Shown here piece after piece: positions 1-64,000 of a stretch of DNA of 64,000 nt. Both the position numbers and the translations under genes were made by a program. This DNA is from Deltaproteobacteria bacterium (GTDB lineage Bacteria; Desulfobacterota; Desulfarculia; Adiutricales; Adiutricaceae): contig JAITII010000048.1 in NCBI GenBank assembly GCA_031279515.1, positions 1 to 64,000 on the forward strand, read 5' to 3'. Positions within the stretch are counted from its first letter, which is position 1. Each line of letters starts with the position of its first letter. Under the pieces are notes generated by a model, which worked only from the letters and a program-made list of their open reading frames with translations, was not told where the DNA came from and did not search any database.

Positions 1-438
1 TTTGAGGCCTTTGTGAACGCCGGTAGGTCCCTGGCCATTCTGCATTTGGATTATGAGACTATCAAACCTTACCCTAAAGTTAAAGTTATTGGTGAAGATA
101 CTGGTAAATTTAAGGTTCAAAAAATGCGTTTCGGCAAAGGAGCCGGGAGTATTGATGATAAATCCATTATCATCTACAATGGTCACATAAAGATAACAGA
201 TATTCCTCTTGAAGCATACAATTACGTTGTAAATGGTAAATCACCTATTGAATGGATTATGGAACGCTACCAAGTTACATTAAACAAGGATACACAGATA
301 ACAAACGATCCTAACGATTGGGCAAGTGATCATGAAGACCCACGCTATATTTTGGATCTCATTCTAAGACTCATTAGAGTAAGCATAGAGACCCAGGAGA
401 TTGTTAAAAGCCTCCCAAAATTAAAGTTTGAACAATAA
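1..438 (+). CDS. Type ISP restriction-modification enzyme, C-terminal part (cut by window edge)
   Basis: The frame is open from base 1 (FEAF before the GTG the ORF track uses), so this is the 3' end of a longer gene and the GTG at 13 is probably not the real start. The visible 145 residues match the C-terminal specificity domain of single-chain Type ISP enzymes (LlaBIII type), with the family-typical phrases IPLEAYNYVVNGKSPIEWIM, NDPNDW and PRYILDLILRLIRVS. In that family one polypeptide carries nuclease, translocase, methyltransferase and target-recognition parts; only part of the target-recognition end is seen here. Base composition is AT-rich, like the helicase gene that follows and unlike the envelope genes after it. 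The family call is from remembered conserved wording, not a search. Confidence 0.8.
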   Translation, partial: FEAFVNAGRSLAILHLDYETIKPYPKVKVIGEDTGKFKVQKMRFGKGAGSIDDKSIIIYNGHIKITDIPLEAYNYVVNGKSPIEWIMERYQVTLNKDTQITNDPNDWASDHEDPRYILDLILRLIRVSIETQEIVKSLPKLKFEQ

Positions 439-740
439 AACGTCAAAAGGCTAACGCAGCCCAAATAAGTTTTTACTGAAAGCTGCAACATAATATGTGT
501 CATCATTATATTCTACCGTGTAAATGATGACTTCTAATTCAGCCAGAATTAATTTTAAGGAAAGTTGTTGGTGAGTTCGTCTATTTTTTAGAACTACAAT
601 TCTCAGATATACCTTTGAACCTGGTACGATCTTCAACATATTTGATTGCAAATGTGTTATATAGTATCTTTTCAGTCAAAGAATAAAGTATTTTAAGTTG
701 TAAAAAAAGGAATGAAGAATAACAATTTTGGTTAGTAAAC
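439..740. other. Intergenic AT-rich gap
   Basis: No gene seen. Reverse-strand ORFs listed here (451-651 and the 5' part of 581-991) are shadows or chance ORFs in AT-rich DNA. No convincing terminator or promoter could be assigned. Confidence 0.5.
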
Positions 741-2588
741 ATGATCCAACTGTCAATCGAACAAAAACAAATTGTAGAGCATATAGATGGAGCATTACTT
801 GTAAAGGCTGGTCCAGGCAGTGGTAAAACTCGCGTTTTGACAGAACGGGTCAAGATGTTGCTTACAAAGAAAAAGCGCGGCAAAGTATTAGCATTAACTT
901 TTAGTAATATGGCAGCAGATGAGATGCGTTTGAGATTGGAAATGGATACTGAACTGAGTGATTCTTTAAAACGTGCACATGTGAGTACCATTCACTCATT
1001 TTGTCTTGATCTAGTTCAATCTAGAGGTTATCTAATCGGCTTACGTCCTGAAGTGTCTCTTCTTGAAAAGGAAGATGATCGCAGAGGGCTTTTGCGGGAT
1101 TTATTTATAAATGAACCCACTCTCTTAGAAATATCAAATAACCAGAAGAAATCTAATGACTTTATTTCAGAATGCTTAGCTACAATTTCTGAGCAAAAAA
1201 GGAAACTAATTTCTCCACAAGATTCAGACATTGAAGAACCATTTCCGAGCATATACAAAAAATACAATGATTTATTAGCTGCTCAGAATTCTATGGATTA
1301 TGATGATATACTTTTTTTTACATATCGAATACTTATGGAAAATTTTAATCTTGCCCAGCTCTATACTACAGAATACCGCTATATTTGCATAGATGAAGCA
1401 CAAGACTTGAATAAAGCTCAGTATCGTGTAATTCAGGCTCTTTGTAGAAATACTTTCAATAATATTATGATGGTAGGTGACGATTATCAATCTATATATG
1501 CGTTTATTGGTTCAAGTAGTAAATATATGACTGATTTTTTTGTTCAAGACTTCAGTCCAACAATTTACACCTTGGACGAAAATTTCCGTTCTGCAGAAAA
1601 TATAATGCAGTTTGCAAATACTTTAGTGGGAATTACCAATGATATTTCTCACTATCATTATAAAGGATATCTTGAAATTAATGGTTTTGAAAATGAAATA
1701 GAAGAGGCAAAGGATATTATTTCTAAGATCCGTTATTTAATTCACAATAAGCAAGATGAAATTGAAGGCGAATTAACATATGACAAAATTGCCATTATAG
1801 CCAGAAATAAATATGTTTTCTCAAATATTGAATCAGAACTGCAAGGTGCAAGAATACCTTTTTATTACAGGAAGAATACTTCAGGTATTTTTTTTGAAAC
1901 AGATTTTATGAAAGCCTTTGACTTTATTTTACGCTTGATAATTAATCCCTTTGATTTATATCATAAGAGATTACTTTGTAAATTAACTGGCAAAAAAACT
2001 ATAGAACCTAAGATTAATGAAAATATACTTGAAACGATTAATGATCTATTATCTAATAGCGCCTTTGAATGGTTAAGCGAATGTATTAAAGGTATAGAGC
2101 CTGAAACTAAGCTAAACTTTGATAATGTTATAAATATTTTAAACGATTATATCCCAAATTCATTGCCAGATGATGACAGATACTTGCTTCAGCAAGATAT
2201 TTTTGAGCTGGCAACACATTGGAAACATTATAAACATCGCGTGCCTTCTGAAAATAGAACCTTAGTTTCTTTTCGCCATGCAATAGCATTGGGTAAAACT
2301 CAAAAAAACGAAACTAATGAAGGAGTTGCCTTATTAACTGCTCATATGTCTAAAGGTTTAGAATTTGAAGTAGTATTTATAATCGGTTTATCCGATGGAA
2401 CGTTCCCTGATTATCGCGCTATACGCAGCGGTGAAGAAGCTATAGTGCAGGAAAAAAATAATTTGTATGTTGCCGTTACTCGCGCAAAAAGGCAGTGCTA
2501 CCTTTCCTATCCAAAATTCAAACAAATGCCCTGGGGTGATTGCAAATGGCAAGAGCCTTCTCGTTTTATTAAATTACTTGAATCTTGA
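741..2588 (+). CDS. UvrD/Rep-like superfamily 1 DNA helicase
   Basis: A 615-residue ATP-dependent 3'-5' type SF1 helicase. Motifs appear in order: Q-motif region near the N-terminus (LSIEQKQIVE), Walker A AGPGSGKT (about residues 24-31), motif Ia LALTFSNMAADEM, Walker B IDEAQDLNKAQ (about 216), motif III VGDDYQSIYAFIG, motif IV LDENFRS, and near the C-terminus TAHMSKGLEFEVVFI and LYVAVTRAKR (motifs V and VI). It is shorter than housekeeping UvrD/PcrA (about 720-750 aa) and is AT-rich. It lies about 300 bp behind a Type ISP restriction enzyme, so a role in defence or in an acquired island is plausible but inferred. No strong ribosome-binding site precedes the ATG. Confidence 0.9.
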   Translation: MIQLSIEQKQIVEHIDGALLVKAGPGSGKTRVLTERVKMLLTKKKRGKVLALTFSNMAADEMRLRLEMDTELSDSLKRAHVSTIHSFCLDLVQSRGYLIGLRPEVSLLEKEDDRRGLLRDLFINEPTLLEISNNQKKSNDFISECLATISEQKRKLISPQDSDIEEPFPSIYKKYNDLLAAQNSMDYDDILFFTYRILMENFNLAQLYTTEYRYICIDEAQDLNKAQYRVIQALCRNTFNNIMMVGDDYQSIYAFIGSSSKYMTDFFVQDFSPTIYTLDENFRSAENIMQFANTLVGITNDISHYHYKGYLEINGFENEIEEAKDIISKIRYLIHNKQDEIEGELTYDKIAIIARNKYVFSNIESELQGARIPFYYRKNTSGIFFETDFMKAFDFILRLIINPFDLYHKRLLCKLTGKKTIEPKINENILETINDLLSNSAFEWLSECIKGIEPETKLNFDNVINILNDYIPNSLPDDDRYLLQQDIFELATHWKHYKHRVPSENRTLVSFRHAIALGKTQKNETNEGVALLTAHMSKGLEFEVVFIIGLSDGTFPDYRAIRSGEEAIVQEKNNLYVAVTRAKRQCYLSYPKFKQMPWGDCKWQEPSRFIKLLES

Positions 2589-3125
2589 TTTACCCTGATG
2601 ATGGGCAAAAAGGTTCAAGCAGGCTGTATCTTCTATTTAAATTCGATAGTTCTCCATACTGTTCTATTCACCTCTATAATATTTTACATGATAATTTTTA
2701 TTTAGTGGGTAAATTATCTGTTGAAATAAGCAAGGATTATTTGCTTCACTTATTGTCACTTGGCTTGTTTTTAGCAAAATGTAAGTTTTCTAAGCATCAT
2801 CTCCCATCACTTTAGTCTTTACGGCACATGTTGTCCCAGGCCTTTGGTTTTCTTAGTATTTTGCTAGCTTATATCAACTGCTTACAAGGTTTTTAAGGAC
2901 TTCCTTTGCTATTATCCCTTTAGGGAAGGAAAACCTTTAAATTTCTTAAATCAACTGTATTTCATGCCAGCTTTCTTATGAAATTCTTGCTTTAATGGGT
3001 ATCGTCATCCTAATAGTTGCATGGAGGCTCTCTTGGGGGTATTTTAGATACCGGTGGCCGCATTTGGCCGCCATTTGTCTTTTTTCGCTCCCTACCAAGC
3101 CTTTTTCCCATCAAAGGAGACTTCC
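2589..3125. other. Intergenic region, no gene supported
   Basis: The 76-aa ORF at 2585-2815 begins with TTG, has no ribosome-binding site and resembles nothing, so it is left out. An imperfect inverted repeat (AAGGTTTT near 2887, AAAACCTT near 2931) could be a weak transcript end for the helicase gene, but it has no U-tract. Confidence 0.4.
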
Positions 3126-5246
3126 ATGAAAGGCCTCATTGTAAAACTCGCCCTTATGTTGGCGATAATCTTACCTTGTAACTGGGCCTTTGCCAGCGAT
3201 TATATAGTCCAGGTCAGTTCCGTTTCCACCCAGGAAGCGGCAATAGCCGAGTCCGATAGGCTCCTGGCCAAGGGCGTTCCCTCTTTTCAGACCACTGAAA
3301 ATATTCCCGAAAGGGGCACTGTACACAGGGTCTATGTGGGCCCCTTTGCCACTAAAGCGGAGGCAGATGCTGCAGCCCAGGCCCTCAAGTCCTCCGGAAT
3401 CATCAAAGACTTTGTGGTGCGGGAAGATACCAGGGGCGTAACTCCTGCAGCTCCTACTGCTCCGGCTACTCAACCAGCAGAAGCCCCTACAACTTCAGCA
3501 GCAGCTCCCCCGGCAGTTCAGCCTACCTCACCTATGGCAGGTCCTCCAGCCTCAGCTCCTTTACCCCCTGTTCCTCAAGGACAAGCCTCAGCGCCTTTAC
3601 CACAGGTTCCCATGGGACCCCCGATAGCTGCGACTCCTGTAGTCCCTCCCGAGGGCATGGATAGCGTTCCTGTGCTCCAGCCTTCTCTTGAGACTCCGAT
3701 CCCCAGTGCAGTACCCACAGCAGAGCTTCCAGGTGGAGGATATGGTTCTGCTCCCAGGCAAGGCCCTGGCGGTGAGAACTGGGGAGCAACCTTGCCACAA
3801 CAGCCTAGCCAAGTACAAACTACTCCCCAAGCTCCAGGAACTGTGCCAGGGGGTCAAGACGATCTAGGCTGGCCCATAGGCCCTACCCAGCCCCAGGTAC
3901 CAACGCAAAATCCAACAGGAGATCAGCAAAATAGTAACGTAGCCCCTGGTTGGCCCACCCCGCCTTCTGTCCTGGGGACCGAAGAGGGTTGGCCTGTCCC
4001 TCAGGAAGGCTCTCCTACAAGAGTAGACCCCGGAGAGACGGTGTACTGGACTGACCCAGCCAACCCTAATGCCGGGAGCACTTCTACCACGGCTAATCCG
4101 CCTCCAACTCAAAATCAAGGCTGGATACCCCCTGGAGGGGGGTTAACGCAGGCGGGGCAAGCATCTGCAGCCCCGCCTGTTCTGCCTGGGGGCTATGGTA
4201 ATGATGATAAGCTCAATGGTTTTGCCATGCTGGTGGACCTTTCAGTGGGGATGCAGAAGGAAAGCCCCTGTATGGGGCATCTTATCAAAAATGAGGCAGC
4301 TACAAAGTTAATCAGAAAGATAGTCCAAAGGGTTCCTGCAAGCCCCATAACGGCATCTTTGAGGGTATTTGGGTATAAATATGGCCTTACTGAGGCGGAC
4401 AATACTGCTCTCTACTATGAACCCTCCACTTTTAACCGCAGAAACTTTGAGCATACCCTCATGAGGCTTATGCCTTCCAATTCCATAGCGAATTTTAGCC
4501 AAGGCATTGGGGTTCTGATGGAGGATTTGGGGCAAATGGACAGTCCCAGAGGGGCTTTGTTATTTTCTGACTTTAGCGTAGCCAAAAATAGCGGCGACCC
4601 TCCTGGGCAGGCCAAGAGACTAATAGATCTCTTTGGCCCGGAGAACAGGATCTTTACCTTTTACTTAACTGATGACGAGGCGAGCATCGATTTGGCCCGC
4701 CGCATAGCAGCTGCCGGAGGAGGGGTAAGTTACAATGTTTGTGAGCTTCTGGAGAACCCGGATTTCTTGGAGGTAGCCCTGGAGGATATATTTGGTAGCA
4801 ATCTGTTAATCCCTTGCCAGGATACCGACAAAGACGGGGTCTGTGACGATAATGACACTTGCCCTGGTACCCCCTTGGGCGCCCCTGTGGACGGACGGGG
4901 CTGCTGGATAGCAGCCTATTCTTACTTTTTTGACTATGACAAGACGGCAGTTAAGGCTGCCTTCCACCCCCGGGTGGAGTATGCTGCCCAGATAATGCTC
5001 TCCAATCCCCAGCCTCCCTCTGTGGTTATTTCAGGGTATACGGATTCACAGGGGACAGAACTCTACAATCTGGACCTGGGAAAGAAAAGGGCAGAGTCCA
5101 TAAGGAATTTACTCATAAAGTTCGGGGTCCCAGCTGAGCTCCTAACAGTTCAGAGCTATGGCAAATCCAACCCAATAGCCGACAATTCCACCGAGGAAGG
5201 CCGGGCCATGAACCGCAGAGTGGAATTTACGATAGCTAATCCCTGA
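3126..5246 (+). CDS. SPOR - VWA-like - TSP3 - OmpA envelope protein
   Basis: A 706-residue exported protein. The ORF track starts at a GTG 24 codons upstream; ATG 3126 is preferred because AAAGGAG sits five bases before it and it opens a clean signal peptide (MKGLIVKLALMLAIILPCNW, cleavage likely after AFA). Then come a SPOR domain that would bind denuded peptidoglycan (about 25-100), a Pro/Gln-rich linker (about 105-355), a von Willebrand A-like domain (about 364-555, LVDLSVGM resembling a D-x-S-x-G MIDAS), a thrombospondin-3-like calcium repeat (DTDKDGVCDDNDTCP), and a C-terminal OmpA peptidoglycan-binding domain (about 597-704, ISGYTDSQGTELYNLDLGKK and NRRVEF). Two different peptidoglycan-binding domains at opposite ends suggest an envelope tether. 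The exact role is unknown; the VWA call is the least certain part. Confidence 0.85.
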   Translation: MKGLIVKLALMLAIILPCNWAFASDYIVQVSSVSTQEAAIAESDRLLAKGVPSFQTTENIPERGTVHRVYVGPFATKAEADAAAQALKSSGIIKDFVVREDTRGVTPAAPTAPATQPAEAPTTSAAAPPAVQPTSPMAGPPASAPLPPVPQGQASAPLPQVPMGPPIAATPVVPPEGMDSVPVLQPSLETPIPSAVPTAELPGGGYGSAPRQGPGGENWGATLPQQPSQVQTTPQAPGTVPGGQDDLGWPIGPTQPQVPTQNPTGDQQNSNVAPGWPTPPSVLGTEEGWPVPQEGSPTRVDPGETVYWTDPANPNAGSTSTTANPPPTQNQGWIPPGGGLTQAGQASAAPPVLPGGYGNDDKLNGFAMLVDLSVGMQKESPCMGHLIKNEAATKLIRKIVQRVPASPITASLRVFGYKYGLTEADNTALYYEPSTFNRRNFEHTLMRLMPSNSIANFSQGIGVLMEDLGQMDSPRGALLFSDFSVAKNSGDPPGQAKRLIDLFGPENRIFTFYLTDDEASIDLARRIAAAGGGVSYNVCELLENPDFLEVALEDIFGSNLLIPCQDTDKDGVCDDNDTCPGTPLGAPVDGRGCWIAAYSYFFDYDKTAVKAAFHPRVEYAAQIMLSNPQPPSVVISGYTDSQGTELYNLDLGKKRAESIRNLLIKFGVPAELLTVQSYGKSNPIADNSTEEGRAMNRRVEFTIANP

Positions 5247-5323
5247 GCCGGAAAAGGGGCAAATACGGTAATTATTCGTGAAATTTCTAGTGCCCTTTAT
5301 TTAGGGCAAAAAAACAAGTAAAA

Positions 5324-5352
5324 TTGACTTGAAGTATTTTTAACAGGATACT
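5324..5352 (+). promoter_or_regulatory. Possible sigma-70 promoter for the 5460-7733 genes
   Basis: TTGACT (5324-5329), a 17-bp spacer and GATACT (5347-5352) lie about 108 bp before the start at 5460. The -35 is 5/6 and the -10 4/6 to consensus, so this is a candidate only. Confidence 0.35.
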
Positions 5353-5459
5353 TTAGACCCCGAAAGTGGAAGCTTTAGGGTTACTCTAACTTTCTTCGAA
5401 AATTATTTAATTAGGCTCTAAAGAGCGTTAATTTTTGCTTTTTAATGTAAGGGCTTGCC

Positions 5460-5834
5460 ATGATTGGACCAGTAAATAGAGGAAATATAGCCTCAATCTT
5501 CGCGGCGGCCACTTATAAGACGGCTCTCCACAACGAAAGGACCAATGTCACCCAGCTTTTGACCCGTAGTGAAGCCCAGGCCATGGCCCACAATTCCGTG
5601 GGTCCCATGCAGCGTGCCACCTATTTAGCCCACCAGATCCAGCCGGTGTCTTTGGGACGCCATGAAAATGCCCATATCCCTGATTTGACTAAGCAAAATT
5701 ATAGCGCTTTGGCTGATAGCCAGGCTGCTTACCATGCCGCCGATTACCTCCCCAAGAATTACAATGCCTTAGGGCAGGTGGCCCAAATTGCTGACCAGGC
5801 TTCCGCCGGAGTGGTTATCAATAGGGTCATCTGA
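5460..5834 (+). CDS. Hypothetical protein, 124 aa
   Basis: I do not recognise the family. The protein has no signal peptide and no membrane segment. It is rich in Ala, Asn, Gln and His, with many aromatic-flanked AHN/YHAAD-type stretches. The ATG follows AAGGG at a good distance, and the gene runs directly into the AI-2E-family permease gene (26 bp to the preferred ATG), so it is probably first in a small operon with that permease and the GDSL hydrolase. The coding character is supported by spacing and by a base composition like its neighbours. Confidence 0.65.
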   Translation: MIGPVNRGNIASIFAAATYKTALHNERTNVTQLLTRSEAQAMAHNSVGPMQRATYLAHQIQPVSLGRHENAHIPDLTKQNYSALADSQAAYHAADYLPKNYNALGQVAQIADQASAGVVINRVI

Positions 5835-5860
5835 CATTGGCCTATCATCAACTAGGTAAC

Positions 5861-7153
5861 ATGTTCAATATCTCAAAATTTGCTCATGAGAACAGGGTGA
5901 TCTTGATTTGGTCGGCCTTTGCCGGGCTCATCTACCTCATGAGGAACCTTTTTGGCCTTGTCTTTATGACCTTTATCATGTGCTTTCTGGCACACACCGT
6001 GTGCCGTTGGTGCACGCACGTAACCAGTCTGCCCCGTCGCCTGGTGGTCTTTTTGACTTACGGGTTGTTCATTGTGGGCATTGTCTGTTTCGTGCTCTTT
6101 GGATTTCCCAAGATCCTAGACGAGGCCAAGCATTTCTCCGAGCAGCTGCCTAAGACCCTTTATAGCCTGAATGTCTCTTTAAACAACACCATAGAGAACT
6201 ACCCAGACCTGGCGCCCGCCCTTACCAAGGTCAAAGACGCCTTGACCATAGACGCCCTTGTCAATAAGGGCTTTCAGCTGGTTATTAGCAACATCTCCCA
6301 CGGATGGCACTATGTGGCCTGGTTTTTCATAGCCATTATCTTTAGCTTTCTCATAGTCTTAGAGCTGCCTGAACTTATTGGCAAGTTCAGGTCCCTGAGG
6401 TTTACAAGGCTCCATGTTATCTATGACGAGACAGTCTCCAGTGTCATCCAGTTCGGAAAGGTAGTGGGGGAGAACTTCCGGGCCCAGATCTACATATCTC
6501 TGATAAATACCTCCCTTACCATCTTAGGCCTTACTATTATCGGCACTGGTTCCACTGCCCTCTTGGCGGTAATAGTCTTTTCCTGCGGCCTTATTCCGGT
6601 TTTGGGGGTTTTTATCTCCTCAGTGCCCATTATCCTTGTTTCCATAAACGTGGGCGGCCTTTCCATGCTCTGGGCCTCTTTGAGCCTTATTGTAATCATA
6701 CATATAATAGAGGCCTACGTCTTAAATCCCAGGATAGTATCTGCGGTTCTACGGATAAACCCGGTAATCACCCTTATTATCCTTTATATTGCCCATAGCC
6801 TCATGGGCATGTGGGGCATGTTCTTAGGGGTACCCATCTCAGTATACATCTATAGGCAGATAATCCTCCAAAAGCCAGAGTTTAATCCCGTCTCTGAGGG
6901 TCTACCCCGCTTTGACAAAGAGGAGCGGCAGCTTTTAGACGACGAGGAGCCCTTGGAGTCCAAGAGCGTTAAAGCGCACCTTTCCTTGGAAAAGGAATCA
7001 GCAGAAGGTGCCAAAGGAGATGAGCTGAAAGGAGACTTGGAGAAATCTTTAGACTTGCAAGCTACAGAAGACGCAGAGGATAAGGTCACAAGCTCTCCGG
7101 AAGACCAGAGCAAATTTTGGGATCCAGCCACAAACGACTTTAAGGAGGACTAA
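5861..7153 (+). CDS. AI-2E-family (TqsA/PerM-like) membrane transporter
   Basis: An integral inner-membrane protein of about 430 residues with the AI-2E transporter layout: paired N-terminal helices (VILIWSAFAGLIYLM, LVFMTFIMCFLAHTV), a soluble segment with amphipathic helices, then a bundle of helices including the glycine-rich LLAVIVFSCGLIPVLGVFIS and the C-terminal MGMWGMFLGVPISVYIY. The acidic, hydrophilic tail (about the last 85 residues) is unusually long. The track start is a TTG at 5837; ATG 5861 is preferred because an AGG-type site lies just before it. Substrates in this family vary (autoinducer-2, Na+/H+ exchange, unknown lipids), so no substrate is claimed. It is followed one base later by the GDSL hydrolase gene. 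Confidence 0.85.
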   Translation: MFNISKFAHENRVILIWSAFAGLIYLMRNLFGLVFMTFIMCFLAHTVCRWCTHVTSLPRRLVVFLTYGLFIVGIVCFVLFGFPKILDEAKHFSEQLPKTLYSLNVSLNNTIENYPDLAPALTKVKDALTIDALVNKGFQLVISNISHGWHYVAWFFIAIIFSFLIVLELPELIGKFRSLRFTRLHVIYDETVSSVIQFGKVVGENFRAQIYISLINTSLTILGLTIIGTGSTALLAVIVFSCGLIPVLGVFISSVPIILVSINVGGLSMLWASLSLIVIIHIIEAYVLNPRIVSAVLRINPVITLIILYIAHSLMGMWGMFLGVPISVYIYRQIILQKPEFNPVSEGLPRFDKEERQLLDDEEPLESKSVKAHLSLEKESAEGAKGDELKGDLEKSLDLQATEDAEDKVTSSPEDQSKFWDPATNDFKED

Positions 7154-7154
7154 A

Positions 7155-7733
7155 GTGGCTCTTGTGCGTCCAAAAGTAGCCCTGGTGGGAGATAGCTTGA
7201 CCAATGAGGGGGATTTTAGGCCGCTACATTATTTTGCCGATACCTCTGTATTTGGCATAAACGGGGAGACCAGCTTTGGGGTATTTTCCAGAATCCATGA
7301 GTACCTTCAAGATTTACCGGACTATTTGTTTTTAAATATCGGCGTAAACGATTTGGCCCAGGGAGAAAGGGTAGAGTCCTTATCTGAACGCATCAAGAGG
7401 ATCTGGGAAAAAGTAGTCCAGCTATCTCCAGGAACCAGGGTGGTGGCAACTACTATCCTTCCAATATCCCATAAGCTTTTTGAAAATAGGCCGCCTGGGC
7501 TTTCCAACAAGCATATAGGCGTTCTAAACGGGGTATTGCGCCAATCGGCCTTTGCCTTCGGGGCCGATATGATAGACCTTAATGCAGCTTACTTAAATGA
7601 CGACTACGAGCTGGACCCGGAGGACACCTATGACGGGATCCACCTTAAAAAGAAGGCTTACTTCCCCTGGGTGGCATTAATAATTTCTTATCTGTCTTGC
7701 GAAATAAAGAAAAAATTGACCCAGAATAGATAG
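7155..7733 (+). CDS. SGNH/GDSL-type hydrolase
   Basis: A 192-residue cytoplasmic SGNH-fold esterase or lipase-like protein. Block I VGDSLTNEG carries the nucleophile Ser near residue 14, block III is GVNDLAQ, and block V DGIHLKK supplies the catalytic Asp and His. The start is GTG: AAGGAGG sits inside the last codons of the upstream permease gene at the right distance, and only one base separates the two genes, so they are co-transcribed and probably translationally coupled. There is no signal peptide. The substrate cannot be told; known relatives act on acyl esters, acetylated sugars or lysophospholipids. Confidence 0.85.
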   Translation: MALVRPKVALVGDSLTNEGDFRPLHYFADTSVFGINGETSFGVFSRIHEYLQDLPDYLFLNIGVNDLAQGERVESLSERIKRIWEKVVQLSPGTRVVATTILPISHKLFENRPPGLSNKHIGVLNGVLRQSAFAFGADMIDLNAAYLNDDYELDPEDTYDGIHLKKKAYFPWVALIISYLSCEIKKKLTQNR

Positions 7734-9027
7734 CCAAACTTTGAAATTAGGCTAAAAGCCCTCTAATTTTGTAAAAGGGCCTATAAACTCCCAGAAAATT
7801 ATGGAGCCTGTGGAACCTATTGTCCCTGGCTAACAGTAAAGCCAAGTTTAGCTATTGGCCCTATTTTCGGCTTTAATGGAATTTGCATAATCCGATTTGG
7901 GTTTTTAAGCCCTTCAGAGGCGGGAAAAAATTAGTCCTATCTAGTATTTAGCTCTCTTTTGGCTATTAGTTATAACTTTACGCAACTAGCAATTAGTTAC
8001 AGCTGCAAGCAAAAGCTACAAGCTTATATTTATTTTTTCTGCCAGCTCTATTATTTTAGGGCGTATTTAAAGGCCATTAGCTATTTCGATTTTTATCTAT
8101 ATTTACAAAGGGTCAAAATGTGCCCCCACACATGAGGGCGAGTTTTTAAGTAACAAGCTTCAGATTGGGGAAAATTAGTTTTTGGGCGCGGACCTATTTT
8201 CTTCTAGTTGTAAAGGATTTATTAGAAACTTATAAGAGACTTGTAAGACGCAAGGGCTAGTAAGCTTTAAAGGGCAAGCCCAATTGCCTGTGAAAAGAGG
8301 AGAAATATGTAAGGGCTTTAAGATTCTTACCCAAGTCTTCTAAGCTTGGCTTACAAGAGAAACCAATGAAATTTAATAGAATTTTTTTGTTTTGTAGCAT
8401 ATAATTCACCGATGGGTTGAAGTTGCGGGTTTTTGTAGTCTTTTATTAAAAGTTTTTACAAAAACGTAGGGAGCTCTTCCTTATAATTTCCTTATATTGC
8501 CTCTAAGTTGGTTGTTATTGTTTTTATAATTTCTATATTACTAAGATAATTTATAGATTATTGCTAAGTAATTATCTTTATAGTATATTTATATCAACAA
8601 TAAGCTTATTGAATGTTTTTTAGAGCAAGGGGCCTCTCAAAAAATCCAGCTTTTAGACTAAATATTAGGGTTTTTTATTAGTTGACAAAATATGGTATTA
8701 AAGGACCATTAGTAATTGCCTTGAAAGCTCAATAATTTTCGAGCATTTGTAGATTGTTTTGGGATTTTTTTTGCGTTTCCATTTTTGAGTTCTTAACTTT
8801 AGATTTTTTTAGCCCTAAGGGCTAGCATATGGTAAATTTAAATGCTACTATATGCTGTGTTTTTTCATTTTTGATCCCTTAGCCTTCAGGTTCTCGAATT
8901 TCGAGCACTTTTCCCCTTTATTTCAAGGCTTTTGTTTATGGCTAGAGTTTCCCCTTTTCCCGTTTCTTTTTTTCAAGCTATTTTTTCATTCCCACCTTTC
9001 ATTGACCTTAAATTCCCGGTTTCATCA
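7734..9027. other. Long AT-rich intergenic region, 1.3 kb
   Basis: No gene, RNA or repeat recognised. A TTGACA at 8682-8687 lacks a well-placed -10 box. The ORF at 8852-9040 is a chance ORF overlapping the signalling gene start. Confidence 0.5.
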
Positions 9028-11469
9028 ATGGGCAGATTGAAGCACCCCGCTGTATTACTAGTATTATCCCTTGTCATTTTGGGGGGGGTAGCTGGGATAA
9101 TTTTGCATTCTGGGAACTCTATCTACGAGAAAACTCCCTCTAAACTGGGCTTAGTCACAGGGGTTTCTAATATCTATGATGGGCATGACTTGGTAATAGC
9201 CCGCATGGAGGCCACTTATGGCAAAGATCGGGTAAAAGTAACCCGATATGAAGACTTTGGTGCAGATAGGGAAGAAAGTGTAATAAACGCTATTTTGCGC
9301 CTGGGAAACGACCCTGAAATAGGGGCAATTGTAGTCTCACCTGCGCCCATTGGGACCCTAGCTGCCTTTACGGAACTCAGAAAGACCAGACCAGAACTTA
9401 TCCTCATGGCAGCAGAACCCTCTGACGATCCCGGACCCTTGTGCTACGTAGCCGATCTGGCGATAAACTTCGATTTTGTGGCCCAGGGCTATCTGGTGGC
9501 CAATGCCGCCCATAACCTTGGGGCCAGGACCTTAATCCACGTTACCTACGAGGGCGAGCAGATGAGTTTGCCTTCTGTCCGCAGAGAGGCGGTGATGCGC
9601 CAGGCGGCTATAGATAAGGGTTTGGTATATGTGGAGGTATTGGTGCCCTCTGAGCCCGATGGCGCCAAGGTGAGTAAATATGTGGAAACTCATTACCCCC
9701 AGTGGCTGAAGCTCTACGGTCAAAGGACCCTCTTTTACGGCTCTACTCCTCTTTTGGCTAAGAGCATTGCCTCCCAGGTGGTGGAAAATGGCGGCTATTA
9801 CTGGCAGGGACCAATACCTTCCTCAGCTGCTGACTATAGCCAGGCCTTGGGCGTCACTTTGAATGCGGAGGCGGAGGACAGGGAGGCAGAATTAAAGGTC
9901 CTCTACGAAGCTATAAAGTCTAGGGGTTTGGAGGGCCATTTGGGGATTACCAAGGATTTTATCGTCTACGACATGTTTTTGGCTCTTTCTACCCTGGCTA
10001 TGGAGTCTTTAAATGGCAACAAACGCCCGGTAGTTGAGGAGCTGACTCCGATGTTGGACGGGATTTTAGAAGGGAGCTATTCTTTAACCTCCTACGTGGA
10101 TATGGTCACCTCACGGCCCGTGCCCCGCTACCTATTATTAATGGAAAATGCCTCTATTGTGATACCTGATTCCGCCATAGACCCTTTGGCGTCAATACCT
10201 CTAAAATACCAACAGGTGAGACCTATCCTCCCCTTGGATGGACAGAACTTTCACATGGGCATCTTAACAGGTGACAATCTCCAGGGCGGCGACGATTGGG
10301 CTGGAGCCAGAAAGATGGTTTCCCTCTATGGGGATGTAAAGCAAAATGGAAGAGTCTGGCATAAGACCTATGGCGATGATTTTATAAATGCGCGCCAGGA
10401 GATTATAGGTGAAATTGAGGGGTTTGCCTCAGACCCCCTCTTAAAGGTGGTGGTGGTAAATGAAGCAGTGGTGGGTACCGCTGAGGGCTTTGCCAAGTTG
10501 AAGCTGTTGCGGCCAGATATCTTACTTATTGCCACTCAAGCCCATGACCCTGAGGCTATGCTTCAAGAAGCCGATCTAGTCTTAAGTACCAACAATATTT
10601 CCCGAGGGTATCTATTAGTCTATGCGGCTAAATTGATGAATGCTGACAGCTTTGTTCATATCTCCTTTCCCAGGCACATGGCCAGACCTGAGTTATCTAG
10701 ACGCCGGGATATCATGCGGGCTGCAGCTAATGATTTGGGGCTAAAGTTTTATGAGCTAGTGGCCTTGGACCCTGCCGAGGTGGGAGAGGAGAGGGCCACG
10801 CAAAATATCCTGGCAAATTTTCCAGGTTGGCTGAGTGAGTACGGCCAAAAAACTGCCTTTTTTTCCACTAATAATGCCCACATAGAGCCTCTTATTTGGT
10901 CTGTGACCAAATATGGTGGTATTTTTGTTGAAGCCGATCTCCCCAGTCCCACTTTGGGGTACCCCAAGGTCTTTGAGCTAAACCCCTTTGATTATCAGGA
11001 CCGAGGAGGAGACTTCCTCATGGAGCTGGAGCGCAAGGTGGTGAGAAAAGGCGGGGCAGGACGCCTGGGGACCTGGGCCTATTCAGCTGGCTACTGCAGT
11101 AGCGCCGGAGCCTTAGAGTTTGGGCGCATGGTGGTAAATGGCCAAGCCGATGTGGATGATAGCTCCGCTATTTTAACCGCTCTATCTAAGTTCTCCCCTG
11201 GGGTAAGTTGGGAGGGAAGCTACTACACAGACGAGTTTACAGGTAAACCTGTACGCAATCTCTTTATGATTTACCAAGATACCTATGTTTTCGGGAGGGG
11301 CTATCTAGGGCTCACCGATTTGGAGGTGCCATTAAAATACCTGGTTATAGGAACCTCTTTTGAGGAAATAGACGAGACAAGTATCAATAGAGGGACAGAT
11401 CTTTTAGCCTCTGAAGATTTTCTAAATGGCCAAGTAGCCATAAACATGGGTTCAAAGAGAGCTTACTAA
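9028..11469 (+). CDS. Periplasmic protein with two tandem DUF3798 domains
   Basis: About 813 residues from ATG 9028. Upstream in-frame starts (TTG 8932, ATG 8938) would add a low-complexity extension read from AT-rich DNA; ATG 9028 gives MGRLKHPAVLLVLSLVILGG, a normal signal peptide or anchor, but has no clear ribosome-binding site, so the start is uncertain. Two related domains follow (about 40-330 and 405-700). Both begin with a L(G/V)TG strand and contain an AxLxxxN/D...GY element; the second has the DUF3798 hallmarks FVHISFPRHMARPELSRRRD and KTAFFSTN. DUF3798 proteins resemble sugar-type periplasmic binding proteins. The next gene, three bases on, is a Cache hybrid kinase, so a ligand-sensing partner role is inferred. 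Confidence 0.75.
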   Translation: MGRLKHPAVLLVLSLVILGGVAGIILHSGNSIYEKTPSKLGLVTGVSNIYDGHDLVIARMEATYGKDRVKVTRYEDFGADREESVINAILRLGNDPEIGAIVVSPAPIGTLAAFTELRKTRPELILMAAEPSDDPGPLCYVADLAINFDFVAQGYLVANAAHNLGARTLIHVTYEGEQMSLPSVRREAVMRQAAIDKGLVYVEVLVPSEPDGAKVSKYVETHYPQWLKLYGQRTLFYGSTPLLAKSIASQVVENGGYYWQGPIPSSAADYSQALGVTLNAEAEDREAELKVLYEAIKSRGLEGHLGITKDFIVYDMFLALSTLAMESLNGNKRPVVEELTPMLDGILEGSYSLTSYVDMVTSRPVPRYLLLMENASIVIPDSAIDPLASIPLKYQQVRPILPLDGQNFHMGILTGDNLQGGDDWAGARKMVSLYGDVKQNGRVWHKTYGDDFINARQEIIGEIEGFASDPLLKVVVVNEAVVGTAEGFAKLKLLRPDILLIATQAHDPEAMLQEADLVLSTNNISRGYLLVYAAKLMNADSFVHISFPRHMARPELSRRRDIMRAAANDLGLKFYELVALDPAEVGEERATQNILANFPGWLSEYGQKTAFFSTNNAHIEPLIWSVTKYGGIFVEADLPSPTLGYPKVFELNPFDYQDRGGDFLMELERKVVRKGGAGRLGTWAYSAGYCSSAGALEFGRMVVNGQADVDDSSAILTALSKFSPGVSWEGSYYTDEFTGKPVRNLFMIYQDTYVFGRGYLGLTDLEVPLKYLVIGTSFEEIDETSINRGTDLLASEDFLNGQVAINMGSKRAY

Positions 11470-11471
11470 TC

Positions 11472-14366
11472 ATGAAGGCAAAAAAAATAGGGGCCAAAGA
11501 AGTGGCTCAGAACTCAGGAGGGTATGGCAAACCTCAGAGCCGTTTAGCTAGGCTAATGGCTGCCCTAAGGCCATCCCTTCCTCAGCTCTTGGTGGTATGC
11601 CTGGCTTTTTTCACCATGAGCCTTGTCTCCTATTTTTACGTGTCCACTGTCTTGAAAAAACAGGTGGACCTCTATAGCCGTAGTGAGATGACCGTGCATC
11701 AGAATGCCATCCGTAGGCTATTAAATGCCCATGAGGCGGCTTTGACCCATTCAGCTGTGACTGTTTCTTACGCTGTGGAACGTGGGGCAGGACCAGATGA
11801 GCTCCAGGGGATCTTAAAGACCCGCACCGAACTCTTTTCCCGGCAGGAGGACATGGCCGGGATCTTTGTCTCCCTGTACGGTTTTATTAATGGCAACTAT
11901 CTAGATGGCACCAGCTGGATACCTGGGGAATTTTTCTATCCCAAGAGTGCCCCCTGGTTGAGGGGGGCAATTTTAACCGATGGCGTCTATAATTCTCCTC
12001 CCTACATTGACCCCCGCACAGGTAACCCCGTAGCTGCCGTATCCACAGTGGTCTACAATAGTAGCGGAGACGCCATCGGAGTTTTGGCCATAGATTACTT
12101 TTTAAATCCCATCATAGATCAGGTGCGAAATTATCGGGTGGCGGAAACTGGGTATGGGATCTTGTTGGACGATAGCTTTCACATCTTGACCAGCCCCTAT
12201 CCCGAGTATCTAGGGCTCCCAATTTCCGATTACCCGGGCATGGAAGGGGTAGCTGAAGAGCTTACAATCCAGAGGCAAAATGCCAATTTAAACGGCTCTT
12301 CGGACGCCGAAGCCGGACTTTTTGTGGAAAAGAGGGACGTCTTGGGAGAGGACAGTATCCTCTTTTTCTCTCCCTTGGATAACGGCTGGTACATAGGGAT
12401 AGTGGCCCCTTATCGCTATTATTACTCCGAAGTTTACCGGATGCTGCCGGTCATAGTCTTAATGTCTGCGGTCTTGGCTTTCTTTGTGTGCCTTATCTTA
12501 CTTCGCCTGTCTCAGGCCAAGAAGAAGAGCGAAGAGGAATCCCACGCCAAGAGCTCCTTTTTGGCCCGCATGTCCCATGAGATAAGGACACCTATGAACG
12601 CCATCATGGGTATGTGCGAGCTAGCCCGCAGAAATATAGGAAAGCCCGAGGCCATGGAATATTTGGTGGAGATCCGCCACGCAGGGGCGGATCTCTTGTC
12701 AATAATCAATGACATCTTGGATTATTCTAAGATAAATGCAGGCAACATCTTACTTAAAGAAAATCCTTACCACACGGCCACCTTGTTCTACGACACCCTG
12801 GCTATAGTGCGGGTACGCCTGGGCTCCAGAGATATAGACCTTTCCTTTGAGATAGACCCCAATATCCCTTCCAAGCTCTTAGGTGACGAGGTAAGGGTAC
12901 GGCAGGTCATCTTAAATTTGGTCAACAATGCCGTAAAATATACACCTACAGGTTATATCCACTTCAACTTGAACTTTAAGGAATTACACCCCGACTCTAT
13001 CATTCTTTTCATCCGGGTGGAGGACTCGGGGATAGGCATAAAAAAAGAGGATTTAGGGAACCTTTTCGGAGACTTTGTGCGCTTAGACCAAGAGGGGGTA
13101 AGGCACATAGAAGGTACTGGCCTAGGCCTCGCCATCACAAGGAGCTTGTGCCACGCTATGGATGGTGATATAGCTGTGGAAAGCACCTTCGGCAAGGGCT
13201 CCACCTTTGTAGCCACCTTGAGGCAGACAGTTAGCGACTGGAAGCCCGTTGGACCTTTGTCCGCCTTTGACCGCCGGGCTTCGGGCTGGGACGGCATCGA
13301 GGAGGATGATAATCCTCCCTTTGTGGTACGGGGAATGAAGACCCTGGTGGTGGACGACATAGCCACCAACCTTGTAGTTACCAAAGGTCTGCTTGCGCCT
13401 TACGGTCTGGATGTGACAGTGACAGAGAGGGGGTCAGAGGCGGTAAAGCTCTGCGCCAATGAGAATTTCGAGCTCATCTTCATCGATCACATGATGCCCG
13501 AGATGGATGGTGCAGAGACCATGCGGCGCATCAGGGAGCTTAGAGATTTTTATAAGACAGTGCCTATGGTAGCCTTGACAGCAGCTGTCATGGCCGGCAT
13601 GAAGGAGATGTTTTTAGCTAAAGGCTTTGATGATTTTCTGGGAAAACCCATAGACCTTAAATCCTTGGATGGCATACTGGACCGTTGGGTCCCCATGGAT
13701 TACCGCCGGGAACCAGAGCGCCGCAAGGACATGGAAAAGGAAAAGCCGGCGCCATTGGAGATAGATGGCGTGGACACGTCCGTGGGTTTAAGAAATATTG
13801 GAGGGGTGAGGGCGAACTATTTAAAGGCCCTGTCTGTGTTCTGCAAGGACATGGAAGGACGCAAGGCGTCCGTAAGCAAGGTTACAGAGGGGAACATCTC
13901 TGACTTCCAGGTCCAGGTCCACGCTATTAAGAGCGCTGCAGCCAATATTGGGGCCATGGCCCTATCAATGGAGGCCAAGCTCCTGGAAGAGGCGGCTGGG
14001 GTAAAGGATTTCTACACAATACGGGCGCGTTTGGGCGGCTTTGTGATATTATTACAGCAGATTACAGGAAATGTGTGTAAGGCCTTGGAATCTTTAAAGT
14101 CAAATTCTAAGGTTCAGCCCAAAAATGGCAGTATCAACGTGGAGCGGGAGATCTTAGTCACCTTAAAAGAGGCCATAGATACTAGAGACATAGGTACTAT
14201 AGATAGGATCCTGGCCAACTTAGCCTCTAGACCCAATGACACTGAGACTCAAAATACAATAGAGCGTATTTCCAATCACGTGCTTTTGGCAGATTACGAC
14301 GAAGCAGGACTTTTGGTGCAAATCCACTTAAGTCGCGGTGAGGAAGTGGTCCATGAACGGGAGTGA
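11472..14366 (+). CDS. Hybrid sensor histidine kinase (Cache - HisKA - HATPase - REC - Hpt)
   Basis: 964 residues. A first membrane helix (about 40-60), a periplasmic double-Cache-like sensor (about 70-310) and a second helix (MLPVIVLMSAVLAFFVCLIL) precede a cytoplasmic kinase. HisKA carries the phosphorylated His in SFLARMSHEIRTPMNAIMG (about residue 369). The ATPase has the N box NLVNNAVKYTP (about 485), G1 DSGIGIKKED and G2 GTGLGLAI. A receiver domain (about 621-740) has the acceptor Asp in LIFIDHMMPEMDG. A C-terminal Hpt domain has its His in VHAIKSAAANIG (about 816). It therefore holds a complete His-Asp-His relay. It lies between a dual DUF3798 protein and an HD-GYP regulator, overlapping the latter by 14 bp; the regulator is the likely final phosphoacceptor. 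Confidence 0.92.
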   Translation: MKAKKIGAKEVAQNSGGYGKPQSRLARLMAALRPSLPQLLVVCLAFFTMSLVSYFYVSTVLKKQVDLYSRSEMTVHQNAIRRLLNAHEAALTHSAVTVSYAVERGAGPDELQGILKTRTELFSRQEDMAGIFVSLYGFINGNYLDGTSWIPGEFFYPKSAPWLRGAILTDGVYNSPPYIDPRTGNPVAAVSTVVYNSSGDAIGVLAIDYFLNPIIDQVRNYRVAETGYGILLDDSFHILTSPYPEYLGLPISDYPGMEGVAEELTIQRQNANLNGSSDAEAGLFVEKRDVLGEDSILFFSPLDNGWYIGIVAPYRYYYSEVYRMLPVIVLMSAVLAFFVCLILLRLSQAKKKSEEESHAKSSFLARMSHEIRTPMNAIMGMCELARRNIGKPEAMEYLVEIRHAGADLLSIINDILDYSKINAGNILLKENPYHTATLFYDTLAIVRVRLGSRDIDLSFEIDPNIPSKLLGDEVRVRQVILNLVNNAVKYTPTGYIHFNLNFKELHPDSIILFIRVEDSGIGIKKEDLGNLFGDFVRLDQEGVRHIEGTGLGLAITRSLCHAMDGDIAVESTFGKGSTFVATLRQTVSDWKPVGPLSAFDRRASGWDGIEEDDNPPFVVRGMKTLVVDDIATNLVVTKGLLAPYGLDVTVTERGSEAVKLCANENFELIFIDHMMPEMDGAETMRRIRELRDFYKTVPMVALTAAVMAGMKEMFLAKGFDDFLGKPIDLKSLDGILDRWVPMDYRREPERRKDMEKEKPAPLEIDGVDTSVGLRNIGGVRANYLKALSVFCKDMEGRKASVSKVTEGNISDFQVQVHAIKSAAANIGAMALSMEAKLLEEAAGVKDFYTIRARLGGFVILLQQITGNVCKALESLKSNSKVQPKNGSINVEREILVTLKEAIDTRDIGTIDRILANLASRPNDTETQNTIERISNHVLLADYDEAGLLVQIHLSRGEEVVHERE

Positions 14367-15459
14367 TTCGGGAAAAGAGAAAAAGCGCATAATGATAGTG
14401 GATGACAATGTCACTAACCTTATGTTCGCTAAGACCAGCTTGTCGGACATCTACGATGTCTTTACTGTACCATCTGCTGCCAAGTTATTTGCTCTCCTAC
14501 CAGATATTAGTCCCCATCTTATACTTTTAGATGTCACCATGCCTGAGATGGACGGCTATGAGGCCATTAAGATCTTAAAGAGCGACTCCCGCTGGGAAGA
14601 GATACCTGTAATATTTCTCACGGCTTCCTCCAGCGGGAAGGATTACTCGGAGGGCCTCACTCTAGGGGCTGAGGACTTTATCTATAAGCCTTTCCAACCG
14701 GAGCTCATGCTGAAAAGGGTGGAAAACCTTTTGGAGCTAGCAGAGGCCAAAAAGTCCATAAAGAGACAAAAGGAGCTCTTGGGAGAAGCAAAGCATTCTT
14801 ACCAGCCTATCCCACAGGACGATACATCCCGCAAACTGGCCATTGGTTTCTTGTCCACCCTTTCTGATTACTTGGAAAATCGGGGCATGGGACCAGTATT
14901 ATTAGCCGGAAGGACAGAGAAACGCTTAGCCTTTCTGGTGAAAGGCTTAATTCAAAAACACCATTATGAAAGTACCTTGGACTCCTGGGACCTGTCTTTA
15001 GCCGGTTTCGCGGCAGAACTTCACGATCTGGGAAAGGTCTTTGTCCCCGACTCTATACTCTTAAAAAGAGGAAGGCTCACCGCAGAGGAGTTCGATCAAA
15101 TGAAACTCCACACCACCATGGGAGCAGGCCTCATAGATCGTAGCGCTTTGCAGTCCGAGGCAGAAGGGTCCGAATTTTGGCGCTATGCCAGGCTCTTTGC
15201 CCTCTACCACCACGAGAAATGGGACGGAACCGGTTATCCAGACGGACGTAAGGATAACGACATCCCCTTAGAAGGACGCCTCATGGCGCTTATCAATGTC
15301 TATGACGCTTTGGTCTCTGTGCGTCCCTATAAGAAGGCCTTTCCCCACGACTATGCTGTGCGCATTATCTTAGAAGGAAGAGGCTCGCATTTTGACCCCA
15401 AAATAGTAGATGTCTTTAAGGAAGTATCCGAGAAATTTCAAAATAGTGATATAGAATAG
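14353..15459 (+). CDS. Response regulator with HD-GYP c-di-GMP phosphodiesterase domain
   Basis: 368 residues from ATG 14353; GAGGAA about nine bases before it supports this over the GTG at 14338. The N-terminal receiver (about 10-125) has MIVDDNVTN, the acceptor Asp in LILLDVTMPEMDG and the Lys in FIYKPF. The C-terminal HD-GYP domain (about 150-360) keeps the HD pair (ELHDLGKV), the downstream metal ligands (HTTMGAG, LYHHEKWDGTGYPDG) and the GYP-like element GTGYPDG. The expected reaction is hydrolysis of cyclic di-GMP to pGpG or GMP, switched by phosphorylation from the overlapping hybrid kinase. Output would be c-di-GMP dependent behaviour, such as surface attachment or motility, but no target is visible here. 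Confidence 0.92.
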   Translation: MNGSDSGKEKKRIMIVDDNVTNLMFAKTSLSDIYDVFTVPSAAKLFALLPDISPHLILLDVTMPEMDGYEAIKILKSDSRWEEIPVIFLTASSSGKDYSEGLTLGAEDFIYKPFQPELMLKRVENLLELAEAKKSIKRQKELLGEAKHSYQPIPQDDTSRKLAIGFLSTLSDYLENRGMGPVLLAGRTEKRLAFLVKGLIQKHHYESTLDSWDLSLAGFAAELHDLGKVFVPDSILLKRGRLTAEEFDQMKLHTTMGAGLIDRSALQSEAEGSEFWRYARLFALYHHEKWDGTGYPDGRKDNDIPLEGRLMALINVYDALVSVRPYKKAFPHDYAVRIILEGRGSHFDPKIVDVFKEVSEKFQNSDIE

Positions 15460-15760
15460 TGACCTTTTTTACCCTCTGGGATAAAAGGCCCAAAGGCCAA
15501 AGATTTCTTAGGAAGGCTTGGGTAGAATAGCTAATATTAAATCCAGCTAAATTGCCCTTTAAATAAAGCTTTTTTGCAAAAGTCCCTTTGGCGTAAAATT
15601 TTTAAAATTTACGTTTTAGTGAGAAAATACGCACCTTTTGCCAAAAGACAATCATTTTGTAAAAATATTAAAAATAAGTTGTGCCCTTGGCTACTTGAGG
15701 ATTTTACTTTTTTTTAGCTAGATTATTTTCTGCCATGGGAAAACCTAAAGCTTTGAGAGT

Positions 15761-15840
15761 TTATAGCTTTAGTGTTAGGCCCATGGCCCAAGGCATGCTT
15801 TTATAGCTTTAGTGTTAGGACCATGGCCCAAGGCAGGCTT
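15761..15840. repeat. Perfectly abutting 2 x 40-bp direct repeat overlapping the pfk stop
   Basis: Bases 15761-15800 and 15801-15840 are the same 40-mer, beginning TTATAGCTTTAGTGTTAGG, with two mismatches (position 20 c/a, position 36 t/g). Copy 2 runs into the stop codon of the reverse-strand phosphofructokinase gene. The unit contains GGCCCATGGCCC-like dyad symmetry. This is a recent tandem duplication at the gene's 3' end. Confidence 0.95.
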
Positions 15841-17203
15841 ATTTTTCCGCTGTGAGGGGAGGCTGGCCAGTACGCTCTAAGACGCTATTCCAGAGCTCGC
15901 CCATGGGGTCCACTTTTTTACGCTGGGCAATGGCCATGGCGATAGGAACGTGGACAAAGTGGTCGTTCCACTGGCCTATGAGGCAGTCGGTCTTGCCGGC
16001 CATGGCTGCGTGGGCGGCTTTTTGGCCTAAAAAGCTGCAAAACACCTGATCTGTGGAGTTGGCTGGGGCACTGCGGATTATATAGCTGGGGTCCAGGTAC
16101 TTTAAATTGAGTTCCTGGTTCTTGGCCTTGAAAAAGGCCTTTATCCTGTCAGCTAGGTATTGGCCTATGTCCTTGTGGAGGATATTGCCTGAGGCGTCCT
16201 TTTCTTGGGCCTGTGCGGAGAAGAACTTTTGGCCAGCACCTTCTGCCACCACTATGACGGCATGGCCGCGGGTGCTAAGGCGCTTATAGAGGCGATCTAG
16301 GAGGGCCCCGGGGCCATCCACATCGAAGTCTATCTCCGGTATTAAGACAAAGTTGGCGTCTCCCCTGGCCAGGGCCGCAGTGGCTGCTATGAAGCCAGAG
16401 TCTCTACCCATGAGCTTTACTAGACCTACCCCCCAGGGGGCTCCCAAGGCCTCGGTATGGGCACTGCGGATGACCTCGGTGGCAATAGCTACGGCGGTTT
16501 CAAAGCCAAATGAGCGGGAGACCAGGCTGATGTCATTATCTATGGTCTTGGGTATTCCCACTACAGATATCTTAAGGCCCCTTTTCTTAATCTCTGCGGC
16601 CATGAAGTGAGCCCCTTTTAAGGTGCCGTCCCCGCCGATGCAGAAGAGGATGTTCATGTTGAGCCTTTCCAGTGAGTCCACCAGTTCTTCCACAGACTGG
16701 TTGCCTCTGGAGGACCCTAAGACAGTGCCTCCGAACTGGTGTATTTCTGCCACGGATTGGGGGGTAAGGTGCATTAAGGGGTGCCCAAAGGAGGGTATGA
16801 GTCCCTGGTAGCCATACTTTATGCCCAGAATGTTCTCTACCCCGTAGCGGTAATGGAGGGTCATCACCAAAGACCTGATGACATCATTTAATCCTGGACA
16901 CAAGCCTCCAGCAGTGAGGATCCCTGCTCTTACCTTGGAGGTGTCGAAGTAGATTTTGCGCCTGGCCCCGGCCTGCTCAAAGCTGGCCGGCACCTTGCCC
17001 TCCTCTTGGAACTTGTTGATGGAGGCCAAGGTGGCATCCATCAAGATCCTTTGGCTGTCATCAGTAAAGGCCTCCCAAGATAAGGTCTCTTCTGTGGCCT
17101 CCGTGTGAGGCTGGGATTTACCTAGAAGGGGGCTATTAATTTTAGTGGCACCTAGGGTTTCTATCTCCAGGAGGCTTTCTTCGGTATGGGGATCATTTAT
17201 CAC
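15839..17203 (-). CDS. pfkA: 6-phosphofructokinase, group with Gly104/Lys124 signature
   Basis: 454 residues, cytoplasmic; phosphorylates fructose 6-phosphate to the 1,6-bisphosphate. About 90 N-terminal residues precede the catalytic fold, as in the long plant- and trypanosome-type PFKs. Key sites: TAGGLCPGLN (98-106), GGDGTLKGA (190-198), PKTIDND (218-224) and MGRDSGF. GGDGT keeps the glycine that permits ATP, whereas pyrophosphate enzymes have GGDDT; the Lys of PKTIDND occurs both in pyrophosphate enzymes and in the plant/trypanosome ATP group. ATP is therefore the likelier donor, but not certain. The GTG start is supported by AGAGG seven bases upstream. The gene stands alone, and its stop codon lies in the second copy of a 40-bp duplication. 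Confidence 0.88.
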   Translation of the reverse strand: MINDPHTEESLLEIETLGATKINSPLLGKSQPHTEATEETLSWEAFTDDSQRILMDATLASINKFQEEGKVPASFEQAGARRKIYFDTSKVRAGILTAGGLCPGLNDVIRSLVMTLHYRYGVENILGIKYGYQGLIPSFGHPLMHLTPQSVAEIHQFGGTVLGSSRGNQSVEELVDSLERLNMNILFCIGGDGTLKGAHFMAAEIKKRGLKISVVGIPKTIDNDISLVSRSFGFETAVAIATEVIRSAHTEALGAPWGVGLVKLMGRDSGFIAATAALARGDANFVLIPEIDFDVDGPGALLDRLYKRLSTRGHAVIVVAEGAGQKFFSAQAQEKDASGNILHKDIGQYLADRIKAFFKAKNQELNLKYLDPSYIIRSAPANSTDQVFCSFLGQKAAHAAMAGKTDCLIGQWNDHFVHVPIAMAIAQRKKVDPMGELWNSVLERTGQPPLTAEK

Positions 17204-17650
17204 TGTGGGACCTCTTATAAGTGGCTTTATTGCATTTTGGAAAGATATTTATGTAAATTTTAGAGCTTTTTTCCCCCCCTGGCAAGAAAAGAGCTTCTTT
17301 GGCGGGAAATAATTAAAGTATACAAGATGTGGAAAATTAGCCGTCTGGTTTAGTGTAATTTTAAGGGCCCCTTATTTGTCAAAAAGCTAGGGGCAGGTCC
17401 TTTTGGATTTATGCGGGATTTGGGCTAACTTACTGGTTTCTAAGGTAATTTTACCTCTTAAGCCTGGGTAGGCGGCTTAAAACAATAGTAAAGGAAAAAA
17501 ATATTGTATAATCCTTACTCTTAGTGGGTTTTTCGGTAAAATAGCCACAGGCCCTTAGGGGGGCTTGGGGCCCAATATGGCTTAAAATCTAGTATTTTTT
17601 AAGAGATTCTGGGCGCACACTTTTTCATTGTGGGGCTATTATTTTATTTG

Positions 17651-17679
17651 TTGACCCAAAAGAATGATTGACGTATAAT
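17651..17679 (+). promoter_or_regulatory. Near-consensus sigma-70 promoter for cydAB
   Basis: TTGACC (17651-17656), exactly 17 bp, then TATAAT (17674-17679): 11 of 12 consensus bases at ideal spacing. It lies about 182 bp before the cydA start and points at it. The long leader could hold a regulatory site, but none was recognised. The rest of 17204-17860 shows nothing else. Confidence 0.7.
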
Positions 17680-17860
17680 TTAAAGCATAATCCGCTATAA
17701 GAATAACCTTTCAGTTCCATGAATTTTCTAAATTAGCCTATCTTCGGTAATTGCATCGGTAATTCAGTGTGTTTTTAAGTTTTTGCCTTATTGTTCCCTT
17801 TGGGGTGCAAATGGAAAAGCGCGGTTAGTATCCTAATTTTCTCTTTCACGGAGGACCAAG

Positions 17861-19186
17861 ATGGACCCTATTATACTCTCCAGGTTGCAGTTTGCCCTGG
17901 CTACGATAGTCCATTTTTTCTTTGTTCCCCTGACCATTGGTCTGAGTTTGTTTATAGCCATCATGGAAACCCGGTATGTTAGAACCGGGGATGAAAAGTT
18001 TAAAATTCAGGCTAAATTTTGGGGAAAGATTTTTCTCATCAACTTTGTTTTGGGGGTAGTGACGGGTATTGCCCTAGAGTTCCAATTCGGAACCAACTGG
18101 GCCTTGTACTCCAAGTATGTCGGGGATATTTTCGGGTCATTACTGGCAATAGAAGCCACCCTGGCCTTCTTTTTGGAGTCCACCTTTATCGCCGTCTGGG
18201 CCTTCGGCTGGGAAAAGATACCTAAAAAACTCCACTGTGCCGCCATCTGGCTTGTATTTTTTGCCGGGACTATCTCGGCGCTCTGGATCTTATTGGCAAA
18301 TGGGTTCATGCAGCACCCTGTAGGTTATGAGCACGTTGGAGACCGCTATATCCTGAAATCCTTTACGGAAGTGCTCACCAATACCTACGGCTGGCATATG
18401 TACCTCCACACGGTATGTGGTGCCTTTCTCTTGACCGGATTTCTGGTCATGGGGATCTCGGCCTGGCATCTTTATTTTGGCCAGAACAAGGAGTTTTTCC
18501 ACGCCTCCTTTAAGCTGGCCTCCTGCTTTGCCCTCTGTTTTTCCATCTTATCAGTCATCGTGGGCCATCAGTTGGGCCAGGTGACGGCTAAGTATCAGCC
18601 ATCCAAATTGGCTGCCATGGAGTCCGTCTGGGTGACGGAAGAAAACTCACCTATGTACCTTATTGTTATCCCCAAGTTCACCAGTGAAGAGGGGAACCTG
18701 GTGCAGGCATTGCCACTCCCTGGCGTCCTTAGCTTTCTGACCACTAACAGCTTTTCCCAGACTGTAACCGGCATGGATCAGATAAAACCTGATGAGAGGC
18801 CTTTGGTCTGGCCGGTCTTTTACTCTTTTAGGATCATGGCCACCTTAGGGTTCCTCTTTTTAGCCGTGGCTGTGGTAACAATCTTTTTAAGGAGGATTGT
18901 ACCCACCTTGGGGTGGGGTCTTTGGGTGTATATCTTACTCATTCCCCTCCCGTATATCACTATGCAGCTGGGCTGGATAGTGACGGAAATGGGTAGGCAG
19001 CCCTGGATAGTGTATAAGCTACTTAAGACCGCAGACGCTGGAAGTCCCCCTGTGGATTGGTATCAGGTGCTCATAACCCTTCTGGTTATGGCAGCTATTT
19101 ACGCCCTCATTTCTATAACCGGTTTTGTCATGATGATCCGTACGGCCTTAAAGGGCCCCCAGGACATGACTGAACATTACGCATAA
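17861..19186 (+). CDS. cydA: Cytochrome bd ubiquinol oxidase subunit I
   Basis: 441 residues, polytopic inner-membrane protein carrying the haem groups and quinol site of cytochrome bd, which reduces O2 to water. The ATG has GGAGG upstream. Haem ligand candidates are His18 in ATIVHFFFVPL and His183 in MYLHTVCGAF; the later methionine ligand and the TEMGRQPWIVYKLLKT segment are conserved. The length indicates the short Q-loop form rather than the E. coli long form. It forms a tight operon with cydB (18 bp gap). In an otherwise anaerobic gene set the likely role is oxygen scavenging. No cydC, cydD or cydX is seen nearby. Confidence 0.96.
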   Translation: MDPIILSRLQFALATIVHFFFVPLTIGLSLFIAIMETRYVRTGDEKFKIQAKFWGKIFLINFVLGVVTGIALEFQFGTNWALYSKYVGDIFGSLLAIEATLAFFLESTFIAVWAFGWEKIPKKLHCAAIWLVFFAGTISALWILLANGFMQHPVGYEHVGDRYILKSFTEVLTNTYGWHMYLHTVCGAFLLTGFLVMGISAWHLYFGQNKEFFHASFKLASCFALCFSILSVIVGHQLGQVTAKYQPSKLAAMESVWVTEENSPMYLIVIPKFTSEEGNLVQALPLPGVLSFLTTNSFSQTVTGMDQIKPDERPLVWPVFYSFRIMATLGFLFLAVAVVTIFLRRIVPTLGWGLWVYILLIPLPYITMQLGWIVTEMGRQPWIVYKLLKTADAGSPPVDWYQVLITLLVMAAIYALISITGFVMMIRTALKGPQDMTEHYA

Positions 19187-19204
19187 AGCCCAAGGAGGCA
19201 AATC

Positions 19205-20257
19205 ATGGAATGGTTACTAGATGTCTGGTTCGTTCTCTGGGGAGTTCTCTGGGGCGTATACTTTTTACTGGATGGGTACGATTTCGGCATATCCATGTGG
19301 TTACCCCTCCTGGGGGCAGGCAGCGAAAGGGAAAGGACGGCCATGTACCAGGCCACAGGTCCTTTTTGGGATGGTAACGAGGTCTGGCTCATAACCGCTG
19401 GTGGCGTTACCTTCGCCGCATTTCCCCTGGCTTATGCGGTCCTCTTCTCCAGTCTATATACCCCGCTCCTCATCTTGCTTTTCTGTCTCATCCTGCGGGG
19501 CGTTGTCTACGAGCTCCGTTTCCAGGTGTTTAACCGCTGGTATCGGCTCATTTGCGATGGGATTAGCTTTTTGGCCAGTTTGGTAGCTGCCCTTCTCTTG
19601 GGCGTAGCTTTCTCCAACCTCTTCAGGGGCCTTCCCATACAGCTCCAGGACGTACAAGGAGCCGGTCAGTTTTACATGTATCAGGGGAACATCTTAAATC
19701 TCCTGCATCCCTACTGCCTCTTAGGCGGGGTGGTCTTCATACTGCTGTTTTTAGTCCATGGGGCGCTGTATCTTTCCTGGCGCGTGGAAAAGAGCGAGCT
19801 AAAAAACAAGGCTTTTTATATGGCCAAGATAACCTGGCCCCTCTTTTTGATAGCCTTTTTAGTTTACGTAGCCTTCACCTTCCTCTGGGCCTTTGCCCCA
19901 TTTTTGGAGGGAAATTACCTCAAAGTTCCTATTCTCTTTGCCCTTCCGGCCCTGTGCGCTGTCCTCTTCCTTTTAAGCGGCTATTATATCTACTTTAAAA
20001 ATAGCCCCGGAAGGGCGGTCCTGGCCTCCTGCGGTGGGATCCTAACCTTCACCCTCACCGGAGTCATGGGTATGTACCCCAATCTCATACCCTCCAGGAT
20101 AGATCCCGCATCAAATCTCACTATCCAAGCAGGGGCTTCCACCATACCTACCCTTACCATCATGTTTTGCGTAGCTGGTGTTATGGTGCCCGTGGTCATC
20201 ATCTATCAGATCTGGGCCCACAAGAAGCTTTCCTGGGAGGTCAAGGCGGATTATTAA
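19205..20257 (+). CDS. cydB: Cytochrome bd ubiquinol oxidase subunit II
   Basis: 350 residues with about eight membrane helices; it completes the cytochrome bd heterodimer. The N-terminus WFVLWGVLWGVYFLLDGYDFG is the family hallmark (with the conserved LDGYDFG), and GPFWDGNEVWLITAGG follows at about residue 50. AAGGAGG precedes the ATG. It is translated directly after cydA and followed by a strong stem-loop about 40 bp downstream that closes the operon. Confidence 0.96.
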   Translation: MEWLLDVWFVLWGVLWGVYFLLDGYDFGISMWLPLLGAGSERERTAMYQATGPFWDGNEVWLITAGGVTFAAFPLAYAVLFSSLYTPLLILLFCLILRGVVYELRFQVFNRWYRLICDGISFLASLVAALLLGVAFSNLFRGLPIQLQDVQGAGQFYMYQGNILNLLHPYCLLGGVVFILLFLVHGALYLSWRVEKSELKNKAFYMAKITWPLFLIAFLVYVAFTFLWAFAPFLEGNYLKVPILFALPALCAVLFLLSGYYIYFKNSPGRAVLASCGGILTFTLTGVMGMYPNLIPSRIDPASNLTIQAGASTIPTLTIMFCVAGVMVPVVIIYQIWAHKKLSWEVKADY

Positions 20258-20298
20258 GTATTTTTTAATCACTTTTAATCCCTTGGGGTTTTCCCAAA

Positions 20299-20331
20299 AT
20301 ACAAAGCGCCGCCTTCGGGCGGCCTTTGTAT
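20299..20331 (+). terminator. Stem-loop terminator after cydAB
   Basis: Arms ATACAAAG and GCCGCC pair with GGCGGC and TTTGTAT around a TTCG tetraloop, with one bulged C. The trailing sequence is T-rich (TTTGTATTTAT) but not a pure U-tract. Most of the following 900 bp is non-coding. Confidence 0.75.
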
Positions 20332-21250
20332 TTATGCTAGTGACACTTAACAAGGGGCGCCAGACTTGCATCATAGCTAGAAGCCAGAATAAGTAATTGG
20401 AGAGCGTTTTATCGCGGTGGTCAAAGAGTTGGCAAATAAAATAATTACCTTTTAAGCAATGTAAATGTATTCTTTACGGTTTTTAAAAAGATGAGCAAGT
20501 TTTAACCCATGGAATGGCATATAAAAACGGCCACCTTTTATCTGGCACTATAAGGCCTCTGGGAGATACTAAAAATTCTCTCTTATCAAAAGCAGAAATG
20601 AATTTTAAAATTTTAAGATAGAATATGATAGTCTTTATAAACCGTAAAAAACCTTAGCTATATGTGTACTACAAACAAAAGAAATTTTCTAGTATCCGTT
20701 ATTTACTATTTTAGCCAAGGTAATAATATCCAGAGATTACAAATAGCTCTCAAAAAAACCTTAAGCGCGGGTTTTAAGAGGGCGAGCCAAAAAAGCAAAC
20801 TGTTTAATTAGCATTTTTATATTATTATATAAAAATCATGTAATTAATCAAGGGTAATGGGTAAGAGAAAGTCATTTTGCTAATTTTATCACCTAAGGCC
20901 GTCAACATCTAAAGTTTTTAATGAGCTAGTTAGTAAATGGGCGATAGATACTAAGCTAAAAATAATTTTGACTATCAACTATAAAGCTTAGGCAAAGTAA
21001 TCATGGATATTTAGGCTAATTTTCTTTAAAGAGGCAGTGCTATTTACCTGCCCAGAGCTATAGGAAGGGTTTTCCCTTGTGCTAATCTTAAAGTAGGACA
21101 AAAATGAGCCTATTTCCTTCGCTTTAAGGTTACTTAAAAAAATTTTTTGAGGTTTTTTTTAAACCCTAACCTTTTATGCTAAAATTGGTTTACAATAGAT
21201 TTTGAAGATTATGGTCCAAGCAAGTTAAATTAAGCCAAAAGGTGAAAAAT
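20332..21250. other. Intergenic AT-rich region; its 3' part is duplicated upstream of the next gene
   Basis: No gene seen. From about 20877 the sequence (TTGCTAATTTTATCACCT) reappears at 21797 upstream of the second CAP gene, with further shared stretches (gagctagttagtaaatg versus gaactagctactaaatg). This shows that the duplication included the leader DNA. Confidence 0.7.
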
Positions 21251-21769
21251 ATGACACAGCGGGAGCTAAATGGTCTTTTTCTTATTGTCCTTGTGGGTTT
21301 ATTGTGTTATGGAGTTATAAGTTTTAATGCCTTAAGTCTTTGGGCGCAGAGCACTAAGCGCAGTCCCCAGCCGGTCTTAACTAGCGAACAATTATTAGAA
21401 GAGCGGCGGAAAGTAAACTCTATAGTGAACGAGGAAAGAGAGAAAAATAGATTAGCCCCTCTTTCCTGGGACGATACCTTAGCGGCGGCGGCCCAAAAGC
21501 GCGCAGAAGAGTTAGGAATTCTCTTTGACCATAACCGGCCACAGGGAGGTGATTTTTCTAGCATCTTTGACGAGTATGGAATAAATACCAACGCCGCAGC
21601 TGAAAACATAGCCAATGGCCAGATAAGTGCCAGCCAAGCGATGGCTTCCTGGATGAGCTCAGATGGGCACAGGAGAAATATCTTAAATAGTAGCTATCGT
21701 CGTATGGGGGTGGGCGCGGCTTACGGCCCCAATGGCAGACTCAACTGGGTCCAGCTTTTCATCAAGTGA
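21251..21769 (+). CDS. CAP/SCP (PR-1-like) domain protein, copy 1
   Basis: 172 residues from ATG 21251 (AAGGTG just upstream; the GTG at 21242 is less likely). An N-terminal helix (LFLIVLVGLLCYGVISFNAL) anchors or exports it, followed by one CAP domain (about 50-170). The fold's motifs are intact: VNEEREKNRLAPLSWDDTL, DHNRP, AAENIANGQ, SSDGHRRNIL and GVGAAYGPNGRLNWVQLF. Conserved CAP residues here are the Glu of AEN and the His of GHR. Bacterial CAP proteins act outside the cytoplasm with mostly unknown biochemistry. It is followed by a divergent tandem duplicate. Confidence 0.85.
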   Translation: MTQRELNGLFLIVLVGLLCYGVISFNALSLWAQSTKRSPQPVLTSEQLLEERRKVNSIVNEEREKNRLAPLSWDDTLAAAAQKRAEELGILFDHNRPQGGDFSSIFDEYGINTNAAAENIANGQISASQAMASWMSSDGHRRNILNSSYRRMGVGAAYGPNGRLNWVQLFIK

Positions 21770-21796
21770 TCTTTAGCTAAAGCCTATCTTTGCCTA

Positions 21797-22059
21797 TTGC
21801 TAATTTTATCACCTACATTTTCAATATCTGGTGGTGCTGGTGAACTAGCTACTAAATGAGGGATAGATGCTAAAACAATGTTTTTCAGTATCAAGCAATA
21901 ATTTTTATCCTAAGTTATCTTAGATCTCTAAGGTAAATAATTTCGTTTTAAGCTTAGTTAAAAATTTTTTTGGGATTTTTTAAAAGCCTACCCCCCTTTA
22001 TCCTATGATGATGTTACAATTGGTCCATGTAAATTTAATTCTGCCAAAAGGAGAAGATT
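21797..22059. repeat. Duplicated leader region of the CAP gene pair
   Basis: Begins with 18 bases identical to 20877-20894 (TTGCTAATTTTATCACCT) and keeps recognisable similarity through a T-rich run to a TTACAAT element shortly before the gene. It is about 110 bp shorter than the first copy. Spacing to the start codon and the AAGG(A/T)G site are preserved in both copies. Confidence 0.75.
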
Positions 22060-22581
22060 ATGACAAAACGTGAGTTAAATGGTTTTTTTCTTATTACCTT
22101 TATGGGTTTATTTTGTTTTGGAGTTATTACTTTTAATGCGTTGGGCCTTTGGGCCCAGACTGCAGAAGAGAGTCCACAGCCGGTCTTATCTAGCGAACAA
22201 TTATTAGAAGAGCGGCGCAAATTAAGCTCTCTGGTGAACGAGGAAAGAAGGAAAAAAGGCTTAGCACCTCTTGCCTGGGACGATACGGTAGCAGACGCGG
22301 CACAAGTGCGCGCAGAAGAGCTAGGTACCCAGTTTCTCCATTACCGGCCTAAGGGGAGAGGTTCTTTTCTTAGTGTCCTTGAAGAGTTCGGAATAGAAAC
22401 AAGTGCCGCGGGTGAACTCTTATCCCAGGGCCATATAAATGCCCAGGGCGTGATGGAGGAATGGATGAGCTCGGAGCCAGACAGAGACACTATTTTAAGT
22501 GAACGCCATGAACGCATAGGGGTGGGCGCTTCTTACGGCCCCGATGGGAATCTCAACTGGGAAATGCTTTTCGTTAATTGA
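22060..22581 (+). CDS. CAP/SCP domain protein, copy 2, with degenerate motifs
   Basis: 173 residues, ATG after AAAAGGAG. It is clearly a duplicate of the preceding gene: the same anchor (FFLITFMGLFCFGVITFNALG) and the shared stretch SSEQLLEERRKL, close to copy 1's TSEQLLEERRKV. The CAP core has decayed: AAENIANGQ has become AAGELLSQGH and SSDGHRRNIL has become SSEPDRDTIL, so the conserved Glu position is disturbed and the GHR histidine is gone. The hydrophobic frame and C-terminal GVGASYGPDGNLNWEMLF remain. Either it has a new, non-catalytic role or it is drifting toward loss. The reading frame is intact. Confidence 0.8.
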   Translation: MTKRELNGFFLITFMGLFCFGVITFNALGLWAQTAEESPQPVLSSEQLLEERRKLSSLVNEERRKKGLAPLAWDDTVADAAQVRAEELGTQFLHYRPKGRGSFLSVLEEFGIETSAAGELLSQGHINAQGVMEEWMSSEPDRDTILSERHERIGVGASYGPDGNLNWEMLFVN

Positions 22582-22750
22582 TCTAATGCCAAAGCCCAGC
22601 CTTATGGTTAGCTAATTTGGTGCCCTGGTAATATTTTTAATGCTAGGTATAAATGAAAGGCAGGCGGCTTAGGGCCCCGAAGGGAGCATAACTTAAAGTA
22701 CTTTTTATTTAATACCCCCTAGGGACCCGAAGAGAAATTAGAAGAGTACA

Positions 22751-22776
22751 AAAAAGCCGCGAAACGCGGCTTTTTT
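22751..22776. terminator. Bidirectional intrinsic terminator
   Basis: AAAAAGCCGCG - AAA - CGCGGC followed by TTTTTT. The stem is GC-rich, with A's on one side and T's on the other, so it can end both the forward CAP genes and the reverse transposase gene. Confidence 0.9.
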
Positions 22777-22807
22777 GTTGAATATAGGAATTTAAAAGGG
22801 GGGCTAT

Positions 22808-24034
22808 TTATGAGGCCCGGGTAATATTTTTAAAGACCGGGTCTATGCGCAAGGGCCCAAAGTCCGGAGCTATGGAATAGTTCCATTCGCCGTGGAATTC
22901 TGCTGGATAGATTACCACCGCCTTTAACTCTTCCTCGGTAGGTGCCAGGGGGGTAGAAAAATGCGTGTGATCTAGCTTTAAGCCCAAGGCCATGGTGCGC
23001 ACCTGGTCATTGTGGCTTACCAGGCGGACGGTAACCTCGTGATCCCTTGTGGGCTCTTCAGCATAGCCCGTGGACACAAAGGAGAAGAGCCTTTGGCTAT
23101 TGGCGTTCCACTTGCTGGTGCCCGGAGGGTAGCGGCAGAACTCTATGGGAAGCCCTATGGAATTGGAGAGCTTTTGGAGCTCGGTCTTCCACAGGGAGTG
23201 GCGGCGCAAACCTCCCACATTGTCGGCTGTGAGCATGAGGCAGCTGGCCTCAGGAAAGAGTTCCTTGCCTTCCACCATCCACCAACCGTAGATGGAATCA
23301 GAGGTAAAGGAGGCGCTTTCATAGGAGGACCTCAAGCAGGCGGATTGACGGGCCAGCTTGGGGTCATAGATACCCCTGGGGTGCTGTCCAGCAACTAAGC
23401 TGTCAAGTCCTAAGTTAATGTTAGCTATGAAGGTGGTCTCATGGGTCTCTTCTTCGATGGTGGCTTCCTTTTTACGGGATTCCACCGAGATTATGGGTTG
23501 GTTTTCCGCCATGTGAAAGGAGACCCTGTGGCTGATGTGCCTAAATTGGGAATCCCTGTCGGGGTGGATCCGACCCTCTTCGGTCTTGCGGGTGCCCATG
23601 AGGTTGTAGCCGTTTTTGCGGAGGATTTGGGCCACCTTTTCGTGACTTATCCTGTGATGGGCTGCGGTGAGCTCCTGGGCCAGGTAGCGGGTACTCTTGC
23701 AGGTCCAAAGAATTGGAGGATCGTTTTCTCCTTTGGTGGTTTCCCGCATGAGTTCCTCTAAAGAGGCCCAGATGCCCGGGTCCACGCGCTCAACCCGGGG
23801 CCTTCCGGCCCCGGCTCGGCGAGTTTTACCGGGCTCCAAGGGGGCTTCATCCAATTCCTTGATACCCTTGGTGATGGTAACCCTAGATAGGCCGCAAGCT
23901 CTGCTCACCATGGAAATACCGCGCCGTCCAATACGCTTGGCTTCGCCTGCAGCCACCAGGCGGCGTTCCCGCTCGCCAAGGTGAGGCCAGACATTTAAGA
24001 ACATTTTGGTTAAGGCAGATTCTGTTTCGATCAT
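22808..24034 (-). CDS. ISAzo13-type transposase with substituted catalytic residues
   Basis: 408 residues from ATG 24034 (the track start at 24076 is a TTG). The whole protein follows the ISAzo13 (Rhodopirellula DDE) plan: an N-terminal HTH region (ISMVSRACGLSRVTITKGI), LWTCKSTRYLAQEL, RKTEEGRIHPDRDSQFRHI, QPIISVESRKKE, LMLTADNVGG and PPGTSKWNANSQRLFSF. The usual family wording is SVDTKKKE, ITADGGGSNG and TSKWNKIEHRLFSF. Here the first Asp has become Glu and the final Glu (IEH) has become Ser (NSQ), while the middle Asp is kept. The ORF is full length, so it is either newly dead or kept for another role. No terminal inverted repeats were identified. Confidence 0.82.
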   Translation of the reverse strand: MIETESALTKMFLNVWPHLGERERRLVAAGEAKRIGRRGISMVSRACGLSRVTITKGIKELDEAPLEPGKTRRAGAGRPRVERVDPGIWASLEELMRETTKGENDPPILWTCKSTRYLAQELTAAHHRISHEKVAQILRKNGYNLMGTRKTEEGRIHPDRDSQFRHISHRVSFHMAENQPIISVESRKKEATIEEETHETTFIANINLGLDSLVAGQHPRGIYDPKLARQSACLRSSYESASFTSDSIYGWWMVEGKELFPEASCLMLTADNVGGLRRHSLWKTELQKLSNSIGLPIEFCRYPPGTSKWNANSQRLFSFVSTGYAEEPTRDHEVTVRLVSHNDQVRTMALGLKLDHTHFSTPLAPTEEELKAVVIYPAEFHGEWNYSIAPDFGPLRIDPVFKNITRAS

Positions 24035-24207
24035 GGTAAATTTCCGCTTACAGTAATTGGTGTATTTTGTTTCCAATAAACCCTGGCTAGAGGACTTTAA
24101 GGAGGGGCTAAGGGCCCAGAGGAGTATTTAAAATAATAGCATAGATAGACACCGGGATAAATTAACCTAAATTTTAAATTGCCCCTTAAAGTCCTTAGTT
24201 AGCCTTT

Positions 24208-24654
24208 TTAGATGGCAGCTAAGACTCCCTCACCCCAGCTCTTGATGGCCGCAACGGATCCGTCTGGGTCTCCGTTTATCTTGAGCTTGCCGCCCACCAC
24301 CGTAGAGCCCAGTTCCGTGAGCTTGTCGGTGATGGCGTCGACTGCGCCGCAAAAGTACTTGTAGTCTTCGTCTCCACACCCGAAGACCGCCGTTTTGACC
24401 CCAGAGGCCCCAATCTTGTCAAAGGATTCGAAAAGGGGGATGAAGTCTTCCTGGAGCTCTATTTCATCATCGCCCCAGGTGGAGCAGCCGAAGAGCACCA
24501 GATCTTTACCGGCGCAAAGGCCGTCAGCTGAGACGTCGCCTGCCTTGGCCTTGTTGACGGTGTGCCCGGCCGCCTTGGCCTGGGCTTCTAACTGGCCCGC
24601 CACCCACTCGGTGTTGCCAGTTTGGGATCCATATACGATTAAGATATTTGCCAT
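24208..24654 (-). CDS. Flavodoxin
   Basis: 148 residues. The ORF track extends 44 codons too far upstream; ATG 24654 has AAAGGAG seven bases before it and starts the canonical MANILIVYGSQTGNTEWVAG, whose SQTGNT loop binds FMN phosphate. Later FMN-loop segments CSTWGDDEIELQEDF and FGCGDEDYKYFCGAVD are typical of short-chain desulfovibrio-type flavodoxins. It is a soluble one- or two-electron carrier that can stand in for ferredoxin when iron is scarce. It is monocistronic, with a possible Fur-like dyad about 115 bp upstream. Confidence 0.96.
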   Translation of the reverse strand: MANILIVYGSQTGNTEWVAGQLEAQAKAAGHTVNKAKAGDVSADGLCAGKDLVLFGCSTWGDDEIELQEDFIPLFESFDKIGASGVKTAVFGCGDEDYKYFCGAVDAITDKLTELGSTVVGGKLKINGDPDGSVAAIKSWGEGVLAAI

Positions 24655-24759
24655 TAATTTACTCCTTTTTAAGGTCTTACCCCTGGATTTAACAGGGAAT
24701 TTTATTATTGGGCCAAAGGCCCTATCCTGGTGACTAGTGGATCCTAGTGATTTGTGGAG

Positions 24760-24782
24760 ATTATCATAATTGATTCTCAATT
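24760..24782 (-). promoter_or_regulatory. Possible Fur-like operator upstream of flavodoxin
   Basis: AATTGA - TTC - TCAATT (24768-24782) is a perfect 6+6 dyad, directly preceded by GATTATCATAAT-like sequence. The combined A/T-rich GAGAATC and GATAAT hexamers resemble Fur boxes. Iron control of flavodoxin is common, which supports the idea, but the fit to the 19-bp consensus is only partial. Confidence 0.35.
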
Positions 24783-25069
24783 GCAATAGGGCTGTAAAGG
24801 TTTTTTTGAAGACAGGAAAATAAAATTTTTTACTAGATATTTCAGTATGTTAGCAAAAATTTGTAAGGCCCTGGCTAAGTAAATATCTAGAAAAAATAAG
24901 GACTTTGGAAAAAGAAAGTAAATTTTTTTCTGGCAAAAGATTAAAGCTTTTTATCTGGGCCAGAGCTGGCCAGAAGGGCCTAAATTGGCTCTGGTCCAAA
25001 AGGTAACAGGGGGCTAGAAGGCGCAGAGGCGCATTGTGGGGCTCTTTCTCTTCTAAAAGGCCCTGGCCC

Positions 25070-25113
25070 CAAAAAAGCGCACTGGCGGGCGAGGGGGACC
25101 CTGGCCCGCCAGT
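25070..25113 (-). terminator. Intrinsic terminator of the 56-aa protein transcript
   Basis: Read on the reverse strand, ACTGGCGGGC pairs perfectly with GCCCGCCAGT across a 13-nt loop (forward 25081-25113). It is followed by GCGC and then TTTTTT (forward AAAAAA at 25071-25076). Confidence 0.8.
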
Positions 25114-25134
25114 ACGGTTAGAATTTTTTTAGCT

Positions 25135-25161
25135 GCCCCAAGCCCTAGGTGGGCTTGGGGC
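25135..25161. other. Strong GC-rich stem-loop
   Basis: GCCCCAAGCCC and GGGCTTGGGGC form a perfect 11-bp stem with loop TAGGT. It lies between the 56-aa gene and the terminator at 25070-25113. It has no adjoining T-run on either strand in the right position, so it is probably a 3'-UTR structure (processing or stabilising), not a terminator itself. Confidence 0.7.
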
Positions 25162-25251
25162 TTTCCGGCGATCCCGCGCGGGCCAAATTTGCGGCTTTTA
25201 AGCCAATAAAAAACTCCAGGCAGCTGGTGGGTAGCTGGGGGGCAGCAAGTC

Positions 25252-25422
25252 TTAGCCGAATATTAAGTTAAAGAGCAGGACTATTAGCCAGATTGGCCAA
25301 AAGATAGCCCAAATGATTCCGGGCTTAAAAAACACGTAAACTAAAATCGCTACGATAATGTACCCAAAGCTCGTCATGAATGCCAGGATGGACTTGCCTT
25401 CCCTGTTTTTGAAAAACGACAT
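25252..25422 (-). CDS. 56-aa two-helix membrane protein (absent from ORF track)
   Basis: Manual translation gives a 56-codon ORF from ATG 25422 to TAA at 25252: MSFFKNREGK at the N-terminus, then two hydrophobic segments (YIIVAILVYVFF and the Trp-rich IIWAIFWPIWLIVLLFNLIF) split by KPG. GAGGTG lies seven bases before the ATG. A 3' stem-loop and a terminator follow about 90-180 bp downstream, so the unit looks like a complete small gene. A short basic N-terminus and a helical hairpin suggest an inner-membrane protein with both ends in the cytoplasm. I do not recognise the family; small stress or accessory membrane proteins look like this. Confidence 0.7.
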   Translation of the reverse strand: MSFFKNREGKSILAFMTSFGYIIVAILVYVFFKPGIIWAIFWPIWLIVLLFNLIFG

Positions 25423-25854
25423 GGCCTTTCACCTCTTGGATTTGTGTGTCGGGTTATTTTAGGTTGATAATTTGGGCCAAAAAAACCTAAAGAAAGTTCC
25501 TAAAACACCTTAGGTGACCGGCTCGCCCCCCAAAGGTACGAAAATAAGGGAATTTTCAGCCTTTTCAAACTTAGCACACTTGGAGGGGCCTGTCAGCCGC
25601 TTTCACAAAAAATAGTCTAACTATTTGGCGTAAATAGTGGGTAATTGGGCTTACTACCAATAGGTTGTATAGTCACTTCTGAAGAGCCACTAGAATAGCT
25701 AAAAAATGGAAAAATAGAGAGTAAGGGCACAGAAGTCCCCTTGGAAATAGGGCACCTTGGATTTAAAGTTTTTTAGTATCTGTTAAAGATTAAAGCGCAG
25801 GTAATTTTTTAAGATTTTTTGAAACTGGGGTTTAGGGGCAGCTAATCTTATAAG
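25423..25854. other. Intergenic region, no gene seen
   Basis: AT-rich DNA between modB and the 56-aa gene. It should hold the promoter of the latter, but no convincing -35/-10 pair was found. No modC fragment is visible. Confidence 0.5.
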
Positions 25855-26559
25855 CTATTCCTTGGGATTTCGAATGGCCTTGGAAGAAGAGGGGCGGCGG
25901 GGATTTAAAAATTGCACCAGAACCATGGTAACAACAGCAAAGGCCATGAGGATCCCAGAAAGCACATGGGCGCTTGCAGTGCGTCCCATTTCTACATAAA
26001 CATAGATCTGCATGGAAAGAACCCTAGTAACGTCGGGAATATTACCTCCTATCATAAGGACAACGCCAAACTCCCCTAGGGTATGGGAAAAGGCCATGAT
26101 AGCGGCGGTTAAAAAGGCAGGTCGCGCCTGGGGCAAAATGACAGTAAAAAAAGCATATGTAGGACTTGCGCCAAGGGTTTTGGCTGCCTCTAAAGGCAGT
26201 TCCCCTAAGGCTTCGAAGGCGTTTTGCAGGGGCTGGACCACAAAAGGTAAAGATGAGATGACAGAGGCAAAGACAAGGCCGCCAAAGGTGAAGGGCAAAA
26301 GTCGTAGGCCAAAATAATCAAAGAGCTGCCCTACAGGGCCACGGGGACCCAAAAAGACTAAAAGGTAAAAACCTAAGACCGTGGGCGGAAGGACTAAGGG
26401 CATCGTAGCAATAGCACCTATAATGCGTCTGAATAGTCCTTGCCCACGGGAAAGCCACCAGGCCAGAGGGGATCCAATGGCAAGGGTAAGAATTGTAGCC
26501 ACCATTCCTAATTTGAGGGAAATGGTCATGGCGGTAAAATCAGCTGAAGATAAAATCAT
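25855..26559 (-). CDS. modB: Molybdate ABC transporter permease
   Basis: 234 residues with about five membrane helices. The cytoplasmic EAA loop reads LEAAKTLGASPTYAFFTVILPQA, the contact point for an ATPase; SHTLGEFGVVLMIGGNIP is typical of ModB. AAAGGG precedes the ATG closely. It is encoded 60 bp after modA on the same strand. It imports molybdate (or tungstate) together with ModA and an ATPase, but the expected modC gene is absent downstream, where a long gap begins, so an ATPase encoded elsewhere must be assumed. Confidence 0.92.
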   Translation of the reverse strand: MILSSADFTAMTISLKLGMVATILTLAIGSPLAWWLSRGQGLFRRIIGAIATMPLVLPPTVLGFYLLVFLGPRGPVGQLFDYFGLRLLPFTFGGLVFASVISSLPFVVQPLQNAFEALGELPLEAAKTLGASPTYAFFTVILPQARPAFLTAAIMAFSHTLGEFGVVLMIGGNIPDVTRVLSMQIYVYVEMGRTASAHVLSGILMAFAVVTMVLVQFLNPRRPSSSKAIRNPKE

Positions 26560-26619
26560 AGTGCCCTTTGGCTATTAAAGGTTTAAATTCGTGGTTATTT
26601 ATGCCCTAAAGGCGAAAAA

Positions 26620-27402
26620 TCATTCTGGCAGGTGATATCCATAAGATAAAATTATTTCCTTTGCCTTGGGACTCGTTTTAAGATAATCCAAAAAAGCCTT
26701 GGCAGCTGCAGAATCTGACCCGTTTTTTAGCAAAATGGCGTCCTGGAGTATAGGGCTATAAAGATCCGTGGGTATCATAAATACTGAACCTGAGCTAAGA
26801 GTATTGTCTTTGCAGACCTGGGACCAAGCAATTAGGCCAAGCTCGGCATTTCCTGAGTTTACCACCTGGAAGGTATCTGAGATATTATTGCCAGTGACTA
26901 TCTTTGACTCCAAAGCGGGCAGAAGGCCCCATTTAGTTAAAAATTCATAGCCCGCAAGGCCGTAAGGTGCTAGATCAGGGTTGGCCACTGCCAAGAACCT
27001 GAACTCATTTTTTTTCAATACTTCCCCTTGGGGATCTACGTAGCCCGGGGTTGAAGACCAGAGTACTAAAGCCCCCTTGGCATAGGTAAAACGGGTGCCG
27101 GAAACGCCCAAGCCCTCTTCTTCCAACTCTAGAGGGGTCTTGGTGTCCGCTGCCAAAAGAATGACAAAAGGTGCCCCGTTTTGAATCTGCGTCTTGAAGT
27201 TACCTGTGGACCCAAAGGACAGGACCGGTTTATGTCCTGTTTCTTCTTGGAAGATAGCAGCAATGTCTAGGGCGGGGTTGGTAAAGTTAGCTGCCACCGC
27301 CACATTGAAGTCTTCAGCTTGTGCCAGGGGGGTAAAAATTAGGCAAAAACTTAAGATGAGGCAAAAATAGCAAAGCTTTGCTAGTTTCATGGATAATTTC
27401 AT
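26620..27402 (-). CDS. modA: Molybdate ABC transporter periplasmic binding protein
   Basis: 260 residues. Signal peptide MKLSMKLAKLCYFCLILSFC ending LAQA, then the ModA start FNVAVAANFTNPALDIAAIF with the oxyanion-binding SFGSTGNFKTQI and FVILLAADTKTP segments; LGLIAWSQV occurs near the C-terminal half. AGAGGAA lies eight bases before the ATG. It delivers molybdate or tungstate to ModB. Molybdopterin or tungstopterin enzymes would be the users, but none is encoded in this window. No Moco riboswitch or ModE-type dyad was recognised in the 510 bp upstream. Confidence 0.92.
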   Translation of the reverse strand: MKLSMKLAKLCYFCLILSFCLIFTPLAQAEDFNVAVAANFTNPALDIAAIFQEETGHKPVLSFGSTGNFKTQIQNGAPFVILLAADTKTPLELEEEGLGVSGTRFTYAKGALVLWSSTPGYVDPQGEVLKKNEFRFLAVANPDLAPYGLAGYEFLTKWGLLPALESKIVTGNNISDTFQVVNSGNAELGLIAWSQVCKDNTLSSGSVFMIPTDLYSPILQDAILLKNGSDSAAAKAFLDYLKTSPKAKEIILSYGYHLPE

Positions 27403-27914
27403 AAAATTTCCTCTTATGCTTACAAGATTGAAACTAAAAAATGGGTCTTTGTAAAGGGCATTGTAATCATAGTTACATAATTTAGCTAAGGCTAGAATTA
27501 TGATGATGACTTCCCTTGCATTTTAGAAGCAGGAGGCGTGCCAAAGGGCCTTTGGACCTATTAAAAGGGTTAAATCATCCCAACTTGTTAATTATGCTCC
27601 TATTTAGGCATGTTTTTAAATTCCTCTAGATAGCTCTATCCTTCTAAATGGGGGGTAAAAAACTAACAAAAATGTCTGTAAAGTTACCAAAAAGAACAAA
27701 AGTGGGGATCTATAGCTAAGGCTTAAGAAAAAGACCAGAGGAGCGAGGCCATAAAATTTACTTTTTTTCTGTGCCTTCATTTTACTTTTTTTAATAACAT
27801 AATTAAGGAATGAGGCTTAACGATTATTGACCATTTAAGAGATTTTCTAAAATTTAGATTAAAGCTTCTATTTTTAGAGCAAAGGGCGCAAAATACGAAA
27901 AAATTTTTATGCTG
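27403..27914. other. Intergenic region upstream of modA
   Basis: No gene seen. It separates modA from the end of the MATE gene on the same strand and should contain the mod promoter; no clear sites were found. Confidence 0.5.
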
Positions 27915-29267
27915 CTATTGGCCATCTTCCATATGCTTTTTTAACCAATTTCCCTTTTTGTAATATACGAAAAAGGCTATGATTGTTAAGCCCCAGGCAA
28001 TGGGGTTTGTGTAGCAGAGTAAATTAATATTATCAGAGACCAGGGTGACCCAGATAACCCTAGCTCCGCAGGTGAAGATCAAGATGATTATCATGGGTAC
28101 CTTGGCTTCTCCAGTACCTCTAATGACTGCCCCGAAGTTCTGGGTTAAAGAGAACATGAAATAAAGGGGCATGACTGAGAAGATAAAGAGGATTCCTACA
28201 TTTTGAGCTATCACGTTGGTGGGGTTAAAGATCGCCACTAAAGTTGGACCCAAGGCTATGACGACTGCAGATAAAAGGAAAGAAAGGTTTATGCTCATGA
28301 AACAGGTCTTTTTCATGATCATGGGCACCCTTTGGGGGTCTTTGGCTCCTATACTGTGTCCAGTCAAGGTGGAGGCAGCCATGGAAAAACCTTCTATGGG
28401 CATGTAGATAAAGCCTTCTATCCTGGCATAGGCGATGATTCCGGCCATTATGTCTGGTCCAAAGAGGTTTATCTGGCTCATATAATAGATGTTGGCAAGG
28501 TACTGGAGGAGGGCTTGGAACCCGGTGGGAAGTCCTACGTTTATGATACGGAGTAAGGTGGGCTTATGGATCTTAAGCTTTTTAGGTTCAAGTTTATGGG
28601 GCCCATCAGCTCTTATGAGCTTGGCAAGGACTACTGAGGCGGCTGTAATTTGAGCACAGATGGTACCAAAGGCAGCCCAGGTGACGCCTCCCCCCATTAC
28701 CCTTATCAAGAAAAAGACTAAAGTGAACTTCACGATAAGGGAACAGATGATGGCATACATGGAGGTCTTGGTGTCACCTACTCCTCTTAAAATACCGCTG
28801 CTCATGGAGTAGAGGAGGAAGGGGAACATGCTGAGGTAATGGACCCTTAGGTAGGCAGTAGCTTCTCCAAAGACCTCTGGCGGGACATTTATTAAGGAAA
28901 GGAGAAATGGGGTAGCCAGGACCCCGGCAATGGTAAGGATAACCCCGGAAATGAGAGATATGGTAATGGTCGTGTGGACCGATTGATGGAGCCTCAAAGG
29001 GTCTTTAGCTCCAAAGGCATGTGAGGTAACAATGCCGGCTCCCACAGAGATGCCCACAAATAGATAAATGAGCATCCAGGAGATCTGCATAGAGATCCCT
29101 GCCGCAGCCAGGGCCACTGAGCTCTTGTAACGGCCTAGGAAAAAGATATCCGTGACGTTGTAGATCTGATGGACAAGATTGGCCATGATCATGGGGAGGG
29201 CAAGATCTAAGATCTGTCCATAGATGCTCTTGGGCTTGGCCTCTACTGGTGCAAGAGAGCTTTTCAT
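27915..29267 (-). CDS. MATE-family multidrug/cation exporter
   Basis: 450 residues, about twelve membrane helices in two similar halves, the MATE (NorM/DinF) layout. LALPMIMANLVHQIYNVTDIFFLGRYKSSVALAAAGIS is the conserved first helix-loop. The second half repeats it around TGFQALLQYLANIYYMSQINLFG, and GHSIGAKDP mirrors the first-half HAFGAKDP. It uses a Na+ or H+ gradient to export organic cations or metabolites; the substrate is unknown. It appears monocistronic and has only a weak ribosome-binding site. Confidence 0.93.
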   Translation of the reverse strand: MKSSLAPVEAKPKSIYGQILDLALPMIMANLVHQIYNVTDIFFLGRYKSSVALAAAGISMQISWMLIYLFVGISVGAGIVTSHAFGAKDPLRLHQSVHTTITISLISGVILTIAGVLATPFLLSLINVPPEVFGEATAYLRVHYLSMFPFLLYSMSSGILRGVGDTKTSMYAIICSLIVKFTLVFFLIRVMGGGVTWAAFGTICAQITAASVVLAKLIRADGPHKLEPKKLKIHKPTLLRIINVGLPTGFQALLQYLANIYYMSQINLFGPDIMAGIIAYARIEGFIYMPIEGFSMAASTLTGHSIGAKDPQRVPMIMKKTCFMSINLSFLLSAVVIALGPTLVAIFNPTNVIAQNVGILFIFSVMPLYFMFSLTQNFGAVIRGTGEAKVPMIIILIFTCGARVIWVTLVSDNINLLCYTNPIAWGLTIIAFFVYYKKGNWLKKHMEDGQ

Positions 29268-30216
29268 TGGTGCTTTCTGGAGTAATTAATTTTAAATTGG
29301 GATTAACTAGAAAGGATTGGCACTTTAGAAGCAATTTGGAGTGAGAGTGAGCTTAGGTTTTGGTGGAAGCTTTGATAGGCTAAAGAGAAATGGGCCTTTT
29401 TAGCCTATATTTAGCTTAAAAAACTCTAAAGCCTTTTAAAAAGATAGAAACACCTATTCTAGCCAATTTTTGCCAATATTGCGAAGCTTTTAAAGTTGAC
29501 CTAAGGTGGATGAGGCTAAATTTTTAAGTATACATTACATGGCATATTAACAATATTATTATTAAAAAATATAAGATAAAATAATAATTTAAATAGATAT
29601 GTATTTGCTCAGTTAGTTATATAAAATTTTAGAAATAGTTATTTTTTTTGTGATGATAATTATAATATATTAAAAGAGTGCTTGTTCTCACTAGGCCAGA
29701 AATGGGAAAAGTCTCTTTAAAGAAGTTAGAAATATTAAGAGATGATTGTAGGTGCTATGACCATTGTTCCTTTTGTGAGCTATAAACAAAGACTCTTTTA
29801 GGGTGCTTTAAATCAAAAAAGGGAGGCTAATCCATCGCGAAAGAGAGTAGAAGAAGTTTTTTGCCTTTTTATTAGTAGTATAAGTTTTTTAATACCTTAT
29901 GCATTAGGAGTATAAGTTTTTTAATATCTTGTGCATTAGGAGTATAAGTTATTTAAGTTCTTTTGCCTTAGTAGTATAAGTGTATTATTCCAATATGAAA
30001 GCCATAGCATAATACGTATTGTCATAAGCTTTAAATAGGCTTTACAAATATGAGCTTAAAAAGATTATTTGAAAAGGGATGTTTAAAAGAAAGGCAAAGG
30101 TGTTAGATATGTTGGGGCTTATCTAAAATAGTTATATTAAAGGAAATTAAAAAAATTATTTTAGCCATTAGCTACAAGTGTCAGTGTTTGCGAAAACTAG
30201 TAGTTTAGCGCCAGCT
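29268..30216. other. AT-rich intergenic region holding a tandem repeat
   Basis: Very AT-rich. No gene was found. The only clear structure is the 32-bp tandem repeat listed separately. Confidence 0.55.
29872..29990. repeat. 32-bp tandem repeat, about 3.7 copies
   Basis: Units start at 29872, 29904, 29936 and 29968. Each begins TTAG(T/G)AGTATAAGT, followed by a more variable T-rich half. There are no spacers between units, so this is not a CRISPR array. It lies downstream of a TonB receptor gene and about 600 bp upstream of the MATE gene. It could be a protein-binding iteron set or just a slippage-prone minisatellite. Confidence 0.9.
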
Positions 30217-32298
30217 TTAAAAGTTCAGAGTATAGTTGATGGATGCCGAGGTGCCAGGCTCCCAAATGGTGTAGCCCCTTTGATTGGCTAGATAGTTATG
30301 GTACTGGTTATCAAAGATATTATCTACGGATACGGAAATCTCGTGCTTGGCAGCCCCTTGAATAGTAAAACCGAAACCTAGCGATGTGATGTTTGCCTTT
30401 TCGGAGCGGGCAACCCCAGCCGGCGTGCGAGTCTGGGGGGCTATATATCTATGCTCTATGCGGGTCCAAAAGGCATCCAGGGGATGATATTCCAAAGAAA
30501 AAAGGGCATTGAAGGGTGCCACTTGCGCCAGAGGCTGGTCATTTGCTCTATCTTGGCCGTACAAATAGGTAAGAGAGCCGTTAAGGTCAAAGCCGTAGGG
30601 GAGCGTTATGCCAGCAGCAAGTTCAGTGCCATAGATTCTTGCTGAAGCAATATTGTAGAGCCTGCGGACGGTTGGGCTTTCGGCGCGCTCGGCTATATAA
30701 TTGCCAATGAAGTTGGCAAAGATTGAAAACTTAAGATAAAAAGGGTCCCCATAGTAATCCAACTGGTACTCAAAAAAGATGCTCCGCTCCGGGGCCAGGT
30801 CTGGGTTACCGTAGAGCTCATATTGACCGGCCAGGTTAATATATTTAAATCTTTCCATAATATCAGCGGCTCTGTAGGCGGAGGAAAGGAGAAAATTGGA
30901 GCGAAGGCTCTCTGACATGTCCCAACTGGCGCCTAAGTGGAGCTGCCAGCCCCAGTCCTGTGAAGAGTGGGCAGGAAAGAGGAGTCTTTCTGAAAAATTT
31001 ATGGGGTTTTTGAAATAGAGGTCACTATTGGTTGTCTTTAGTCTATCCAGTCTTCCACCGAAATAGAAGCTTAAGTCAGGGCTGTATTCATAGGTGTCAG
31101 AGGCGAAGATTCCAATGGAGACCTGCTTAGAATCCGGGGTGGGGTGGTCAAGGGAGGTGTAGAAGTTATTGCCCATTTGTACCGTACGCAGGCGCTCACT
31201 ATTTATGCCCCAGGTCCAGAAGTCCGCGCCGGTAAGTAGGGTGTGGGAGTTAAGCTGCCAGGTGAAAACAATTTTCCCTCCCCAGGTGTCATGATCTGCC
31301 TTGGGTAAAAGCTCTATTGGTTGTGGCGTGGCAGGTCCAACATTGGTGATGCGTACCCTGCGGCGATTGGAGGTGTAGTAGAGGTCCGCTTCTAGCTTTT
31401 TGAGATAGTCCCCTCCAACTTGGAGCTCCAAGTCCTGGGAGATCAAGGTAAATTCCCCGCGGGGGTAGCGGATGTCAGCTATGTTAGGCATAGCCGTGTT
31501 GCCACCAGGGATCCCCACGTCGTGGGCTATAGTGCGTATAGCCTCTGTAGTAAGGGTTAGCGAATCCGTCGGTCTAAAGCTAAAAGAAGCTCTGCCGCCT
31601 GTGTCTTGAAACTGGCTATTTGGTACCCTGTGCCGGTCAAAACCGTAGGTAGTGCCGTAATGCCTGTAACCAGTTGAAACCAGGGCCCAAAACTTAGGGG
31701 AAGTGAATTCAAAATACCCATAAGCAAGGCCCCCTTCCGGGTTGGTGGAACCGCCTAGGTTTATTCGCCCATGGGCTTCTAAGTCGGAAGTAAACTGGAG
31801 GGGCTTGCGGGTAATGATATTTATTACCCCACCAGTTGACCCTGAGCCATAAAGGGCACTTAAGGGGCCTTTTAAGACTTCTATCCTTTCCACGTCCGCC
31901 GCATTGATATAGCCCAAGCGGGCATTCATGTCAGTGGCCGTATTGATGCGCTTTCCGTTAATTAAGATGACTATTGAAGGACCTGAAAGTCCCCTGATGG
32001 ATACGTCCTGTGCGTAGGGGCTCTCCCCTGTGCGGGAGATCCCGGGAAGCTTATCTAGGGCGTCCACTATACTTCCGTGTCTGGGGGAGGTATTTATCTC
32101 CCTTTCAGTTGCCACCTCCACACCACCGGGGATGCTTGCAACCGGAGTGGCATAGCCTCTAGCTGAGACTATTATCTCTTCTAAGGTAATTTGGCCATCT
32201 TCCTGGGCAAGAGCCCCTGGGGAGATTAAAAGGAGGCTAGAGCTAAAAATGGCAGCTATTATTGCGGCAAAAAATATATTTTTAAAGGATCTGTGCAT
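30217..32298 (-). CDS. TonB-dependent outer-membrane receptor
   Basis: 693 residues. Signal peptide ending GALAQ, a TonB box-like stretch near LEEIIVSARG, a plug domain (about 45-160: DALDKLPGISRTG, DVSIRGLSGPSIVILINGKR, IEVLKGPLSALYGSGSTGGV, INIITRKP) and a beta-barrel ending in an aromatic residue (INYTLNF). AAGGA lies just before the ATG. It takes up a large scarce ligand with energy from TonB. The barrel resembles colicin/vitamin B12/siderophore receptors, but the ligand cannot be named. No transporter gene adjoins it. The only neighbour is a beta-propeller protein 660 bp upstream. Confidence 0.93.
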   Translation of the reverse strand: MHRSFKNIFFAAIIAAIFSSSLLLISPGALAQEDGQITLEEIIVSARGYATPVASIPGGVEVATEREINTSPRHGSIVDALDKLPGISRTGESPYAQDVSIRGLSGPSIVILINGKRINTATDMNARLGYINAADVERIEVLKGPLSALYGSGSTGGVINIITRKPLQFTSDLEAHGRINLGGSTNPEGGLAYGYFEFTSPKFWALVSTGYRHYGTTYGFDRHRVPNSQFQDTGGRASFSFRPTDSLTLTTEAIRTIAHDVGIPGGNTAMPNIADIRYPRGEFTLISQDLELQVGGDYLKKLEADLYYTSNRRRVRITNVGPATPQPIELLPKADHDTWGGKIVFTWQLNSHTLLTGADFWTWGINSERLRTVQMGNNFYTSLDHPTPDSKQVSIGIFASDTYEYSPDLSFYFGGRLDRLKTTNSDLYFKNPINFSERLLFPAHSSQDWGWQLHLGASWDMSESLRSNFLLSSAYRAADIMERFKYINLAGQYELYGNPDLAPERSIFFEYQLDYYGDPFYLKFSIFANFIGNYIAERAESPTVRRLYNIASARIYGTELAAGITLPYGFDLNGSLTYLYGQDRANDQPLAQVAPFNALFSLEYHPLDAFWTRIEHRYIAPQTRTPAGVARSEKANITSLGFGFTIQGAAKHEISVSVDNIFDNQYHNYLANQRGYTIWEPGTSASINYTLNF

Positions 32299-32957
32299 AG
32301 GGTTTCCTTAAAACTATAGTCTTTTTAAAGGCTTAGAAGAGAAAATATAAGCCGTTATTCTACTTCCTTGGACAAAGCTATTTTTTACTTTGATAAATTG
32401 TAGCATGTTTTTAAGGAAAAGCAAGAATTATATAGGTTTAAGGGACTAATTCTTTTTTTGTCAATTATTTAACTTTAAATTTTGTCCTTTTATTTATGCT
32501 AGCTTAAGATTTTTTAATGGCTTTGCCCATGGGTATTATCGCACTATACTAGCGGATAGAGGGTCTTGACTAGCGGATAATAAATTACCAAATTTAAGAG
32601 TATCTTACTAAAAGAGATTTTAGAAAAGATCTATTAAATAGGCTTTTAGTTTTTTTCTATTAGTATTCCTTGATAAAAGTGCTTAAAAGATGGCGCACCT
32701 AAAAGTTTATATAATTTTTGCCTTGTTATTTATAAAAATAGTTCCAGGTTCAAGCTTTAATATTTACATAAATAAAAGGCTATAAGGGAGAGGCAAAAGG
32801 GTCTTAGCTAAAAAATGAAAAAAATAGCCTTATAGCGCAAGGTAAGATCCCATTTAGGGTTTTTACCTTTTGCTAGGCAGAAAAGAGCGCAAAAAGACCT
32901 TATAGTTGGCTTAAACAGAAAGTTTTATCTTCAAGGGATACTTTAGAAATAATATCC
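32299..32957. other. Intergenic region, nothing recognised
   Basis: AT-rich, with no gene. It should hold the receptor's promoter; no cobalamin riboswitch consensus or clear Fur box was seen. Confidence 0.5.
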
Positions 32958-34364
32958 TTACCTTTGGACCTCGTAGATCTCAAAGGAATTGCCGCCTATA
33001 TAAGTTGGGTTCTCTTGGGTCTTGTCTAGTCCACCTTGGCTGGTAAGGCCCACGTATTTGCCGTCAGGGGAGACGTCCAAGCCCACAGGTCTGGGGCATA
33101 CGGGCACTCTAGTTGTCACACTAAAGCTATTAAGGTCTACGTGGACAAGCTCTCCAGCGCCATGGAGAACTGTATAGAGGCTTTTGCCGTCAGGTGAGAG
33201 GGAGATTGTGCGGGGAAGGGGGCCTACGGAAAGATTTTCTCCCTTGGGACCATTTACGACGCTTCCTGGGTTGGCCCTAAGGCTTTCTATGGCTTCATTT
33301 GCGTTTACTCTTCCTATAAATCCGTGGCGGGAATCGCTAGCATAGAGCATCCCTTGGGGGTCTATGACAAGGTGCCTGGGGGAGTCAGAGAAGGCCGAAA
33401 AGCCGCCCTCATAGGCCCCATCGGGCATGGAAAAAACAGCTATGCCTCCCCCTGACATGCGTCCCACCAAGAGATGCTTGCCATCGGGGGTAAATACTGT
33501 TCCCCTTAAGCAGTGGCCACAATTACTATCCCTGTTACCCCCTATTCCTTGTGTGGATAGCTTGGGAGGCACAACTAGGTGCATGGTATAGGTAAAATCA
33601 TCGGGGTTCCCAGAGCTTATGTCCATGATGCCTACTGTGTTATCCCCCCAATGGGTCACGGCCAAAAGGTTTCCGTCCGGGGAAACGGCAACCATTTTGG
33701 GAAGAGGGCCTGTGGGAATGACTCTCACTATCTCGTTTCTTTGGGTGTCTATGACAGCCAAGGCAGAGGGGTCTGATGCATTTCGATCAAAGTCCCTCCT
33801 GTAGTAAGGGACGAAAAAAAAGCGTCCGTCTTTGGAGAAGGCACCTTCTACCGGCTTACCAGAGAAGACATTGTGATTTTGCTTGCGGCTGTAGTACTGG
33901 TAGTCAAATAATGAGCTTTCCCCGTTTTTAAAGAGGTGTGAGTGCCCTGGGGTAAAGGTGTGGTCGATTGAGGCAATTTTTTTCAAGTCCGGAAAGGAGT
34001 ACACCAGGGTAGTGAGGCCCTCTAAGGCGTTTACATAGACCTTGGTCCCGTCTGGATAAAAATTTATAGACTTGGGAGAAATTACAGCATCGTCACGTAC
34101 AGCTCCAGGTTGCAATTTCTGGTTCGTCCTGGGGGAGTAATGCTGTCCTGCGGCAATGAAATGAGGGGAGTTTTGGCCACCAGCGCCAGAAGAATAATCT
34201 CTATTAGAGCTATTAGAGCTATTAGAGCTATTTGAAGAGTTAGGGGAATTTCCTGCAGCTTGTAAATTCTTGGTCAAAAAGACAAGAAAGAAGGCGCACA
34301 GAGCTATGGAGGTAAAATAAGCTACTTTACAGGAGGTAATAGGTAAAAATGAGGCTCTTGGCAT
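32958..34364 (-). CDS. Exported YVTN-type beta-propeller protein
   Basis: 468 residues. An N-terminal hydrophobic segment (AYFTSIALCAFFLVFLTKNL, then QAAG) directs export. A low-complexity NSS linker (residues about 40-55) follows, then propeller blades with recurring (V/I)SPDG(K/N)xL elements: INFYPDGTKVYV, VAVSPDGNLLAV, VFTPDGKHLLV, ISLSPDGKSLYT and LDVSPDGKYVGL. One blade holds the pair SNCGHC, which might bind metal or form a disulfide. Such propellers often serve as binding platforms or electron-carrier partners in the periplasm. Its function is unknown; it may work with the TonB receptor encoded downstream, but the 660-bp gap weakens this. Confidence 0.75.
   Translation of the reverse strand: MPRASFLPITSCKVAYFTSIALCAFFLVFLTKNLQAAGNSPNSSNSSNSSNSSNRDYSSGAGGQNSPHFIAAGQHYSPRTNQKLQPGAVRDDAVISPKSINFYPDGTKVYVNALEGLTTLVYSFPDLKKIASIDHTFTPGHSHLFKNGESSLFDYQYYSRKQNHNVFSGKPVEGAFSKDGRFFFVPYYRRDFDRNASDPSALAVIDTQRNEIVRVIPTGPLPKMVAVSPDGNLLAVTHWGDNTVGIMDISSGNPDDFTYTMHLVVPPKLSTQGIGGNRDSNCGHCLRGTVFTPDGKHLLVGRMSGGGIAVFSMPDGAYEGGFSAFSDSPRHLVIDPQGMLYASDSRHGFIGRVNANEAIESLRANPGSVVNGPKGENLSVGPLPRTISLSPDGKSLYTVLHGAGELVHVDLNSFSVTTRVPVCPRPVGLDVSPDGKYVGLTSQGGLDKTQENPTYIGGNSFEIYEVQR
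34206..34232. repeat. 9-bp in-frame microsatellite in the propeller gene
   Basis: Three perfect AGAGCTATT units, flanked by degenerate ones; on the coding strand they encode Asn-Ser-Ser repeats. Copy changes would keep the frame and alter linker length. Confidence 0.9.
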
Positions 34365-34497
34365 TTCAAATCCTCTGGGGTGGTTTTAAATTTGTAACCT
34401 AAACACTGCTAATATTTAGCATATACAAACGTACCGAATTTTCGTTAGAGCTTTTCTTCGCAAAAAAGTTTCAAATTTTCATGGGCGATGTATTCTT

Positions 34498-35622
34498 TTA
34501 CTCCAGCTTCTCCCAAGCCGAAAGGCTTAAGATGAGCTCTTGTGATTTATTTAGCGGGTTTATACACTTTTTGTCACTTTCAGATATGACCAGCCGAATG
34601 TTTTCTAGCTGCCTTATTAGGTTCTCTTTACTCCAGTCGTTCTTTTAAGTTTGGCCTCAATCTCTGAGATGACAATAAGAGAAATAAAGGCACATAATAG
34701 TTTCCCTTCCGTTTCCAAAGCGAAGGTGCGCGGTAAGCTTCTTCATGTCAATATGGCACTTGTTGTCATAGAAGCCCTTTTCAATCAAGTCTTTTCGGCG
34801 GTATTTAGAGAGCACCTCTATGGCATCCAAACCTGTATTGGAAAACAAACAGAAAATGCCGCAGTTTTTTGTTAGCTCGCCAATCTTACTATAGTTGCGT
34901 TCAAATACTGGAGAGCGTCATCTTTCAGATATATTGAAAAGTAGCTTTTGTATCGTTTAACATCGCGGAGAGTCATCTTCTTATGCCTCGACGAGTATCT
35001 CTTGGAATGATTCGATGGTGCGGATAAGTTCATTTCTTTGCCGTCTTTCTAAATCTTCGGAAAAGTAGACATTCATTACGCTTGCCATGAGCTTTAAAGG
35101 TGCCTGTCTGACCACCCACTTTTTGAAATAGGCCATCCTCTCGTCAAAGGTAATCGAAGCGAATAGTTTAAAAGCTGAAAGTGGCGAAAGAGGCTCCTCT
35201 AGGAAAGTATAGTCCTCACAGTAGTCCATTACGCCAAAATGACGTTGCCTCTGGCAGCCATGTAAATGGCTGCTGTCTGTACAAGACGGGAGCGTTTACT
35301 GCCCAAACATTCATTTAGTATTCCAGTTATCCCAAGCCAGTCCCAGACGCGCTCTGCCAGACAAGCTGTTCCGAAAGAGCGGGTCGTCTTATAATTAGCT
35401 ATGACTGCCAAATCTTGTGGACAATCATCATAGTAGTCCCAATATTTTGGATTAGGTACAAGTTTTCCAGTCTTCCTAGTCAAATTTACCTATGTTGACC
35501 CTTTCGCAAGTAGGCTGTCCTTTTTCATTCCGGTAAGTCTTCAAAACCTTGTAGACGGCAGGGTAATTGCTTGAGTTGCCATTTTCCTGTAGTTCAACTT
35601 GGAGCTTTGGGTTTAGTGTCAA
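34498..35622 (-). pseudogene. Broken IS1634-family transposase
   Basis: Pieces in order on the reverse strand: an N-terminus from TTG 35622 after AGGAGG (LQVELQENGNSSNYPAVYKV, ending GKFD and a stop), a frameshift near 35483 into TGKLVPNPKYWDYYDD and LAERVWDWLGITGILNECLG, a stop near 35229, then SAFKLFASITFDERMAYFKK. An internal deletion follows near 34980, and the end of the gene is found in shifted frames (AIEVLSKYRRKDLIEKGFYD and WSKENLIRQLENIRLVISES), closing at 34498. The block expected to hold the catalytic residues is largely missing. The Y-R-x-K-D-x-I-E-K motif near the C-terminus is the family marker. It cannot make an active enzyme. Confidence 0.8.
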
Positions 35623-36709
35623 GAAGGTACCTCCTGTATATACTATTTTTAGTGTAGATTAACGGAGCTGTTAAGCTTTTTTTCACAAAATTTGATAAAA
35701 AATGGCTTCTGCCCTAGGTCAAGTGTCTAGCATTTTTTTATATGCTAAAAATAGGCCCAGTTTAGCTTGTAAATGTGGGGAAAGCTATAAAAGAGCCAGC
35801 ATTTTCAAGGGGAAAATAATAAAAAAAGAAGATGTTATGGCCATTATAACAGCCTCTCTTTCCTTTTATAGAAAAATTAACAATTCTTGCACTTTTTTCT
35901 TGCTTTAGTTTTTAACCCCAAAATTTCTGTTTAAGAGCTTAAAAATCAGAAAGGCCCCTCTAAGCTCTTAAAATCTTTGATTGCGGCATTTACAAGGGAA
36001 AAATGGAAAGAAGCAGAAACGGGTTTAATGTTTAGGTTTTTGTCCAAATTTAAGCTTAACATTTATTTCTTGCAGCTAGAAAATAAATAAACCGAGGACC
36101 AGCGCCAGCGAGGCAAAATTTTCTAGATATTATGGGTATTTAGCTAAGGTTAGAGATATTTTATTTTTCCCTTAATACCCTTAATGGCTAAGAAAGCTAA
36201 TTGTAGGCTAAGATTCTCCTCACTTTCAGGGGCTAAGGGAATTTACTATAAATTTCATGTGTTTAACTAGAAAATTGTCTTTTTAGGGCCCTTCTAGGGC
36301 GCTTTGGCTAGGTTTCACTCCTAGATAGCTTTTTAGAGGCTGACAGTTAAGTTCCAATCCCTTCTAATTTAAGCTTGTCCATAAAAATACTTGACAATGG
36401 GAAGAAGTATCTTTTATATTCTATATTCTGAAAAACGCTTCTTGATATTTTCTACCGGCATCTTCCTAGCCAGGGCTTGAAAGGCCAAGGTCTTTTTAAA
36501 AGTGTTGATGCTCTAAGGGAAATATTTCAAAATTTTAAGCGTTTTAGCCTTATTAGCCGGCTAAAAGCTAGAGGCTTATGAAGTAATTTGGGCCCAAAAG
36601 GGTCTAACTAGTTAAAATTTATAGATTTTTTCATTTATCGCCTAATATTTTACTCTATCCCCTTAATTTGCCTTCAAATTTCCAAATCTAGTTTTCTAAA
36701 GGCCTTGAT
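35623..36709. other. Intergenic region before the nuo operon
   Basis: No gene supported; the 68-aa ORF at 35702-35908 looks like chance. It holds the putative nuo promoter listed separately. Confidence 0.5.
36391..36420 (+). promoter_or_regulatory. Putative sigma-70 promoter of the nuo operon
   Basis: TTGACA (36391-36396), 18 bp, TATATT (36415-36420): 6/6 and 5/6 matches. It lies about 290 bp before nuoA, implying a long leader. Confidence 0.5.
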
Positions 36710-37090
36710 ATGGTATTCGACACTCTCCATCTGGCTATCATAGTGTTCTTGGTGGCAGCCGTCATCTTTGCGGCGTCCCCTTTAGTCATAGCCGCCTTAA
36801 TCGCCCCGCGCACCAGGGGAGGCGATTACAGGATGCCCTATGAGTGCGGCGTTACCCCCTTGGGGCGAGCCTGGGACCACTACGGCTTCAATTACCACAT
36901 CTACGCCCTTATCTTTATAGCCTTCGATGTGGACGTTTTGTATCTCTTTCCGGTAGGGGTGGCCTACCGCTCCATGGGCGGCTTGTTTCCCCTGGTGGAA
37001 CTCAGTTACTTTCTTTTCTTTGTCCTTCTGGCCGTCATCTACTTTATTGCCAAAGGGGTATTCTCGTGGCCGAGACGACTCGAACCATAG
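36710..37090 (+). CDS. nuoA: NADH-quinone oxidoreductase subunit A
   Basis: 126 residues, three membrane helices. The conserved loop [24 protein letters not shown] and the acidic [11 protein letters not shown] in helix 2 are typical of NuoA, which borders the quinone site of complex I. AAAGG precedes the ATG. First gene of the operon; it overlaps nuoB by 25 bp. Confidence 0.96.
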
Positions 37091-37614
37091 TCCCGCAGGA
37101 CGGGATAGGGCAGGCCAAAAGCGAACTCCTGCCCCCTATAATTAATCTTAGACCCATCAATTGGTTTTTTGACATAAACAGGGCCATGTCCTTGTGGCCC
37201 GTGACCTTTGGGTTGGCTTGCTGTGCCATTGAAATGATGTCAGCTTCCATGGCTCGCTTCGACATAGCTCGTTTCGGGGCCGAGGTCTTCCGTCCCTCTA
37301 TCCGTCAGGCTGACCTCATGATGGTGACGGGCACTGTAAGCAAGAAGATGGCTCCGGCTGTGGTCCGCCTCTATGAGCAGATGCCAGCACCCAAATTTGT
37401 CCTGGCTTTCGGCAATTGTGCCATTTCTGGAGGGCCTTTTAAATTCGAGGGTCAGTACGGGGTAGTGGAGGGCGTAGACAAGCTTATTCCAGTGGATGTC
37501 TACGTACCGGGCTGCCCCCCCAGACCTGAGGCTATCTTAGAGGGGATCTTTTCCATCCAGGAAAAGATCACAGGTTTCAGGTGGTGGCCCAAAGCCGAGG
37601 AGATCAAGTCATGA
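37066..37614 (+). CDS. nuoB: NADH-quinone oxidoreductase subunit B
   Basis: 182 residues from GTG 37066; AAAGGGG eight bases upstream supports this, and the track's earlier ATG at 36844 only reads nuoA in another frame. It carries the terminal [4Fe-4S] cluster N2 next to the quinone site: [10 protein letters not shown] (tandem Cys), FGNCAISGG and [10 protein letters not shown] supply the four ligands. It overlaps nuoA by 25 bp and nuoC by four bases (ATGA), indicating tight translational coupling. Confidence 0.96.
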
Positions 37615-38213
37615 CCAGCATAGACAACTGGAGCGCCACCTGTAGGGACTTTGGGGCCCTCTATGTGACAAGACCTGATTTTTCCAAGCAAGGTATCCAT
37701 CTTTCTGCCTATCTCCCACCAGAGGCCCTTTTGGACATGGCCCAGAAGTTAAAAGATGAGGGTTTCACCCTCCTCACTATAACCACGGCCGAGTTTACAG
37801 AAGGCTTTGTAGTAAGCTATCTCTTTGACTCCTTTACCGAGTCCTCCCGCCTGGCCTTGAGGGTCCTTCTTAAAGACAAGGAAAAAGCCAAGGTCCCCAG
37901 CCTGTATTCCATCTATCAGGGGGCAGAGTGGCACGAGCGGGAGTCCTATGATTTTTTCGGGCTAATCTTTGAAGATAACCCCAACCTTGTCCCCTTGCTC
38001 TTGCCCCACGACCTGGCGGGGCCTCCCCCCTTACGCAAGGCAGCTGGAGCTTTAAGCTCCCTTAAGGCCATAAACTTCCAGGGGAAATTGGAATACGCTG
38101 ATCCGGATTTTCCTCTGGCACCGGAGCCGCAGGAGCCGGCGGAACTCGCAACAATCAGCGAGGCTGCGACGGAAACCGGCCCGAGCTCCGGCAATAATGA
38201 GGGGGGCGCATAA
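37611..38213 (+). CDS. nuoC: NADH-quinone oxidoreductase subunit C (30 kDa)
   Basis: 200 residues from ATG 37611, with GAGGAG eight bases upstream. The family core is at about 105-150: [20 protein letters not shown] and [15 protein letters not shown]. It is a peripheral-arm subunit that docks NuoB and NuoD. It is not fused to NuoD, unlike in E. coli. The C-terminal 30 residues are a Pro/Glu/Ala-rich tail that does not look conserved. nuoD starts immediately after the stop. Confidence 0.94.
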
Positions 38214-39410
38214 ATGGCAAGTTGGTTGAACTTCATAAACCCCTTTACTATAGATGACGATCCAGGCACCTACCTGGGGGACTTCTATACGGATAACTTT
38301 GAAAAGGGTGCCCAAAAGGGAAACGTCATCTTAAACTTGGGTCCCCAGCACCCCTCCACCCACGGGGTCCTAAGGGTCCTAGTGGAGCTCTACGGGGAGT
38401 ATGTTTTAAGGAGCGAGCCTGTCTTAGGTTATCTCCACCGCATGCAGGAAAAAATGGGGGAGGTGAAGACCCCCTATCAGTACTTGCCCAATATGGGGAG
38501 GGTGGATTACCTGAACCCCATAGCCTGGAATTGGGCCTATGCCGGCGCAGTTGAGCTCTTAGCTGGTATAGAGGTCCCGGAAAGGGCCGAGTACCTAAGG
38601 ATAATTTCTGCCGAATTAAACAGGATAAGCTCACACCTCTTGTGGTGGGGGGCCTTTGTCTTGGACCTGGGCGGTGTTACACCCATCCTGTACGCCTTTG
38701 AGGAAAGGGAGAAGATTAACGACATCCTGCAGATAGTTACCGGCTCCAGGCTCACCATGAACTATTTCCGTTTCGGCGGAGTGGGCCAGGACGGGGATGA
38801 GAGATTCTTCGCCCTCATAGGCGAGTTCATTCCCTATATGCGCGAACGGCTCAAGATGTACAAGGATTTAGTTACAGACAACGTCATCCTGCGCCGGCGC
38901 CTGGAAGGCATAGGTCCCATGGACAGAGACCTCTGCCTGCGTTATGGGGCCACAGGCCCCATCTTAAGGGCTGCTGGAGTGGACTACGACACCCGAAAGG
39001 CCATACCCTACGGCTTGTATCACAAGTTTGAATACCGCGTGCCCATTGGCCCGCCCAATGATAACTTCGGCCGCTATATTATGCGCCTCGAGGAGATAGA
39101 GGCCTCTTTAACAATCCTCTCCCAGGCCATAGAGTCCATTCCTCAAGGCAAGCATATAATTGACAAGGCGCCCAAGCCCGCCTACAAGCTGCCCCCTGGG
39201 GAGGTCTTTTTTGCTGTGGAAGGCGCCAGGGGCCAGGTCATTTGCCATATCTTAAGCGATGGGGGTAAGACGCCTTACCGCATTAAGCTGAGGGCGCCTG
39301 GGTTTTCCAATCTATCTCTCTTTGCCGAAGCGGCCAAGGGGACCATCCTGGCAGATGCCATAGCTATCTTAGGAAGCTTGGATCTGGTCATCCCCGAGGT
39401 AGACCGCTAG
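38214..39410 (+). CDS. nuoD: NADH-quinone oxidoreductase subunit D (49 kDa)
   Basis: 398 residues. It forms the quinone-binding cavity with NuoB. LNLGPQHPSTHGVLRVLVEL is the hallmark His-bearing loop, followed by GYLHRMQEKMGEVKTPYQYL and the C-terminal ILGSLDLVIPEVDR. The hydrogenase-type cysteines are absent, as normal for NuoD. A G-rich site precedes the ATG. After it comes a 150-bp gap before nuoH, longer than other gaps in the operon; no terminator is seen there. Confidence 0.96.
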   Translation: MASWLNFINPFTIDDDPGTYLGDFYTDNFEKGAQKGNVILNLGPQHPSTHGVLRVLVELYGEYVLRSEPVLGYLHRMQEKMGEVKTPYQYLPNMGRVDYLNPIAWNWAYAGAVELLAGIEVPERAEYLRIISAELNRISSHLLWWGAFVLDLGGVTPILYAFEEREKINDILQIVTGSRLTMNYFRFGGVGQDGDERFFALIGEFIPYMRERLKMYKDLVTDNVILRRRLEGIGPMDRDLCLRYGATGPILRAAGVDYDTRKAIPYGLYHKFEYRVPIGPPNDNFGRYIMRLEEIEASLTILSQAIESIPQGKHIIDKAPKPAYKLPPGEVFFAVEGARGQVICHILSDGGKTPYRIKLRAPGFSNLSLFAEAAKGTILADAIAILGSLDLVIPEVDR

Positions 39411-39560
39411 GGCCGCAATTTACAAGCCAAAAAGCCCTTAAGCATTTAGCTTTCCCCCGCTCTTACCATCTAGCTCTTTTCTTTTTTTAAGACACCTTAC
39501 CTTGGAAAAGAGCCTAATCACTAGCAAAAATCAATCTATTTTAATTTACGGGGATCACCT

Positions 39561-40535
39561 ATGGATCTCTCCCTTATAACTTTTGTGCAGATATTGGTGG
39601 CGGTCATAGCTATCATTTGCCTCATGGTGGCCAATGCCGTAGTCATGGTCTACGTGGAAAGGAAGGTAGCTGGTTTTATCCAGAGGCGCCCTGGACCCTA
39701 CGAGGTGGGGCCCTGGGGGACTATCCAGGCCATCTGCGATTCCATGAAGCTACTTGCCAAGCAGATCTTCGTGCCTGCCAACGTGGATTTGGTGCTCTTT
39801 TTCCTAGCTCCGGTCCTGGCCTTCTTTCCGGTACTCCTTCTCTTTCTGCCAATCCCCTTTGGTCCCTATTTAACTCCCTGGAAAACCCCTGATGGGCTCG
39901 TCCTCATCCTAGCCTTTGCCGGATTTGGTGTACTTTCCAACCTCTTGGCAGGTTGGGCGTCCAATAATAAGTACGGGGTACTGGGAGCTGCGCGGGCAGT
40001 ATCCCAGAGTATAGCCTATGAGATCCCCCTCATGCTGGCCTTGATGGCTGTAGTCTTTCAGGCTGGCTCTTTAAATCTCTCTGTGATTGTAGAAAAGCAA
40101 GGTTGGGTTCCCTGGGAATGGAACATAGTTACTCAGCCTTTGGCCTTTTTTATCTACCTCATCTGCCTAGTAGCTGAGACCAACAGGGCACCCTTTGACC
40201 TGCCTGAGGCGGAGTCGGAGCTCACTGCCGGTTTCCACACCGAGTATTCGGGCATGGGCTTTGCCCTCTTTTTCCTCTCTGAATACGCCAATATGCTGTT
40301 GGTGTCTTTCATCTGCGCCACCTTTTTCCTGGGAGGCTACAAGGGACCCATTATAGACGGTTTTTGGTGGACCATTATCAAGGCCTATGCAGTCATGGTC
40401 TTCATAGTGTGGATCCGCTGGACCTTTCCCAGGGTTCGTTTTGACCAGCTCTTGAATATCAACTGGAAATGGCTCTTGCCCTTGGGACTTTTGAACCTCT
40501 GGATAACCGCCATAATTATCAAGGTAGTGAATTAA
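39561..40535 (+). CDS. nuoH: NADH-quinone oxidoreductase subunit H
   Basis: 324 residues, about eight membrane helices. It links the quinone chamber to the ion-pumping arm. Hallmarks: VYVERKVAGFIQRRPGPYEV (loop 1), GVLGAARAVSQSIAYEIPL and the acidic loop LVAETNRAPFDLPEAESELT. GGGG lies before the ATG. It ends two bases before nuoI. Confidence 0.97.
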   Translation: MDLSLITFVQILVAVIAIICLMVANAVVMVYVERKVAGFIQRRPGPYEVGPWGTIQAICDSMKLLAKQIFVPANVDLVLFFLAPVLAFFPVLLLFLPIPFGPYLTPWKTPDGLVLILAFAGFGVLSNLLAGWASNNKYGVLGAARAVSQSIAYEIPLMLALMAVVFQAGSLNLSVIVEKQGWVPWEWNIVTQPLAFFIYLICLVAETNRAPFDLPEAESELTAGFHTEYSGMGFALFFLSEYANMLLVSFICATFFLGGYKGPIIDGFWWTIIKAYAVMVFIVWIRWTFPRVRFDQLLNINWKWLLPLGLLNLWITAIIIKVVN

Positions 40536-40536
40536 G

Positions 40537-41052
40537 ATGTTTCGCGCCATTTGGGACAATATAAAAGGTATCTACAGCTTGCTGGTGGGTATGGCCGTAA
40601 CTTGGGACTTCTTCTTCTCCCCTCGCTACACAATCCATTATCCCCGCAAGGTGGTGGAAAGGGAGAACCTGGAAAACTACCGGGGCCCCTTGGAACTAAC
40701 TAGGGGTAAAAAAGAACAGGACCAGACCCGCTGCATCTCTTGTCAGCTCTGCGTCAAGGCCTGCCCAGGCCATTGCCTTAAGGTTACCAAGGGTAAAGAG
40801 TCCAAGTCGCCGGAAAGCTGGCTCTATGACTTTAGTCTTTGCTGTCTTTGCGGGGCCTGCGTAGAAGTGTGCCCCACTGGGGCCTTGGCCTTTTCCCACA
40901 AGGTCTACATGGTGACAACTACCCGCGAGGCCCTTATCTTAGATCTCTTAAAAGATCTAAAGGAGCGGGTAGCAGAGACCCCTCTATTAGTAGAAGCACC
41001 AGATTCAACTGCATCTCAAGAGCCCAGTGCCGCTGTAGTTAAAGAGGCCTAG
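40537..41052 (+). CDS. nuoI: NADH-quinone oxidoreductase subunit I
   Basis: 171 residues, a ferredoxin-like subunit with two [4Fe-4S] clusters: CISCQLCVKACPGHC (N6a) and CCLCGACVEVCPTGAL (N6b). An N-terminal amphipathic stretch lies along the membrane. In complexes lacking NuoEFG, such as this one, NuoI is the natural docking point for an electron donor, for example reduced ferredoxin or flavodoxin. That donor role is inferred, not shown. Confidence 0.96.
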   Translation: MFRAIWDNIKGIYSLLVGMAVTWDFFFSPRYTIHYPRKVVERENLENYRGPLELTRGKKEQDQTRCISCQLCVKACPGHCLKVTKGKESKSPESWLYDFSLCCLCGACVEVCPTGALAFSHKVYMVTTTREALILDLLKDLKERVAETPLLVEAPDSTASQEPSAAVVKEA

Positions 41053-41140
41053 ACGAGCTTTTTAAAGCCCACGGAATTTTTATAATATTTAGGTATATTT
41101 TTAAACTCTAAGAGATAGGCCTAAAGAGCCTTTTTCGGTA

Positions 41141-41782
41141 ATGCGTATGGACAAAGAAGTAGTAAATCCAATCATAGACACCATCCTGGGATCTATAACT
41201 TCAGGGCTAAATTCCCTCCAGGCTTCCATGGAACCTTATCTACCAGAGCTTAGCTGGGTGGCTTATCTGGCCTTTGCCATTTACGTCCTTATCATCTTGG
41301 CAGGCGGCTTTATGTCCATTCTGTGCCGCAACCTGGTGCGGGCCATGATGGGACTGGTCCTTACCTTTTTGGGAGTAGCCGGAATGTATCTCCTTTTGGC
41401 CTCTCCCTTTCTGGCTTTTATGCAGCTCCTCATTTACGTGGGGGCGGTGTGCGTACTTATCTTTTTTGCCATCATGCTCACCCGCAATGTTTCCGATGGT
41501 GAAGAGGCGCATTGGCCCACCTTAGGTGCCTTAGGCTACGGGCTTTTGGCCCTTTTAGCGCCTTTGGGCGTCATAGGACCTCTCATTATCATGCATGCCG
41601 GAAAGATCCCCGTACAGGTGCCTGTGGAAAATCCCACAGGGGAACTAGGGGAAGGTCTTTTATCTGACTATGTGCTCCCCTTTGAGCTCATCTCCATAAT
41701 CTTACTGGTTGCCATGGCGGGCGCAGTCTACCTGGCCTTCAGGGGTTTCGGCCCAGAAAAAAGCAAGAGGCATTCAAAATGA
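41141..41782 (+). CDS. nuoJ: NADH-quinone oxidoreductase subunit J
   Basis: 213 residues, five membrane helices, with a longer N-terminus (about 40 residues) than most NuoJ. Core signature FLAFMQLLIYVGAVCVLIFFAIMLT, with the glycine-rich helix 3 thought to move during coupling. No clear ribosome-binding site; ATG 41141 or ATG 41147 could be used. It overlaps nuoK by four bases. Confidence 0.92.
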   Translation: MRMDKEVVNPIIDTILGSITSGLNSLQASMEPYLPELSWVAYLAFAIYVLIILAGGFMSILCRNLVRAMMGLVLTFLGVAGMYLLLASPFLAFMQLLIYVGAVCVLIFFAIMLTRNVSDGEEAHWPTLGALGYGLLALLAPLGVIGPLIIMHAGKIPVQVPVENPTGELGEGLLSDYVLPFELISIILLVAMAGAVYLAFRGFGPEKSKRHSK

Positions 41783-42084
41783 CCACCCTCACTTTCTTCC
41801 TTCTAGCCTCTCTACTCCTTTTGGCTATTGGCCTAGCTGGTCTTATCACCAGAAGGACACTGGTTGGAATGCTCATCTCAGTGGAACTCATGCTAAATGG
41901 TGCTGGGCTTTCCATTGTAGCGGCATATAAGTCCACTGCGGCCTCAGATGTCTTGGGGCAGCTGGCAACTCTGTTCGTGATGGGACTTGCGGCAGCCGAG
42001 GCCACCTTGGTCCTCGCCATGATCCTGGTAGTCCACAGACGCTTTGGCAAGGTCACGACCAAAGAGATTTCCCTTTTGAGGTAA
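41779..42084 (+). CDS. nuoK: NADH-quinone oxidoreductase subunit K
   Basis: 101 residues, three membrane helices with a membrane Glu in helix 2 (LISVELMLNGAGLSIV) and a second in helix 3 (GLAAAEATLVLAMIL), both part of the proton path. MrpC-like. Start overlaps the nuoJ stop (ATGA). Confidence 0.95.
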   Translation: MTTLTFFLLASLLLLAIGLAGLITRRTLVGMLISVELMLNGAGLSIVAAYKSTAASDVLGQLATLFVMGLAAAEATLVLAMILVVHRRFGKVTTKEISLLR

Positions 42085-42088
42085 AGTG

Positions 42089-43591
42089 ATGGATCCCTCC
42101 TCCAGCGTAATAGAAACTGTCAAACTGGTCATACCTTTGGTAATAACCTTCCTGGCGCCTTTTTTCATAATAGTCCTGGGAAAGAATCAGAACGCCAGGG
42201 AAGCTGTCTCTTTTGCAGCTGCTACCCTTACTGCCTTGGTTGTCATAAGCTTTGCTCCCGCCGTCTTAAAGGGGCAGGTGCTCCACTATACTCTTTTTAC
42301 CCTGCTTCCAGGCGTAACTATATCTTTCATGGTAGATGGCCTGGCTATTATCTTTGCCTTCATAGCTCCCTTTCTCTGGATCTTTGCCACTAGCTACAAT
42401 ATTGGCTATATGCGAAGCCTAAAGGAGCATGCCCAGACCCGCTACTACACCTGCTTTGCTGTAGCCATCTTTGGGGCAGTGGGCGTGGCCATGGCCGCCA
42501 ATGTGGTTACCTTGTATCTCTTCTACGAGGTGATCTCGGTCTTTACCTATCCTTTGGTCTTTCACCACCAGGATGCGGAAGGCTATACAGGAGGGAGGAA
42601 GTATTTGGTCTACCTCATGGGGACCTCCAAGCTCTTTTTGCTGCCTGCTATGATCTTGACCTATGTATTGGCCGGCACCTTGGAATTTCCCTTGGGCGAC
42701 ATGGTCCACGGGATCTTCTCTGCCCAGGTCATAGCCGAGCACCCCAATTTGGTGCGGCTCACCTATATCCTCTTCATAGCGGGTCTGGCCAAAGCAGCTT
42801 TAATCCCCTTCCACAATTGGCTCCCTTCGGCCATGGTGGCACCTACCCCGGTCTCGGCCCTCTTGCACGCAGTTGCCGTGGTCAAGGCTGGCGTGTACTC
42901 GGTATCCCGGATCATCTTATCTGGATTCGGTACTGAGCCCATGGCCCAGTTGGGACTATCCCTTCCCACGGCTTATGTGGCGGCCTTTACCATTGTCATA
43001 GCCTCCTTTATCGCCCTCACTAAAGATGACATCAAGGCGCGACTAGCTTACTCCACTGTGAGTCAGCTCTCCTATGTGGTGGTGGGCGTAGCCCTGGTGG
43101 CACCCATGGCTATCCAAGGGGGGCTCATGCACATTGGCCACCATGCCTTTTCTAAGATCACCCTCTTTTTCGGGGCAGGGGCCATCTATGTGGCCAGTCA
43201 CTTAAAATCCATAGCCAAGATGAACGGCTTGGGAAGGAGGATGCCCTGGACTTTCGGGGCCTTCGGCATAGCCTCACTCTCTATGATAGGCGTACCTCCT
43301 GTATGCGGCTTTGTCTCTAAATGGTACTTGGTAAATGGTTCTATAGACCAGGGGCAATTGGTACTCTTTGTGGCTTTGCTCCTATCCACTGCTTTAAATG
43401 CCGGCTACTTTGTCCCCATCTTTTACCGGGCTTTTTTCCTGCCTCCGGATCCAGATGCCAACATGGAGCAATACAAGGAAGCGCCCCTTTCCATGGTGGT
43501 GCCCCTGGTCTTTACCAGCGTGGTCTCAGTAGTCCTAGGCCTCTTCCCGTGGCTTTTTCAAGATTTTATCAAGGCCTTTGGCAAATTTTAA
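42089..43591 (+). CDS. MrpD/NuoL-like antiporter subunit of complex I
   Basis: 500 residues from ATG 42089 (GAGG seven bases upstream; the GTG at 42086 is less likely). About fourteen helices of the antiporter-like fold. Functional positions: the Glu in YLFYEVISVFTYPLVFHHQD (helix 5), the central Lys in AGLAKAALIPFHNWLPSAMV (helix 7), the loop LTKDDIKARLAYSTVSQLSY and the His-bearing IGHHAFSKITLFFGAG. It resembles monovalent cation/proton antiporter subunit D more than classic NuoL and lacks the long lateral C-terminal helix. It is an extra, fourth antiporter-type subunit in this operon, placed between nuoK and a small membrane protein. Confidence 0.88.
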   Translation: MDPSSSVIETVKLVIPLVITFLAPFFIIVLGKNQNAREAVSFAAATLTALVVISFAPAVLKGQVLHYTLFTLLPGVTISFMVDGLAIIFAFIAPFLWIFATSYNIGYMRSLKEHAQTRYYTCFAVAIFGAVGVAMAANVVTLYLFYEVISVFTYPLVFHHQDAEGYTGGRKYLVYLMGTSKLFLLPAMILTYVLAGTLEFPLGDMVHGIFSAQVIAEHPNLVRLTYILFIAGLAKAALIPFHNWLPSAMVAPTPVSALLHAVAVVKAGVYSVSRIILSGFGTEPMAQLGLSLPTAYVAAFTIVIASFIALTKDDIKARLAYSTVSQLSYVVVGVALVAPMAIQGGLMHIGHHAFSKITLFFGAGAIYVASHLKSIAKMNGLGRRMPWTFGAFGIASLSMIGVPPVCGFVSKWYLVNGSIDQGQLVLFVALLLSTALNAGYFVPIFYRAFFLPPDPDANMEQYKEAPLSMVVPLVFTSVVSVVLGLFPWLFQDFIKAFGKF

Positions 43592-43603
43592 CTTAGGTGA
43601 AAT

Positions 43604-43906
43604 ATGTCTCATGATACGGAAAAACAAGTGGGCGAGGCGAAATTGGGCGCACTTGGCTCCTTTTTGGATAGACAGCTCTCGCCGGAGCGCATACGCATCT
43701 GGCGCATTGTCTTTTTCCTGGTCCTTCTTGTCATAGCCCTCTTAAATCTTTTGATCACGAACCATCACCCCCACTTTGGATGGGATAAATATCCCTTTTT
43801 CTGGGTGGCCTTTGGGCTCATCTTGGGCGTAGTGATGATCTTTTTAGTGAAAAAGATAATCCAGCCCCTAATCAAGAGGCCGGAGGACTATTATCATGAC
43901 CTCTGA
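43604..43906 (+). CDS. Small membrane protein of the nuo operon, 100 aa
   Basis: Two hydrophobic helices (IVFFLVLLVIALLNLLI and YPFFWVAFGLILGVVMIFLV) with a charged N-terminal arm and a short C-terminal tail (IKRPEDYYHDL). AGGTGAA is just before the ATG, and its end overlaps the next gene by 11 bp. I do not know a named family. Its position between two antiporter-like subunits suggests a structural or assembly partner of the membrane arm. Confidence 0.85.
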   Translation: MSHDTEKQVGEAKLGALGSFLDRQLSPERIRIWRIVFFLVLLVIALLNLLITNHHPHFGWDKYPFFWVAFGLILGVVMIFLVKKIIQPLIKRPEDYYHDL

Positions 43907-45674
43907 TTTCTTCCATCCGTCTATAGCCTTTATCTTGGTGGCAGCTATCTTGCCCTTTTTGCCGGGCAACAGGCGTTGGAAGTGGCTAGTTATTATTCCT
44001 CCACTCTGCGCCATCTACGCCGCCTTTAGTAATTCCCCAGGGGACTATCTGACCTTGTCGTGGCTGGGGCAGACCCTAAAACTGGGGCATGTGGACAGGC
44101 TATCGCTTATCTTTGCCCAGGTCTTTGCCATCATGAGCTTAGCTGGCATCCTGTATTCCCTCCACGTGGACGACAAGGGCCAGCACATGTCTGCCCTTCT
44201 CTATGTAGCCGGAGGTTTTGGTTGCGTCTTTGCTGGCGATTATCTGACCCTCTTTGTGTTCTGGGAGCTCATGAGCATAGGTTCCACCTTCCTGGTCATG
44301 TTAAACCGCACTAGGGAGTCCGTCTTAGCCTCCTTTAGGTATTTTCTCTACCACACTGTGGGAGGCCTTTTATTACTGGGCGGACTTCTATTGCGCTACA
44401 AGGCCACCGGGACCTTTGATTTTGGGCCCATTGCCAATGCCGCTGCCCAGAACTACGACTGGTTAATCCTAGCCGGCTTTTGCGTGAATGCCGCAGTGGT
44501 ACCACTGCACGCCTGGTTACCCGACGCTTACCCCAGGGGCACTGTAACAGGTTCTGTCTTCATGTGCGCCTATACCACCAAGACGGCTGTGTACGTCCTA
44601 GCCAGAGGTTTTCAAGGTTGGGAGATACTGGCTATAGCTGGAACCATCATGGCAGTCTACGGGGTCTTGTACGCTTCCATGGAAAACAATGCCAGGAGGA
44701 TCCTCTCCTACCACATTGTCTCCCAGGTGGGATACATGGTGGCCGGCATCGGGGTGGGTACGGCTATGACAGTAAACGGCGCCTCAGCCCACGCTTACGC
44801 CCACATACTCTACAAGGGGCTCCTATTTATGGGAGCAGGTGCGGTCCTCTACAGCGCTGGCACCCAGAAATTGGACGAGCTTGGCGGCTTAGCCGCACGC
44901 CTCCCATGGGTAATGGTTTGCTATATGGTGGCGGCCCTTTCTATCTCCGGAGTGCCTATCTTTAACGGCTTTGTCTCCAAGACTATGACTATCTCCGGTG
45001 CCTTTGAGGCCCATCAGATCTTCGTAGGCGTAGGATTGGAGCTGGCAGCTGTGGGTACCTTTATTTCTGTAGGAATTAAGCTTCCCTATTTTGCCTTCTG
45101 GGGCGGCAAACCCACAGATTTTAAGAGGGAGCTAAAACCTATACCCACCAACATGTATTTCGGTATGGGACTTTTGGCTATCCTATGTATAGCCCAGGGA
45201 CTATTCCCGCAAATCCTCTACCACTATCTACCCTTTGAAGAAGAGGCCTTTGCCTATCAGCCCTGGACGGCTTGGAATGTCTTACAAGCCTGTATGCTCT
45301 TAGGCTTTTCCGGGTTGGCATTCTATCTCATGCGCAATGTCATAACACCGCACAAGGCCTTGAATCTGGACTTTGACTATTTCTATCGCCTCATAGGAAA
45401 GCTCTTGTACTGGCTCATCTCCCTACCAGCAGCTTTCATAGACAATATCTGGACCAATGTATGGAACACGGTGGGCCTAAGGGGCCTTATGGGTTCCGCG
45501 TTCTCCACCGTGTTCTTTGACCGCAAGGTGATAGACGGGGTGGTGGACGGCTCTGCTTACTCGGTCAAAGGCATAGGTTTCTTAGGCTCTTTACTGCAAA
45601 ACGGTAAGCTCCAGTACTACCTGGGCCTTATGATCATCTTGGCCTTGGGGATCTTCGCCTTCTTCTGGTATTAA
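43896..45674 (+). CDS. nuoL: NuoL-like antiporter subunit of complex I
   Basis: 592 residues, about fifteen to sixteen helices. Antiporter core with the helix 5 Glu in LFVFWELMSIGSTFLVML, the charged HAWLPDAYPRGTVTG loop, the Lys in AHILYKGLLFMGAGAV and the ISGVPIFNGFVSKTM segment. A C-terminal extension (about 480-592) with further hydrophobic stretches may be the lateral piece. Similar to Mrp-type subunit D/A proteins of Desulfobacterota nuo operons; called nuoL by position and size. It starts inside the preceding small gene. Confidence 0.85.
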   Translation: MTSDFFHPSIAFILVAAILPFLPGNRRWKWLVIIPPLCAIYAAFSNSPGDYLTLSWLGQTLKLGHVDRLSLIFAQVFAIMSLAGILYSLHVDDKGQHMSALLYVAGGFGCVFAGDYLTLFVFWELMSIGSTFLVMLNRTRESVLASFRYFLYHTVGGLLLLGGLLLRYKATGTFDFGPIANAAAQNYDWLILAGFCVNAAVVPLHAWLPDAYPRGTVTGSVFMCAYTTKTAVYVLARGFQGWEILAIAGTIMAVYGVLYASMENNARRILSYHIVSQVGYMVAGIGVGTAMTVNGASAHAYAHILYKGLLFMGAGAVLYSAGTQKLDELGGLAARLPWVMVCYMVAALSISGVPIFNGFVSKTMTISGAFEAHQIFVGVGLELAAVGTFISVGIKLPYFAFWGGKPTDFKRELKPIPTNMYFGMGLLAILCIAQGLFPQILYHYLPFEEEAFAYQPWTAWNVLQACMLLGFSGLAFYLMRNVITPHKALNLDFDYFYRLIGKLLYWLISLPAAFIDNIWTNVWNTVGLRGLMGSAFSTVFFDRKVIDGVVDGSAYSVKGIGFLGSLLQNGKLQYYLGLMIILALGIFAFFWY

Positions 45675-45741
45675 AGCCTAAAGACCAGAACATTTAACTT
45701 CTGCCCCAACGTAAATTAATCTTTAGTCTCTGGAAATATAT

Positions 45742-47304
45742 ATGAATCCAAGTCCCTACCCTGTGCTCACAGTCCTCACCTTCTGGCCCCTGGCAGCATC
45801 GCTCCTCTTGGCCTTCTGCCGCAAGGAGAGCCAGGTACGGATTGTTACCTTAATCGCCTCCCTTATTGAAGTGGTCCTGGCCTATCCCCTTCTGGCCTTT
45901 CAAAGCAAGGAAGGATTTCAGTTTTTGGAGCACATACCCTGGGCTCCAGACTGGGGCCTTAACTACACTATGGGTGTTGATGGCATCAGTATCTTCATGG
46001 TCTGGCTTTCCATCTTTACCCTGCCCCTATGCGTCCTCTGTTCCTGGACCTATATAGGAAAGAGGGTCAAAGAGTTTCATGTGTGCTTACTGCTCATGAC
46101 CATGGCCTGCGTGGGGGTCTTTGCTGCCCTGGATCTGGTGCTCTTCTATTTCTTCTGGGAAGCCCTCTTAATCCCCATGTACCTCATGATAGCCATCTGG
46201 GGAGGAGATGAGAAAAGATACGCCTCTTTAAAGTTCTTCATCTACACCCTGGCAGGAAGCACGGTCCTTTTGGTGGCCATAGTAGCTTTAAGGGTTGTGG
46301 GAGGCACCTTTTCCATCCCAGAGCTTATGCAGATGGACTTTTCTTTTCGTTTTCAGTACTGGGTGTTTCTGGCCTTCTTTTTGGCCTTTGCCATCAAGGT
46401 GCCCATGTTCCCCTTCCACACCTGGCTGCCCGCTGCCCACGTCCAGGCACCCTCTGCCGGTTCTGTGATCCTAGCAGCAGTCCTTTTGAAGATGGGTACC
46501 TACGGGTTTTTACGCTTTTCCTTACCCATGACCCCGGCGGCAAGTGAGTATTTCGCGCCCCTCATGATCGCCATCTCCTTGGCCTCCATCTTATATGGAG
46601 GTCTTGTGGCCTTGGGACAGACGGACATAAAAAAGCTTATTGCCTATTCTTCTGTGGCCCACATGGGCTTTGTGACCTTGGGCATCTTTGTCTTCAGTGT
46701 CCAAGGGGTCCAGGGGGCTATCTTCCAGATGTTAAATCACGGCATTATTACAGGGGCCCTCTTTATGATGATAGGCGCCATCTATGAGCGCAGCCACAGT
46801 AGAGACATCGGAAAGAACATGGGCCTGGGTAAATTTCTGCCATTTTTCATGTTTTTCTGGGGACTCTTTGGTTTTGCTTCCTTCGGATTTCCCGGTACCA
46901 ACGGCTTTATAGGTGAATTTTTAGTCCTAGCTGCGGCCTTTAAGTTTAAGACCCTGGTGGGCATCATCGCAGTGCCCGGGGCCTTACTAGCAGCGGCCTA
47001 TATCTTAAAAGTCACCTTGAAGATGGCCTGGGGCGAACCCCCCTCACCAGAGGGTAAAGGCTGGTTGGATCTAAAGAAGAAAGAATGGGTCTATCTGGTG
47101 GGACCGGCAATACTTGTTATCTATCTTGGACTTGCTCCCTCGGGCTTTTTAAATGTCATAACCCCAACAGTTTCTGCCACCCTAACAAGCTTTGAGTCGC
47201 GTAAGTCCAATGCTCTCCCGGCTCCAAAGGCCCCAGAGGGTACCACCTTGATATTTACGGAAGAGGGCGGGGTTACCTCAGCGGGAGGTGAGAAAAATGG
47301 CTAA
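45742..47304 (+). CDS. nuoM: NADH-quinone oxidoreductase subunit M
   Basis: 520 residues, about fourteen helices. NuoM hallmarks: YTMGVDGISIFMVWLSIFTLPL, the helix 5 Glu in YFFWEALLIPMYLMIAIWGG, the central Lys in FAIKVPMFPFHTWLPAAHVQ and QTDIKKLIAYSSVAHMGFV. It forms the middle ion channel of the membrane arm. A 70-bp gap precedes it; its last codons overlap nuoN. Confidence 0.96.
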   Translation: MNPSPYPVLTVLTFWPLAASLLLAFCRKESQVRIVTLIASLIEVVLAYPLLAFQSKEGFQFLEHIPWAPDWGLNYTMGVDGISIFMVWLSIFTLPLCVLCSWTYIGKRVKEFHVCLLLMTMACVGVFAALDLVLFYFFWEALLIPMYLMIAIWGGDEKRYASLKFFIYTLAGSTVLLVAIVALRVVGGTFSIPELMQMDFSFRFQYWVFLAFFLAFAIKVPMFPFHTWLPAAHVQAPSAGSVILAAVLLKMGTYGFLRFSLPMTPAASEYFAPLMIAISLASILYGGLVALGQTDIKKLIAYSSVAHMGFVTLGIFVFSVQGVQGAIFQMLNHGIITGALFMMIGAIYERSHSRDIGKNMGLGKFLPFFMFFWGLFGFASFGFPGTNGFIGEFLVLAAAFKFKTLVGIIAVPGALLAAAYILKVTLKMAWGEPPSPEGKGWLDLKKKEWVYLVGPAILVIYLGLAPSGFLNVITPTVSATLTSFESRKSNALPAPKAPEGTTLIFTEEGGVTSAGGEKNG

Positions 47305-48865
47305 AGACCTTAATTTCAATTTTAGCTATATCTGGCCAGAGACCGTCTTCTTTATCCTGGTCTTATACCTCTTTGTAGCTACCATGCTGAGCCGAAAGTA
47401 CCCTAAAATGGCTACTTTTGCCGGCTTGTGGCCTATCCCAGCCTTGGGGATAGTGGCAACCATTCTTGCGGGATCCTCTTTCCACCTAAATGAGGCAATG
47501 TTTTTTAATAGCTATAGGATAGATGGGCTCTCGCAATTTTTTAAGGTCTTAATCTCACTGGGTTTTGTCCTAGCTGCCATTAACTCCTTTTCCCAGCCCA
47601 CATTAGCTAAATCTAGGAAGGTGGAATACTTTTTATATCTCACCCTATCTGCCTGGGGCCTTGTTATCCTTTCTTCTGCCAATGAGCTTGTGACTATCTA
47701 TCTGGCCCTGGAGCTCTCTTCCTATTCCCTCTATATCTTGATACCCGTGCGAGCCCACTCCAAAGAGGCGGCTGAAGCCGGGCTAAAGTATATCCTCTTT
47801 GGAGCAGCAGCTACTGCCATTGCACTCTACGGCCTCTCTTGGATAGTGGCAGCCCAAGAGACTACATATATAAATGCCTTGGCCTCCCTTTCCTGGACCG
47901 TGGCGGATAAACCTTTGGCAGTAATGGGTCTTACCCTCTTTTTAGGAGGCATGTTTTTTAAGCTGGCCCTCTTTCCCTTCCACTTCTGGTGCCCAGACGT
48001 GTACCAGGGGGCATCCAATGAAACTGCGGCCTTTGTGGCCACCTTACCTAAATTGGGGGCAATAATAGTCTTGATTCGCCTGGCCACCCTACTTAAGCCC
48101 AACTTAGAGATAACTGCAATACTTGCGGTCTTAGCCGCAGTCTCAGTGACCTACGGCAATCTCTGCGCCTTGGTGCAGAAAGATTTAAAGCGCATGCTGG
48201 GCTTTTCTTCAGTTGCCCACGCAGGATATATCTTAGTGGGACTGGTGGCTGGCACTGCCGAGGGTTTGGCAGCAGCGGCCTTCTACGCCATGGCCTATCT
48301 TTTTATGAACCTTTTGGCATTCTGGGTAATAGGCCGCATCTCACAAGACGGCCGTAACCTCACCTACGATGACCTAAACGGTCTAGCTGAAAGGTCCCCT
48401 GTTTTGGCTCTCTGCTTAGCAGCAGCGGCTTTTTCCCTAGTGAGTCTCCCGCCTACCGTGGGTTTTATTGGAAAGCTGTGGCTTATTACAAGTCTCTGGG
48501 GCCACGGGCACGACTGGCTTGTGATAGTGGTCTGCGTCAATAGCGCCATTGCTATCTACTATTATCTATCCTTAGTGCGGCACGCCTATACTGAAGACCC
48601 ATTCAAAAATGTGGCAAAGCCAAAGGCCTCAAAAAAGCCCTTAGAAACCGCTAGTGCAGTAGCAAGCGCTGCAGCAAGCGCGGTAGTCACCACAGCCGAA
48701 GGCGAGGTCCCGGAGGGCCCAGTGAAAGTCATAGACCTTACAGACACCAGTGCTTACAGCTATATAGGGGCCCTCTTTTTAGGTCTTTTAGTGTTCCTCT
48801 TGGGCGTCTTTCCGTCTCCGGTCTATAGCCTGGTTTTAGCTGCGGCCAAGGGACTCTTACCGTAA
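47297..48865 (+). CDS. nuoN: NADH-quinone oxidoreductase subunit N
   Basis: 522 residues from ATG 47297 (GGAGGTGA just before it; the GTG at 47288 lies within that site). Hallmarks: the helix 5 Glu in IYLALELSSYSLYILIPV, the Lys in FKLALFPFHFWCPDVYQGAS and LVQKDLKRMLGFSSVAHAGY. An Ala-rich hydrophilic insert (ETASAVASAAASAVVTTAEG) interrupts the last two helices and is not typical. It overlaps nuoM by eight bases. Last gene of the operon, followed by a terminator. Confidence 0.95.
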   Translation: MAKDLNFNFSYIWPETVFFILVLYLFVATMLSRKYPKMATFAGLWPIPALGIVATILAGSSFHLNEAMFFNSYRIDGLSQFFKVLISLGFVLAAINSFSQPTLAKSRKVEYFLYLTLSAWGLVILSSANELVTIYLALELSSYSLYILIPVRAHSKEAAEAGLKYILFGAAATAIALYGLSWIVAAQETTYINALASLSWTVADKPLAVMGLTLFLGGMFFKLALFPFHFWCPDVYQGASNETAAFVATLPKLGAIIVLIRLATLLKPNLEITAILAVLAAVSVTYGNLCALVQKDLKRMLGFSSVAHAGYILVGLVAGTAEGLAAAAFYAMAYLFMNLLAFWVIGRISQDGRNLTYDDLNGLAERSPVLALCLAAAAFSLVSLPPTVGFIGKLWLITSLWGHGHDWLVIVVCVNSAIAIYYYLSLVRHAYTEDPFKNVAKPKASKKPLETASAVASAAASAVVTTAEGEVPEGPVKVIDLTDTSAYSYIGALFLGLLVFLLGVFPSPVYSLVLAAAKGLLP

Positions 48866-48917
48866 AAAGAGATAATAGGTAGCTAGGGCTAAAAAAACTC
48901 GCAGCGATGGCGCAAGA

Positions 48918-48945
48918 GAAAAGGGGCATAGCCCTCTTTTCTTTT
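48918..48945 (+). terminator. Intrinsic terminator of the nuo operon
   Basis: GAAAAGGGGC - ATA - GCCCTCTTTTC with one bulged T, then TTTT. It lies about 50 bp after the nuoN stop. Confidence 0.8.
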
Positions 48946-49071
48946 GACCACTTTGTTAGCTCATTTTTCTTCTCTTCGCAGAAAAGCGCTAAGGGACATC
49001 ATTATTAAGGGTGCAATTTCACTTATGCTGGGCCAGGGCTCCTTTTCCTTTATCCGCCGTATGTAAAATAC

Positions 49072-49106
49072 AAAAAAAATGCGCAAATAATGTACCTCTT
49101 TGCGCA
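49072..49106 (-). terminator. Intrinsic terminator of the FecCD-type operon, within nested repeats
   Basis: On the reverse strand TGCGCAAA - 11 nt - TTTGCGCA is followed by eight T's (forward 49072-49079). An outer inverted repeat, ACTTATGCT (49021-49029) and AGCATAAGT (49110-49118), encloses it. Confidence 0.8.
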
Positions 49107-49270
49107 CTTAGCATAAGTTTCTGGCAAAAAGCCAGGATGCGCTCTGGCTAGGGTTTTAGTCTATTATTTCATGGGGCTAGGATTTTTTATTTAAAGTTAT
49201 TTTAAATGAGCAGAAAGATGGGATTGGCCCCTCTGCTGAAAGCTTAAAGGCCAATTTGATAAGTTATAGT

Positions 49271-50035
49271 TCACACATTTCTATATAAAATATTTACAAA
49301 ACCTGTTTCCGAACAGGTTTCTACTTTGGCCTGGACACCAAAAATGTCGTGGATAAATTCCGTAGTGAAAATTTGTGCAGGTTTGCCTTGAGCAACAATT
49401 CTTCCATTATTTATCGCATAAATATTATCACAATATGTTGCTGCAATATTTAAATCATGAATTGCTGCAATGACGGTGACATTCATTTTTTTGATCATAT
49501 CCATTGTTTGTAGTTGAAATTTTATATCGAGATGATTTATTGGTTCATCTAAGATAAGACAAGGTGTTTTTTGTGCAAGAGCACGTGCTATGATAACTCT
49601 TTGTCGTTCTCCGCCTGAAAGAGTAGAAATTTTTCTCTTCGAAAAACCTTCTAATCCAACAATAACTAAAGCTTGATGTGCTATATCATAATCATTTTTA
49701 TTATCTGCTTCCATAAGTCTTTTGTAAGGTGAGCGACCCATGAGTACAACATCTAAAACATCGAAGTCAAAAGAAGTAAAATTATGTTGAACGACAACGG
49801 CAACTTTAAGCGCAGATTCCTTTATACTCAATTCAGTGATATTTTGCCCATCAAAAAATATTGCACCGTTACTTGGCTTTAAGACTCTATATATACATTT
49901 TAAGATTGTACTTTTCCCACTACCATTTGGACCAATCAGACCCACAAATTCTTTTGGATTTATATTCATGCAGATGTTTTCTATAAGTGATTTTTTGTTA
50001 ATCTTATAGCTGATGTTAGCTAACTCAACACGCAT
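49271..50035 (-). CDS. ABC transporter ATPase, iron-chelate/corrinoid type
   Basis: 254 residues, cytoplasmic. Walker A GPNGSGKS (about 37), Q-loop VVVQHN, signature STLSGGERQRVIIARAL, Walker B CLILDEPINHLD and the switch His in AAIHDLNIAATYCD. It is of the FecE/BtuD/HmuV subfamily and pairs with the FecCD permease encoded just upstream; the genes share one base (TGATG), with GGAGGTGA before the start. It powers import from the periplasm. AT-rich codon use differs sharply from the nuo and hyd operons on both sides. Confidence 0.93.
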   Translation of the reverse strand: MRVELANISYKINKKSLIENICMNINPKEFVGLIGPNGSGKSTILKCIYRVLKPSNGAIFFDGQNITELSIKESALKVAVVVQHNFTSFDFDVLDVVLMGRSPYKRLMEADNKNDYDIAHQALVIVGLEGFSKRKISTLSGGERQRVIIARALAQKTPCLILDEPINHLDIKFQLQTMDMIKKMNVTVIAAIHDLNIAATYCDNIYAINNGRIVAQGKPAQIFTTEFIHDIFGVQAKVETCSETGFVNILYRNV

Positions 50036-51099
50036 CAGTTATCACCTCCAAATCCATAAGTTTTCTTTGCCAGTAGATATACGAAGCAAGGTGCTCCTAT
50101 GAGTGATGTCAAAATACCGATGGGCAGTTCTGTGCTTGGTAATAAACTCCTGCATAGTATATCTGCCCAAAGAAGGAAAATGCCACCAACGATGGCACTG
50201 ATAGGTATTAATTGTTTATGGTCTGTTCCTATCAACATGCGAGTGATATGAGGAATAATAAGTCCTATAAAACCTATCATACCAGCAACAAAAACAAAAA
50301 AACCTACTAAAAGTGAACTTAATAGCAAATATATATGACGATATGACCGCATATCTCTACCTAATGTTATTGCAATTTCATCACCCAAAAGCATTAGATT
50401 AAAAATTCTAGCCTGGGTATAGAAGAAAAATATAATTAACAAGGTGATAGGGACAATAATAGCTAAATTACTCCATTCTGCTCCTGCAAGACTCCCTAGC
50501 ATCCAAAATGCAATGCTTTGCATGCCTTCCATATTCCCAGCGAAGTACACAATAAAATTTGAAAAAGCTGAGCAAACGGCATTTAGCGCCATCCCAGCCA
50601 GTAATAGCTTGACTGAACTGGATGAACCACCTAGATTGCCAATCAACAAAACCAAAAAAGCTACAATCATAGCTCCCAAAAATGCAGAAAATCCCACATA
50701 GTTCTCACCGAATGATAACCCTATCCCGAGCAAAATGGCAGCAGTTGCTCCTAAAGAAGCGCCCGAAGAGATACCAAGAATATAAGGGTCGGCAAGAGGG
50801 TTCCTGACAATAGCCTGCATAACCACTCCGCAGACTGATAGGCCCATGCCAATACAAACTGCGAGTATTATTCTTGGCATGCGTAGCAAAATTATAACAT
50901 CGTAAAGTGGTGTGTTTGATGATTCTTTCCCCTTTAAGATGTCAGAAAAAAGTTGTAATATTTTTTTTGTGCTTATATCTGTTGTTCCTAAAGTAAGTGC
51001 AATAAACATGGATAATACTAAAGCCACAATTAGTATCAACATAATAATGAATAATGGCGTATTATATTTAAGTTGATATATATCTTTATAGTTCTCCAT
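50035..51099 (-). CDS. FecCD-family ABC permease
   Basis: 354 residues, about ten helices. Family signatures: LPRIILAV-like start of the conserved region (LLRMPRIILAVCIGMGLSV), MQAIVRNPLADPYILGISSG and GFIGLIIPHITRMLIG near the C-terminus. It is the membrane channel for an Fe-siderophore, heme or cobalamin. It overlaps the binding-protein gene by 14 bp and the ATPase gene by one, so the three genes form one transcript. Confidence 0.94.
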   Translation of the reverse strand: MENYKDIYQLKYNTPLFIIMLILIVALVLSMFIALTLGTTDISTKKILQLFSDILKGKESSNTPLYDVIILLRMPRIILAVCIGMGLSVCGVVMQAIVRNPLADPYILGISSGASLGATAAILLGIGLSFGENYVGFSAFLGAMIVAFLVLLIGNLGGSSSSVKLLLAGMALNAVCSAFSNFIVYFAGNMEGMQSIAFWMLGSLAGAEWSNLAIIVPITLLIIFFFYTQARIFNLMLLGDEIAITLGRDMRSYRHIYLLLSSLLVGFFVFVAGMIGFIGLIIPHITRMLIGTDHKQLIPISAIVGGIFLLWADILCRSLLPSTELPIGILTSLIGAPCFVYLLAKKTYGFGGDN

Positions 51100-52072
51100 A
51101 TAGTCCTTTTATAACTGCTTGTATTCCATCTATAGAACTAACGCTACTATTATATAGCCAATGAATTGATAATGCATATATCCGTTTATTTTTAACACAG
51201 TTAAGATTTCTTAAAACTTTTTTTTGTAAAATAGAATTTTCAGTTTCTTTAAATTTTGAATCAAGCCGTACTATGAACATTACATCTGGATTTAGTTGTA
51301 AGAGTTCTTCATAACTTATGTATCTTGGTGTAGTAAGTAAAACTCCCCCTGCTTTTTTTACTATGTCTCCAGGAAGACTATTCGCACCATAACTTATAAT
51401 TAAATCACGGGAAAAAGCAAGAATTAAGACAGTTGGTGATGATCTATATTTAACATTATTAGCTGCTTGATCAATGCGTAAATTCATTTCAGAAACTAAA
51501 TTATTTGTTTCTGCTTCTATATTAAAAATCTTACCTATATCAAGAATATACTGATATTCTTGAGATAAAGTTTTTGGTTTATCAGTTTCAACAGTTGAAG
51601 GAGGAATATATGTCATAACATTTCTTTGGTGCCAAAAATATGTTGTTCCTAGCATTTTGTCATTAAATCTTGATTGCCAAGCTATAATAAGATCAGGTTC
51701 AAGCATCAAAATTGTTTCTTTATCGATTTTTGAAAGGACTAAAAAATTTTCACTCTCAAAGTCAAGTGGATATAATTCTTTCAATAGTTTACCATTTTCA
51801 ACAGTTTCAACAATTGCGACAAGGCTATCAGATAATCCCAAGGCTAAAATTGTTTTGGCGGCATTTTCACCGACAGCAATAACTCTTCGTGGTTTTTCAT
51901 AGAATATTAATTGTATTTTTTGCCCATAAGAATCAAAATTATCTATATAAACAGGATGATATTCTTTATCATAATCTTCATTAGTTGTTAATAAATCATT
52001 CCCATAAGTATATTCAACAAATATAGAAGAGAATAATACAACTGAGATCATAAAAATTAAATTTTTATACAT
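51086..52072 (-). CDS. Periplasmic metal-chelate binding protein (FepB/BtuF type)
   Basis: 328 residues. Signal peptide (LIFMISVVLFSSIFVEYTYG), then the helical-backbone binding fold: PRRVIAVGENAAKTILALGLSDSLVAIVE in the first lobe, LEPDLIIAWQSRF, a long connecting helix, then ISYEELLQLNPDVMFIVR in the second lobe. No lipobox Cys is evident. It delivers the ligand to the FecCD permease. Siderophore, heme and corrinoid remain possible; the sequence alone does not decide. Confidence 0.88.
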   Translation of the reverse strand: MYKNLIFMISVVLFSSIFVEYTYGNDLLTTNEDYDKEYHPVYIDNFDSYGQKIQLIFYEKPRRVIAVGENAAKTILALGLSDSLVAIVETVENGKLLKELYPLDFESENFLVLSKIDKETILMLEPDLIIAWQSRFNDKMLGTTYFWHQRNVMTYIPPSTVETDKPKTLSQEYQYILDIGKIFNIEAETNNLVSEMNLRIDQAANNVKYRSSPTVLILAFSRDLIISYGANSLPGDIVKKAGGVLLTTPRYISYEELLQLNPDVMFIVRLDSKFKETENSILQKKVLRNLNCVKNKRIYALSIHWLYNSSVSSIDGIQAVIKGLYGEL

Positions 52073-52665
52073 AACTCATCCCATATAAATTTATTAAATA
52101 ATTCTAGCCAACTATGATATGATTCCAATAATATAACTAATTCATGATAAAAAATCTTACTAACTGGTGCATAAGTTCAAGCAAATTTTCATCATATAAT
52201 GATTTCTGAGAATACATCAAAAATTACAAGTTTGCAAATAATTTCTTTTTACAAACTGTGCCATCGAAACTCATTGATAATAATTGTACAACTAGTATTT
52301 CTGTAATACACTGTGCCCCTTGGTAATGGATTTAGAATGAAACAAATATAGCTTAATAATTTGTAAACATTAAAATTATAATCGAGCGATTATTTCGAGT
52401 CAACAATAAAGTATTCAAAAAACGTTACTTATTAAATTATGTGACATGATAAAGTCAGAAGGGGCATTGACCGAAACGCCCCTTCTGATTATAGCAGATA
52501 ATTTATAAAATGATAATTGGAAAACTGGCAGATTTCATTATATTTGATTAATGGAACCGTTACATTTTTCAAATGGGCTCTCATGATTAGGATTTAATCC
52601 ATCTGAATCAACGAGATAAAAACCTAGTCTGTTTGATACCCTGAAGACATACTGTTGTTGACGAT
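52073..52665. other. Intergenic region between binding protein and receptor genes
   Basis: AT-rich, no gene. It contains a 7+7 dyad at 52378-52393 (ATAATCG and CGATTAT around AG), about 300 bp before the ABC operon, and the stem-loop listed at 52455-52488. Confidence 0.6.
52455..52488 (-). terminator. Stem-loop after the TonB receptor gene
   Basis: TCAGAAGGGGC and GCCCCTTCTGA form a perfect 11-bp stem with a 12-nt loop, about 180 bp past the receptor stop. The reverse-strand tail (CTTTATC) is only weakly T-rich, so termination may be partial, letting some transcripts enter the ABC genes. Confidence 0.6.
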
Positions 52666-54918
52666 TTAAAAGTTAAATTGAGTTCCAAGCATGAAACTAC
52701 GGCCTGGTTGTGGGTAAGCTCCTTTACCAAAAAAGTTTCTGGCTTTGGTTTCATAGGCTTCATTTGTGATGTTGTCAACTTTCAGAAAGAGGTTTATCTG
52801 TGGTTTTATTCGATAGTTAACATTAACACCCATAATAAAAAATGAGGTGTCTGTAAAATATCTGCTATCCAGTCCAGATAGCAATTCAGACGTTAAGTCT
52901 ATATTCAAATCTTTATATGAGTAAGATAGATCCAATTGATAAATATTTCTTGGCCTATATGAGTTGATCATATCATCAATTGTTGTACCATTGACAACAG
53001 GTATTATTTGCCAATTTTTAGCTTTAAATTTATCTGACACGTAGGAGTATGAAGCCCGTATTTGCCAGTTTTCATTAAACTCATGATTTATGGCAATATT
53101 AAATGCTCGTTTTTTTTGCTTAGCGTTGACAGAACGTGTGGTAGTAGTTGATGTGGCCTCATTCCAGACAGGATAGCGTCCGATAGCATTTGACATATCA
53201 AGATAGCTGAAATTAATGTCTATAATTGTTGTATCAGAGAATCGTTTATTAAAACCCAATGACCAATTAAGACCTTTTTCATCCCTAAGTCTTTCTAAGG
53301 GTGTTTCACTGTCAAATTCCATATAAGTAACAGGCCTAAAAACACTTGACACTGAAAAATACATGCTTGTTGAAGAATTAAACATAAAATTTGATTGTAA
53401 ATCATATGTTAATTGTCGTGTAGATTCATAATTTCGATTTTGTCCATCATAATTTGATCTTATATGGCTGTAATAGCTATATCTAAGTCCTGGAGCAATT
53501 GTTAATTGATCATTAATTTCAATTGTATCCTGTATCCAGGCATAAAATATGTCCCTTTTGGAATCAATTTCTGTGATACCTGTCACGTCAAAACTACCAT
53601 CATTCCCGTTATTATTAACCCTTATCCATCTATAGTCATTTTTTCTATATTGCATCCCTAGAATTAAATTATGTCTCGACAGTTTTTTAGCAAACTGAAA
53701 ATCAATACTAAGATTGTTTAAATAATTTCTTATTGGATGTCGTTTCTTTAAAATATTTTGAATTGCTGTTTCATTCATATATATAGAGGGAGGTTTATTC
53801 ATAAGCCCACCATTACCAGCATAATCCATAACTCCTATTCTGCTTCGCTCTACATATAAACGTATGAAACTTGGTATATTGTTGTCTTTATGAAAAACAT
53901 ACTGAAATGTGTACTGGTTATTTTGTGTTTTAACATAATTATTATATAAAGCTCCAAGATAAAACCAGTTCCTATACCCTGGATTGTAATAGCTCAGTGC
54001 TCTGTCAGCATATAAATCGCCGTTCCAAAGTCTGTACATTGTTGAATATTCGGGAGCTGTAGTTGGATTGCCAGCCAAAGAATTTGTGTGGGTGTAAGAA
54101 AAACTTAAAGATTGTTGTTGGGTAAGCTCTCTATCAAGGCGAAAAATAATCGCGTCTGCCCTGTAATGGGTATTTAAAAAATTTTCTGTCTTTCCTGTAA
54201 TACCATCTTTATAATCAGTATTACCATTTCTTTCACGATTTATACCAAAGAAATAACGTGTTTTATTATCTTTAGTGGAACCGGAATGAAAGGCAGATAT
54301 ATTATAACTGTGGAAAGAACCTCCTGCTAATTTGATAGCTGTTGAAGGCTCTGTGGCACCTTTTCGAGTAATAATATTTATTACACCACCGGTAGCGTCA
54401 GCTCCATAAATTGAGGCACTGGCTCCTTTTATGACTTCAATATTCTCAACATAGTCTATCGCAGTAATCATGTTGAGCATGACCCTAGCACCACCTCCAA
54501 GGCCACCAACATCCATAGCTTCGTTGCCTATTCTGATTCCATCAATCAAAATAACGACATTAGTATCTCCATTTATCGATAATTCATTTGCATAATTTGG
54601 ACCACTACCTGTCATACCAACAACATTAGCGTTATGACCAGTACCTGATACTTGGACACCAGGAACACTTTTAATTGCTTCAGTAATATTTTGATAATGA
54701 TTGTTTTCAATATCTTTTCTATCAATTACTGTTACATCACCTCCTGTACGGTAATATGACTGCTCAGTAATTCTATTACCGAATTTATCATAAAGTTGTC
54801 CTATAACAATTACCGTATCAAGATTTGAATCAATTTGTGCATGTACATTATTTATATTTGTAATAAAAATAGCAAACAAAATGAAAAAAGCTATAAAAAT
54901 CTTCGTGATTAATTTCAT
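52666..54918 (-). CDS. TonB-dependent receptor of the iron/corrinoid island
   Basis: 750 residues. Signal peptide ending VHAQ, then a short N-terminal stretch with TVIVIGQ as a possible TonB box, a plug domain (about 55-175: ITEAIKSVPGVQVSG, NVVILIDGIRIGNEAMD, IEVIKGASASIYGADATGGV, INIITRKG) and a barrel ending MLGTQFNF. AAAGGA lies ten bases before the ATG. It belongs by strand, composition and context with the ABC importer downstream: receptor, binding protein, permease and ATPase make a full uptake route across both membranes. It is only distantly similar to the receptor at 30217. Confidence 0.94.
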   Translation of the reverse strand: MKLITKIFIAFFILFAIFITNINNVHAQIDSNLDTVIVIGQLYDKFGNRITEQSYYRTGGDVTVIDRKDIENNHYQNITEAIKSVPGVQVSGTGHNANVVGMTGSGPNYANELSINGDTNVVILIDGIRIGNEAMDVGGLGGGARVMLNMITAIDYVENIEVIKGASASIYGADATGGVINIITRKGATEPSTAIKLAGGSFHSYNISAFHSGSTKDNKTRYFFGINRERNGNTDYKDGITGKTENFLNTHYRADAIIFRLDRELTQQQSLSFSYTHTNSLAGNPTTAPEYSTMYRLWNGDLYADRALSYYNPGYRNWFYLGALYNNYVKTQNNQYTFQYVFHKDNNIPSFIRLYVERSRIGVMDYAGNGGLMNKPPSIYMNETAIQNILKKRHPIRNYLNNLSIDFQFAKKLSRHNLILGMQYRKNDYRWIRVNNNGNDGSFDVTGITEIDSKRDIFYAWIQDTIEINDQLTIAPGLRYSYYSHIRSNYDGQNRNYESTRQLTYDLQSNFMFNSSTSMYFSVSSVFRPVTYMEFDSETPLERLRDEKGLNWSLGFNKRFSDTTIIDINFSYLDMSNAIGRYPVWNEATSTTTTRSVNAKQKKRAFNIAINHEFNENWQIRASYSYVSDKFKAKNWQIIPVVNGTTIDDMINSYRPRNIYQLDLSYSYKDLNIDLTSELLSGLDSRYFTDTSFFIMGVNVNYRIKPQINLFLKVDNITNEAYETKARNFFGKGAYPQPGRSFMLGTQFNF

Positions 54919-55262
54919 GTTCTAATTATCCTTTCAAATAATAGCAGGTCATCTGAGGAAATTATGGTTCAAAGACTGTAAATTTGACTAAACTTAATGT
55001 GAAATGTTGATGCCAGGCATTTTATGAAAGCACAAAGAATGAGTGAGTGTTAATAGCGATAATACAAAAAATGCAACTAGGTTTTGTAGAAATTAGGTGA
55101 ATATTGATGTAACAACTTAACTTGCTAACTTCTCTCTGGAAATTCATGATCTGAACCACATGGACAGCTTGATGAGGCATTTTGCCAGAGTAAGTTCTTA
55201 AGAATGTGCGTAAATTAGAAAAGCAAATTAATATTTCATTTTCTCTATTCACCACTGCAAAA

Positions 55263-55283
55263 CCACAAAAATTTTGTGGTTGT
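55263..55283. promoter_or_regulatory. 21-bp perfect palindrome, possible operator
   Basis: AACCACAAAA - A - TTTTGTGGTT, fully symmetric, about 345 bp upstream of the receptor start. It could be a regulator site, a small hairpin or part of a mobile-element end. Confidence 0.45.
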
Positions 55284-55439
55284 TCACTTTGAGTAAAGAA
55301 GCAAAGTTTCTTACTTTAAAAACTTCTGAGAATACTTCACATGTGAGCAATTCATTGAAAATTTTAGATAAGCTTTGAACACTTAAAAATTAATTTCTCA
55401 TTTTACTCAGCTTAACCCTATAAGTTCAGTTTTTGGGAG

Positions 55440-55535
55440 CAACTTTTTACGTCGTGATCTTTAAAAACCACCCCAGATAAAAGCAGCCGCGAAGTTCCCT
55501 AAGGTGGTCAAATAAAAGTTCCCCTTCTAATGATA
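55440..55535. mobile_element. Possible insertion-sequence end remnant
   Basis: The stretch includes GAAGTTCCCTAAGGTGGTCA followed by AAAAGTTCCCC, i.e. repeated AGTTCCC units around GGTGGTCAA. Repeated terminal units of this kind occur at ends of IS21-type elements. No transposase fragment adjoins it, so the call is weak. Confidence 0.25.
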
Positions 55536-55601
55536 TAGATGTGTTGTTCTCCAATGGGATTAGATTATTTTAAGTTACTATATCTGTTACCCCTATTTAT
55601 T

Positions 55602-55690
55602 GAGGAGTGTGTGTGAGAAAGTGAGCGAGAGAGAGAGAGAGAATGAGAGAGTTCAAGAGAGAATGAGGGAGGGGGTGAGGGAATGAGAGT
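55602..55690. repeat. GA-rich low-complexity tract
   Basis: About 90 bases almost entirely G and A (with scattered T) on the forward strand, including an uninterrupted GAGAGAGAGAGAGAGA run near 55627-55642. Confidence 0.9.
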
Positions 55691-56388
55691 ATAAGCAGTA
55701 AATATACCAAGTCAAAACTGATTCGCTGAACAAAAGTTTTACTCTAGAGAAAGGCTGAAGTGCAACTATACTAATACGGCTCTTATGGGCCAAGTGACAT
55801 TTGTTAGGCAAATCTTGGTATATCATAGGACTGGATATTGTCCTAAACGAGGAGTTAAAAGAGCTGTCTCTGATAATTAACTTGTGGGATCTTTTAAGTA
55901 ACGATGTAGGAACTAGGCAAAAAAGCTCTTAGACCTAAATGTAAAAATAAATTATTTACCCGATATTAATCTTCCATTTAGATGATGTCAAGGATTTCTT
56001 TCAAAAATCTTAAACCTTCAAAGAAAACCTTCCACAGTCTTATTTTAGACTAGACATACTTTATGTAGGGTTTTATAATAATGATATTACGTAAATATTG
56101 GGCTGTACATTTTTTATGCTTGCCCTTTTTGTGATTGAATCTTTATTGTAAAGTTCTTGTTTTGTTGCGATATAGTCAACTATAGCACATGAAATTTGAA
56201 GATCGTAAATTAACGATAAACTAACTTCGATGTTAACATAGCGTAGCTTCTTAAGCTTGATATTTATCTTGTAATAGAAGCTAAATCATTGATTCAATTG
56301 TGACGCATAGCTAATATGATTTTTATTTAAGGATATTTTAGATTTAAAATGCACTCAAAATTTTTAGTCATAAAAAGTTGTTAGTCAT

Positions 56389-56415
56389 AAAAAAAGGGCC
56401 GGCGAAGCCGGCCCT
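56389..56415 (-). terminator. Intrinsic terminator of the hyd operon
   Basis: On the reverse strand AGGGCCGGC - TTC - GCCGGCCCT followed by a run of T's (forward A's at 56389-56395). It lies about 25 bp past the hydA stop. Confidence 0.92.
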
Positions 56416-56440
56416 AATGTAGATTGGAACTTTACAATTT

Positions 56441-58180
56441 TTAGGTGTAAAGGTCCATGTGGGGATTGTGATAAGTTGTGTGTAAGAGCTTATGGGAGAG
56501 CTCTCCTCCGGGTTTTTGGAGGTAATTTTTGTACAAGGCCTGGACCTCGGGGTTCTCGTGGCTCTTGCGGAGGCTAAGATGGCGGTCGTCGTCGTAGAGA
56601 CCTCTGATGCGCTTGGCCCTGTAGTTGATGTCGCTTGTGATGGGCTGTCCGCCACCAGAGATGCAGCCGCCAGGGCAGGCCATGACCTCTATGAAGTGCC
56701 ATTTGCGCGGATTTCCGGCCTTAATTAACTCCATAACTTGGCGGGCATTACCTAGACCGTGGGCTATGGCTACCTTTATCTTGGTGCCATCTAAATCTAT
56801 CTCCGCCTCCCTTAAGCCTCCCAAGCCGCGGATTTGGGTAAATTCTACGGCAGGTAAGGTCTTCTTGGTGACAACCTCATAGGCGGTGCGCAGAGCCGCT
56901 TCCATGACGCCTCCGGTGTTGCCGAAGATGGTGGCAGCACCAGTCCCTATGCCCATGACCGGGTCATAGGGGAGGGGTTTCAATCCTTCAAAGTCAACCC
57001 CACAGCTCTTTAGGAGCTTACCCAGTTCCCTGGTGGTCAAGACTATGTCCACATCCTGGAAGCCGCTGGCGTGCATTTCCGGGCGGGTGCACTCGAATTT
57101 CTTGGCTGTGCAGGGCATGATGGACACAGACACTATCTTGGCGGGGTCTATCTTTTCCAGTTCCGCATAGTAGGTCTTTACCAGGGCGCCGAAGATCTGC
57201 TGAGGGCTCTTGCAGGAGGAGTGGTGTTCCACCAGCTCCGGATAGAACATCTCCATGAAGTTTATCCAGCCTGGGGAGCAGGAGGTTATCATGGGCATGT
57301 GTTTGTTGGCTTCCAGGCGATGGAGGAATTCTGTGGCTTCCTCCATGATGGTGACATCGGCAGTGAAGTTGGTGTCTAAGACCTTATCAAAGCCCAGGCG
57401 CTTTAAGCCTGCCACCATCTTGCCCGTGACTATGGAGCCCGGGGCTTCGCCGAACATCTCGCCTAGAGCCACCCTCACAGAGGGTGCGGTCTGAACAATC
57501 ACCACCTTTTCGGGGTCGTCTATGGCATTTAAGACCAGTTCGGTGTCGTCTTTTACTGTGATGGCACCCACCGGACAGATGACTGAGCACTGTCCGCAAA
57601 GGGTGCAGGCCACTTCCCTTAGGCCCTTGCCAAAGGCAGGGGTCACGATGGAGCTGTAGCCGCGGTTGGCGAAGGTGTAGACCGCGCAGGTCTGCTTGTC
57701 ACTACAGAAGCGGACGCAGCGGCCACAGAGGACGCACTTGTTGGGGTCACGCACCAGGGAAGGGGAAGTGTTGTCGATTTCCCAGGTGGGTTTGGCCTTT
57801 TCAAAGCGGATCTCTTTTACTCCGAGGTCCAAGGCCAGTTTCTGCAGTTCACAGTTTTGGTTGCGGTCACAGGTGAGGCATTCGTGGGGGTGGTTGGCCA
57901 AAAGGAGTTCCACCACCAGGCGACGGGCCTCGCGGACCTTAGGGGAATTAGTAAGCACTACCAAACCGTCAGTCACCGGGAAGGAGCAGGCGGCGGCCAA
58001 GGCCCTGCCGCCTACCACCTCGACCACGCAGACGCGGCACCCGCTGTAGGGTTTAACGTCAAAGTGGTGGCATAAGGTGGGGATATTGATGCCCAGTTTG
58101 CGGGCAGCCCCCCAGATGGTGACGCCGGCCGGCACGGTAACAGTCTGGTTATCGATGGTCAGAGTTACGTTTTTACTCAT
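56441..58180 (-). CDS. hydA: NADH-linked [FeFe] hydrogenase catalytic subunit
   Basis: 579 residues, cytoplasmic. Interconverts H2 with protons at the H-cluster. N-terminal [2Fe-2S] domain (about 1-75, CHHFDVKPYSGCRVC), a His-ligated [4Fe-4S] site (HPHECLTCDRNQNCE), two [4Fe-4S] motifs (CVLCGRCVRFC, CTLCGQCSVICPVG), then the H domain with L1 TSCSPGW (about 305), L2 MPCTAKKFE and L3 FIEVMACPGGCISGGGQP. L1 has Ser where many monomeric enzymes have a second Cys; I recall this form in NADH-linked members. The small-subunit-like helix is fused at the C-terminus, followed by a short extension. With HydB and HydC it likely forms the electron-bifurcating type that couples H2 to NADH and ferredoxin. 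Nine bases separate it from hydB. Confidence 0.95.
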   Translation of the reverse strand: MSKNVTLTIDNQTVTVPAGVTIWGAARKLGINIPTLCHHFDVKPYSGCRVCVVEVVGGRALAAACSFPVTDGLVVLTNSPKVREARRLVVELLLANHPHECLTCDRNQNCELQKLALDLGVKEIRFEKAKPTWEIDNTSPSLVRDPNKCVLCGRCVRFCSDKQTCAVYTFANRGYSSIVTPAFGKGLREVACTLCGQCSVICPVGAITVKDDTELVLNAIDDPEKVVIVQTAPSVRVALGEMFGEAPGSIVTGKMVAGLKRLGFDKVLDTNFTADVTIMEEATEFLHRLEANKHMPMITSCSPGWINFMEMFYPELVEHHSSCKSPQQIFGALVKTYYAELEKIDPAKIVSVSIMPCTAKKFECTRPEMHASGFQDVDIVLTTRELGKLLKSCGVDFEGLKPLPYDPVMGIGTGAATIFGNTGGVMEAALRTAYEVVTKKTLPAVEFTQIRGLGGLREAEIDLDGTKIKVAIAHGLGNARQVMELIKAGNPRKWHFIEVMACPGGCISGGGQPITSDINYRAKRIRGLYDDDRHLSLRKSHENPEVQALYKNYLQKPGGELSHKLLHTTYHNPHMDLYT

Positions 58181-58189
58181 GGGGGTACC

Positions 58190-60100
58190 TTACTTCCTGG
58201 ATATAGCTTTTTGCTTTTTGCAAGCGTCTATGCAAGAACCGCATTTGATGCATTTCCTGACGTCGATGACATGGGGTTCTTTCTTGTTGCCGTCGATGGC
58301 ATCCGCCGGGCAGACCTTTTTGCAGGCGCCGCAGCCGATGCATTTTTCCGTGTCGATCCAATAGGTCAAGAGGTCCACACACTGGCCGGCAGGGCACTTC
58401 TTTTGGAAGATATGGGCCTCATATTCGTGGCGGAAATACCTAATGGTGGACAGAATGGGGTTGGGGCAGGTCTGTCCCAAACCGCAGAGGGCCGACAGCT
58501 TGATGTTACGGGCGAGTTCTTCTAAGAGCTCTATGTCGCCAGGGAGTCCCTTACCCTGGGTGATGTTATTTAAGATGTTGAGCATGCGGGTGGAACCCTC
58601 ACGGCAGGGGGTGCACTTGCCGCAGCTCTCATCGCGGGTGAAGGACAAGAAGAAGCGGGCTAGGTCCACCATGCAGGTGTCCTCGTCCACCACCACGAGT
58701 CCTCCGGAACCCATCATGGCGCCGGCCTCTATTAAAGAGTCGTAGTCAACGGGTCTGTCTATCATGGATTCAGGTAAGCAGCCCCCGGAAGGTCCACCTA
58801 TCTGGACGGCTTTGAACTTCTTGTCGTTCTGGATGCCTCCGCCGATATTGAAGATGATCTCCCGCATGGTGATGCCCATGGGGACCTCAGCTAGGCCTGT
58901 ATTGCGGATCTTGCCAGTTAAGGCAAAGACCTTGGTGCCTTTGGAGTTGGCAGTTCCGTAAGAGGCGTACCAGTCGCCGCCATTGCGGATGATGCCGGGG
59001 ATATTGGCCCAGGTCTCAACATTATTATTGTTGGTGGGTTTCCCCCAGAGTCCGCTGATGGCAGGGAAGGGCGGGCGAGCGGTGGGCATGCCGCGTTTGC
59101 CTTCTATGGAGTGGATGAGTGCGGTTTCTTCACCGCACACAAAGGCGCCTGCTCCCTCTTTGATGTGCAGGTGGAAGCTCCAGCCAGAACCTAAGATGTT
59201 ATCACCCAAGAGGCCTAAGGTCTCAGCCTGGGCGATGGCATTGTTAAGGCGCCTAATGGCTAGGGGGTATTCAGCGCGGCAGTAGATATAACCCTCGTCT
59301 GCCCCTATGACTAGGCCGCCAATGATCATGCCTTCTAAGAGCCTGTGGGGATCGCCTTCCATCATGGAGCGGTCCATAAAGGCCCCTGGGTCACCTTCGT
59401 CGGCATTACAAATTATGTACTTTTTATCACCCGGGGCATTGCGGCAGAGATCCCACTTGCGACCGGTGGGGAAGCCGCCGCCGCCACGGCCGCGGAGGCC
59501 TGACTTTTTTACCTCTTCCAAGAGGGCATCGGTATTGTCCTTCATGGTAAGGGCCTTGGCCAGGGCCTTGTACCCGTCATTGGCGATGTATTCCATCACG
59601 TCTTCGGGGTTGATGTGGCCGCAGTTGGTCAAAAGGATACGGTTTTGCTTCGCGTAAAACTCTATCTCCTTGTAGTTGACTATGGGCTTTAAGGTCTCGC
59701 GGTCCTGGTAGAGCAGGCGCTCTACGGCATTGCCGTTTTTAATAGTTTCGTCGACTATCTCGGGGATATCGTCCGGGGTGAGGTGGACATAATAGATATC
59801 ATTGGGGTAAACAACGATAAGAGGTCCCATCTCGCAGAAGCCGTGGCATCCAATGATGACCACTTCCACTGACTTGTCTAGACCCTTGGCTTTTAGATCC
59901 TTTTCAAAGGCATCCACTATTTTTCTGGAACCTGAGGAGGTACAGCCAGTATCGCAGCAGATCATTATATTATGCGTTACGCCCTCATAGGGTTTGGCAT
60001 TCGGATCCTTGCGTACTTGAAGTCTAGGGAGGACCTTGTTTTTCAGAACGTCCAGGTCAGCTGCGGACGTGAGGCGCGAAAGAGTTTCGGTGCGTGTCAT
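58190..60100 (-). CDS. hydB: Hydrogenase diaphorase subunit, NuoF-like
   Basis: 636 residues. An N-terminal thioredoxin-like [2Fe-2S] domain (about 45-125, ICCDTGCTSSGS and GCHGFCEMGP), a NuoF core with NAD and FMN sites (SGLRGRGGGGFPTGRKW, CNADEGDPGAFMDRS, GAGAFVCGEETALIHSIEG), the N3-type [4Fe-4S] motif ESCGKCTPCREG, and a C-terminal two-cluster ferredoxin domain (CIGCGACKKVCP, CIKCGSCIDACKK). This is the HydB/HndC architecture. It exchanges electrons with NAD(H) and probably ferredoxin through one flavin. GAGGG precedes the ATG. Confidence 0.95.
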   Translation of the reverse strand: MTRTETLSRLTSAADLDVLKNKVLPRLQVRKDPNAKPYEGVTHNIMICCDTGCTSSGSRKIVDAFEKDLKAKGLDKSVEVVIIGCHGFCEMGPLIVVYPNDIYYVHLTPDDIPEIVDETIKNGNAVERLLYQDRETLKPIVNYKEIEFYAKQNRILLTNCGHINPEDVMEYIANDGYKALAKALTMKDNTDALLEEVKKSGLRGRGGGGFPTGRKWDLCRNAPGDKKYIICNADEGDPGAFMDRSMMEGDPHRLLEGMIIGGLVIGADEGYIYCRAEYPLAIRRLNNAIAQAETLGLLGDNILGSGWSFHLHIKEGAGAFVCGEETALIHSIEGKRGMPTARPPFPAISGLWGKPTNNNNVETWANIPGIIRNGGDWYASYGTANSKGTKVFALTGKIRNTGLAEVPMGITMREIIFNIGGGIQNDKKFKAVQIGGPSGGCLPESMIDRPVDYDSLIEAGAMMGSGGLVVVDEDTCMVDLARFFLSFTRDESCGKCTPCREGSTRMLNILNNITQGKGLPGDIELLEELARNIKLSALCGLGQTCPNPILSTIRYFRHEYEAHIFQKKCPAGQCVDLLTYWIDTEKCIGCGACKKVCPADAIDGNKKEPHVIDVRKCIKCGSCIDACKKQKAISRK

Positions 60101-60117
60101 GTATATTGTCCCTCGGC

Positions 60118-60603
60118 TTAGTTGGAGTAAGAATCCAAGATTTTAGAGATGCGATCAGGTCTTAGGCGACCATGGGCGTCAGTATCCACCATCATGACCG
60201 GAGCTAGGCTACAGGCCCCGATGCAGGCTACTGTCTCTAAGGTGAATTTAAGGTCTTCCGTGGTACCACCGGGCTTTACGCCCAGCGTGGTCTTTAGGGT
60301 TTCCAGTATGCGGGCGGAATTGCGGACATGACAAGCGGTACCCTGGCAGGAACGGATGATATGCTTGCCCCTAGGGGTGAGCCTGAATTGAGCATAAAAA
60401 GTGACCACTCCGTATATCTGGCTGATTGGAGTTTTAAGATGCCTGGCTATGGCCTCTAATGCCTTGAAGGGTAGATACCCATAGGTGTCCTGGGCCGCCT
60501 GAAGCACGGGGATCAGGGAGCCTTTGGTAACATCTACGAACTTCTCGAAAACGGGCTCCAATTTTGTCAGGTCAACGGTTTGACCGGGTGAGGTACTTCC
60601 CAT
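60118..60603 (-). CDS. hydC: Hydrogenase [2Fe-2S] subunit, NuoE-like
   Basis: 161 residues. Helical N-terminus (VLQAAQDTYGYLPFKALEAIA, PISQIYGVVTFYAQF) and a thioredoxin-like [2Fe-2S] domain with ligands in CQGTACHV and CIGACSLAP. AAGGAG lies upstream of the ATG. First gene of hydCBA; 17 bp separate it from hydB. No HndB-like extra [2Fe-2S] subunit is present, so the enzyme is the trimeric rather than the tetrameric Hnd form. Upstream, CCAATATT occurs twice (60779 and 60808, 29 bp apart), a possible paired regulator site. Confidence 0.94.
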   Translation of the reverse strand: MGSTSPGQTVDLTKLEPVFEKFVDVTKGSLIPVLQAAQDTYGYLPFKALEAIARHLKTPISQIYGVVTFYAQFRLTPRGKHIIRSCQGTACHVRNSARILETLKTTLGVKPGGTTEDLKFTLETVACIGACSLAPVMMVDTDAHGRLRPDRISKILDSYSN

Positions 60604-61745
60604 AAATGGGTACTCCTTAAATTAATATAATTTGGAACCAGGGGCGTTTTAGGCATAATCCTCAAGGCACGCCACAAGGTTAAGCGGGAAAGGGGGGGCT
60701 TAGAATCTATATTTATCTGATGTTATCAGCTATCGTATTTGAATTGTGGAGGGTATATTCTAGGCCTTACATTCATTCCCAATATTGGATTGCCGACCTT
60801 AGCTTTGCCAATATTTGATTTTTAGGGGATTTTTCTTTAAAAATCTTGAAGAAGGTCAAGGACAGGCCACAGTATAAGTAGCTTGTTTAGAGTTATTACA
60901 ACATAAGAAAAGCTTTTTGTCAAATTTTTTCTTTACATAAGCAAGCTGGGATTTTATTTAGATAAATCAACGATTTAATCATGGGATGGCCTAATTTTCT
61001 TGTGTTTGTGACGGGAAAAAGGCCCCCAGGTGCCCTAAGGCGGGTGATTTACAGCCCCAGCACCCCCCGGTCAATACTATAAGTATTATAAATCACTAAT
61101 TAAAAATTTCACAATTATTTTTTCTAGTTTTCTTTGACCCGCCGTCAATTAAATTTATGTGGGATGTAAATTATAGTAAATTATTGTATATGTTAGTTAT
61201 TTATGTAAGTTTAATTTATTGACAAAAATTACCTACTAAGTGCCTTAAATTTCTAGTTAAATTTTTGAAAATTAAAATTCAAGTCTTTCAAGGATGGTCA
61301 ATAAAAAGAGATATAGAAGAAAAAATACCCACATTGTGGTTTTTCGTAATGTAAATTTAGAAAAATTGACTATTTAGTTTTGATATCAAAGATCATAATT
61401 TGACATTTAAAAAGGCTTTAAAAATTGACAAAAATTTTTCCTGACAAAGGGAGTTAAAGAAGATAAAGAAGCTAATTTTGCCCCTGGGGTAAGAATTTAC
61501 GCGCCTCTTGCCTTGGCGCTTAGCTAGGGGTTGCCACGCAACTTGGGGGCCCCCCTGGTCAAGGTAAGAAAGGGGTCAAAGCCAGGTAAAAGGCTAAGTG
61601 TAGCTTAAACTATGATTATTTTCCGAAATATGGAAGATATTTCTAGAGAGCTTGGAAGCTTTTTAAGCCCTAAGGCTGGGGCAACTAGGCACCAGCTTTT
61701 GGATCTGTGCCAAAATAGTCCGGCTCATGGGACTTAGGCTTTGTC
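60604..61745. other. Intergenic region upstream of hydC
   Basis: No gene. It contains the CCAATATTGG palindrome (60779-60788) and a related half at 60808. The middle is very AT-rich. A TTGACA at 61219 has no well-spaced -10 box on the forward strand. Confidence 0.5.
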
Positions 61746-62852
61746 TTAGGGGGCTATGGGGCTAAAAGGGGGGCGGAACATCTTGGTAAGACCCGGGGTG
61801 CCAGGGTCGTAACCAAAAAGGTCATTCCAGAGTCTCCCGCTTTCCATGCAGAGGTAGAGGATTGTAGAGGGGCTAAGTTTTTCTCCCAAAAAGTCCATGA
61901 GGGTGCGGTACATAAGGTAGCGCAGTGGCCTAGGGTAGCGCATCTTGCCGTCATCGGCCTTTATGAATTCCTCGCTAAAGAGGCTTTTTGCCCCTTTTTG
62001 GAGCATCAAGGGCTTTAGATTAGGAAGGTATCTAAAGCATCCTAAAGAGATCCAGGCTATGGCCTGGGGGTCTACTATGGAAAAGAGAGTCTCTACGGTT
62101 TTTTGATAGCCCCTCTCCCAACCCTTATAGTGGATAAGGGGATCGAAGTGGAAGCCCACCTGATAGCCGCAGCGGGTTAGCTTTTCTGCTGCTTTTAACC
62201 TTGCTGTGAGGGTAGCAGCCCTAGGTTCTTCTTTACTTACCACCTCAGGGGAGTTAACTGAGAAACTTACAACAGTCCTTTGGCCGTGGGAAAGTCCTAT
62301 GAGCTCTTGAATCTGGCAAGTCTTGGTCTTAAGCTCCAAAAGGGCTGGGGGATACTTTGAGAAGAGCTCTACCAGTTTAGCTGCCAGATGGGTGACGTCA
62401 TCCAATAGAAGGCTATCGGTAAATTCCCCAGTGCAAAACCTGTGGGAGCGGGGCGAGGTATCAGCTAAGGGAAAATCACCATCCGGGTCTTTGGCAACTT
62501 GCTTTAGATACTCCTCTAAAGAGCTAAGGCCTTCGTCAATATTGCCAAAGAGCACCATGGCCTCGCTTCCTAAATAAGCATTGAGGATGCAGTAAGAGCA
62601 GGAGATAGAGCAGCCCTGGCCAAAGTGAAAGATATTCAACCCGCAGCAGTTGTACTGTGGGGTAGCCGGGCAAGGCCTTAAAAATGAGCCTTTATGGCGG
62701 CATAAGATAAGTGAACCCTCTTTATAGTTTTTCCAGGAGCTGGGAGGGAGGCTGGGAAGAACTTTATATTTTTTGCCTTCCAAAATGGGAAGGCCTTGGA
62801 ATTCTTCCTCAGTGAAGATATCTAGTTTTTGTCTTTCCAAGGTAGGTCCCAC
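61746..62852 (-). CDS. Spore-photoproduct-lyase-like radical SAM protein
   Basis: 368 residues. Radical SAM cysteines in GCSISCSYCILNAYL (C-x3-C-x2-C, about residue 80), preceded by CRHKGSFLRPCPATPQYNCC with extra cysteines. HRFCTGEFTDSLLLD and LLELKTKTCQIQELI follow the SplB-family plan, as does SFSVNSPEVVSKEEPRAATL. A SAM-derived radical is expected to act on a substrate. In a Gram-negative non-sporulating setting, repair of spore photoproduct is unlikely, so the substrate is open. The GTG start at 62852 has no good ribosome-binding site and lies inside the upstream ParB-like gene; a TTG at 62840 is an alternative. Confidence 0.85.
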   Translation of the reverse strand: MGPTLERQKLDIFTEEEFQGLPILEGKKYKVLPSLPPSSWKNYKEGSLILCRHKGSFLRPCPATPQYNCCGLNIFHFGQGCSISCSYCILNAYLGSEAMVLFGNIDEGLSSLEEYLKQVAKDPDGDFPLADTSPRSHRFCTGEFTDSLLLDDVTHLAAKLVELFSKYPPALLELKTKTCQIQELIGLSHGQRTVVSFSVNSPEVVSKEEPRAATLTARLKAAEKLTRCGYQVGFHFDPLIHYKGWERGYQKTVETLFSIVDPQAIAWISLGCFRYLPNLKPLMLQKGAKSLFSEEFIKADDGKMRYPRPLRYLMYRTLMDFLGEKLSPSTILYLCMESGRLWNDLFGYDPGTPGLTKMFRPPFSPIAP

Positions 62853-63781
62853 AGTTGGTTAAAGCAAGGCTTTTGGGCTATCTCAAGTACTCTTTGAAGC
62901 TCTAAGATAAGCTCCTTTGGGCTGGTAAAATTAATAGTTAAAGAAGGGCGGGTATCTTCTAGATTATCGTTTAAGTGAAGCTTGGTTTTTGCATTGAGGC
63001 CCATTTCGATAATGAGCTTATGGCGCTCTTTTAGATACTGGGTTAGCTTGGGGTAGCGAAGAGAATATAGGTAATCTCTGCCGACGGCCTCTTCATGGCG
63101 CCCTAGAGCTACAAAGGGCTGGGAGCTTAAAAGCTTTTCTATGTGGGTACCACCCTGCAGGTACAGATCGTTTAAAAGCTCTAACCAGAGCCTTCTTTTT
63201 TGATAGCTCATGCTTAGATGATGGAAGAGGCCGCGAACGGCCTCTTTGGCGCTTTGCGTAAAACTTTCCATAGCGTGGATATTTTCCAGATCCAGGCTGC
63301 CGCAGGCTAGTGAGTCTAGAAAAAGAGGGCCAAGCTCGCAAGCTTTAAGACAGGCCTTGTAGATATTGGGAGCCAATAGATCCATGCGGCCCATTAAATC
63401 TTTTTTCCCTGAGCTGCCATCGGGAAGCTCGGAAATAAGATTGGCAATAAGTGCCTTTTCAGCGGCATTAAAGCCTCTTTCCCGGTTTTCTTCTATGGCT
63501 AGCTTTAAAATAGTCTCTAAGGGATTTGTGCCACAGGTACTAATGTGCCGGGTAAAATCCTCTTCTAAAAGGACTGGCACCATTGCAATAGAGAGCTCTT
63601 TTAAGGCCTGTAGTCTTCTGGTCCCCGAGATGACTATATACTCACCCGGCTTTTGCCAGACCAAAAGGGGGTGTATGAGGCCTAGCTCTTTGATGGAGCT
63701 AACTAGGGCATTTAAGGGTCTATTCCAGGAAAAGGTAAATGGGCAGCTAAGCTCTTCTATGGGCAAGTTTATAATCTTCAT
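62822..63781 (-). CDS. ParB/Srx-fold N-terminal domain protein
   Basis: 319 residues. The N-terminal ParB-like domain (about 1-100) contains PIEELSCPFTFSWNRPLNALVSSIKELGLIHPLLVW and the box YIVISGTRRLQALKEL, where chromosomal ParB has GERR; EENRERGFNAAEKALIANLI resembles ParB box III. The rest is helical, without a clear ParB dimerisation domain. ParB-fold domains bind nucleotides (CTP) or act as nucleases or kinases. No parA adjoins it, so chromosome partition is unlikely. It overlaps the radical SAM gene by 31 bp and starts five bases after ridA, so the three genes are co-transcribed and a shared role is inferred. Confidence 0.8.
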   Translation of the reverse strand: MKIINLPIEELSCPFTFSWNRPLNALVSSIKELGLIHPLLVWQKPGEYIVISGTRRLQALKELSIAMVPVLLEEDFTRHISTCGTNPLETILKLAIEENRERGFNAAEKALIANLISELPDGSSGKKDLMGRMDLLAPNIYKACLKACELGPLFLDSLACGSLDLENIHAMESFTQSAKEAVRGLFHHLSMSYQKRRLWLELLNDLYLQGGTHIEKLLSSQPFVALGRHEEAVGRDYLYSLRYPKLTQYLKERHKLIIEMGLNAKTKLHLNDNLEDTRPSLTINFTSPKELILELQRVLEIAQKPCFNQLWDLPWKDKN

Positions 63782-63786
63782 GCAGG

Positions 63787-64000
63787 CTAGATTTCGGCAA
63801 TTGCATCAATTTCTACCAAGGCTCCTTTGGGTAGGGCAGAGATCTGTACTGTGGAGCGAGCTGGGTATGGCTCTTTAAAAAAAGTGGCATAGACCTCATT
63901 GGCAGTCTGGAAATTGGCAAGATCGGTTAGAAAAATGCTGACTTTTAGGACCTTGGTCAAAGAGCTCCCAGAGGCCTCCACTATGGACTGGATATTTTTA
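63787..64000 (-). CDS. ridA: RidA-family enamine/imine deaminase, cut by window edge
   Basis: The frame runs to the window edge (KNIQSIVEASGSSL upstream of the GTG used by the track), so this is the C-terminal half of a protein of normal RidA size. VLKVSIFLTDLANFQTANEV, PYPARSTVQISALPKGALVE (with the Arg that holds the substrate carboxylate) and EIDAIAEI are characteristic. It hydrolyses reactive 2-aminoacrylate-type imines from PLP enzymes. First visible gene of the ridA-parB-like-radical SAM operon. Confidence 0.93.
   Translation of the reverse strand, partial: KNIQSIVEASGSSLTKVLKVSIFLTDLANFQTANEVYATFFKEPYPARSTVQISALPKGALVEIDAIAEI

Follow-up and report, generated by a model that had tools for sequence, protein, structure and literature searches.

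The small gene and its signals

On the minus strand of the window (the whole stretch of 64,000 nt analysed here), a frame of 56 codons runs from an ATG start at 25422 to 25252 and encodes the product MSFFKNREGKSILAFMTSFGYIIVAILVYVFFKPGIIWAIFWPIWLIVLLFNLIFG. It had been proposed as an unannotated gene with a good ribosome-binding site, and both parts of this proposal held, with AAGAGGTG located 7 nt upstream of the ATG. In the two orthologs described below, GAGAGGAG and AAGAGGTG occupy the corresponding place. The features of the locus are listed here in the direction of transcription.

25568..25596, minus strand: putative promoter, CTGACA-17 nt-TAAGTT with an upstream TG (extended -10), from a three-way alignment
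25550..25591, minus strand: conserved 42-nt upstream block with the -10 region and the presumed transcription start (blastn 85.7% over 42 nt against ortholog genome G002; three-way alignment)
25430..25437, minus strand: ribosome-binding site AAGAGGTG, read directly, 7 nt 5' of the ATG
25252..25422, minus strand: gene for a 56-aa two-helix membrane protein (orthologs at 84% and 54%, codon-position bias, dN/dS, AlphaFold helices)
25135..25161, minus strand: perfect 11-bp hairpin in the 3' UTR (dG -25.7, z -4.1 against shuffled sequence)
25071..25116, minus strand: intrinsic terminator, a GC-rich hairpin (25116-25078) followed by T6 (25076-25071) (z -4.9)

Two helices (residues 3-31 and 34-55) were predicted by AlphaFold for the 56-aa protein, with a mean pLDDT of 78 and a pTM of only 0.35. 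Both are hydrophobic, in agreement with the earlier description of a two-helix membrane protein, and the combination of a selected short frame with transmembrane helices places the product among the small (≤60 aa) membrane proteins. The N-terminus is short and basic (KNREGK); helix 1 and helix 2 are joined by a tight F-K-P-G turn, and helix 2 bears an aromatic segment (WAIxWPIWL) containing all three Trp. An N-in/C-in topology is predicted according to the positive-inside rule. The term Trp-rich, used for this protein before, overstates a mild content (3 of 56 residues), but all three Trp are invariant among the three known copies.

Downstream of the stop codon, the previously reported 11-bp hairpin and intrinsic terminator were both recovered (z -4.1 and -4.9), and the two hairpins taken as one stretch gave a z of -6.4. 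Neither was listed by a simple consensus scanner; the likely reasons are internal mismatches in the terminator stem and, for the 11-bp hairpin, the lack of a T-run. The hairpins have no second copy in the genome, which rules out a genomic repeat. An Rfam search returned chance-level matches only.

The conserved upstream block is absent from the description in the earlier note, which gave the extent as 25070-25422; the gene and the 3' hairpins lie inside that interval, but the unit reaches upstream to about 25596. Outside 25591-25550 the upstream regions of the copies have diverged, and the block is recognisable in the more distant ortholog (genome G012) too. Common to the three blocks is the motif TGnTARRTT, placed 17 nt 3' of CTGACA, TTGTGA or TTGCCA (TTGTGA-17-TAGATT in G002 and TTGCCA-17-TAGATT in G012), from which we infer an extended -10 promoter with a transcription start about 140 nt 5' of the ATG. 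The site in G012 was listed independently by a consensus promoter scanner; the window's own site fell below the threshold of the scanner, and its -10 hexamer has only three of six consensus matches, so the strength of the promoter is uncertain. The block was rejected as a genome-wide regulon motif, since sites with at most two mismatches numbered 19 against 17 in a reversed-pattern control, and the stretch that contains the sole one-mismatch site has no long frame.

Elsewhere in the window, genes reading as cytochrome bd oxidase subunits I and II (17861-20257, plus strand) were observed, together with a tandem pair of similar CAP-domain (SCP-like) secreted proteins that apparently arose by duplication (21242-22581, plus strand; PF00188 for the second). 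A three-gene cluster (56441-60603, minus strand) encodes an [FeFe] hydrogenase large subunit (PF02906) and NuoE/NuoF-like partners, and reads as an NAD(P)-linked type that may be electron-bifurcating.

Conservation, selection and genomic place

A frame of 56 codons is by itself little proof of a gene, and conservation was the decisive test. A search of 60 genomes for homologs of the 56-residue sequence, as had been suggested, found orthologs in G002 (84% identity) and G012 (54% identity), both from one further genus within the family that includes the window's genome (G000). In the three-copy alignment 28 of 56 residues are invariant, all three Trp included, and the stop position and length of the frame are kept. 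Nucleotide differences between G000 and G002 at codon positions 1, 2 and 3 were 8, 5 and 24 (chi-square p 0.0002), corresponding to a dN of 0.11, a dS of 1.5 and a dN/dS of about 0.08; the values for flavodoxin in the same pair were close (dN 0.14, dS 1.0). Between G000 and G012 the differences were 25, 10 and 32 (p 0.003), a bias that is present but weaker, and the G012 copy is far more diverged than other G012 genes, indicating that constraint there is partial. The third-position bias, the low dN/dS and the kept stop and length, drawn from three sequences only, indicate that the frame 25422-25252 is a genuine coding gene under purifying selection. An unconserved frame without synonymous bias in relatives, the outcome named beforehand as speaking against the gene, was not what the comparison returned.

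In G000 the neighbours of the small gene are flavodoxin and modB, whereas in G002 and G012 they are a CoA-enzyme-activase gene (1475 residues; BcrAD_BadFG and DUF2229 domains) and mraZ, which opens the division cluster. The activase-mraZ junction of G000 (L038 2391-3660, about 1.3 kb) is located elsewhere in the genome, without the small gene, and modB was not beside flavodoxin in any other flavodoxin locus fetched with 1.5 kb flanks. The different neighbours indicate that the unit moved or was separately acquired with its promoter-like block kept, and they argue against an obligate partner encoded next door. The synonymous divergence of the small gene is as deep as that of flavodoxin, and a recent horizontal exchange between G000 and G002 was rejected for that reason. 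Just beyond flavodoxin, an ISAzo13-type DDE transposase gene (PF07592, E 9e-67) occupies 22811-24037 on the minus strand, and is a possible agent of the move or of local rearrangement.

The stop codon is followed by a hairpin in all three copies (z -4.1 for the G012 stretch), with hairpin sequences that are not conserved and a T-tract that is interrupted in G002. This gives comparative support to a single-gene unit, and the presence of the promoter-like block and the post-stop hairpin in two different neighbourhoods is consistent with the independent transcription unit put forward in the earlier note, as far as the DNA itself can indicate.

No homolog was found in the 34 other genomes of the family, many of them incomplete, indicating that the protein is not essential for the family. 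The remainder of the class (63 genomes searched), phages, plasmids and viral contigs likewise yielded no homolog, and a phylum sample of 395 genomes gave weak partial matches only. A profile search of the frames in 55 loci around activase and flavodoxin genes recovered only the three known copies. Matches in Pfam, NCBIfam and PHROGs were all below threshold: Phage_holin_2 (PF23778) at 15.8-16.1 bits against a gathering cutoff of 32, LiaF-TM (PF22570) at 18.8 bits against 27 with one member only (G002), and the ComI competence inhibitor (NF052249) at 17.6 bits against a curated cutoff of 55. Among solved structures there was no match by sequence or fold, and the single viral fold match had an E of 8.5. 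The family appears to be undescribed in the libraries searched.

Proposed role and alternatives

The small gene is read here, with a probability of roughly 0.6, as a single-gene transcription unit with its own promoter-like block, ribosome-binding site and 3' hairpins, encoding a 56-aa integral inner-membrane protein that forms a helical hairpin and modulates either the envelope or a partner in the membrane. Transcription would start about 140 nt before the ATG and end at the unit's own terminator, and the protein would insert in the inner membrane as a helical hairpin. Its invariant aromatic/Pro segment could pack against the lipid bilayer or a larger partner in the membrane, and the protein would in this way have a modulating effect in the cell envelope, a role suggested by what is generally known of small proteins. 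Read most economically, the product is probably a lineage-restricted inner-membrane small protein that binds a membrane partner or the bilayer. A broader version is considered improbable: a new family of small membrane proteins, specific to this bacterial family, that moves among intergenic sites with promoter, gene and terminator together as one complete cassette, and whose mechanism of envelope modulation is unlike that of any described small protein.

The two helices with their invariant aromatic segment would also suit a protein that serves one particular larger membrane complex as an accessory subunit, in the way that CydX serves cytochrome bd, but is encoded apart from it, and cydAB-like genes are present in the window at a distance of 5 kb; however, the neighbourhood is not kept in relatives and the protein is absent from the other family genomes, which leaves this reading rather unlikely. 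Identity with cydX itself was rejected, as the gene is 5 kb from cydB on the opposite strand; no obvious cydX frame was seen directly 3' of the second cytochrome bd gene.

We judge it unlikely that the gene encodes a type I toxin-like protein resembling TimP, TisB or Hok, kept in check by an antisense RNA that acts on a long 5' UTR. In size and hydrophobicity the protein comes close to the type I toxins, of which most in E. coli have 18-51 aa (PMC7667032), and the putative 5' UTR of about 140 nt, the solitary unit of variable location and the patchy distribution point the same way. However, the opposite strand upstream contains no segment complementary to the 5' UTR (no direct repeat of at least 12 nt in 25423-25860), and a scan for consensus sites gave no antisense promoter close to the gene. 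A cis-antisense RNA that overlaps completely and starts from a non-consensus promoter would escape both of these scans. Folding of the 5' UTR was no more stable than that of shuffled sequence (z of 0.5 and 1.6 for two copies and -1.2 for the remaining one), and the plasmid, phage and viral collections that were searched contain no copy. A holin-like phage remnant, suggested by the weak Phage_holin_2 match (E 0.014-0.017, under the gathering score), is very improbable and largely refuted, given the lack of phage genes among the neighbours and of relatives in phages or viral contigs, the unit's own promoter-like block and terminator, and purifying selection on the frame.

Significance and relation to known systems

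What began as a sighting in a single genome is now a gene under selection whose transcription unit has comparative support, and annotation of these genomes should include it. The small gene is real but ordinary in kind, and its wider importance is limited because small membrane proteins that are lineage-restricted and lack annotation exist in very large numbers. A modest addition is that the whole unit changed its genomic location with the promoter-like block retained.

Residues 19-60 of the G002 protein align to positions 47-93 of the 98 in PF22570, the transmembrane domain of LiaF-type envelope-stress proteins (E 0.003), but the window and G012 copies have no reported match and the protein lacks a soluble domain; the match could be due to hydrophobic composition. 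With TimP-TimR and other type I toxins (PMC7667032) the unit shares a small hydrophobic membrane protein, a solitary setting and a putative long 5' UTR, but it has two helices where TimP has an uncleaved signal sequence, and no upstream antisense complementarity or consensus antisense promoter was found. In the GMSC catalog, more than half of the small-protein families with at least three members are genus-specific, and about 8% of families have a Pfam domain, leaving roughly 92% without one (PMC11364881). The protein described here resembles the genus-restricted families of that catalog in its length (<100 aa), narrow distribution and lack of a Pfam match (PMC11364881); unlike them, it spans two genera and is accompanied by comparative evidence for a promoter and a terminator.
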